Source of the DNA: Balneolaceae bacterium
GTDB lineage: Bacteria > Bacteroidota > Rhodothermia > Balneolales > Balneolaceae
Direction of reading: 5' to 3'
DNA length: 35,037 nt
Assembly (NCBI GenBank): GCA_009711805.1
Contig: VEMX01000077.1
Span: 1 to 35,037, forward strand
The number at the start of each line of letters is the position of its first letter. The stretch's first letter is position 1. The notes under the pieces were generated by a model. It did not search any database, was not told the DNA's origin, and saw only the letters and a list, made by a program, of their open reading frames with translations. Below, one piece after another: positions 1 through 35,037 of the stretch. Made by a program: the position numbers and the translations under genes.

Positions 1-214
1 CCGGATTATTCACCAAGAAATTTAATCGTAGGCAAGGCGAAGTGGAAATGGGAACGGAAGGGTACTGTGGTACCCTGAGTACCCCAATTTTCACTTGAAC
101 GCAGCGTACGGGGAAATTTCGCCGCCTAATCCGCACCTCAAAATTGGGCTATTACATAAAGCAATTCAACGGTAATATATTCAAGTATATAGATCGCCAT
201 TTTGCATCCATTCG
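1..214 (+). repeat. 214-bp repeat, left copy (inverted relative to 14930-15143)
   Basis: Reverse complement of 14930-15143 with five mismatches over 214 positions, read directly by alignment. The copy begins at window base 1, so it may extend further left. Its first bases (ccggattattcac, 1-13) match, inverted and with one mismatch, the bases at 214-226 (gtgaataattcgg). This copy therefore appears to have short terminal inverted repeats, as a small non-autonomous mobile element would. No open reading frame of note lies inside. Confidence 0.9.
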
Positions 215-238
215 TGAATAATTCGGGTTAAACAACAC

Positions 239-495
239 GTCATTCAGAGGCGAATGCCGATGAATCTTCTCATGATCTGCTCCGGTTTGTATTTCTTTTT
301 AACCCAAATTTTAAATAAGGCCCGATACCCCACCGACACGGCAATCTCCTAAAATACGCTTGGGATCTTGCATCAACGCTGATTACACCAGTTGCCACAG
401 ACAGGGAGACTGCCACGGGCTGCTTCGCGGAGCTCACGCAGCCCTCGTAGATTGGGCCTCTTCCTGGTCTGTACAGGATGCCTGCGGCAGAAGGA
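239..495 (+). repeat. Dispersed intergenic repeat, copy A (two modules plus tail)
   Basis: Three sub-blocks recur elsewhere in the window. 239-303 (starting gtcattcag, then gatgaatcttct) recurs at 10041-10101. 339-453 (containing tcaacgctgatt and gagactgccacgggctg) recurs at 985-1075 and 9904-9996. The tail near 467-490 (ctgtacaggatg) recurs at 917-940. The blocks are 75-90 percent similar by eye and occur in a different order in copy C. They resemble the degenerate, GC-richer intergenic repeats common in Bacteroidetes genomes. Confidence 0.75.
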
Positions 496-603
496 TCTTC
501 TCATGGTCAGACTCGATCTATAGTGCTCTTTAGATTCATTGAATTAAATATGAGTTAGCATGAGCAGCCGAATTACATTCTTCAAATTAGACAAGTTTAA
601 CGC

Positions 604-764
604 GTTTACCGGTTGGAGATTAGCTTAAAACAGTATTGAAAGGGAGTAACCTTGCAGCGTCCGTAGGTCCTGCGAGCGTTACGGGATTCTCGCTGGAAAG
701 CCGAACGCTACGAGGACCTGCGGGCGCTCGTGGGTTCTCTAAATAGTACTTCTAACCGGTAAAC
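604..764. repeat. Nested inverted-repeat element
   Basis: An outer perfect 11-bp inverted repeat, gtttaccggtt (604-614) and aaccggtaaac (754-764), encloses an inner hairpin. The inner arms are aggtcctgcgagcgtt (665-680) and aacgctacgaggacct (704-719), pairing at 13 of 16 positions. G-U pairs could extend the stem outward. The organisation suggests a palindromic extragenic repeat or a structured transcript. No coding content was recognised. Confidence 0.55.
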
Positions 765-916
765 AGGTAAGTTTACTAACATTGTATTGCTTGGTAAATC
801 CTGTGACAACCTTATTCTTATTTCCAAACCATCAGCGTAACTCCGCGGTTCATCAGCGGGACTCTGCGAGAAAAAGGAAGTTAGGAAAAGCCCGGGGGCG
901 ACTTGTCCCGCAGAGC

Positions 917-1076
917 TTCTGTACAGGATGTCTTCGGCACGTGAGGAAACCGGGACTTCAATTAGGTCCGGTGCCATATCGCCGCGGCAATCTCCTAAAA
1001 TATGCCTGGGAATCTACATCAACGCTGTTCACATCCATTGCTACAGACAAGGAGATTACCACAGTCTGCTTCGCAT
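917..1076 (+). repeat. Dispersed intergenic repeat, copy B (truncated)
   Basis: 985-1075 aligns with 339-427 of copy A, sharing cggcaatctcctaaaata and catcaacgctg. 917-940 aligns with the tail of copy A (ctgtacaggatg). Here the tail block precedes the main block, the reverse of copy A. The copy ends about 50 bases before the probable tetR promoter region. Confidence 0.7.
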
Positions 1077-1092
1077 AGGCACCTTAAGTTAA

Positions 1093-1124
1093 TTTGCAAT
1101 AGGTATTTTTTTAACCTACATTTT
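1093..1124 (+). promoter_or_regulatory. Candidate Bacteroidetes-type promoter of the tetR operon
   Basis: TTTG at 1093-1096, a 20-base spacer, then TACATTTT at 1117-1124. This is one mismatch from the Bacteroidetes -7 consensus TAnnTTTG at the expected spacing. The predicted start of transcription would fall inside the palindrome at 1125-1142. Transcription data are lacking, so this is a sequence-match inference. Confidence 0.45.
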
Positions 1125-1142
1125 TGACTGAACGTTTAGTCA
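1125..1142. promoter_or_regulatory. TetR-type operator palindrome
   Basis: TGACTGAACGTTTAGTCA is an 18-bp inverted repeat broken only at one symmetric pair of positions, with AACGTT at its centre. It ends 8 bases before the tetR start codon and would overlap the predicted transcription start. Palindromes of this form next to a tetR gene are typical autoregulatory operators. Binding by the adjacent TetR protein to repress the six-gene operon is inferred. Confidence 0.7.
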
Positions 1143-1149
1143 GTTTAAA

Positions 1150-1728
1150 ATGAGCCCCCGAACACCCAGACAAAACGAAGAGATCCGCAAGCAAAGCCGC
1201 CAGCAAATCATTGATGCAGCTTTTCAATTATTTGCCAATGAAGGGTTTGCCAAAACCAGTATTTCGGCTGTAGCTGAAAAGGCCGGTATTTCCAAGGGGT
1301 TGATCTACCATTACTTTGACAGCAAGGAAGGAATCCTGGAAGCGATCTTTAATCAACTGGTGGCCATGGGAGATGAGATACTTGATTTTAATGAAGATTC
1401 CACTCCCGCCGAAAACATGAGGAAGTCGTTTGAAGAGACCTTCATGTTTATACAACACCAAACCGGGGTTGGCCGCCTGATGATTTCGTTGGCGTTACAG
1501 CCGGATGCTTTCGAAAGTTTAAAGGACAACATTGAGAAGGTTCAAAAACGACAAATGGAAACCTATGTGGGGCTGTTGAGAGAACTTGGCTATGAAGAAC
1601 CTGAAACAGAAGCTTATAAAATCGGGGCTCTTATGGATGGTATTCTGCTTGGTTATGTAACCATGGGGAATAACTACCCTCTTGAAGAAATGAAACAAAA
1701 AATAATAGATGAATATGTGCCGAATTAA
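1150..1728 (+). CDS. TetR/AcrR family transcriptional regulator
   Basis: A 192-residue protein of normal TetR length. The N-terminal DNA-binding domain is clear. Helices at about residues 17-56 carry IIDAAFQLFANEGFAKTSI followed by the recognition-helix segment AGISKGLIYHYF and SKEGIL, the family signature. The C-terminal ligand domain (about 75-192) is divergent and does not reveal the inducer. The gene is first in a compact operon with an ABC exporter, a LolA-like protein and a barrel, so it most likely represses that operon and responds to a lipid, an envelope stress signal or a toxic hydrophobe. A palindrome just upstream (1125-1142) supports autoregulation. The ATG at 1150 is the only sensible start. 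The next gene begins within its last codons. Family assignment is firm; ligand unknown. Confidence 0.95.
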   Translation: MSPRTPRQNEEIRKQSRQQIIDAAFQLFANEGFAKTSISAVAEKAGISKGLIYHYFDSKEGILEAIFNQLVAMGDEILDFNEDSTPAENMRKSFEETFMFIQHQTGVGRLMISLALQPDAFESLKDNIEKVQKRQMETYVGLLRELGYEEPETEAYKIGALMDGILLGYVTMGNNYPLEEMKQKIIDEYVPN

Positions 1729-2470
1729 CCAACTTGTAATGGTTGTACTATTTATGGCTGTTTGTGCTGCTTCTGTTTACGGGCAGGAACCTTCCGAAAT
1801 CATACAAAAGTCATACAAGAATATGGAGGGAAACAGTTCCAGGGCCGAGATTACCATGAAGATTGTACGCCCGAGTTGGGAGCGGAGCGTGAGTATGAAA
1901 AGTTGGAGCAAAGGAGAAGACTTCAGCATGATTCTGATTACTGCACCTGCAAGGGATAAAGGCACCGCTTTTTTAATGAGGGGAAACGAAATATGGAACT
2001 GGCTGCCGGATGTGAACCGAACCATCAAGATGCCCCCCTCTATGATGAGCCAGTCGTGGATGGGATCTGATTTTTCCAATGATGATTTGGTTCGGGAGTC
2101 TTCCATCGTCACCGATTATACCTACAAAATGCTGGGAGATACGACCCTGGGTGATTATAATTGTTATAGAATAGAGATGCATCCCAAGCCAGATACGCCT
2201 ATAGTTTGGGATAAGGTGATCACATACATCACTAAGAAAAATTATCTGCAATTGAGAGCTGAGTTCTTTGATGAAGATGGAATAATGGTTCGAACCATGG
2301 AGGGATCGGATGTAAAAGAGATAAACGGGCGGTTAATACCCGCAAGAATGGAAATGACCCCCCTGGAAGAGGAAGGCAACAAGACGGTGATTATATATAA
2401 AGACATTGCGTTCAACATTGATATCTCCGATCGGTTTTTCAGTATTCAAAATATGAAAAGGCTGGAGTAA
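1709..2470 (+). CDS. LolA-like outer-membrane lipoprotein-sorting protein (periplasmic)
   Basis: 253 residues with a signal peptide (hydrophobic stretch about 9-22, probable cleavage after YGQ near residue 26). The mature part begins EPSEIIQKSYKNMEG and continues with the beta-rich pattern MKIVRPSWERSVSMKSW, AFLMRGNEIWNWLPDVNRTI and SQSWMGSDFSNDDL. This is characteristic of the LolA_like family related to COG2834 (TP0789 type). Such proteins have a half-barrel that holds acyl chains. The gene overlaps the tetR end by about 20 bases; a second ATG six bases downstream (1715) is an equally good start. It is followed after 5 bases by two FtsX-type permeases. It probably carries a lipid or lipoprotein from the ABC permeases toward the outer membrane. 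The family call is firm; the cargo is inference. Confidence 0.85.
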   Translation: MNMCRINQLVMVVLFMAVCAASVYGQEPSEIIQKSYKNMEGNSSRAEITMKIVRPSWERSVSMKSWSKGEDFSMILITAPARDKGTAFLMRGNEIWNWLPDVNRTIKMPPSMMSQSWMGSDFSNDDLVRESSIVTDYTYKMLGDTTLGDYNCYRIEMHPKPDTPIVWDKVITYITKKNYLQLRAEFFDEDGIMVRTMEGSDVKEINGRLIPARMEMTPLEEEGNKTVIIYKDIAFNIDISDRFFSIQNMKRLE

Positions 2471-2475
2471 CAAAT

Positions 2476-3699
2476 ATGCTTTATCTGAGATTAGCCTGGA
2501 GAAATATCTGGCGAAACCGACGCCGGTCGCTCATTACCATGTTTTCGGTGATTGTGGCGGTGCTACTGGCTTCGGTTATGCGGTCGATGCAGGAAGGGCA
2601 GTACGATATGATGATTGAAGGGACCGTAGGAACGTTTGTGGGATATATACAGGTACAGCAAGAGGGGTTTTGGGATGATCAAACTCTGGATAATTCTTTT
2701 GTAGCCGGTGATTCTTTACTGGCTATCCTCAATAGTGAAAAAGAAGTATCCGGGGTGGTACCGCGTATACAATCGTTTGCCCTGGCGGCGGGGGAGGAAC
2801 AAAGCCGTCCGGCTATGGTCATCGGGATTGATGTGGAGGCAGAACTCCAGCTTATCAATCCGCAGGAAAAACTCCGGTCTGGTACCTATTTCAGCGATAA
2901 TAATGAACAGGCGGTGTTGTTGGGTAAAGATTTACTCAGCCGGCTTCAGATTCAGGTGGGGGATAGTGTGGTGATGCTTGGGCAGGGATTCCGCGGACAG
3001 AGTGCCACGGGGCTCTATGAAGTAAAAGGGACGGTATCTGTACCTAATGCCGAGCTCAACAAAAGCCTGGTGCTCATGCCCCTGCAAACAAGTCAGTATT
3101 TTTTGGCAGCTCCCAACCGGTTGACATCTCTCTCTTTAGTTGTGGATGATCCCGGGGAAATAGAATCAACCATTCAACAACTGGAAGCAAAACTTTCGGC
3201 CGCTGCCTATGATGTTATGAGCTGGGAAGAAATGTTGCCCGAACTTCAACAATCAATAGAGGCCGACCGGGGAAGCAGCTATATCATCATAATGATTTTA
3301 TATGTAGTGGTCGGCTTTGGGATATTGGGAACGGTGTTAATGATGATCACTGAACGCAGCTATGAATTTGGTGTGATGATCTCCATTGGAACACCCCGCA
3401 TGGCTATAGCTGCAATATTGGGTCTCGAAATTCTCTTTATAGCGTTGTTGGGATCAGGGGTGGGAATCTTGTTTTCATTACCGGTAGCCTGGTATTTCAA
3501 TATAAACCCCATTGAGTTTACAGGAGAAATGGCAGCGGTGATGGAATCCTATTCCCTGGAGCCGTATCTGCCCTTTTCGTTAGATCCGTCAGTCTTCTAT
3601 ATACAGGCTGTTATTATCTTCATAATTACCCTGCTTTTTAGCTTTATACCACTGCTTAAAGCCAGCAAGTTGAACCCGGTAAAAGCCATGAGGTCCTGA
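2476..3699 (+). CDS. ABC transporter permease, FtsX/MacB-LolC type (first of pair)
   Basis: 407 residues. Starts with the amphipathic RLAWRNIWRNRRRSL segment typical of MacB/LolC permeases, then a transmembrane helix (about 18-38), a periplasmic domain (about 40-265) and three C-terminal helices (about 268-293, 310-342, 373-396). It ends with the family motif LLKASKLNPVKAMRS. This four-helix topology is that of LolC/LolE and MacB, which move lipoproteins or other substrates from the inner membrane or periplasm rather than importing solutes. A second permease of identical length follows after one base and an ATPase after that, so the likely complex is a permease heterodimer with an ATPase dimer. 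The substrate is not readable from sequence. Confidence 0.9.
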   Translation: MLYLRLAWRNIWRNRRRSLITMFSVIVAVLLASVMRSMQEGQYDMMIEGTVGTFVGYIQVQQEGFWDDQTLDNSFVAGDSLLAILNSEKEVSGVVPRIQSFALAAGEEQSRPAMVIGIDVEAELQLINPQEKLRSGTYFSDNNEQAVLLGKDLLSRLQIQVGDSVVMLGQGFRGQSATGLYEVKGTVSVPNAELNKSLVLMPLQTSQYFLAAPNRLTSLSLVVDDPGEIESTIQQLEAKLSAAAYDVMSWEEMLPELQQSIEADRGSSYIIIMILYVVVGFGILGTVLMMITERSYEFGVMISIGTPRMAIAAILGLEILFIALLGSGVGILFSLPVAWYFNINPIEFTGEMAAVMESYSLEPYLPFSLDPSVFYIQAVIIFIITLLFSFIPLLKASKLNPVKAMRS

Positions 3700-3700
3700 T

Positions 3701-4924
3701 ATGGTCGGCAATATTGTAAAGTTAGGCTGGAAAAACGTTTGGCGAAATCCTACCCGCAGTTTGGTTGTGGTTATAGCAGTATCGCTTGGCACCTGGGCCG
3801 GGATCTTTTCAGCCGGATTCTTTAATGGCATGATGGAAGATTCCATGAATAACCAGATCAACCTGTCGGTAGGGCATATTCAGATTATGCACCCCCGGTT
3901 TGATGATTTATACCATCCCAAATATAGCATTCCTCACGCCGACAGTGTAGCCGGGATACTGACCGATCAGCCCTATGTAGAGCAGGTTTTTATGAAAAGT
4001 GTGGTGATGGGGCTGGCTCAAAGTCCCAGGAACGGTTTTGGCGTTACCATCAATGGGATAACCCCCCAGACCGACTCGGTGGCAGGTGTGGAGGAATACC
4101 TGGTAGAAGGGACCATGCCGGTGGAGTCTGCCCGAAATCCTGTTCTGATTGGGATTGAACTGGCCAAACGGCTCGACCTGGACATGAAGTCAAGGATGGT
4201 ACTCAGCTTTCAGGATGTACATGGTGAGATCACAGGTGGTGCATTCCGGGTAGCCGGAATCTTCGATACCTTCAACGACGGTTACGACGAAAATACCGTG
4301 TTTGTATTTCGGGATGACTTAAACCGGCTGATCGGAGATGCCCATGCCATCCACAACATCCGGGTAGACACCGATGACCTGGGCCAGGCAAGAGCATATG
4401 TTGAAACCTTGTCAAAAGAATTTCCCGGTTTGGAAATAAAAGCATGGGGCGACCTGGCTCCCGAACTGCAATATGTGTACGACATGCGCGATTTTACTAT
4501 GTACATCGTGATGATCATCATCATAATCGGGCTGGTCTTCAGTATCATAAACACCATGCTTATGGCGGTTCTGGAACGGACCCGGGAGTTAGGAATGCTC
4601 AGGGCCATAGGGATGAATAAAGCCCGGACATTCAGTATGGTGATGTGGGAAACGGTATTCCTGACTATGGTGGGAGCTCCGGCAGGCCTGCTGCTGGGGT
4701 GGAGCTGTGTACGTTATTTTGGTAGCCAGGGAATCGACCTCAGTGCTTTTGCCCAGGGATTGGGAGAGTATGGCATGAGTACCATGATTTATCCATCTCT
4801 TGGCTGGGCATATTATACCAATATTGTGCTGATGATAGCAGTGGCAGCAATACTCTCTGCTTTATATCCGGCATGGAGAACACTGAAGCTGCGACCGGTA
4901 GAAGCCATCCGGAAGTTTAATTGA
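3701..4924 (+). CDS. ABC transporter permease, FtsX/MacB-LolE type (second of pair)
   Basis: 407 residues, same length and topology as the preceding permease: LGWKNVWRNPTRSLVVV, helix one at about 20-42, periplasmic domain to about 262, helices at about 265-291, 310-336 and 367-395, and the terminal motif YPAWRTLKLRPVEAIRKF. The coupling region before helix three reads MLAMVLE-like (MLMAVLERTRELGMLRAIG), a classic FtsX-domain segment that contacts the ATPase. It lies one base after the first permease and one base before the ATPase gene, so translation is probably coupled. It is the likely partner subunit of a LolCDE-like exporter. Sequence divergence from the first permease argues for two distinct roles, as in LolC and LolE. 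Confidence 0.9.
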   Translation: MVGNIVKLGWKNVWRNPTRSLVVVIAVSLGTWAGIFSAGFFNGMMEDSMNNQINLSVGHIQIMHPRFDDLYHPKYSIPHADSVAGILTDQPYVEQVFMKSVVMGLAQSPRNGFGVTINGITPQTDSVAGVEEYLVEGTMPVESARNPVLIGIELAKRLDLDMKSRMVLSFQDVHGEITGGAFRVAGIFDTFNDGYDENTVFVFRDDLNRLIGDAHAIHNIRVDTDDLGQARAYVETLSKEFPGLEIKAWGDLAPELQYVYDMRDFTMYIVMIIIIIGLVFSIINTMLMAVLERTRELGMLRAIGMNKARTFSMVMWETVFLTMVGAPAGLLLGWSCVRYFGSQGIDLSAFAQGLGEYGMSTMIYPSLGWAYYTNIVLMIAVAAILSALYPAWRTLKLRPVEAIRKFN

Positions 4925-4925
4925 G

Positions 4926-5636
4926 ATGAATCCGAAAAAGAATGCATATACAATGCCAATAATAGAAACCCAGGGATTAACCAAAGTATACAACAGTGAT
5001 CAGGTGCCGGTGCATGCACTCAACGGGGTAGACCTGAACATCGAAAAAGGGGAATTTACCGCCATTGTAGGTCCTTCCGGTTCGGGAAAGACCACACTCC
5101 TGAATATTATTGGAGGCTTAGACAATCCCACTGAAGGAAAAGCGAAGGTGCAGGGAACCGATCTGGATACCCTGTCCGACGGTAAATTAATCAACTTCAG
5201 GCTGCATCATATAGGTTTTGTGTTCCAGGCTTATAATCTCATTCCGGTGCTCACGGCTCTTGAGAATGTGTCGTTTGTGATGCAGATGCAGGGACGGTCT
5301 TTGGAAGAATGTAAAACCAAAAGTATTGCACTATTGGAAGAAGTGGGCCTGGAAGATAAAATCCATAAACGGCCATCTGAACTTTCCGGAGGACAGCAGC
5401 AGCGGGTAGCCGTAGCCCGGGCACTGGCCTCCAAACCAGATTTTGTACTTGCGGATGAACCTACCGCCAACCTCGATTCAGTATCAACGGCAGAGTTGCT
5501 GGATATGATGCTGGAACTGAATGAACAGGAAGATATGACATTTGTATTCTCAACCCACGACCAGCGGGTCATAGACCGGGCCCGCCGGGTAGTCACCCTG
5601 GTAGATGGCAAAATAGACTCTGATGAACAGCGATGA
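4926..5636 (+). CDS. ABC transporter ATP-binding protein (LolD/MacB type)
   Basis: 236 residues. Walker A GPSGSGKTT at 49-57, Q-loop at about 101, signature LSGGQQQR at 153-160, Walker B FVLADE at 173-178 and switch histidine H211 (STHD). The spacing and the VYNSDQVPVHALNGVDL start are those of the LolD/YbbA/MacB-ATPase subfamily that pairs with FtsX-type permeases. All catalytic residues are present. The ATG at 4926 lies just after the permease stop; a second ATG at 4953 (MPIIETQGL) matches the usual start of the family and may be the true start. The stop overlaps the next start (ATGA). It energises the exporter formed with the two preceding permeases. Confidence 0.93.
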   Translation: MNPKKNAYTMPIIETQGLTKVYNSDQVPVHALNGVDLNIEKGEFTAIVGPSGSGKTTLLNIIGGLDNPTEGKAKVQGTDLDTLSDGKLINFRLHHIGFVFQAYNLIPVLTALENVSFVMQMQGRSLEECKTKSIALLEEVGLEDKIHKRPSELSGGQQQRVAVARALASKPDFVLADEPTANLDSVSTAELLDMMLELNEQEDMTFVFSTHDQRVIDRARRVVTLVDGKIDSDEQR

Positions 5637-6868
5637 TGACTGAAGCTGTGAATAGCGGGCTTATACCATTAGCTGATAAGAATTATCGTACGCAAGCATT
5701 TTCCATTTCCTCAAAGTTTTCCTGTCTGTTTGTGTTGGTTGTGATGTTGTGTTTCTTTCCCAAAACAACAACAGCTCAGCTTAAAGAGATGGTAGAGGTG
5801 AGCGGTTATGTGAAAGAATTAGGACAACTCTCTGTGGATAACGGTTTCAAGATGTTTCACTACGATAATATTCTGCACCATAGGTTTGAAACCGAATGGA
5901 CATTTTCGGATAAGGTTGAGCTGAATGCAGATCTAAGAAGTCGTTTGCTGAATGGATATTCGGTTCAGAATAGCCCCGGTTTGGGATTATTTTATGAACA
6001 GGACCCAAATTTCGCAGACCTCTCCCGGGTGTGGATAGATGAGGGGAACTCATTATTGCACTCACAGATCGATCGCCTGCACCTGAGCTATTTTAACGGA
6101 CCGCTTGAGGTATATGCCGGGAGGCACCGCATAAACTGGGGCAAAACGCTGGCCTGGAATCCCAATGATCTGTTCAATAACTATGCTTTCCTGGATTTTG
6201 ATTATGAAGAACGCCCCGGTGTGGATGCCATCTCTGCCATCTATAATCTCGATTTTGCGTCAAGTGTTGAAGCCGGGATCAAAGTAGCCGGTTCTTTTGA
6301 AGAGATGGTGATTGCCGGGATGTACCGCACCAACTGGAATAGCTATGACTTCCAGCTGCTGGGCGGGCATTACCTCGATAAAGTAGCGGCCGGTTTTGGA
6401 TGGGCCGGATATATGAAAGATGCTGGTTTTAAAGGCGAGCTGACCTATTTTCATCCCGAAGAAAATTTCTTCAATTCATCGGGTAATTTTTCTTCTACCA
6501 TCGGCTTTGATTATATGTTTAAGAATTCAGTATATGCCCAGGCCGAATTGCTGTACAACGGGGGCTATCAGCAGCAGGCGAATCCATTGGGAAGCCTCAC
6601 CCAGCCTCCCTCGGCTGATAATTTATTTATTGCCAAAACGGGATACCTCCTCAATGCCTCTGTACCCCTGAGCCCCCTCACCGGTATAAGTACTTCCATA
6701 ATGGGCAGCTTCACCCGCTCTATGGTGATTTTCATTCCTCAAGTCAGTTATTCACTCTCCGAAGATATAGACCTTCTCATCCTTTCCCAGCTCCTGAAGG
6801 GGACCGTATTCCGGGACAATGTGCCCACCCCCAACATTCTGTTTGCAAGACTACGGTGGTCGTATTAG
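5633..6868 (+). CDS. Outer-membrane beta-barrel protein of the exporter operon
   Basis: 411 residues with a long N-terminal region and a hydrophobic signal segment (about 28-44) ending TTTAQ. The mature protein is rich in alternating aromatic/polar strands and ends in FARLRWSY, a terminal aromatic residue typical of BAM-inserted barrels. The segment YAGRHRINWGKTLAWNPNDLF resembles the R-x-x-W-G...NP-x-D motif of DUF1302-like barrels. That similarity is by eye and not confirmed. It overlaps the ATPase gene by four bases, so it belongs to the operon. In other bacteria DUF1302-like barrels pair with LolA-fold proteins and RND exporters; here an ABC exporter takes that place. The first 27 residues before the signal segment are odd and the start may be misplaced, but no better ATG exists. 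Barrel call likely; exact family uncertain. Confidence 0.75.
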   Translation: MMTEAVNSGLIPLADKNYRTQAFSISSKFSCLFVLVVMLCFFPKTTTAQLKEMVEVSGYVKELGQLSVDNGFKMFHYDNILHHRFETEWTFSDKVELNADLRSRLLNGYSVQNSPGLGLFYEQDPNFADLSRVWIDEGNSLLHSQIDRLHLSYFNGPLEVYAGRHRINWGKTLAWNPNDLFNNYAFLDFDYEERPGVDAISAIYNLDFASSVEAGIKVAGSFEEMVIAGMYRTNWNSYDFQLLGGHYLDKVAAGFGWAGYMKDAGFKGELTYFHPEENFFNSSGNFSSTIGFDYMFKNSVYAQAELLYNGGYQQQANPLGSLTQPPSADNLFIAKTGYLLNASVPLSPLTGISTSIMGSFTRSMVIFIPQVSYSLSEDIDLLILSQLLKGTVFRDNVPTPNILFARLRWSY

Positions 6869-7224
6869 GGTGGGAGGATATTCTTCGTGGAGATGTCCCA
6901 TTATGAGCTATTCGCGAGGAATCCAAGACTTCAACAAGGATCAGCACAGCATCGACGCGGCGATTTGGGGGAATGTGGCAACGACCTTTCACCAACGAGG
7001 TCATCCAGATCCTGAGGATATTGAAAGGAAATACCACTCATTGCCCTTTATCCGATCTCACCCTGCTGAAAACATCCCTTCGGGAAACCCTCTCTATCCG
7101 CAAGGAGAGGGCTTTCCAATAGTTCCAGAAAATATCAGTGGTGAGTGAATAATCTCTTACTGGTTGACAAGTCCTCTCCTTCAGGGCAGGATTTAGGTGA
7201 GGTAAGGAGCAGCAGAGGAGGCCG
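6869..7224. other. Intergenic region with degenerate repeat material
   Basis: No credible gene; the long + frame at 6819-7148 is a read-through of barrel 3' end and repeat DNA. 7085-7115 forms a hairpin with perfect arms CCCTCTC (7088-7094) and GAGAGGG (7105-7111). The block near 7170-7200 (cctctccttcagggcaggatttaggtgaggt, in part) has the look of the CCCTCTCC/GGTGAGG repeat found between genes in many Bacteroidetes. The hairpin lacks a T-run, so it is a weak terminator candidate at best. Confidence 0.55.
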
Positions 7225-7770
7225 TCACCCCTTCACCATATCATAGATCTTATTAACCGTGCGCCAATTCCGGTTAGTGGCGGATACTTTCAGTTTTCGC
7301 TCTACAAAGGCATTGGAAAAAACTGATTTCACTACTTTATCTTTATGGATTAACACATACAGCTCTTTTCCGGTAAGATGAAATTTTTCCGCATCATTCT
7401 GATGGCTGAGAAGAGATTCTGCTTTTTCCTGGTCTGGTACCTCCGAGAGAAATGTGACATAGAGTTTGGTGGTTTTACTCAGTTCAACATCAGGAAAAGG
7501 GTTGTGTGTTATTACATCTTGGAGTTGAGCCTCATCGCGGATGATAACAGGAACATCAAACTCCAGGGTGTCAAGAATATGTTGCTTTACGGTTGCCGAA
7601 AGCTGTTTGGGATTTTCCTGATCAGTGTCGAAAGCAATATTTCCGCTTTGGATATAGGTTTCAATATTGTGGTATCCCCAGTCTTCGAATAACGACCTAA
7701 GTTTAGCCATCTTGATTTTGCGATGTCCTCCTACGTTAATTCCACGTAATAGAGCTATATATCGGTGCAT
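7225..7770 (-). CDS. DUF1697 domain-containing protein
   Basis: 181 residues, the usual length of the family. The N-terminus shows the hallmark YIALLRGINVGGHRKIKMAKL, followed by WGYHNIETYIQSGNIAFDTD, and the C-terminus has RNWRTVNKIYDMV. DUF1697 proteins are small cytoplasmic alpha/beta proteins of unknown biochemical function. It lies 13 bases downstream of the DUF1801/YdeI gene on the same strand, so the two are likely cotranscribed. Both are frequently found among small accessory genes. No catalytic residues can be assigned. The family call is firm. Confidence 0.92.
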   Translation of the reverse strand: MHRYIALLRGINVGGHRKIKMAKLRSLFEDWGYHNIETYIQSGNIAFDTDQENPKQLSATVKQHILDTLEFDVPVIIRDEAQLQDVITHNPFPDVELSKTTKLYVTFLSEVPDQEKAESLLSHQNDAEKFHLTGKELYVLIHKDKVVKSVFSNAFVERKLKVSATNRNWRTVNKIYDMVKG

Positions 7771-7783
7771 ATGTAGTGCTTAG

Positions 7784-8374
7784 TTATCTGTATTTATCAT
7801 TTAGTCCTACTCCCTTCTGTATCATCGGGATGATTTTCTCTAATCTCCGTTTCTTAGTAGAATCTCGTTTAGCTTCAGCAATATGTTCGGCGTATTCACG
7901 CTGCTTGTATGGAGTAAGGTCTTCAAACTGTGTCTTTAATTCAGGGTCTTCCGACAATATTTTATCCAGCTCAGGGGGAATTTCCAGTTTCTTATTTTTT
8001 TCGGCTTTGAGTTCTTTTCCTGCTTTTTGATTATCGATGGCCTGTTGAATAAAACCCCGAACTTCATCTTTATCAATTTCATCCTGCTTTAGGAACCGAA
8101 GTTGTCTCATGGCCTTGGTTTTACCCTCTTGTGCATTCAGAAGCTTGTTATCAGGGTCGTCCAGGAATACTCCCTGGAAAAACCATATGCCCATATGATT
8201 TTTAAAAGCCGCAAGTCCAACTATATTTTTGTTATCCAATGTATAAACCGGGAGCCCCCATTTGATGGTTTCATCCAGTTCTGTTTCCAGGATTAAATCG
8301 CGGAGCGTAGTCAGTTGGTCTTCCCATTTGGGATGTTTGTTGATATATGCTTCAACAGTTTTCTTATCGTCCAT
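7784..8374 (-). CDS. YdeI/OmdA-type protein with DUF1801 domain
   Basis: 196 residues. The first part (about 5-110) is a DUF1801 domain: HPKWEDQLTTLRDLI, ETIKWGLPVYTLDNKNIVGLAAFKNHMGIWFFQG. The second part (about 130-190) has the OmdA/YdeI pattern IPPELDKILSEDPELKTQFEDLTPYKQREYAEHIAEAKRDSTKKRRLEKII. Proteins of this family are linked by annotation to bacteriocin protection and OmpD association, but the molecular role is not established. It heads a probable two-gene operon with the DUF1697 gene 13 bases downstream. Family assignment is secure; function is not. Confidence 0.9.
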   Translation of the reverse strand: MDDKKTVEAYINKHPKWEDQLTTLRDLILETELDETIKWGLPVYTLDNKNIVGLAAFKNHMGIWFFQGVFLDDPDNKLLNAQEGKTKAMRQLRFLKQDEIDKDEVRGFIQQAIDNQKAGKELKAEKNKKLEIPPELDKILSEDPELKTQFEDLTPYKQREYAEHIAEAKRDSTKKRRLEKIIPMIQKGVGLNDKYR

Positions 8375-8528
8375 GGCTGATGTTCCGTTTGTAAATGTTT
8401 AAATAACTCCGTTAATCATCACAATGGCAGACTGTGACTCCCCGGTATGTTTCTCAATTTACAATTAAGGGAATATATAGAAATGGGAGAATTATTTATA
8501 AATAAGTGGCCAGTCTTACTTAATAAGG

Positions 8529-8693
8529 CTATTCACTTCTTTTGGCTATTACCCAAACAGCGTGGATGATGCCTGGAATATATCCCAGAATGGTAAGAAG
8601 TATATTCAACCAAAAAGCACCGCCTAAGCCTACAGTCATAAATACACCAAGAGGGGGCAGAAATACAGCAAGTAAAATTCGTATCAAATCCAT
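8529..8693 (-). CDS. YqaE/Pmp3 family small membrane protein
   Basis: 54 residues with two transmembrane helices: IRILLAVFLPPLGVFMTVG and FWLNILLTILGYIPGIIHAVWVI. The PPLGVF and LGYIPGIIHA motifs are diagnostic of the Pmp3/YqaE stress-peptide family. An in-frame ATG at 8756 would add 21 residues, but the family begins right before the first helix and the start at 8693 (MDLIRILL) gives a standard length. Pmp3 proteins influence membrane potential and salt or cold tolerance in eukaryotes and plants; the bacterial role is less clear. It lies 87 bases downstream of the dehydrogenase gene on the same strand and may share its transcript. Confidence 0.9.
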   Translation of the reverse strand: MDLIRILLAVFLPPLGVFMTVGLGGAFWLNILLTILGYIPGIIHAVWVIAKRSE

Positions 8694-8780
8694 AACGAAG
8701 GTTTTTAAATGAGAGGACAAGTTTAACACGAAGGAGATGATCTCTTGTTTCACCATATCTGAATGGTTCAGAAATAGGAC

Positions 8781-9704
8781 CTACAAACGGCCTACAGAAC
8801 GTATAGCCTTTTTGAGTATATTTACGGAAGCATGAAGTTTATCATATTCCTTTTTCGAGATGTCAATTTCCAGGACTTCCCGTATTCCGTCCGAAGAGAT
8901 AACAGAGGGGAGCGACAAGGCCACCCGGTCGATACCATATAAGTTTGATATAACAGATGAGACCGTGAGTATGCGATTTTCATCACGCAATAAAAAGGTT
9001 AGAAGTGTAGCTGTTACTAAGCCAATGGCGTGGTTGGTAGCCCCTTTTCGTTTAATGATTTCTGCGGCAGCCATCCTCAACTGATCGGATATTTCATCTT
9101 CATAAGAAGATTTCCATGAATTCCATTTACGGAGTGGGGTTCCCTCAATCATCACATTAGACCATAGTATGACTTCAGAATCTCCATGTTCGCCAATTAC
9201 CTGGGCATGTACTGCTTTGGGATCTATGTGTAATTTCTTCCCGATCATTTCCCGAAGGCGGGATATATCCAGCATGGTTCCGGTACCAATGACACGCTGG
9301 GCAGCCATGCCTGTATATTTTTGATAGTAATAGGTGAGTACGTCAACCGGATTGGAGACTATGATCAGCAGCCCTTTATATCCCTTTAGCTTACAACTTA
9401 TATCCCGGACAATGCGAATGTTTTCTGAAAGCAAATCAAGCCGGCTTTCTCCGGGATTTCCTCCCCGGCCCGCCGTAATAACAATGGCATCACACTGCAG
9501 CATGTCTTCAATATCAGCCGCGTATATATCGGTGGAAGGGAAAAAGGATGAACCATGGTTTAAGTCCATGGCTTCTCCTACAGCCAGTTCTTTATTGATG
9601 TCGTTGACCAACAGTTTCCTGCAGAGTCCCTGGTGCAAAATGGATATGGCTACACTTGATCCAACCCATCCCATTCCAATTATGCCAATTGATTTTGAAG
9701 TCAT
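8781..9704 (-). CDS. L-lactate/L-2-hydroxyacid dehydrogenase (LDH/MDH family), unusual specificity residue
   Basis: 307 residues, full length. NAD-binding GMGWVG at 10-15 and the NAD-adenosine acidic residue D35 in LVNDIN. Catalytic residues are intact: loop arginine R88 (GESR), N118 (VSNP), D146 and R149 (LDISR), H173 in GEHGDSEV, T223 in GAT. The family's main substrate-selecting position, glutamine in lactate dehydrogenases and arginine in malate dehydrogenases, aligns with G82 here (AGRGGNPGESR). That loss of side chain suggests a larger or different 2-oxoacid, so calling it simply lactate dehydrogenase is not justified. The rest of the active-site loop (GESRLDLL) is LDH-like. It appears monocistronic, perhaps with the small membrane gene downstream. 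Function: NADH-dependent reduction of a 2-oxoacid, cytoplasmic. Confidence 0.88.
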   Translation of the reverse strand: MTSKSIGIIGMGWVGSSVAISILHQGLCRKLLVNDINKELAVGEAMDLNHGSSFFPSTDIYAADIEDMLQCDAIVITAGRGGNPGESRLDLLSENIRIVRDISCKLKGYKGLLIIVSNPVDVLTYYYQKYTGMAAQRVIGTGTMLDISRLREMIGKKLHIDPKAVHAQVIGEHGDSEVILWSNVMIEGTPLRKWNSWKSSYEDEISDQLRMAAAEIIKRKGATNHAIGLVTATLLTFLLRDENRILTVSSVISNLYGIDRVALSLPSVISSDGIREVLEIDISKKEYDKLHASVNILKKAIRSVGRL

Positions 9705-9903
9705 TCTTTAATTATTAGTTATAAACAATTACCATACGAATTATAAAGAAAGTAGCCTTCATCTGTGAAGATGTGATTAATAATAGGTAAAGATTTTAAA
9801 GGAGGCTGATTCGTTTAATTCTGGAGTAGGTGGCAATAAACTCTATTGAAGTGCCAGCCTGTATCCATTCAAAGTCTCCTTGTTGGCTGTTGCAGATATC
9901 CCT

Positions 9904-10101
9904 GAGGATGTCTGCCTCAACGCTGATTACATCAGTTGCCATGAATAAGGAGACTGCCACGGGCTGGTTCGTTGGGCTCACCCATCCCTCGCAGATGGAG
10001 GTTCTTATTATTTTCTTTCCCTTAAAACTCAAAACAACGAGTCATTCAGAACGAAGTGATGAATCTTCTTATGATCTACCCCGATTTGTATTCCTTTTTA
10101 G
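9904..10101 (+). repeat. Dispersed intergenic repeat, copy C (modules in changed order)
   Basis: 9904-9996 matches the main block of copy A (tcaacgctgatta, ggagactgccacgggctg, ccctcg-agat). 10041-10101 matches its first block (gtcattcag, gatgaatcttct-atgatct, tttgtatt-cttttta). In copy A the gtcattcag block comes first; here it comes second. That modular shuffle shows the blocks are independent units. Confidence 0.75.
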
Positions 10102-10141
10102 CCATATGGTGCTAACTTTCATTGTGCCATATGGCGCTAAC
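10101..10141 (+). repeat. Tandem 16-bp repeat pair
   Basis: gccatatggtgctaac (10101-10116) and gccatatggcgctaac (10126-10141) differ at one base and are spaced 25 bases apart, start to start. Each contains the near-palindrome GCCATATGG(C). They could be a paired protein-binding site or simply part of the repeat DNA. Confidence 0.6.
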
Positions 10142-10207
10142 CATGGATAGCACAAGTCGGACTGTTTTGTGCAAGCAGATGACAAAAAATTGAAAAGAAA
10201 AATCGGT

Positions 10208-13200
10208 TCAGACGGTTAAGGTGTCCTTAACAAGCTTATCTTGTTCGGCCTGGTGGATTTTCTTTTGTCCGGCGGCGGGAGACGCTGAGGCCTGTCGTCC
10301 GATGTAACGGATACTCTGACCATCTTGCAACAAGTCGGTAAAACGAGGAGCTAAGAAAAACCAGGCTCCCATATTCTTGGGTTCTTCCTGGCACCAGACA
10401 ATATCTTTCACATTTTCGAAATCTTTAAGTTGTTCCACAATAGCATCATCTGCAAAAGGATAGTATTGCTCCAGGCGGGCAATAGCTACATTATCGATGT
10501 TGTTCCGTTCCCGGTATTTAAGCAGGTCATAATATACCTTGCCTGAACAAATCACCAAACGTTGAACTTTAGTAGCATCGGTAATCTTGTTATCCCTGAT
10601 AAATGGATGGAACTCCCCGCTTGCCAGTTCTTCTGTATTGGATGTTGCCATCGGATGACGAAGCAGGCTTTTGGGGGTCATCAGTATAGCAGGTTTATTG
10701 GATACCTGCAGCACCTGCCGGCGAAGCATATGATAATACTGAGCCGGTGTAGTTACATTCAAAATCTGCATGTTATCCTCAGCGCAAAGCTGTAAGAAAC
10801 GCTCCAGGCGGGCAGAGGAGTGTTCCGGTCCCTGGCCTTCATAAGCGTGCGGAAGATTCATTACAAGGGCACATTGTTGCCCCCACTTAGCCCGGCTTGA
10901 CGCTACAAACTGATCGATAATAACCTGGGCTCCGTTGGCGAAATCACCAAACTGAGCTTCCCATATTACCAGGGCGTCCAGATTTTCGGCACTGTATCCG
11001 AATTCGAACCCAAGGGCGGCAAATTCACTTAACAAACTGTTGTGAACATGAAAACGCCCCTGCTCATCCGAAAGGTTATTCAGCGGCACAAAGGTTTGGT
11101 CGGTGTCGGTACCGTGAAGTACGGCATGCCGGTGAGAGAAGGTTCCTCTCTCAACATCCTGCCCGGTTAGGCGGATGGGGGTTCCGCTTTTCAGTAGAGA
11201 GCCAAAGGCTAACAGTTCCGCAAAGCCCCAGTCTATTTTCTTTTCATTCTTATCTACAATTTCTGCCCGTTTGGCAAGCTGTTTGAGCAACTTGGGATTG
11301 GCATCAAAGTCTTTGGGTACCGTATTCAGCTTAACGGCAATGTCTTTGAGCTCCTCTGTTGGATAGGTCGTATCCGGATAGGTGTTCCAATCTTCCTGCT
11401 GTTCTTCGGTACGATCAATGAGGTTGTCGGTGACTTCAAGCTTAGGGGCTTTTTTGGCATCTTCAAATGCTTCCTGCAGCAGCTGATGAAATTCATCAAA
11501 TATCTGCTGTGTTTCTTCTTTGGTGAGCTCTCCATTCTTTACCAGATGCTCGGTATAGATATCGCGCACCGGCGCATGATCACTAATTTCCTTGTACATA
11601 TCCGGTTGGGTAAATGCAGGCTCATCTCCTTCATTATGACCGTGTTTACGATATCCAATGAGGTCGATGATCACATCTTTGCCAAACTTCTGGCGGTAAT
11701 CCAAAGCCGTTTGTATGGCATGAACAGCGGCTTCGGGGCGATCTCCATTTACATGGAAAATAGGGGCCAGAATCATTTTGGCCAGGTCGGATGCATATTC
11801 AGTTGAACGACCATCTTTGGGTAAGGTGGTAAACCCAATCTGGTTGTTAATGATAATATGAACCGTGCCTCCGGTTTTGTAGCCTTCCAATTGCGACATA
11901 TTCAGTGTTTCAGCTACCACACCTTGTCCGGCAAAAGCAGCATCACCGTGCATAAGAACAGGGAGAATACGTTTTTCAGCATCTTCATCTTTACGACTAT
12001 CCTGGAGGGCACGCGAAGCACCTTCTACTACCGGGTTAACCGCTTCGAGATGGCTGGGATTGGGCATCAACTGAAGTTCAATTTCAGTACCATTGGCGGC
12101 TTTGTGTTTTCCTTTGGCTCCCAGGTGATATTTTACGTCCCCAGAACCTTGTATGGAATCAGGGTCTATATTTCCTTCAAATTCTGCAAACACCCGGTGA
12201 TAAGGCTTGTTCATAATGTTCACCAGGATGTTTAAACGTCCCCGGTGAGCCATCCCTACAAATATTTTTTCAATATTATGAGTGCCTGCTTTTTCAAGCA
12301 TGAAGTGAATCATCGGAATGAGGGTATCTGCCCCTTCAAGCGAAAATCTTTTGTGGCCTATATATTTTTTATGGAGGAACTCCTCGAAGGCCATGGCCTG
12401 GTTCAGCTTGTGCAGAATTTCCCGTTTGTCATCTTTCGTTAAATTTGGCTTGTTGGTGGATGACTCCATAGTCTCCCGCAGCCACTTTCGTTCGTTCAGG
12501 TCAAGCAGGTGTTTGTATTCTGCTCCTATATGTCCACAGTAGGTATCGCGCAGCAAGCGGATAATCTCCCGGAGGGGGGCTTTGTCTTTACCTCCCAATC
12601 CACCGCAGTAAAACTCGCGGTCTAAGTCCCACAAACTGAGGCCATAATACTCGAGGTCGAGTTCGGGGTTATGTCGCGGTTGGGTTGCCAGAGGATTAAG
12701 GTCTGCCAGTACATGCCCGCGCATGCGGTACATATTGATAATACGCCAAACACTGATGGCACGCCGGTCTTGCTCGAGGGTATTGGCGCCTCCTGAAAAA
12801 GGTCCGGAATATTTATCGTGCCCATAGGGAAGGGGTTCGTACGAAATTTCCAGGTCTGTAAATATCTGATCATAGAAATCTTCTTGTCCGCTGAGCAGGT
12901 CATCGATTTTCTTGAGAAACATGCCTGATTCGGCGCCCTGGATAACCCGATGGTCGTAGGTTGAAGTAACGGTCATCACTTTGCTGACACCTAACTGGTT
13001 CAGCACATCCTTCGACATAGCCCGGTATTCGGCAGGATAATCAATAGCACCAGTGGCAATAATAGTTCCCTGGGTTTGCATCAGCCGGGGAACCGACGAT
13101 ACCGTACCAATTGTACCGGGATTGGTAATACTGATGGTTGTGTCCTGGAAGTCTTCGATCTGAAGGTTTCCGTTGCGGGCTTTGTCAACAAGTTCTGCAA

Positions 13201-13843
13201 AGGCATACAGAAACTCTTTAAAGGTCATTTTGTCAACCCCCTTAATATTGGGAACAACCAAATTCCGGGAACCGTCTTTGCCTTTTAAATCTACGGCAAC
13301 CCCCAGGTTCACAGAATCAGGGATCACTTTATAGTGATTGTCATCCTGGTGCAGGTAGGAGTTGTTGAGATTGGGAAATTCTTTAAGCGCCCTGATAATA
13401 GCCCAGGCTATAAAGTGTGTGAAAGAAGCTTTGGGCTCATTCTTTTGGATAAGGTGCCGGTTGATAATGGTGCGATCTTCCACCAACATTTTAACAGGCA
13501 TTACCCGCAGCGAAGTGGCCGTTGGCACTTCCAGGCTTTCGTCCATGTTCTCTACAATCTTTGTAGCTACCCCTTTGATTTTTTCGAGCTGGGCGTTTTT
13601 GGGTATCCTGGATTCTTTCTTTTTGGGCTTCGCCTTTTCTTTGGCTTTGGTAGGTTTTTTAGTTACAGGGGCCTCTTTGATTTCGGTATCTGCAACTGTG
13701 GGTTCCTCTGTGGGTATGCCTTCGAGTTCATCAAAGTATTTTTTCCAGTGAGGGGGGACCGTTTCAGGGCTGGATTTGTATTGTTCGTATAATTCTTCTA
13801 CGAGTGCGGAATTGGGGCCGAATACGGCTTCGAGTGATTTCAA
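10208..13843 (-). CDS. kgd: Multifunctional 2-oxoglutarate dehydrogenase: E1 fused to E2 succinyltransferase domain
   Basis: 1211 residues. Order: short E1o N-terminal segment (about 5-45, FGPNSALVEELYEQYKSSP); a Lys/Pro/Glu-rich linker (46-95); a 2-oxoacid dehydrogenase acyltransferase domain (about 95-330) with catalytic motif TYDHRVIQGAESG near residue 296; then the thiamine-diphosphate E1 part (about 355-1211) with HGDAAFAGQGVVAETLN near 630 and GQDVERGTFSHRHAVL later. This matches the mycobacterial Kgd architecture (about 1230 residues). The domain catalyses oxidative decarboxylation of 2-oxoglutarate and succinyl transfer in the TCA cycle. No lipoyl domain is present, so a lipoylated partner (E2p-like) must be encoded elsewhere. 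The gene stands alone, divergent from cysH. Function firm; the symbol follows the actinobacterial name, with sucA/odhA the alternatives. Confidence 0.93.
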   Translation of the reverse strand: MKSLEAVFGPNSALVEELYEQYKSSPETVPPHWKKYFDELEGIPTEEPTVADTEIKEAPVTKKPTKAKEKAKPKKKESRIPKNAQLEKIKGVATKIVENMDESLEVPTATSLRVMPVKMLVEDRTIINRHLIQKNEPKASFTHFIAWAIIRALKEFPNLNNSYLHQDDNHYKVIPDSVNLGVAVDLKGKDGSRNLVVPNIKGVDKMTFKEFLYAFAELVDKARNGNLQIEDFQDTTISITNPGTIGTVSSVPRLMQTQGTIIATGAIDYPAEYRAMSKDVLNQLGVSKVMTVTSTYDHRVIQGAESGMFLKKIDDLLSGQEDFYDQIFTDLEISYEPLPYGHDKYSGPFSGGANTLEQDRRAISVWRIINMYRMRGHVLADLNPLATQPRHNPELDLEYYGLSLWDLDREFYCGGLGGKDKAPLREIIRLLRDTYCGHIGAEYKHLLDLNERKWLRETMESSTNKPNLTKDDKREILHKLNQAMAFEEFLHKKYIGHKRFSLEGADTLIPMIHFMLEKAGTHNIEKIFVGMAHRGRLNILVNIMNKPYHRVFAEFEGNIDPDSIQGSGDVKYHLGAKGKHKAANGTEIELQLMPNPSHLEAVNPVVEGASRALQDSRKDEDAEKRILPVLMHGDAAFAGQGVVAETLNMSQLEGYKTGGTVHIIINNQIGFTTLPKDGRSTEYASDLAKMILAPIFHVNGDRPEAAVHAIQTALDYRQKFGKDVIIDLIGYRKHGHNEGDEPAFTQPDMYKEISDHAPVRDIYTEHLVKNGELTKEETQQIFDEFHQLLQEAFEDAKKAPKLEVTDNLIDRTEEQQEDWNTYPDTTYPTEELKDIAVKLNTVPKDFDANPKLLKQLAKRAEIVDKNEKKIDWGFAELLAFGSLLKSGTPIRLTGQDVERGTFSHRHAVLHGTDTDQTFVPLNNLSDEQGRFHVHNSLLSEFAALGFEFGYSAENLDALVIWEAQFGDFANGAQVIIDQFVASSRAKWGQQCALVMNLPHAYEGQGPEHSSARLERFLQLCAEDNMQILNVTTPAQYYHMLRRQVLQVSNKPAILMTPKSLLRHPMATSNTEELASGEFHPFIRDNKITDATKVQRLVICSGKVYYDLLKYRERNNIDNVAIARLEQYYPFADDAIVEQLKDFENVKDIVWCQEEPKNMGAWFFLAPRFTDLLQDGQSIRYIGRQASASPAAGQKKIHQAEQDKLVKDTLTV

Positions 13844-14226
13844 TGGTTTAATAACCTCTTAAAATGTTATAGCAGCGATTTAGTCTTGTAATAAAAATTC
13901 CGGTAATAAGGTTCGAATTCTACATAAGTATATTTTCGAATCAGCACCAAAATTAAGCATTAGATCTTAAAAAAACGATATTTTCTGAAGGTGGAATATG
14001 AGGTGTATAAGTTAATAGATGAATCCGTTTGCTGGAATAAAAGAGGCTGGTTAAAAGTCATAAATAAAGCCTTATTTTTTGAAGTGGTTATCGTATATTT
14101 GAGTGGCTTCATAAATCTGAATTACAAACTTTGAGCTGAACGGCTGTTCTGAAAACCGCTTACAAGAAGGAATGGATCACAGTAAAAAGTAAATGCAACA
14201 ACTGTAGCAGGGGTAGCAGACAGGGT
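13844..14226. other. Divergent promoter region between the E1/E2 gene and cysH
   Basis: 383 bases, AT-rich, no gene. It must hold promoters in both directions. On the + strand a perfect -7 box TATATTTG lies at 14094-14101. No confident riboswitch was seen; I looked for SAM-type folds ahead of cysH and found no convincing core. Confidence 0.6.
14094..14101 (+). promoter_or_regulatory. Candidate -7 promoter element of cysH
   Basis: TATATTTG is an exact match to the Bacteroidetes consensus TAnnTTTG. The expected -33 TTTG is not in perfect position; only a T-run at 14074-14080 is present upstream. It would give a leader of about 120 bases before the ATG at 14227. Confidence 0.35.
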
Positions 14227-14886
14227 ATGAAATCACTACAAGTAAAAAGGCTTAACAAATCACTTTCCGTAGCCCATAACGATGCGCGGCTGGCACACAT
14301 CCTGAATACGCACCGGGGTAAAACCCTGATAACAACTTCTTTTGGAACTACTTCGGCCTTGTTATTACATATGGTGAGCCGTATCCGCCCTGATCACCCG
14401 GTTCATTTTGTGAATACGGGGTATTTATTCCCGGAAACTATTGACTACATAAATGAACTGACCAAAAGATTTGACCTGAATGTGATAGAGCATCAACCTG
14501 TCCCCAAAGAGCATGCTATTACAAAAGAGAATAAAACCTGGGAAGATAACCCCGACTTGTGTTGCTATTACAATAAGGTGAAACTGGTTAATGAAATCAA
14601 AAAGGGATATGATGTCTGGATATCAGGCTTGATCGGCTATCAGAATAGCTACCGCAGCGGGCTGGATATATTGCAGGAACGTAAAGATATATACCGGTTC
14701 TATCCCCTCATCGACTGGGCCAAAGAAGAGGTTGAGGAGTATTTCGATAACTATTCGTTACCCCGGCATCCCTTAGAACGTTTTGGGTATCATTCAATAG
14801 GATGTACCCATTGCACCCAAAAAGGATCGGGTAGAGATGGGCGGTGGGATAATAGTTCTAAATCGGAGTGTGGGCTACACACCTGA
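14227..14886 (+). CDS. cysH: Sulfonucleotide (APS/PAPS) reductase, CysH type with Fe-S cysteine motifs
   Basis: 219 residues. The nucleotide loop is TTSFGTTSALLLH (about 37-49), followed by VNTGYLFPETIDYINEL. Four cysteines form the paired motif DLCCYYNK (near 117) and GCTHC (near 198), which in this family binds a 4Fe-4S cluster and points to adenylyl-sulfate reductase (EC 1.8.4.10) rather than the cluster-free PAPS enzyme. The catalytic cysteine is in the C-terminal ECGLHT. The enzyme reduces activated sulfate to sulfite with thioredoxin. Some positions are unusual: SGLIGYQNSYRSG replaces the common G-(I/L)-R-x-x-QS-x-x-R pattern. No other sulfate assimilation gene is in the window. It is flanked downstream (44 bases) by the inverted 214-bp repeat. 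Family firm; APS versus PAPS is inferred from the cysteines. Confidence 0.88.
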   Translation: MKSLQVKRLNKSLSVAHNDARLAHILNTHRGKTLITTSFGTTSALLLHMVSRIRPDHPVHFVNTGYLFPETIDYINELTKRFDLNVIEHQPVPKEHAITKENKTWEDNPDLCCYYNKVKLVNEIKKGYDVWISGLIGYQNSYRSGLDILQERKDIYRFYPLIDWAKEEVEEYFDNYSLPRHPLERFGYHSIGCTHCTQKGSGRDGRWDNSSKSECGLHT

Positions 14887-15352
14887 ATGGGGATTCTTAT
14901 GGTCGCTACTCTATAGAAAGAGCTTATCCCGAATGGATGCAAAATGGCGATCTATATAATTGAATATATTACCGTTGAATTGTTTTATGTAATAGCCCAA
15001 TTTTGAGGTACGGATTAGGCGGCGAAATTTCCCCGTACGCTGCGTTCAAGTGAAAATTGGGGTACTCAGGGTATCACAGTACCCTTCCGTTCCCATTTCC
15101 ACTTCGCCTTGCGTACGATTAAATTTCTTGGTGAATAATCCGGGTTATGACTGGTTATTTTTCCACATAGGAATGGTGCCATTGCGTACGTCCGGCACTA
15201 TGCCTGGCTAAGGAAGGTATGGGTTGAAGTATGAGCTTGGGATCGCGAAAAAAATAAACTCTTGGAGCTTTAATTCGCTTGCTGCTTCCCCTATATTCCG
15301 TCTTATTATTTTAGGAAAGAATTACCTTTACGATAAGATAAAAGAATCAGGA
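14887..15352. other. Intergenic region between cysH and the oligoendopeptidase
   Basis: No gene recognised. It contains the right copy of the 214-bp repeat. After it, 15144-15352 is unique DNA that probably carries the peptidase promoter; an open frame extends the peptidase upstream to 15224 but does not look like part of it. No convincing terminator follows cysH. Confidence 0.6.
14930..15143 (-). repeat. 214-bp repeat, right copy (inverted relative to 1-214)
   Basis: Matches 1-214 in reverse complement with five substitutions. Compared with the left copy, this one lacks an 11-base unit next to its cysH-proximal end. There the left copy reads ATTCGtgaataATTCGGG and this copy reads ATTCGGG, as if deleted between direct ATTCG repeats. 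The other end (gtgaataatccgg, 15131-15143) is intact. Confidence 0.93.
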
Positions 15353-17158
15353 ATGAGCGATACAAAGACCAGCGAACAAACAGGTGCCGAAGATATTAAC
15401 TGGGATCTTTCGGATCTCTATTCATCAAATGAAGACCCGCAATTAACCGAAGACAAGAAGAAAGTAATAGAAGAAGCAGAGGCTTTTGCAGAACAGTACC
15501 GGGGAAAGATTGCCGAGCTGAATGCTTCGGAACTCAAAGCTATGCTGGATGAATATGAAGAGATTCTTGATTTGTCGGGTAAGATAGGATCTTTTGCCTA
15601 CCTGCAATGGTCTACTGATACCAGCAACACCGATTATGGAAAACTGGTGGCAGAGTCGAATGAACTGTCGTCGGAAGTAAGCCAGAAGCTGGTGTTTCTG
15701 GATGTGGAGTGGCTTAAAATTTCGGATGAAAAGGCAGAGCAGATAATCAACAGCAAAGAGCTTAAAGATTATAAGCATTACCTGGAAGCTTCCCGTAGAT
15801 ATAAAGACCATGTGCTGGAAGAGCAGCAGGAGCAAATACTGACGGCGAAATCGGTTACCGGCCGAAGTGCCTGGGTTCGCTTTTTCGATGAAACGCTGGG
15901 AGCTGCTACATTTGAACTGGACGGGGAAGAGATTACTGAACAGGAAGCTCTGAGCAAACTGCATGAAAGTGACAGGGACTTACGAAAAAGGGCCCATGCC
16001 TCACTCACAAAAACATTCAAAGATTTAGGCCGGCAGCTCACCTATGTATTTAACACCTTACTGGCCGATAAGCATACCAATGATAAACTGCGGGATTACG
16101 ACAGTTGGATCTCATCCCGAAACCTGGCTAACCAAACCGATAATGAAACGGTGGAGGCGTTGATAAATGCGGTGACTTCAAAATATGAGCTGGTTCAGCG
16201 ATATTATGAGTTGAAGACTGAGTTGTTGGGGCTCAACGAAATGTATGATTACGACCGTTATGCCCCCATTCTAAAGAATGAAGCAACCATTGAATGGGAC
16301 AAGGCCCGCGAAATGGTATTGGATTCGTATACCGGTTTTCATCCGCAGATGGGAGAAATAACGGGAGAGTTTTTTGATAAGAAGTGGATTGATGCAGCCA
16401 TTAAACCGGGCAAAAGAGGTGGAGCTTACTCAGCCGGCACGGTCCCTTCGGTTCATCCCTATGTGTTTATGAATTTCGACGGGAAAATTCGTGATGTACA
16501 AACCCTGGCGCACGAGTTGGGGCATGGAGTGCATCAGTATTTATCTCGTCAACAGGGAGTGCTTCAGTCATCTACCCCTTTAACAACAGCAGAAACGGCT
16601 TCAGTTTTTGGTGAGATGCTGGTTTTTCAGAAGATCAAAAAGGAATTAGATGATCCCAAAGAAAAACTGTCTCTGTTAATGGGTAAAATTGACGATACTA
16701 TAGCTACGGTATTTCGTCAAATTTCTATGAATCGCTTTGAGCATGCCATGCATACGGCCCGAAGAGAAGAGGGCGAGCTAACCTCGGAACGGTTTTCAGA
16801 ACTGTGGATGGATCAACAGAAGAAGCTCTATGGAGACGCTGTTACCTTAACGGAAGAATATGGTATTTGGTGGAGTTACATACCTCACTTTTTACATACC
16901 CCGGGTTATGTATATGCTTATGCATTTGGAGAATTACTGGTTTTAGCTTTATATGAGGAGTACACTCAACGGCCTGAAGGCTTCCCAGAGCGGTATATGG
17001 AGTTGCTGAGTGCAGGAGGATCGGAATGGCCCGAAGATTTGGTAGGTAAAATGGGACTGGATATAACCAAGCCGGATTTTTGGAATAAGGGGCTGGCATC
17101 TTTTGAACGGATGGTAGAAGAAGCAGAGCAGCTGAGTAGTACAATCGCTAATACATAA
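15353..17158 (+). CDS. M3 family oligoendopeptidase (PepF/M3B-like)
   Basis: 601 residues from the ATG at 15353 (MSDTKTSEQTGAEDINWDLSDLY), which matches how M3B proteins begin. An in-frame ATG at 15224 would add 43 residues of unrelated character and is disfavoured. The zinc-binding motif HELGH lies at 387-391 and the third ligand glutamate in AETAS at about 414. The C-terminal region YGIWWSYIPHFLHTPGYVYAYAFG is the substrate-binding segment typical of the clade. No signal peptide, so cytoplasmic: hydrolysis of short peptides during protein or signal-peptide turnover. A weak hairpin terminator follows at 17157-17190, separating it from the GAF gene. Confidence 0.93.
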   Translation: MSDTKTSEQTGAEDINWDLSDLYSSNEDPQLTEDKKKVIEEAEAFAEQYRGKIAELNASELKAMLDEYEEILDLSGKIGSFAYLQWSTDTSNTDYGKLVAESNELSSEVSQKLVFLDVEWLKISDEKAEQIINSKELKDYKHYLEASRRYKDHVLEEQQEQILTAKSVTGRSAWVRFFDETLGAATFELDGEEITEQEALSKLHESDRDLRKRAHASLTKTFKDLGRQLTYVFNTLLADKHTNDKLRDYDSWISSRNLANQTDNETVEALINAVTSKYELVQRYYELKTELLGLNEMYDYDRYAPILKNEATIEWDKAREMVLDSYTGFHPQMGEITGEFFDKKWIDAAIKPGKRGGAYSAGTVPSVHPYVFMNFDGKIRDVQTLAHELGHGVHQYLSRQQGVLQSSTPLTTAETASVFGEMLVFQKIKKELDDPKEKLSLLMGKIDDTIATVFRQISMNRFEHAMHTARREEGELTSERFSELWMDQQKKLYGDAVTLTEEYGIWWSYIPHFLHTPGYVYAYAFGELLVLALYEEYTQRPEGFPERYMELLSAGGSEWPEDLVGKMGLDITKPDFWNKGLASFERMVEEAEQLSSTIANT

Positions 17159-17190
17159 TGTAATTCCAACCAACTGAGTATTACATTTTT
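17157..17190 (+). terminator. Probable terminator of the oligoendopeptidase gene
   Basis: Arms AATGTAAT (17157-17164) and ATTACATT (17180-17187) are perfectly complementary and followed by T residues to 17190. The stem is AT-rich and overlaps the stop codon, so strength is probably modest. Confidence 0.45.
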
Positions 17191-17220
17191 CACTTGCAGG
17201 GCACAAATAGATTGGTTTTG

Positions 17221-17251
17221 TTTGTAGCTGTGGCAGGAAAAGCAGTATTTG
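17221..17251 (+). promoter_or_regulatory. Candidate promoter of the GAF-protein/deoB operon
   Basis: TTTG at 17221-17224, a 19-base spacer, then AGTATTTG at 17244-17251. The spacing and the distal TTTG fit the Bacteroidetes promoter pattern, but the leading TA is missing. Leader length would be about 40 bases. Confidence 0.3.
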
Positions 17252-17298
17252 GTAGTTAAACTGAAGTGCAACATCTTCAGTAATTAAAAAAATAAAGG

Positions 17299-18762
17299 AT
17301 GTCTTTGGATCGACAGGAAAAAGCCCTTAGGGAATTTAAGCAGGTAATAGAGGATTTAGTGCATCTGCTGCGTACATCAACCAAAAGTGAATTAGCTTAT
17401 ATGTGTTGGGTGAACCACTCGCGACAGCAGTTTGTATGGGAGACCAATAGTTCGGGTCTTCCAAATGTGATGTTCCAGGACCGGGTGGCTTTTGAACGCC
17501 ATTTCCTGAATGATTACAAAGATATTGAAGAGATTGTTCGCCTGGTTGTAGGTGAAGATGTATCCAAAGCCAAATTGATGCATTACTTTGAGTTTGTGCA
17601 GGCCAGGAACCTGCTCATCATCCCTTTTATTAATAAGGGGGAAACGGTGGCTTTAACAGTGCTGGAATCGGAAAAAGAACTTGACCAGGAAGCCATTCAT
17701 GATCGCATTGCCGCTTATAATAATGCGTTGGTGAATGTTCTGGATACGTACCTTGAAGTGGTAGACCTGCATGAGCAACAGAACGAATGGGAAGAGTATG
17801 AAAAGTCCATCGATAAACTGGATCGCCGTGCTCATCGGTCCGAGTTGATGGGGCTGATGCTGGAGGAAATGCAAAAATATATACCTAATGGCGGGGTGAG
17901 CCTGTTAAGCAAGGGAATGGAATCCTGGAATGTGGTTTTAAATGCCAGCCAGTCTCAAAACCCTCCCAATCTTGGCCTTCGCATGGAACAAAAAAGTGTG
18001 GCTTACGATGCTCTCGAAAAAGGACATCCCATATTTACTATGCATTTCAACAATAATCCCAGAAGGATAGCAGCAGCTGAGAAAAGAACAGAAGGTGCAA
18101 CTTTTGCAATTCCCGTATTGATGGAGGATGTCCGGGAAGTCGTGGTCGTATGCTATGATAATGACCCGCTTACCTTTAAGGAATCCACCAAGCATAAACT
18201 CAGTAACCTGGCTCGAATAGCAACACTCAATATTCAGTCCAGCTTTAGCAAAGGGGATGAACACAGAGATTTGTTAACCCATAAATATGGAGCATACATC
18301 CCGGAGGTATGGGAAGCAGCTTTAAACAATCAACTTGAACGTCAGAGAAAAGGGATGGCAGGCCAAACATGGTTTGGGCTTATTACCCCTGAAGATGTTT
18401 CAGGAATGAGATCTAAGTTCAGGCTGGATGACCTGAAGCGCATGCAGTCCGACTTTGTGGCTATGCTGAACCCCTCAAACTTTGGGATACCAGGGTATAT
18501 CGGTTTTCACGCAGATTATGTATATGCTTTTGTGATAGAATCGGATAATGAAGAAGCGGTGACCGAATGGATGGAACAACTCAAAAGTAAATTAGATGGA
18601 GGGTTCAAACTCTCAAACGGAAAATATATAGACATAGCTTTTCGGGCTGGCTACACTATGCTGAGCACCCAAACAGCCAATGCCTACCAGGTGGTTGAAA
18701 AAGCAAAGAAAGCATTATCCGAAGCCGTGAATAATAACGAAATGGAACTGATAGAGGCATAG
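17299..18762 (+). CDS. GAF-domain protein with possible degenerate GGDEF-like C-terminus
   Basis: 487 residues, soluble, no signal peptide. Two regions read like GAF domains: about 20-155 (ending NLLIIPFINKGETVALTVLESEKELDQEAI) and about 185-325 (EGATFAIPVLMEDVREVVVVCYDND, KLSNLARIATLNIQSSF). A coiled segment joins them. The C-terminal part (about 350-480) has the layout of a nucleotide-cyclase fold: WFGLITPEDV, DLKRMQSDF, GYIGFHADYVYAFVIES where an active GGDEF would have its signature, and AYQVVEKAKKALSEA at the end. The catalytic GGDEF residues are absent. I infer a signalling or scaffold protein sensing a small ligand; no output enzyme activity is expected. It is one base upstream of deoB, so coregulated with nucleoside catabolism. 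Domain calls are by eye. Confidence 0.6.
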   Translation: MSLDRQEKALREFKQVIEDLVHLLRTSTKSELAYMCWVNHSRQQFVWETNSSGLPNVMFQDRVAFERHFLNDYKDIEEIVRLVVGEDVSKAKLMHYFEFVQARNLLIIPFINKGETVALTVLESEKELDQEAIHDRIAAYNNALVNVLDTYLEVVDLHEQQNEWEEYEKSIDKLDRRAHRSELMGLMLEEMQKYIPNGGVSLLSKGMESWNVVLNASQSQNPPNLGLRMEQKSVAYDALEKGHPIFTMHFNNNPRRIAAAEKRTEGATFAIPVLMEDVREVVVVCYDNDPLTFKESTKHKLSNLARIATLNIQSSFSKGDEHRDLLTHKYGAYIPEVWEAALNNQLERQRKGMAGQTWFGLITPEDVSGMRSKFRLDDLKRMQSDFVAMLNPSNFGIPGYIGFHADYVYAFVIESDNEEAVTEWMEQLKSKLDGGFKLSNGKYIDIAFRAGYTMLSTQTANAYQVVEKAKKALSEAVNNNEMELIEA

Positions 18763-18763
18763 C

Positions 18764-19948
18764 ATGGGAAATGTCTATTTAGTGATCGTTGACGGCCTGG
18801 GAGTAGGGGCCCAGGAAGATGCCCACCTGTATGGCGATGAAGAAATGAACACCCTGGGGCATGTGTGTGAGGAAACCGGCTGCACGCTTCCCAATCTTCA
18901 AAAAATGGGTATCGGTAATATAATCCCGCTCTCCTCAGTCTCCGCAAATGACGGTGCTTTGGCAGCTACTGGCAAACTCAGGGAAGTATCTGCGGGTAAA
19001 GATTCCACTACGGGGCATTGGGAAATTGCAGGTATCCAGCTTGATAAACCATTTCCCACCTATCCCAAGGGGTTTCCGGAGGAAGTAATCCAGGCTTTTT
19101 GTGAGGGTATAGGGGTTGAGCAGGCACTTTGCAATAAACCCTATTCGGGAACTGATGTAATAAGGGATTATGGTGAAGAACACCTCAAAACAGGATTTCC
19201 CATTGTATATACTTCCGCCGACAGTGTTTTCCAGGTGGCCTGCCATGAGGATGTTGTTCCTGTAGATAAGCTATATGAATGGTGCGAATATGCCCGGAAG
19301 CATGTGGTTATTGGCCAGCATGAAGTGGGGCGTGTGATTGCCCGGCCTTTTACCGGCCCAAGTGGAAATTTTGAACGTATTTCGGATAAGCGCCACGATT
19401 ATTCCTCTGTTCCTCCCGATGATAATTTAGTTCAACAGCTTTATGATGCCGGAGTCAACACCTATTCGATTGGTAAAATTGTTGATTTGTTTGCAGGCAA
19501 AGGATTTACCCAATATCGCCATACCAAGAGTAATGCAGAAGGAATCTCGCAACTCCTGAGTTTGATGTCGGCCCAACTGGATAACAGTTTTGTTTTTGTG
19601 AATTTGATTGATACCGATCAGCTGTATGGGCACCGGCTGAATCCGGAGGGTTACGCACAATCGCTGGAAGAATTTGATCGGGCTGTACCCGCAATTGTCT
19701 CCAAAATAAGAGAAGATGATTTACTGATTATCACGGGAGATCATGGCAATGACCCCTGTTCTGAGAGTACGGATCATTCCAGGGAATTTGTGCCTTTGCT
19801 GGTATTTCCCAAAACTTCAGCCAATGGAGAAGATCTTGGGACCGGGGCTACATTTTCTAACATAGCCGTTTCGGTAGCTGAGTTTTTTGGGTTGGATAAT
19901 GATTTTCCGGGACGGTCTTTTTTGAAGCAGGGCAACACCGATTTTTGA
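18764..19948 (+). CDS. deoB: Phosphopentomutase
   Basis: 394 residues, standard length. Alkaline-phosphatase superfamily metal site at the N-terminus (VIVDGLGVGAQEDA, D10), phosphorylated threonine T83 in GKDSTTGHWEIAG, and C-terminal metal ligands in NLIDTDQLYGHR, ITGDHGNDP and STDHSREFVPLL. It interconverts ribose 1-phosphate (or deoxyribose 1-phosphate) and the 5-phosphate, joining nucleoside salvage to the pentose phosphate pathway. The ATG follows the GAF gene's stop by one base, implying translational coupling. No other deo genes are nearby. Identification is firm. Confidence 0.96.
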   Translation: MGNVYLVIVDGLGVGAQEDAHLYGDEEMNTLGHVCEETGCTLPNLQKMGIGNIIPLSSVSANDGALAATGKLREVSAGKDSTTGHWEIAGIQLDKPFPTYPKGFPEEVIQAFCEGIGVEQALCNKPYSGTDVIRDYGEEHLKTGFPIVYTSADSVFQVACHEDVVPVDKLYEWCEYARKHVVIGQHEVGRVIARPFTGPSGNFERISDKRHDYSSVPPDDNLVQQLYDAGVNTYSIGKIVDLFAGKGFTQYRHTKSNAEGISQLLSLMSAQLDNSFVFVNLIDTDQLYGHRLNPEGYAQSLEEFDRAVPAIVSKIREDDLLIITGDHGNDPCSESTDHSREFVPLLVFPKTSANGEDLGTGATFSNIAVSVAEFFGLDNDFPGRSFLKQGNTDF

Positions 19949-20116
19949 TATGGTCGGGAGGCTTAAAATTGTCTTATTATTTTCGTATATTGTCACGTTC
20001 AATACTTTAAGTATTCCGCAGACGCAATATATGGGCTATACAGACGTGTTTAGCATGCATAATTAGGCATAATCTGCGCATTCGCGTACGCAAACATTCA
20101 TTAAAAAGTATATACA

Positions 20117-20971
20117 GTGGCAAAAAGTTCTGGAATCTCTACTCGTGAGTCAGAGTCGTTAGATCGCTATCTACATGAAATTGGAAAAGAGAAACTGATT
20201 ACGCCGGATGATGAAGTTCGTTTGGCCAAAGAAATTCAAAAAGGAAGTCAGAGAGCCCTTGAAGATCTTACCAAAGCTAACCTGAGGTTTGTGGTATCTG
20301 TAGCTAAACAGTATCAGAATCAGGGATTATCATTGGGTGATTTAATCAACGAAGGAAACCTTGGGCTGATTAAAGCAGCCAAGCGTTTTGATGAAACCCG
20401 TGGTTTTAAGTTTATCTCTTATGCCGTTTGGTGGATTCGTCAGTCTATTCTACAGGCCCTGGCCGAGCAAAGCCGGATTGTACGGCTGCCCTTGAACCGG
20501 GTGGGTGCACTTAACAAAATTGGCAAGGAACTCTCGAAGCTGGAGCAGGAGTACGAACGCGTACCTTCTGCTCACGAATTGGCCGAGAGCCTTGAAATGA
20601 CGGTAGGCGAAGTAGCCGATACACTTAAAATTTCTGGACGTCACCTCTCCATGGATGCACCTTTTGCACAGGGTGAGGATAACAGGCTGCTCGATGTTCT
20701 CGAGAACGAAGAAATTCCCAATCCCGATTTCGACCTGATGGGTGAATCCCTGAAAGTGGAAATTGAACGAGCCCTTTCAAAATTGACAAGCCGGGAAGCA
20801 GAAGTTATTCGCTTGTATTTTGGTATTGGACGTGAACATTCGCTTACACTTGAAGAGATAGGTGAGCGGTTTGATTTAACACGAGAGCGTGTACGTCAGA
20901 TTAAAGAAAAAGCATTGCGTAAACTTCGTCATCATAACCGAAGTGCAGCACTAAGAGCTTATTTAGGCTAA
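20117..20971 (+). CDS. rpoD: Primary RNA polymerase sigma factor (RpoD/SigA, Bacteroidetes short type)
   Basis: 284 residues starting at GTG. Region 1.2 (about 10-45, [21 protein letters not shown]), region 2 ([36 protein letters not shown], then [17 protein letters not shown]), region 3 (about 125-200) and region 4 ([44 protein letters not shown]). Region 1.1 is missing, as in Bacteroidetes primary sigma factors, which are about 285 residues and recognise TTTG/TAnnTTTG promoters. The start has no ATG alternative in frame nearby and the family begins here. It stands alone, followed by a strong terminator. Housekeeping sigma role is a family-level inference. Confidence 0.95.
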
Positions 20972-20990
20972 TTAGTTCGACAACATTTTT

Positions 20991-21027
20991 TAAAGCCCTG
21001 CATAAATTGATATGCAGGGCTTTTTTT
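20991..21027 (+). terminator. Rho-independent terminator of rpoD
   Basis: AAAGCCCTGC (20991-21000) and GCAGGGCTTT (21014-21023) form a 10-bp GC-rich stem followed by a seven-T run. It starts 20 bases after the sigma factor stop codon. A textbook intrinsic terminator. Confidence 0.93.
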
Positions 21028-21141
21028 ATTGGGAGGGAGTGGGTGGATGTCTATATCAAAGTTTTAAATCCACTTAATCGCACTTATATTCTTTTACAAA
21101 AATAGTACCCACTAATCCAAAGCCGGAGCCGTTGATTTAAA

Positions 21142-24021
21142 GTGATTAAACAGATTTTCATATTGGTTGTACTGGTATTCCTGGGAACGGAGGTTTTAGC
21201 CCAACGGTACCCATTCCGAAACTATTCTATTGAGGAGGGGCTAAGTGAATCGGCTGTACATGCCCTAACCCAGGATGACGAGGGATATCTTTGGTTAGGT
21301 ACCGGTTATGGACTGAATCGATTTAATGGATTAAGTTTTGATAATTATTTTGAAGAGAATGGGCTGAATAACAGTATCATTCGTGTTCTGTATAAGGATA
21401 GTCGTGGTGTTATTTGGATAGGTACTGATGAAGGGGTTAATTTTTGGAAAGACGATAGTATACAAACCAGTCCTGAATATGATGTTCTTTCCAACTCATC
21501 CATTATCAGTGCACATGAAGATCGGGTAGGTGATATGTGGTTCGGTACGGATGGAGATGGTGTATGGCATTTCAGTAATGAGGGGGAATTAATACGGCAA
21601 TATTCTATCACAAATGGGATGATTGGCAATTACATCAATGATATAGGGGAAGACCCTAATGGAGGCCTCTGGTTTGCAACCGATAAGGGATTGACAACAT
21701 TGAGAGATGGAAATTTCAGAAATTATACTAAAGCAAATGGGTACCCCTTTACCAGGATTAGTGATATTGCCATTGAATGGAATGGGGTGGTTTGGATAGG
21801 CACCAATGAAGGGTTAGTACGCATGGAGGATGATTCATTGCAAACCTTTACTACCTCAGAAGGGATGGCAGGCAACAAAGTACAAACTCTTACCTTAGAT
21901 ATTGATGGGGGGATATGGATTAGTACCAGAAGTGGAGTAAGCTACTTTGATGGAAATGGATTTGAAAATTATACCACGGAATCGGGTCTCACAGATAATG
22001 TTATTGTCTCATCATTTATAGACAGAGAAGGGAATATGTGGTTTGGTTCTTTTGGAGGAGGTGTGAGCCTTTTCCTGGGAAATTACATTGAAAATTTCAC
22101 CAGTGAACAGGGGCTTCCCAACGATATGGTAACTTCCATTACCAGTTCAAGGCAGGAAAAAATGTGGATTGGAATGTATGGGGGAGGAATAACCACTTTA
22201 CAAGAGGGAGTGTTTGTTGATCCGCTTAAGAATTCCGGTATCCCGGATAATCAGGTGCTGGATGTGTATACAGACTCTCAGGAACGTGTATGGGTTGGGA
22301 TGTTGGAGGGATTAGCACTGATAGAAGATGGAGAGATTAGAACTTTTAGTGAGAGAGAATTTCCATACAGAAATGTAAGAGACATTTTAGAGACTTCATC
22401 AGGAGATTTTTGGATCAGTACCTATGTTAATGGTATTGTTAGGTACGATGGGGAAGAATTTGTTCTTTTTGATGAAGAAAAGGGGTTGGCCGATAACACA
22501 GTACTGGGAACAGTTGAAGGAAGAGACGGTTCAATTTGGATTGCTACTTATGGCGGGGTAAGCCAATTTTATAACGGGGAATTTGAGAATTATTCAATTC
22601 AGGAAGGACTGCCCAATAATGCTGTAATGTACCTGATGAAAGACAGAGATGGAACAATCTGGGCTGCTACATCCGGTGGTATTGCCTGGTATGATGGTGC
22701 CGGCTTTCAAAGTATAACTACAGAAGATGGGCTGCCAGATCGCGTTTGTTATTTTATTAAGCAAAGCAAAGACGGATATTATTGGATAGGTACTACCAAT
22801 GGGGTCGTACGCTTCCGCTCCGACTTATATTTTAGTGAGAACCCATCCATACGGGGACAAGCTTTTCAAATGATTACCAAAGATCAGGGTCTGGTAGCTA
22901 ATGAGTTGAATTTAGGTGCGGTTCATGAAGACAATGAAGGTCATTTATGGTTTGGTACAGTGGGAGGAATGAGTCATTTTTACCCAAGTAGATATGAAGG
23001 AAATCCGGTTCCTCCTGAGGTCCACATATTAGAAATTCAGGCTTCAGGTCGAAATTATGGTTATACAAATGACCTGGTACTTTCTGATAAAGAGAATTTT
23101 ATAGAGATTAGCTTCTTTGGGATCAATTTTAAAGCTCCCAATCAGGTGATATATGAATACAGGATGAGCGAAATTGACCCCGGTTGGCAAGAGACTACAG
23201 ACCGTGTTGCCAGATATCCTTCATTGCCACCGGGAGAGTATACCTTTCAGGTGCATGCCCGCAACACCAATGGAACCTGGAGCCAGAAGATAGACTCTTT
23301 GTCGCTCACAATTAAAGCTCCTTTTTGGATGCAATGGTGGTTCATAACTATAATAGCTCTTATTGCCGTTGGTATTATACTTCTTTTCTATAACTACTAC
23401 AGGGTGCGAAAGATGGTTGATATTGAAAGGATGAGAGTTCGGATTGCCAGTGATCTGCATGATGATGTAGGGGCGAGCCTGACAGAAATAGCCCTGCAAT
23501 CAGATTTCCTGCAGGCCGGTAACATAAACTCAGATTTCAAAAAATCACTCCACCAGATAGGCAAGCAATGCCGTAAAATCGTATCAAGCCTGGACGATAT
23601 CGTTTGGTCTATAGATGCTCGAAACGACACGCTGGGAGACCTGACTGACCGTATGCAGGATTATATCTTAAATACGCTTGAATCAAAACAGATGAATGTA
23701 CAGTATGACTTCGAAGACCTTAAAATGAACAACAAACTTCCCGTACCAGCAAAAGAGAATCTGTACCTGATCTTTAAAGAAGCTGTGAACAATATTGCAA
23801 AGTACTCGAACGGCGATAAGGTGAAGATTCAAATGCTAAACAGGAACGGAAAATTCAAGCTAACCATTTTTGATAACGGAACAACTGGAAAGGGAAAGAA
23901 AAAAACAGGTCACGGTTTGCGTAACATGAAAATGCGAGCAAATCGGATTAATGCAGATATTAATTTTGAAACGGAAGACGGATTTAAGATTATCCTTGAA
24001 GGACGTATTAATGTAAACTAG
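21142..24021 (+). CDS. Sensor histidine kinase with beta-propeller, Y_Y_Y and HisKA_3 domains
   Basis: 959 residues from a GTG start. Signal peptide (about 1-20, ending VLAQ), then roughly 13-14 two-component propeller repeats (about 25-620) recognisable by recurrent W-I/F-G-T (YLWLGTGYGLNRFNG, VIWIGTDEGV, MWFGTDGDGV). A Y_Y_Y domain follows (about 645-725), a transmembrane helix (about 728-752), then a HisKA_3 dimerisation helix with phospho-acceptor H773 in ASDLHDDVGASL, and a HATPase_c domain with N-box FKEAVNNIAKYS (near 883) and G-box DNGTTGKGKKK-TGHGLRNM. The periplasmic propeller senses a ligand and the kinase phosphorylates the NarL-type regulator 18 bases downstream. Unlike SusR-like hybrids it has no receiver or AraC domain in the same chain. 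Ligand unknown. Confidence 0.93.
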   Translation: MIKQIFILVVLVFLGTEVLAQRYPFRNYSIEEGLSESAVHALTQDDEGYLWLGTGYGLNRFNGLSFDNYFEENGLNNSIIRVLYKDSRGVIWIGTDEGVNFWKDDSIQTSPEYDVLSNSSIISAHEDRVGDMWFGTDGDGVWHFSNEGELIRQYSITNGMIGNYINDIGEDPNGGLWFATDKGLTTLRDGNFRNYTKANGYPFTRISDIAIEWNGVVWIGTNEGLVRMEDDSLQTFTTSEGMAGNKVQTLTLDIDGGIWISTRSGVSYFDGNGFENYTTESGLTDNVIVSSFIDREGNMWFGSFGGGVSLFLGNYIENFTSEQGLPNDMVTSITSSRQEKMWIGMYGGGITTLQEGVFVDPLKNSGIPDNQVLDVYTDSQERVWVGMLEGLALIEDGEIRTFSEREFPYRNVRDILETSSGDFWISTYVNGIVRYDGEEFVLFDEEKGLADNTVLGTVEGRDGSIWIATYGGVSQFYNGEFENYSIQEGLPNNAVMYLMKDRDGTIWAATSGGIAWYDGAGFQSITTEDGLPDRVCYFIKQSKDGYYWIGTTNGVVRFRSDLYFSENPSIRGQAFQMITKDQGLVANELNLGAVHEDNEGHLWFGTVGGMSHFYPSRYEGNPVPPEVHILEIQASGRNYGYTNDLVLSDKENFIEISFFGINFKAPNQVIYEYRMSEIDPGWQETTDRVARYPSLPPGEYTFQVHARNTNGTWSQKIDSLSLTIKAPFWMQWWFITIIALIAVGIILLFYNYYRVRKMVDIERMRVRIASDLHDDVGASLTEIALQSDFLQAGNINSDFKKSLHQIGKQCRKIVSSLDDIVWSIDARNDTLGDLTDRMQDYILNTLESKQMNVQYDFEDLKMNNKLPVPAKENLYLIFKEAVNNIAKYSNGDKVKIQMLNRNGKFKLTIFDNGTTGKGKKKTGHGLRNMKMRANRINADINFETEDGFKIILEGRINVN

Positions 24022-24038
24022 ATAGAAGCTGGAACAGT

Positions 24039-24671
24039 ATGGCTATTGTAGGAATTGTGGAAGACAACATAAAAATAAGAGACTTAATACAGCGCTATCT
24101 TGATATGCAGGAAGACATGAGCTGTCCGGTAGCAGTTGATTCGGTAGAGGAGATGCTGGAGCATCTCGAAGAACATCAGAAACCGAAGGTGATTTTAATG
24201 GATATCCAGCTCCCGGGTATGTCCGGGATCAAGGGGATGGAAGTGATAAAATCAAAATATCCGGAGATAGAGATCATTATGCTCACGGTTTATCATGATT
24301 CCCACAAAATTTTCGATTCATTGAAAGCCGGCGCTTCCGGGTACCTCTTAAAACATACCTCCCTTCCGGAGATCAAAGAATCTATAGATAATCTTCTGCA
24401 AGGGGGAGCGCCGATGTCTCCGCAAATAGCGCGGAAGGTGATCTCACATTTTAATGAGGAAACTCCCAAGAAGAATAAAAAAAGCATGCTGACCGACCGT
24501 GAACAGGATATTGTAAATGGATTGGTAGATGGGCTGAGCTATAAAATGATTGCCGATCGCTATGGCATCTCAATAGATACGGTTCGGGCGCATATTCGAA
24601 ATATTTATAAAAAGCTCCATGTAAATTCTAAGGCCGAGGTAATTGCTAAATCCCTACGTGGAGAAATATAA
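24039..24671 (+). CDS. NarL/LuxR-type response regulator
   Basis: 210 residues. Receiver domain 1-120 with acidic pocket E8-D9, phospho-acceptor D55 in LMDIQLPG, conserved Thr in MLTVYHD and Lys in YLLKHTS. C-terminal LuxR helix-turn-helix (about 148-208): LTDREQDIVNGLVDGLSYKMIADRYGISIDTVRAHIRNIYKKLHV. It begins 18 bases after the sensor kinase stop, so the two form a cognate two-component pair. Likely targets include the adjacent lipoprotein and barrel genes, but that is only positional inference. Confidence 0.95.
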   Translation: MAIVGIVEDNIKIRDLIQRYLDMQEDMSCPVAVDSVEEMLEHLEEHQKPKVILMDIQLPGMSGIKGMEVIKSKYPEIEIIMLTVYHDSHKIFDSLKAGASGYLLKHTSLPEIKESIDNLLQGGAPMSPQIARKVISHFNEETPKKNKKSMLTDREQDIVNGLVDGLSYKMIADRYGISIDTVRAHIRNIYKKLHVNSKAEVIAKSLRGEI

Positions 24672-24763
24672 ATATAATGCTAACATGATCATGTGATTGA
24701 AAAGGGAAGGTCATGAAGTGATTTTAATAGTAGAAATTTAACATTCCCACAATGGAGATGGAT

Positions 24764-26188
24764 ATGAGTATCAATAAAACCGTGTATCGAACATCAGCCC
24801 TGCTCTTAATACTTTTCTTTTTTACGGGTTGTTATACTCAGTTTCAATCTACAAATCAATTTCCTTTAGATGACCGCTATTCAGACTATTATGCCTGGGA
24901 TGGATTTGAAGAAGGAGAAGAATACACCGATGGCTATGCTTCTGAGTCGTACAATAAAGAAGTGAATTCCATTATGGCACAGCGGGAATTGGAAGAATCG
25001 GGAGTGTATTATAAAGATTATGAGACGGAACAGTGGTATTCCCAGAATTATGTAGATCAAACCTATTGGGAAGGGTATGATGATGGCTATTATGATGGAT
25101 ATGACGATGCAATCCTTGAGTACGATCACTATAGGAACAGATACTATTACTCTCCACAAGTATATATATATCCAGATCAGTTGACATATAATCTCCACGG
25201 TCCTTATAACTGGAGACACAGATTATGGGCATATCGGTCAATGGGAGGGTTCTTCCATTTCAATGGTATGTATGTTGGGGCTTATTTCTGCAATTCTATA
25301 GGATATGGTTACTATGGTTTTGGTCGTTGGCGCGCACTCCAGGGGTATTATTCTCATCAAGCTTATTGGAATGGTTTCTATGATGGGGGTATTTATGCCT
25401 ATAATGATTACTACAAATATGTACCCGTTTCTAAACGCTCCAATGCTGAGCTATATAAGAAAAGCTACAATGGCGGCGAACTTTATACGCGAACACGAGG
25501 TAATTCCAATTCAGGAACAAGAGTGCGTAATTCAGGAAACAGTACCCGTACCAGAAGTCGTTCCATAACCAGCTCGGGTCGGTCACGTACCGCCGGGTCT
25601 ACATCAGGAACAAGAGTAAGAAGTAGTTCGAGCAAAAGGAGTAGTAGTGGTTCTTCTGTAGGCCGAAGCAGAGGCTCTTCTTCCAGTTCTTCGAGAGGGA
25701 ACAGAAAAAGCGGAAACCAAAGTAAACGATCAGGGAATAATGATCAGGGATTAAGCAGCAGTAAGTATAGAAGTTACAGTTCTACCGGTTCTTCTGTAAA
25801 CAGAAGAAATACCGAGAATAGGGTTAGTACGAAACGAACCTACACAATTCCTTCAAAGCGAAGCTATAACTCTTTTATCACTCCTAAAAGAAATAGTTTT
25901 TCGAGTTCAACCAAACGCAGGGTTACTGTTCCGAACAGAATAAAAACTTTTTCGATTTCAAAAAGTTCTGCCCAAAAACGAAATATTTTTCAAAACCGGT
26001 CATCGTCACGGATTAAAAATGTAACGACTTCAAAGAAATCCCGCAGTAGTAGTATAAAAGTACGCTCATCAGGTAGTTCTCGTTCTTCATCCAGTATTTC
26101 CCGTTCAAAAAGTTCTTCTTCTAAAAGTAGAAGTAGCCGTAGTAGCGGGAGTAGCTCAAGTAAAAGAAAAAGGGGTGGGAATAGATAA
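24764..26188 (+). CDS. Lipoprotein with acidic Tyr-rich half and Ser/Arg-rich basic tail, function unknown
   Basis: 474 residues from the ATG at 24764; ATGs at 24752 and 24758 are alternatives, but MSINKTVYRTSALLLILF gives a cleaner signal peptide. A lipobox FFFTGC makes it a lipoprotein. The front half (to about residue 225) is rich in Tyr, Asp, Glu, Gly: WEGYDDGYYDGYDDAILEY, GYGYYGFGRWRALQGYYS. From about residue 235 to the end the protein is dominated by Ser, Arg, Lys, Asn and Thr with short repeats such as RSSSSKRSSSGSS and SRSSRSSGSSSSKRKR, and is strongly basic. I do not recognise a domain. The pattern recalls low-complexity Bacteroidetes lipoproteins often misannotated by similarity. 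It lies between a two-component pair and a FadL-like barrel, 74 bases before the latter. A surface or nucleic-acid/polyanion-binding role is conceivable but unproven. Confidence 0.8.
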   Translation: MSINKTVYRTSALLLILFFFTGCYTQFQSTNQFPLDDRYSDYYAWDGFEEGEEYTDGYASESYNKEVNSIMAQRELEESGVYYKDYETEQWYSQNYVDQTYWEGYDDGYYDGYDDAILEYDHYRNRYYYSPQVYIYPDQLTYNLHGPYNWRHRLWAYRSMGGFFHFNGMYVGAYFCNSIGYGYYGFGRWRALQGYYSHQAYWNGFYDGGIYAYNDYYKYVPVSKRSNAELYKKSYNGGELYTRTRGNSNSGTRVRNSGNSTRTRSRSITSSGRSRTAGSTSGTRVRSSSSKRSSSGSSVGRSRGSSSSSSRGNRKSGNQSKRSGNNDQGLSSSKYRSYSSTGSSVNRRNTENRVSTKRTYTIPSKRSYNSFITPKRNSFSSSTKRRVTVPNRIKTFSISKSSAQKRNIFQNRSSSRIKNVTTSKKSRSSSIKVRSSGSSRSSSSISRSKSSSSKSRSSRSSGSSSSKRKRGGNR

Positions 26189-26262
26189 ACCATCGGATTG
26201 CTGCAATGTGCAGAACCTTTATCGCATTAGCATTCACTTGAACAACTCAATCTATTCATAGA

Positions 26263-27753
26263 ATGAAGAAAATTACTTTTCTTTTAATACCATTTCTGTT
26301 TCTGTGCCAGATGAGCCTTTGGGCTCAGGAGGGAAATAATCCATATGGTTATTTGCATAAAGCACTTCAGTATTCTTCCCAAAATTTAAATGGGGATGCA
26401 GGTGCTGGTTTGTTCCCTTCTGTTGCTTCAGCCCATGGATATGGCAGCTTTATCGATAATCCTGCAAGCATGGCTTTACTTGATAAAAGTTCTGTGAATT
26501 TTAGCTTCTATAACAACCAGGTGGAACATCATAATATGTACCTGGGGAACGCCCTTGTAGCGGATGACAGTGCTACACAGATAGGAAGTATTGGTTTTGT
26601 ATATCAAATGCCGGTTGAAAGGGGGAGCATGGTAATAGGTGCAGGTTATAACCAGCTGATCCACCAGTTGGGAAGAACCAGAATTAAAGGTCGTAATTCG
26701 GAAAACACTATTACGGATTCCTTTAAATTTCGATTTAGCGATCATCATAATATTGCATTTAATACTTATGCTATTGACTGGGGAGATGCAGATGGAACTT
26801 ACACAGAGTCTATATTTCGCATTGGATTTGACAGATACCCCGGAATTACACAAGAAGCTGAAATAACCTATAACACAGATATAGGAGAATATTCTGCTTT
26901 TGTGGGAACAGAATTTAAAAAAGGAATATTTGTAGGGATTTCATTTGGTCATACAGTTGGTACTTATAGTTACAGCCGAAATTTTTACGAGATCGATACA
27001 GAGAATGATTATAACTATAATTTCATCCCTTCGGATAGCCCCGGCGACAGTACAGATATAGATAATATTTGGTTGTATGACAAGATGAAGGCTGAAGTAT
27101 GGGGCTATAATGTAAGGGGAGGACTCATTTATCAAATCACTCCAAATATTAATATTGGTATTAGTTACCTGGCACCTTATGCGTTAAAAGCCCGGGAAAG
27201 CTATAGTGCATTAATTAGAACTGAGTTGGATGATGGTTCAACTCCTTTTCAGGATGAGAAAGAAAGTGATGAAGATTTGATATACAAGGTTAAGAACCCT
27301 GGACAATTAAAGATTGGTGTGACAGCAAATAATATAGGTCCTTTCTCCGTCTCAGTTTCTGGCGAATATATTGACTACTCAGAATTAAAATTAATAACCG
27401 GACTCAAGTTTGACAATGAGAACGACTTTATCGAGGATAATTATAAAGAGGTTTTTAATATAAAAACCGGGGTCAAGGTTGCATTTACCGACATAACAAA
27501 ATTTAAAGCCGGCTATGCTTACCTCCCTGGTAAAAGTAAAAAGTTTGCGGCCAATAGAAATGTTTTTTTTGGTGGGATCAGTTCTAAGCTGAGTTCAGAC
27601 ATTATATTGGAGGTAAGCGGTCAATATTCAATGTGGGATGACAGGTCTGTTGCCTACGATTACGAAAATTTTTCAGGAGATTTATTTGAACAGACAATAA
27701 GTAAGCAATCCAATAGTTTGTTTATACAGACAGGGGTAAAGTTTTTGTTTTAA
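26263..27753 (+). CDS. FadL/OmpP1-like outer-membrane beta-barrel protein
   Basis: 496 residues. Signal peptide (about 1-21, ending LWAQ). The mature start ALQYSSQNLNGDAGAGLFPSVASAHGYGSFIDNPASMALL resembles the N-terminal hatch of FadL/OmpP1 (TodX) proteins, where N-P-A-x-L/M is conserved. The rest is alternating strands, including FKAGYAYLPGKSK and ending FIQTGVKFLF with a terminal phenylalanine. FadL-family channels let hydrophobic compounds cross the outer membrane. It follows the Ser/Arg-rich lipoprotein by 74 bases with no terminator between, so cotranscription is likely. A perfect hairpin terminator lies about 48 bases after its stop. Barrel certain; substrate unknown. Confidence 0.8.
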   Translation: MKKITFLLIPFLFLCQMSLWAQEGNNPYGYLHKALQYSSQNLNGDAGAGLFPSVASAHGYGSFIDNPASMALLDKSSVNFSFYNNQVEHHNMYLGNALVADDSATQIGSIGFVYQMPVERGSMVIGAGYNQLIHQLGRTRIKGRNSENTITDSFKFRFSDHHNIAFNTYAIDWGDADGTYTESIFRIGFDRYPGITQEAEITYNTDIGEYSAFVGTEFKKGIFVGISFGHTVGTYSYSRNFYEIDTENDYNYNFIPSDSPGDSTDIDNIWLYDKMKAEVWGYNVRGGLIYQITPNINIGISYLAPYALKARESYSALIRTELDDGSTPFQDEKESDEDLIYKVKNPGQLKIGVTANNIGPFSVSVSGEYIDYSELKLITGLKFDNENDFIEDNYKEVFNIKTGVKVAFTDITKFKAGYAYLPGKSKKFAANRNVFFGGISSKLSSDIILEVSGQYSMWDDRSVAYDYENFSGDLFEQTISKQSNSLFIQTGVKFLF

Positions 27754-27800
27754 ATCCTGTTAGTATTTATGTGTAACCCGATAACCTCCGTAGTTAGTTA

Positions 27801-27835
27801 AGTAAAAGCCTTGTGAAAGAGGCTTTTACTCTTTT
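27801..27835 (+). terminator. Terminator of the FadL-like gene
   Basis: AGTAAAAGCC (27801-27810) pairs perfectly with GGCTTTTACT (27821-27830), followed by cTTTT. The stem is AT-rich at its base but uninterrupted, and it lies about 48 bases after the stop codon at 27753. Confidence 0.8.
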
Positions 27836-27847
27836 ATACCATCTCTA

Positions 27848-27880
27848 TAAAAACGACTCTATGCTGTTTAGCACAGAGTC
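27848..27880 (-). terminator. Terminator of the OmpA-family gene (minus strand)
   Basis: Arms GACTCTaTGC (27855-27864) and GCAcAGAGTC (27871-27880) pair at nine of ten positions. Read on the minus strand the hairpin is followed by GTTTTTA, so it serves the gene ending at 27906. Together with the hairpin at 27801 it makes two facing terminators. Confidence 0.75.
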
Positions 27881-27905
27881 ATTTAAAGGAGGCTAAATAG
27901 CCTGC

Positions 27906-28586
27906 TTATTGTTGCCCGATTTTACCTTCTTCAGCTGCTTCTTTAAGCTCTTCATTAGCCCAGATAGCTATCTCAACCCGACGGTTTTGCTGTCGGCCTT
28001 CAGCTGTTTTGTTGGTTACAATGGGTTGTGTTTCGCCATAGCCGACAATAGTCATTCGTTCTGCATCTACCCCGGTGAAGGCAGTAAATTCAGCTACAGA
28101 ACGGGCTCGTTGTTCCGAAAGGGTTTGATTATAATTTTCAGTTCCCCGGCTGTCGGTATGCCCACCGAACATGATATTGGTTTCATCATACTTTTTGAGG
28201 ACATCAGCAAGGTCGGCAATATTTTCTTTTGCAGGGTCTTTGAGGTTATATGATTCAGTGTCGAACAAAACACCGGAATCAAATGTAATCTTGATTCCTT
28301 CTCCTACCCGTTCCACCGTAGCATTTTCTAATTCATCTTCAAGCTCTCTGGCTTGTCGGTCCATATAGTTTCCAATGGTCGCTCCTGCAGCTCCACCTAC
28401 AGCTGCTCCTATAATTGCACCAGTGGTAGTATTACCGGCAGCTTTTCCAATAATGGCCCCGGCTAAAGCACCGGCGCTAGCTCCAATGGTTGTTCCTTTG
28501 GCTGTCTTACTCCAATTCTTGCAAGCCGTAAAAGGAAGTGTTAGGGTTAATAAGATTGCAAATAACTTTATTCCTCTTGATTTCAT
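27906..28586 (-). CDS. OmpA-family lipoprotein with glycine-zipper segment (YiaD-like)
   Basis: 226 residues. Signal peptide with lipobox PFTAC (Cys at about 22). A glycine-zipper region (about 32-75: TIGASAGALAGAIIGKAAG, then GAIIGAAVGGAAGATIG) precedes a coil and the OmpA C-terminal domain (about 95-212) with the peptidoglycan-binding residues in GGHTDSRGTENYNQTLSEQRA and VEIAIWA. It anchors the outer membrane to peptidoglycan. Same architecture as E. coli YiaD. Monocistronic, followed by a terminator at 27848-27880. Confidence 0.92.
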   Translation of the reverse strand: MKSRGIKLFAILLTLTLPFTACKNWSKTAKGTTIGASAGALAGAIIGKAAGNTTTGAIIGAAVGGAAGATIGNYMDRQARELEDELENATVERVGEGIKITFDSGVLFDTESYNLKDPAKENIADLADVLKKYDETNIMFGGHTDSRGTENYNQTLSEQRARSVAEFTAFTGVDAERMTIVGYGETQPIVTNKTAEGRQQNRRVEIAIWANEELKEAAEEGKIGQQ

Positions 28587-28707
28587 AAAACTACAGATTC
28601 TTTATTTATTTAGTGTTCTGTTAGTTGAATAGAATGGCCTTAGATAAGTTCCGAATAATATCTAAGCGAGAATTAAAGCAAGATGTACAATGTGATACTG
28701 CGAAGAC

Positions 28708-31251
28708 TCAGGATACTTCAGCTCGCAACACTTCGAGAGGTGGTTTATGATGAATGCCCCGGGTGTTGATGAGACCAATGATCAATACCAATAAAGTAAG
28801 TATAGCAATCTCAGCTCCAATTATGATAAAGTCGGGGATGAATTCTATTTCAAAATAGAAATAACCTATGGCTACACTGGTTCCCACTGAAAGAATTAAA
28901 CCAGTTAGTGAAGCCATAATACCCAGCAATACATATTCGATGACCTGAATTTTAACCACTTGTTTTTTCTGAGCACCAAGCGTCCTCAACAATACCGTTT
29001 CTCTGATGCGTTGAAAGCGACTGGTGGCTGTGGTACCGGCCAGAACGATTAATCCGGTTATGATGCTGAAGAAACCAATAAACTGAATCACAAATGTAAT
29101 TTTGCCAATGAGTTCTTTCACGGAATTGATGATCTGTCCAATATCGATAGCAGATACATTGGGATAGGCTTGTACAATCTCTCTTTGCAGAGCCATAGAT
29201 GCTTCCTGGCTGGGAACTATTATAGTGGTAGCAAAAAATTGAGGGGCTGCTTCTAATACTCCTTTTGGGAATACTACAAAGAAATTAGGCTGGGGTTGAT
29301 CCCAGTCAGCTTCGCGGGTACTGGCTATATAACTTTGTATGGGAATACCCTGCACATCCCAGGTTAATGTATCACCCAAACTCAAATCCAGATCTTCCAT
29401 AATGGCATTCTCAACCGAAACCGGAACAGCCTGGTCTAACCCTTTTATCGAGCCAATCCATTTACCCTCAGTTAGAGTTTCATTCTCAAGGAGGGTATCC
29501 CGGTAGGTAGAGCGATACTCACGCGATAGCGCCCATCGACGCTGGGTACGACTGGTATCAATTAAAATTTCACTAATATCCCGGCTATTTATGGCTTCCA
29601 GCCTCATGGTAACGATAGGGGCATTCTGTACAATTTTGAATCCATTTTTCCGGATAATCTGGTTCACACCTTCATTTTGATCATACTGTACATCAAAAAG
29701 TGCGATATTGGGCAGTCCGTCCTGATCTCCAAAATCAATCTGGTTGAGTATCATATCCTGGGTCAGAAAAATAGCACTAATCATGGTAACCCCTAATCCA
29801 AAAGTTAGCAACAAAGTAGTGGTTTGGTTATTGGGGCGGTAGAGATTGGCCAGCCCCTGTCGCCATTCATATTTTAATCCTGTTTTTGTAAAACTACGGG
29901 AGAGCTTCATAATCAACTTAGCGAAAGCAGTGAGTACGACCAGGCAAAAACCGAGCCCCAGGGTGAAAAACAGGGCTGGGAGGAATTCTCCAAGCATTAA
30001 CCAGGCATAGCTTGTTATAAATACACATACCAACAGGGCAAGTATTCCTTTGGTTGAGTTCGGGAGCAGTTTTGTCAAATTTACTGCTGCGGTTCGCAGA
30101 GTGTATAGCGGAGATATTTTTCTGACTGCAAGCAGGGGGATGAGGGCAAACAGAATCGATATTAAAAGCCCTGTCAGTATTCCAAATGCAATGGAGGACC
30201 ATGAGACAAACATCTCAATATCAACCGGGAAGAAATCCTGGACCAATGCAGGCAAATAGACTTGTATAACCGATCCCAGAATGGCACCCATCAACGAGCC
30301 GAGGAACCCCATGCTTGCGGCTTGTATCAAGTATATGAGCATAGCCTGGTTAGAGCTTACCCCCACACAACGTAATACAGCTACGGTGTTTACTTTATGC
30401 CGGATATACACAAAAATGGAACTGGCTACTCCAATTCCCCCCAACAGCAGGGCTATAAAACCAATCATATTCAGGAAATTGGACAGATAGGTAATGGCTT
30501 CGGCTACTTCTTCCTGGCGTTCACGGACGGTATCAAAACCAAAGTTCATGGTTTCCTGAAGATCCCCAAGCTGGTCTTCCATCGCTTTCATATCGGTGTT
30601 TTCCGGAAACTTGAAGTACGAGACATAATCAATCTGGCTTCCCCGTTGGAGTAATCCCGTATTTTCTGCAGTACGTTTCGGGATATAAATAGCTGGGCCA
30701 AGAAAAGAACTTCCGGGATTTTCGCCCGGTACTTTTACCAAAGCCCCGGCTATCACATAGGTTACAGTTCCTATTTTAACAGAATCGCCGGTACTAATCT
30801 GGTACTGCGACATAAAGGATTGATCCACAAGCGCCGCTGTTTCATCTTGAAGTCGTTTTTCGGCTTGCTCAGGGATAGTTTCAAATTCACCATAAAAGGG
30901 GAAGTCTCCTTCAAAAGCCCGTATGCGGGAAAGCCGGGTAGCACCGGTCTCAGGGTAATAGGCCATAGAAGGAAACCGAAGGACGGTAGATTCCTGTCCG
31001 CCCAGCGAATCTAAGACTTCCCGGAGTTCTGGTTCAAACGGGCGATGGCTGGTCACTTCAAGGTCGGCACCAAGCAGTTCTTTTGCTTGCGCATTAACAC
31101 TTTTGGTAAGGTTTTGCCTAAAGGAGGTAATGGCAACCATAGCTGCAATTCCTACGATGATAGCAGCCATAAAAAGAAATAGCTTTTTGCGATTTGAACG
31201 GGAATCGCGCCAGGCCATTTTAAGAGTCCAAAGGAAGGATGTGTTTTGCAT
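28708..31251 (-). CDS. ybbP: ABC transporter permease with two FtsX domains (YbbP-like)
   Basis: 847 residues, the length of YbbP. N-terminal helix (about 22-42, KLFLFMAAIIVGIAAMVAI), periplasmic domain, a first FtsX block of helices (about 250-390), further helices near 400-445, another periplasmic domain, and a final FtsX block (about 725-840) with TSRFQRIRETVLLRTLGAQKKQVVKIQVIEYVLLG. The second half repeats the first, so one chain supplies both halves of the exporter. The ATPase gene lies six bases upstream and the esterase gene diverges beyond it: the tesA/ybbA-ybbP arrangement of E. coli. The physiological substrate is unknown in any species. Confidence 0.9.
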   Translation of the reverse strand: MQNTSFLWTLKMAWRDSRSNRKKLFLFMAAIIVGIAAMVAITSFRQNLTKSVNAQAKELLGADLEVTSHRPFEPELREVLDSLGGQESTVLRFPSMAYYPETGATRLSRIRAFEGDFPFYGEFETIPEQAEKRLQDETAALVDQSFMSQYQISTGDSVKIGTVTYVIAGALVKVPGENPGSSFLGPAIYIPKRTAENTGLLQRGSQIDYVSYFKFPENTDMKAMEDQLGDLQETMNFGFDTVRERQEEVAEAITYLSNFLNMIGFIALLLGGIGVASSIFVYIRHKVNTVAVLRCVGVSSNQAMLIYLIQAASMGFLGSLMGAILGSVIQVYLPALVQDFFPVDIEMFVSWSSIAFGILTGLLISILFALIPLLAVRKISPLYTLRTAAVNLTKLLPNSTKGILALLVCVFITSYAWLMLGEFLPALFFTLGLGFCLVVLTAFAKLIMKLSRSFTKTGLKYEWRQGLANLYRPNNQTTTLLLTFGLGVTMISAIFLTQDMILNQIDFGDQDGLPNIALFDVQYDQNEGVNQIIRKNGFKIVQNAPIVTMRLEAINSRDISEILIDTSRTQRRWALSREYRSTYRDTLLENETLTEGKWIGSIKGLDQAVPVSVENAIMEDLDLSLGDTLTWDVQGIPIQSYIASTREADWDQPQPNFFVVFPKGVLEAAPQFFATTIIVPSQEASMALQREIVQAYPNVSAIDIGQIINSVKELIGKITFVIQFIGFFSIITGLIVLAGTTATSRFQRIRETVLLRTLGAQKKQVVKIQVIEYVLLGIMASLTGLILSVGTSVAIGYFYFEIEFIPDFIIIGAEIAILTLLVLIIGLINTRGIHHKPPLEVLRAEVS

Positions 31252-31257
31252 AATTTC

Positions 31258-31971
31258 TTAACCCGAGATTGCTTGAGGCTGAGTATTTGCGGCCGAGTCT
31301 TCATCAACTTTTCCATTGCGAAGTCGGATAATACGGTCGCATTTGCTGGCCAGTTCAAGGTCGTGGGTAACCATGATAAGGGTAGTTCCTTTTTTCTGGT
31401 TTAAATCAAAGATGAGTTGCTCAATGTGTTCTCCTGTATCGGTGTCGAGGTTACCGGTGGGTTCATCCGCGAATAAAATTTTGGGCTGGTTGATGAATGC
31501 CCGCGCTATGGCTACCCGTTGTTGTTCCCCACCTGATAGTTGAGTAGGATAATGATGTCCACGGTCGCCAAGCCCTACATCGCTTAGCAATTCAGCAGCG
31601 TGTTTGCGCACCTCTTTTGTTTTTTCTCCACGGAGCTCGAGGGGAACCATTACATTTTCAAGGGCAGTAAGGGTAGGGACTAACTGAAAAGTCTGGAAAA
31701 CAAATCCCACATGTTTATTTCGAACCTTTGCCCGTTCATCTTCGTTGAGAGGGTTTAGCGAAACTCCATTTAAAGTAATTTGTCCGGAAGTAGGCCGGTC
31801 GAGCCCGGCGCATAAACCCAACAGGGTAGTTTTTCCACTCCCCGACGGTCCCACTATAGCACAAGATGTACCCTCAGAAACATTAAAATTTATGTGGTTT
31901 ACTACAGTTAATAATTTCGATCCGCTTTTAAATTGGCGGGTTAAATCTTTTACTTCTAAAATATTTGTCAC
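31258..31971 (-). CDS. ybbA: ABC transporter ATP-binding protein (YbbA-like)
   Basis: 237 residues from a GTG start. Walker A GPSGSGKT at 41-48, Q-loop at about 93, signature LSGGEQQR at 145-152, Walker B ILFADE at 165-170, switch H203 (THD). All catalytic residues are intact. LolD/YbbA subfamily. Six bases separate it from the permease, so they form one operon, and it is divergent from the SGNH hydrolase gene, as ybbA is from tesA. It energises the YbbP-like permease. Confidence 0.92.
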   Translation of the reverse strand: MTNILEVKDLTRQFKSGSKLLTVVNHINFNVSEGTSCAIVGPSGSGKTTLLGLCAGLDRPTSGQITLNGVSLNPLNEDERAKVRNKHVGFVFQTFQLVPTLTALENVMVPLELRGEKTKEVRKHAAELLSDVGLGDRGHHYPTQLSGGEQQRVAIARAFINQPKILFADEPTGNLDTDTGEHIEQLIFDLNQKKGTTLIMVTHDLELASKCDRIIRLRNGKVDEDSAANTQPQAISG

Positions 31972-32102
31972 AATTTTTCCATTTATTTCACAGGCTCAAC
32001 ATAACGCTTTGCCGGATAATTTCTGAGCCGGTACAAGTACGAACAAAACGTTTATTTGTTTATGTAATTCTCAAATTTTTAAATTTTTACAAAACTCAAC
32101 TA
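31972..32102. promoter_or_regulatory. Divergent promoter region ybbA / esterase
   Basis: 131 bases. Toward the esterase: TTTG at 32055-32058, 21-base spacer, TAAATTTT at 32080-32087, one mismatch from TAnnTTTG. An inverted pair GGCTCA (31992-31997) / TGAGCC (32024-32029) encloses a possible regulatory stem. No clear minus-strand promoter was recognised. Confidence 0.4.
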
Positions 32103-32729
32103 ATGAAAAGTATTGTATTGAGATATATCATACTATTATTTGTTACTTTATTATCGATGACTGCCATGGCACAGGAAAGCCAAACCATTCTGTTTTTTGG
32201 GGATAGTATAACGGCCGGTTTTGGTATAGAAAAAGAACAAGCTTTTCCGGCACTTATTCAGGACAAAATAGATTCACTGGGATTGGATGATGAGGTGATA
32301 AACGGCGGACTCAGTGGGGAAACATCGGCAGGGGGGCTGCGCAGGATCGATTGGGTGCTGCAACGACCGGTAGATATTATGATTCTCGAGTTGGGAGGAA
32401 ATGATGGTCTGAGGGGGATTGATTTAAGTTCTACCCAAAAAAACCTGCAGGGTATTATTGACAAGGCAAAAGCGAAAAATCCCGATATGGAAATCATTAT
32501 AACCGGGATGCAGGTGCCCCCTAATTTGGGGCATGAGTACACAGCTCAGTTTCAGGAAATATATCCCACGCTGGCCGAAGAAAATAACCTGGAATTAATC
32601 CCCCTTATCATGGATAGGCTGGGCGGGGATGAAGAACTTATGCAAGCCGATGATACCCATCCTACAGCCAAAGGTCACAAACTTATAGCAGATGTTATTT
32701 GGGATGTATTAAGGCCATATTTAGAATGA
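32103..32729 (+). CDS. tesA: Secreted SGNH/GDSL hydrolase, TesA/arylesterase type
   Basis: 208 residues from the ATG at 32103 (MKSIVLRYIILLFVTL), giving a proper signal peptide ending MAQ; an in-frame ATG at 31965 would add 46 non-matching residues. Catalytic serine S35 in FFGDSITAG, block II G69 (NGGLSGETSAGG), block III N100 in ELGGNDGLRG, and D183/H186 in DDTHP. These are the four SGNH blocks of lysophospholipase/thioesterase I. Exported to the periplasm, it would hydrolyse acyl esters or thioesters. Divergent from ybbA-ybbP as in E. coli, suggesting the transporter and esterase act on the same lipid-type compound. Confidence 0.93.
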   Translation: MKSIVLRYIILLFVTLLSMTAMAQESQTILFFGDSITAGFGIEKEQAFPALIQDKIDSLGLDDEVINGGLSGETSAGGLRRIDWVLQRPVDIMILELGGNDGLRGIDLSSTQKNLQGIIDKAKAKNPDMEIIITGMQVPPNLGHEYTAQFQEIYPTLAEENNLELIPLIMDRLGGDEELMQADDTHPTAKGHKLIADVIWDVLRPYLE

Positions 32730-32851
32730 GTTTTTCTAAGAAGATATTGGGTAAAAAGGTTGATTAAAGGCGATGTAGAGGTGTTAAAAACTGTATTCAA
32801 CTTTTTTCTCTTATAAATGAGGCCTACCTTTTCAGAATTAATTCAGTTAAG

Positions 32852-33760
32852 ATGAAATATTCCATGAAAAAATTATTTATTTGTTTTCTTTTTTGGTTGA
32901 TATGTGGAAGTGTTTTTGCTCAGGACGCCCCGCTTGATTATAAACCCAAAGTCCTGCTGGTAACAGCCCATCCTGATGATGATGCTTTATTTTCTGCCAC
33001 CGTGTTTAAAACCACAAAGTTACTTGGGGGAGTAGTCGACCTGGCTTTGATGACTAATGGTGAAGGCGGATACAAGTATTCCACGCTGGGAAATTATATC
33101 TATGGGCGGGAATTAGATACGGAAGAAATAGGAAGAGCTTACCTGCCGGGTATCCGAAAAAAAGAGCTGATGGCAGGGGGCGACATTGTAGGTATTCGCA
33201 ATTATTTCTTTTTCGACCAGAAAGATTTCTATTACACCCTGGATGTTGAAGAAGCGTTAACAAAGTGGGACACCGAGATGATTGTTGACCGGTTGATGGG
33301 CATTATGCATGAGGAAGAGTATGACTTCTTGTTTTTGATGCTGCCATTTGAAGAATTTCACGGACACCACAAAGCAGCTACGGTATTGGCCCTGAGGGCT
33401 TTAAAACAACTTCCGGAAGAAAATCGTCCCATTGCCCTGGAAGCCTTTGTGAGAAGAGGGGAAGAAGACTCCGGCATTGAATTTACTATGCTGGAAGAGC
33501 ATCCTTCGACTAAAGTAATGCCGGATGTAACCTTCGAGTTTAACCGAAACCAGACCTTTGGACATAACAACCGCCTTAACTACAATATCATAGCCAATTG
33601 GGTGATTGCCGAGCATAAATCCCAAGGGACCATGCAGCTGTTGATGCAAAGCAACAACGGCATTATTGAACAGTATTGGTTCCCATCTTTGAACACTGAA
33701 AAAGGTTTGGCGAAAACCAAAGCCTTTTTTGAAGTCATTAATACCGCACAGCCGGATTAA
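32852..33760 (+). CDS. Secreted PIG-L (LmbE) family deacetylase
   Basis: 302 residues; ATG at 32864 (MKKLFICFLF) is a likely alternative start. Signal peptide ending VFAQ at about 24. Zinc site: H40 and D43 in TAHPDDDAL, with HxxH H170/H173 in FEEFHGHHKAA. These are the family's metal ligands, and the general-base aspartate is D42. PIG-L enzymes remove acetyl groups from N-acetylglucosaminyl compounds; a secreted form may act on envelope glycans or glycolipids. Located 122 bases after the esterase gene. Substrate unknown. Confidence 0.9.
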   Translation: MKYSMKKLFICFLFWLICGSVFAQDAPLDYKPKVLLVTAHPDDDALFSATVFKTTKLLGGVVDLALMTNGEGGYKYSTLGNYIYGRELDTEEIGRAYLPGIRKKELMAGGDIVGIRNYFFFDQKDFYYTLDVEEALTKWDTEMIVDRLMGIMHEEEYDFLFLMLPFEEFHGHHKAATVLALRALKQLPEENRPIALEAFVRRGEEDSGIEFTMLEEHPSTKVMPDVTFEFNRNQTFGHNNRLNYNIIANWVIAEHKSQGTMQLLMQSNNGIIEQYWFPSLNTEKGLAKTKAFFEVINTAQPD

Positions 33761-33768
33761 AAGACGGT

Positions 33769-34506
33769 TTAGTCGATTCCAAAACTAATGTTTATGGTAG
33801 CGGTAACCGAAACTGTTTGGCTGAAATCCATCATAGAGGCGTCAGCCGACATGCTTTCCATTCGCATCATTCCGGATTTTCGGGGTATCCCTGCCTGGTG
33901 GTCAGAAAAGTGGATTTTCGTTACACCACTCAATTTTACGCCGGTAGTTGAAGCAATAAGTTCTGCGCGTTCTTTGGCCGTTTGTATGGCCTTGACAAGA
34001 GCTTTTCTTTTGCCTTCTTCTATTTCAGTAGATGAAAACTGTCCGTTGAATGTATCAAATCCATTTTCAATTAGAGTTACCTGGATATCTTCATAGATAG
34101 AAAAATCATTAAAGGTAACACTAACCTGCTGGCTCGACTGAGTTACCTTGGAACGATCATCATTTCGATAGCGCTTATTCATGCGTATAGGCTGATATTT
34201 GATATCCTCTTCCTTAATATCAAATTCCGTTAAGAGTTCAGCCAACACTGACTCTCGCTCTTTATGAACCTTATATACATCCTGTGGAGAATCTGCTTCG
34301 GCATTGATCGTAATGTTGAATATAATCAAATCGGCCGGAAGCAGCTCTGAGGCACTCATGTTTACTGTTATGGTTCTGTTGGATGGTTCTTGAGCTACAG
34401 TTTTACAATTGCTCAACGCTACAATCAGAAAAATTGAGAGTAAGGAAAATACAGTTTTTTTAGTAATAGAGATCATATCTGGCTTTGTTGATTTATGCTT
34501 CATCAT
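33769..34506 (-). CDS. SIMPL (DUF541) domain lipoprotein
   Basis: 245 residues; ATGs at 34503 and 34476 are alternative starts. Signal peptide with lipobox ALSNC (Cys34). The SIMPL domain follows (about 43-245): RTITVNMSASELLPADLIIFNITINAEA, YQPIRMNKRYR, QQVSVTFNDFSIYEDIQVTLIENGF and KALVKAIQTAKERAELIASTTGVKLSGVTKI. DUF541 proteins are periplasmic or lipid-anchored and poorly characterised; oligomeric forms have been reported. It is convergent with the PIG-L gene, the stops being 8 bases apart. Family call firm. Confidence 0.92.
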   Translation of the reverse strand: MMKHKSTKPDMISITKKTVFSLLSIFLIVALSNCKTVAQEPSNRTITVNMSASELLPADLIIFNITINAEADSPQDVYKVHKERESVLAELLTEFDIKEEDIKYQPIRMNKRYRNDDRSKVTQSSQQVSVTFNDFSIYEDIQVTLIENGFDTFNGQFSSTEIEEGKRKALVKAIQTAKERAELIASTTGVKLSGVTKIHFSDHQAGIPRKSGMMRMESMSADASMMDFSQTVSVTATINISFGID

Positions 34507-35037
34507 AATTTTCTTTCACCTAATTTAAGGATGATAAGGTATTGGTTCATCATACTAGTTCACGTGCATTACGTTCTTGTATCAACTTTTCAGAATCTTA
34601 GATTATTGCCTGACCTCTCTTTTGGTATAGCAGTCAGTAGTACAGCTGTAGCATCCAAGATATTTTTAAATAGAAATGCAATATAACTCATATCTGCCAT
34701 GAAACTATGTTGATAGAGGAACTGTTAATTTTCCTATAATAGTTATTTCCTTCAAAGCCATTAAATAATTGAGAGTTTAGTTGATACAATAGTATGAATA
34801 AAATTATGTGCGAATATATTGCTTGAAGTTGAGTCATTAGATCAAATATTAGAAAACTATATAAAACCTTCAAAGATATATTTTTTTAAGATTTTGACTT
34901 AATAATTGTACTAGGAGCCTGTCGGACTTAACAGGCCGAATGAACTGAGAATTGACTCAAAAGATTAATCAAATTTTTGAGGTACTTATTTTGTTGGATG
35001 GCTTCAATTAAAAAAAATTACACGTAGATCATTTTAA
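34507..35037. other. AT-rich non-coding right end of the window
   Basis: No gene supported; open frames are short and of random composition. A possible insertion-sequence terminus lies near 34915. The promoter of the SIMPL gene should be in 34507-34600 but was not pinpointed. Confidence 0.55.
34914..34937. mobile_element. Possible insertion-sequence end
   Basis: The string aggagcctgtcggacttaac resembles the terminal inverted repeats (GAGCCTGTCGGA-like) of IS1182-type and related elements as I recall them. It also forms a small hairpin GCCTGT / ACAGGC. No transposase is visible because the window ends 100 bases later. Confidence 0.25.

Follow-up and report, generated by a model that had tools for sequence, protein, structure and literature searches.

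A phylum-wide Bacteroidota lipoprotein family with a polycationic Arg/Ser-rich tail, paired with a FadL-subfamily barrel gene

Introduction

Two structures from 2025 placed a FadL-family barrel together with a lipoprotein at the core of outer-membrane assembly in the Bacteroidota. The barrel, BamG, and the lipoprotein, BamH, are core BAM subunits, and the conserved N-terminus of BamH is bound to BamG (PMC12611786, PMC12578637). Another lipoprotein that acts within a lipoprotein/barrel complex is RcsF, which senses LPS via its positively charged residues (PMC4942254).

The locus described here is found in a Balneolaceae bacterium, on a stretch of 35,037 nucleotides (contig VEMX01000077.1) that is referred to as the window. 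It encodes a second, separate FadL-lipoprotein pair, which is also widely kept. The lipoprotein has no Pfam family and ends in an Arg/Ser-rich polycation in which the composition is conserved and the order of the residues is not. The first-pass annotation had recognised no described function for this protein and could not show that it is part of a phylum-wide pair. The open papers searched yielded no description of this pair. The lipoproteins, with an acidic/aromatic head and a polycationic tail, form a real and selected family that is tied to one FadL subfamily throughout the phylum.

Architecture of the lipoprotein

Read from its first ATG, the open reading frame extends over positions 24752-26188 of the forward strand and encodes 478 residues. 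The in-frame ATG at 24764, which lies behind the one at 24752, is preferred as the start because it is preceded at six bases by GGAG and because the alignment of homologues begins there. The product has a signal peptide and a lipobox with its Cys (FFTGC-YTQ), as expected for a lipoprotein. The first reading of the gene, as that of a lipoprotein with an acidic and Tyr-rich repeat head and an S/R/K tail ending in KRKRGGNR, was borne out in each of these points. The features of the locus, together with genes found beside the pair in distant families, are collected in Table 1.

Table 1. Features of the window and of selected loci elsewhere in the phylum
Feature	Position	Strand	Remarks
Sensor kinase, Reg_prop/Y_Y_Y propeller and HisKA_3	21142..24021	+	
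NarL-type response regulator	24039..24671	+	conserved immediately upstream in two Balneolales families
RS-tailed lipoprotein gene	24764..26188	+	474 aa from preferred ATG 24764; 53 homologues in the order
Lipoprotein signal peptide, last residues FFTG	24764..24829	+	
Lipidated Cys and invariant CYTQ, mature N-terminus	24830..24841	+	Cys codon 24830-24832
Small helical acidic module (YYKDYE..WY)	24950..25078	+	AlphaFold helices; conserved columns among relatives
GYDDGYYDGYDD repeat	25073..25108	+	counterpart in relatives: conserved GYxxGYxxGY
Tyr/Trp/His/Phe-rich linker, low model confidence	25109..25489	+	sequence, relatives, AlphaFold
Arg/Ser/Lys-rich low-complexity tail, 232 aa, C-terminal KRKRGGNR	25490..26185	+	
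FadL-family outer-membrane barrel, conserved partner gene	26263..27753	+	Pfam, AlphaFold fold matches, adjacency
Barrel N-terminal tail, mature Gln22 to NPA motif	26326..26460	+	longer than in transport FadLs
CxxCH genes before the barrel	L128:7056-7682, L130:3539-4102, L142:5825-6505, L155:4361-5200, L150:5444-6361		
YjbH-like protein of about 257 residues	L128:4893-5666, L130:5493-6281, L141:4632-5411		

The mature head carries a net charge of -15, with 44 Tyr and 31 Asp plus Glu residues, and the tail a net charge of +56, or +58 under the boundary rule applied to the 53 homologues of the order. The tail had been described as 240 Ser/Arg/Lys-rich residues of low complexity; the low complexity holds, but the length is about 232 residues and Lys makes only a minor contribution (19 K against 39 R). 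Ser, Arg and Lys account for 60% of the tail compared to 17% of the other proteins of the window, and the richest 230-residue stretch in any of those has 23% (for the tail, a binomial log10 p of about -48).

The window lipoprotein has no match to Pfam up to an E-value of 1, and its sole match to NCBIfam, FliH_bacil at E 0.47, is at chance level. A profile of the lipoprotein heads found no match among the sequences of solved structures, and the distant members included in the family search gave weak matches below cut-off only, for instance to TASL, DUF4834 and Yae1_N. The AlphaFold model has a mean pLDDT of 47.6, and the part of the mature protein modelled with moderate confidence is restricted to helices at residues 63-78, 86-94 and 98-105. 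Hence the lipoprotein is predicted to be mostly unfolded, low AlphaFold confidence serving as a proxy for disorder only.

Conservation of the head and selection on the tail

A first protein search with the lipoprotein yielded hits in 17 of the 58 related genomes, and the full-length relatives have the same layout of lipobox, YYKDYE-like element, acidic head rich in Tyr and basic tail rich in R/S. Among the 53 homologues within the order, head charges span -26 to +9 and tail charges +10 to +57. A strongly acidic head is typical of the close relatives of the window protein, whereas in other Balneolales families the head is weakly acidic or not acidic at all. The extreme charge polarity that had been emphasised at first is real and conserved. 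A search for homologues of matching charge polarity, which the first-pass annotation had proposed, revealed that the tail is never lost in Balneolales.

The mature N-terminus is highly conserved. The residues C, Y, T and Q are each invariant across 25 order-wide sequences, and [GAS]CYTQ is found in 107 of the 111 paired members despite strong divergence over the remainder of the protein. In several families outside the class the lipobox is altered, for example to CGSYQN or CSTSKL. At three loci (L285, L286 and L288) the homologous position is occupied by an R/S-tailed exported protein in which no lipobox Cys was found, and as judged from these sequences some families may do without lipidation.

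The tails of relatives cannot be aligned with one another. They are long and variable in length (median 231 residues among paired members), Arg provides a median of 91% of their basic residues over the 111 pairs, and in 99 of 110 members the C-terminus is basic, at least two of the final eight residues being K/R. Many tails elsewhere in the class and phylum end in RRR, GRR or similar. In the window tail Ser is encoded by 44 TCN and 37 AGY codons and Arg by 20 CGN and 19 AGR codons; as both families of codons are used about equally, the composition is maintained at the level of the amino acids and not by a DNA repeat. The tail is therefore selected at the amino-acid level.

Two artefactual origins of the tail can be ruled out. 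Expansion of a tandem repeat is excluded by this mixture of codons and by TRF, which detected one 41-base array only. A frameshift or misassembly, either of which would have undone the first reading, is excluded by the 8 and 27 stops in forward frames +1 and +2, and the homologues share the tail architecture without internal stops.

Pairing with the FadL-like barrel gene

The FadL-like barrel is present in 57 of the 58 relatives, including all 45 near-complete ones, and the gene directly upstream of it nearly always encodes a tailed lipoprotein, even where similarity at the protein level is undetectable. Such a gene precedes the barrel in 86 of 86 testable Balneolales loci. A profile built from heads across the order also matches in families elsewhere in the class and phylum, and loci outside the order likewise encode GCYTQ lipoproteins with R/S tails ahead of a FadL. 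Elsewhere in the phylum the tailed gene is directly upstream of the barrel in at least 58 of 70 loci; this is a lower bound, as among the 12 that failed the automatic upstream test L139, L141, L144 and L157 visibly have a GCYT-type lipoprotein. For comparison, the same tail criterion selects 44 of 1445 background open reading frames. The adjacency to a FadL-like gene, whose conservation the first-pass annotation had singled out for checking, is thus nearly universal.

The barrel profile detected the barrel in 172 of the 247 genomes of the phylum sample, covering 107 of its 121 genera. This profile gave no match in a family (f27) whose genomes are small, at about 2-2.8 Mb. The pair is also duplicated as a unit. 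Locus L020 contains it twice, as a tandem of lipoprotein and barrel (6782-12214), and in L184 (5681-10203) and L188 (5427-9893) the barrel is preceded by one lipoprotein and followed by another, which runs towards the end of the locus. In these three duplications the extra lipoprotein has a shorter and less charged tail.

The surroundings of the pair differ in the distant families. Many of their loci (L275-L294) are arranged back to back with what looks, from its sequence, like a gene for prolyl-tRNA synthetase, and the pair may have had its ancestral position there. In distant families the barrel is also immediately preceded by a second small gene for an exported product, which has a CxxCH (haem-type) motif, an R/S-rich C-terminus of its own and mostly a lipobox. 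Upstream of the pair, distant families encode a protein of about 257 residues that is conserved and weakly YjbH-like (E 0.0003, below cut-off).

In the window's own family the pair follows a sensor kinase and a response regulator. The order kinase, response regulator, RS lipoprotein, FadL was seen in the 15 family loci first examined. With one exception, L206, the order regulator, lipoprotein, barrel is found in 54 named Balneolales loci with sufficient room, which were gathered by searching with the response regulator and span Gracilimonas, Balneola, Fodinibius/Aliifodinibius, Rhodohalobacter and other Balneolaceae. In L206 (Rhodohalobacter halophilus) the kinase and regulator are present and the pair does not adjoin them. 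The two genes may control the pair in this family. Because the pair lacks them as neighbours in the order's other families, as well as in the rest of the phylum, the core unit is the lipoprotein and the barrel.

Charge relations and membrane side

The tail is net positive and the barrel net negative in all 111 pairs. The two charges show a modest correlation (r -0.51 raw; -0.27 by independent contrasts, permutation p 0.004), and the transport FadLs of the same organisms are likewise acidic, with charges of -16 to -35. If the usual FadL topology, as read from the model, holds for the window barrel, most of its acidic excess lies in extracellular loops.

Surface lipoproteins of the Bacteroidota are recognised by at least two acidic residues among the six that follow the Cys, a criterion that was applied to BamH-K (PMC12578637). 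This export signal was found in none of the 110 members, a result in conflict with a BamH-like position on the surface. The surface exposure entertained in the first-pass annotation is therefore doubtful on sequence grounds: either the tail is periplasmic or the group has another export signal.

Proposed role and alternative explanations

The favoured explanation, with a probability of roughly 0.6, is that the lipoprotein is a dedicated outer-membrane partner of the adjoining FadL-subfamily barrel, with which it makes up the phylum-wide pair. The two proteins may well form a physical complex, gene pairing alone being no proof of contact. After lipidation, the invariant CYTQ terminus would dock on the barrel in the manner of the conserved lipidated N-terminus of BamH on BamG. 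Such docking is a tentative suggestion made by analogy, and it cannot be universal given the changed lipobox outside the class and the three loci without the lipobox Cys. The CYTQ terminus would be followed by the short acidic helical module and then by the aromatic linker, from which the disordered Arg/Ser tail would contact polyanions close to the barrel through electrostatic interactions that are multivalent and sequence-tolerant. The phosphates of LPS or periplasmic anionic polymers are candidates for these polyanions, as possibly are the barrel's own acidic loops. This role of the tail in binding polyanions is plausible, at somewhat less than even odds. Were the complex to form, an unrecognised outer-membrane component would be added for a large phylum, along with a clear example from bacteria of a disordered tail that functions through its charge.

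A bolder proposal, that a disordered polycationic lipoprotein on a FadL-subfamily barrel organises or senses the LPS leaflet electrostatically and that this module is widespread in Bacteroidota outside a few families, is rather speculative and probably goes too far. It would make the pair a counterpart of BamG-BamH in which the disordered Arg/Ser tail replaces the folded domains.

A periplasmic tail that associates with the sacculus would suit the missing export signal, the large and variable tail lengths and the basic C-terminus. However, the export rule was derived in other classes and may not hold for Balneolales, and a tail in this position leaves the need for this particular FadL subfamily unexplained, which makes such an arrangement unlikely. 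If the tail were instead a low-complexity spacer of drifting composition, its charge being irrelevant, the failure of tails to align between relatives would be accounted for. Hardly any credence can be given to such a spacer in view of a charge that is positive in every pair, the preference for Arg over Lys, the use of both Ser and Arg codon families and the retention of a basic C-terminus.

The genes upstream of the pair raise the prospect of an RcsF-like sensor, whereby the lipoprotein threads through or rests on the barrel, its basic tail reads the charge of LPS, and a signal passes to the adjoining kinase and regulator. These genes stand immediately ahead of the pair in almost every Balneolaceae locus, and there is the precedent of positive RcsF residues that sense LPS in a barrel complex (PMC4942254). 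Such a sensor has a slim chance only, as the pair occurs without these two genes both in the order's other families and elsewhere in the phylum, and in L206 it does not stand beside them. The two genes might also be linked by co-expression only, with a free polyanion-binding or adhesive envelope lipoprotein and an independent barrel channel for hydrophobic compounds. Polycationic tails generally bind polyanions, and the best sequence-level scores of the barrel profile are with TbuX/TodX/FadL, both of which are in keeping with independent functions. Mere co-expression is nevertheless hard to square with phylum-wide pairing amid changing outer neighbours and with duplication as a unit, and is considered improbable.

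Comparison with known systems

The tail resembles the RS domains of eukaryotic SR proteins in its Arg/Ser-rich low complexity, that is, in composition only. The protein is an exported bacterial lipoprotein with mixed RS/SR dipeptides interspersed with G, N, T and K, and no RNA-recognition domain of the kind that accompanies the RS domain in SR proteins, nor any other domain, is matched in Pfam up to E 1. The likeness to RS domains remarked upon in the first-pass annotation therefore stands for composition and falls for kinship of domains, and the idea that the tail is a phosphorylation target found no support. With RcsF and its partners OmpA/OmpC/OmpF the window pair shares the pairing of lipoprotein with barrel and a basic unstructured segment, and two-component genes adjoin it. 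No relation in sequence to RcsF is seen, however, and whereas the C-terminus of RcsF is a signalling domain, that of the window lipoprotein is an unstructured tail.

The partner barrel matches Pfam Toluene_X (PF03349) with 37.1 bits against a cut-off of 29.7, and its AlphaFold model (mean pLDDT 87.7) gives Z-scores of 28-32 to FadL, TodX and BamG chains. The FadL-type fold of the model and the NPA hatch, both of which are shared with the transport proteins FadL, TodX and TbuX, assign the barrel to the FadL superfamily. In comparison to these transporters its Pfam score is weak and its N-terminal tail is longer. Alignments with the model begin at residue 24 for three BamG chains and at residues 35-45 for FadL/TodX chains. 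In the sampled Balneolaceae 44 residues separate the mature Gln from NPA, and in the remaining readable sequences 39; read from alignments, this distance is about 33 in E. coli FadL, about 33-35 in FadL/TodX and 43 in B. thetaiotaomicron BamG. The barrel thus has the BamG-type feature of an N-tail about 10 residues longer than that of a transport FadL. A BamG would also be expected to match BamG chains at least as well as transport FadLs, but the barrel profile matches TbuX/TodX/FadL at E 2e-15 and PgBamG at E 4e-4. The strong Toluene_X FadL, where present, is a separate gene and in several cases lies beside a different lipoprotein. In L246, L247 and L248 its neighbour is a lipoprotein-like gene whose sequence suggests an SGNH esterase, which makes this a third type of FadL-lipoprotein neighbourhood.

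That the window pair is itself BamG-BamH is ruled out, as a true BamG and a BamH-like gene are found together elsewhere in the genome. The BamG gene (G000:C20:17322-18545) matches the order's BamG at E 6.6e-51, and the latter, whose gene adjoins a lipoprotein gene, matches the three solved BamG chains with phmmer at E 7e-24 to 2e-23. The adjoining lipoprotein gene (G000:C20:18623-19786, locus L263) is BamH-like by position alone, its product having no match among solved chains. Both genes are present in all 19 relatives searched.

BamH is characterised by a folded carbohydrate-binding-like domain and an arch structure. The low-confidence model of the window lipoprotein shows no folded domain, only three short mature helices, and the protein is without the export signal; the window barrel, in turn, is longer and more acidic than BamG. 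The two systems nonetheless have in common a FadL-family barrel with an extended N-tail and an outer-membrane lipoprotein with a highly conserved N-terminus, and in Balneolales both place the lipoprotein gene upstream of the barrel gene. By analogy, the window pair may work in a similar way to BamG-BamH, although it is distinct from it.
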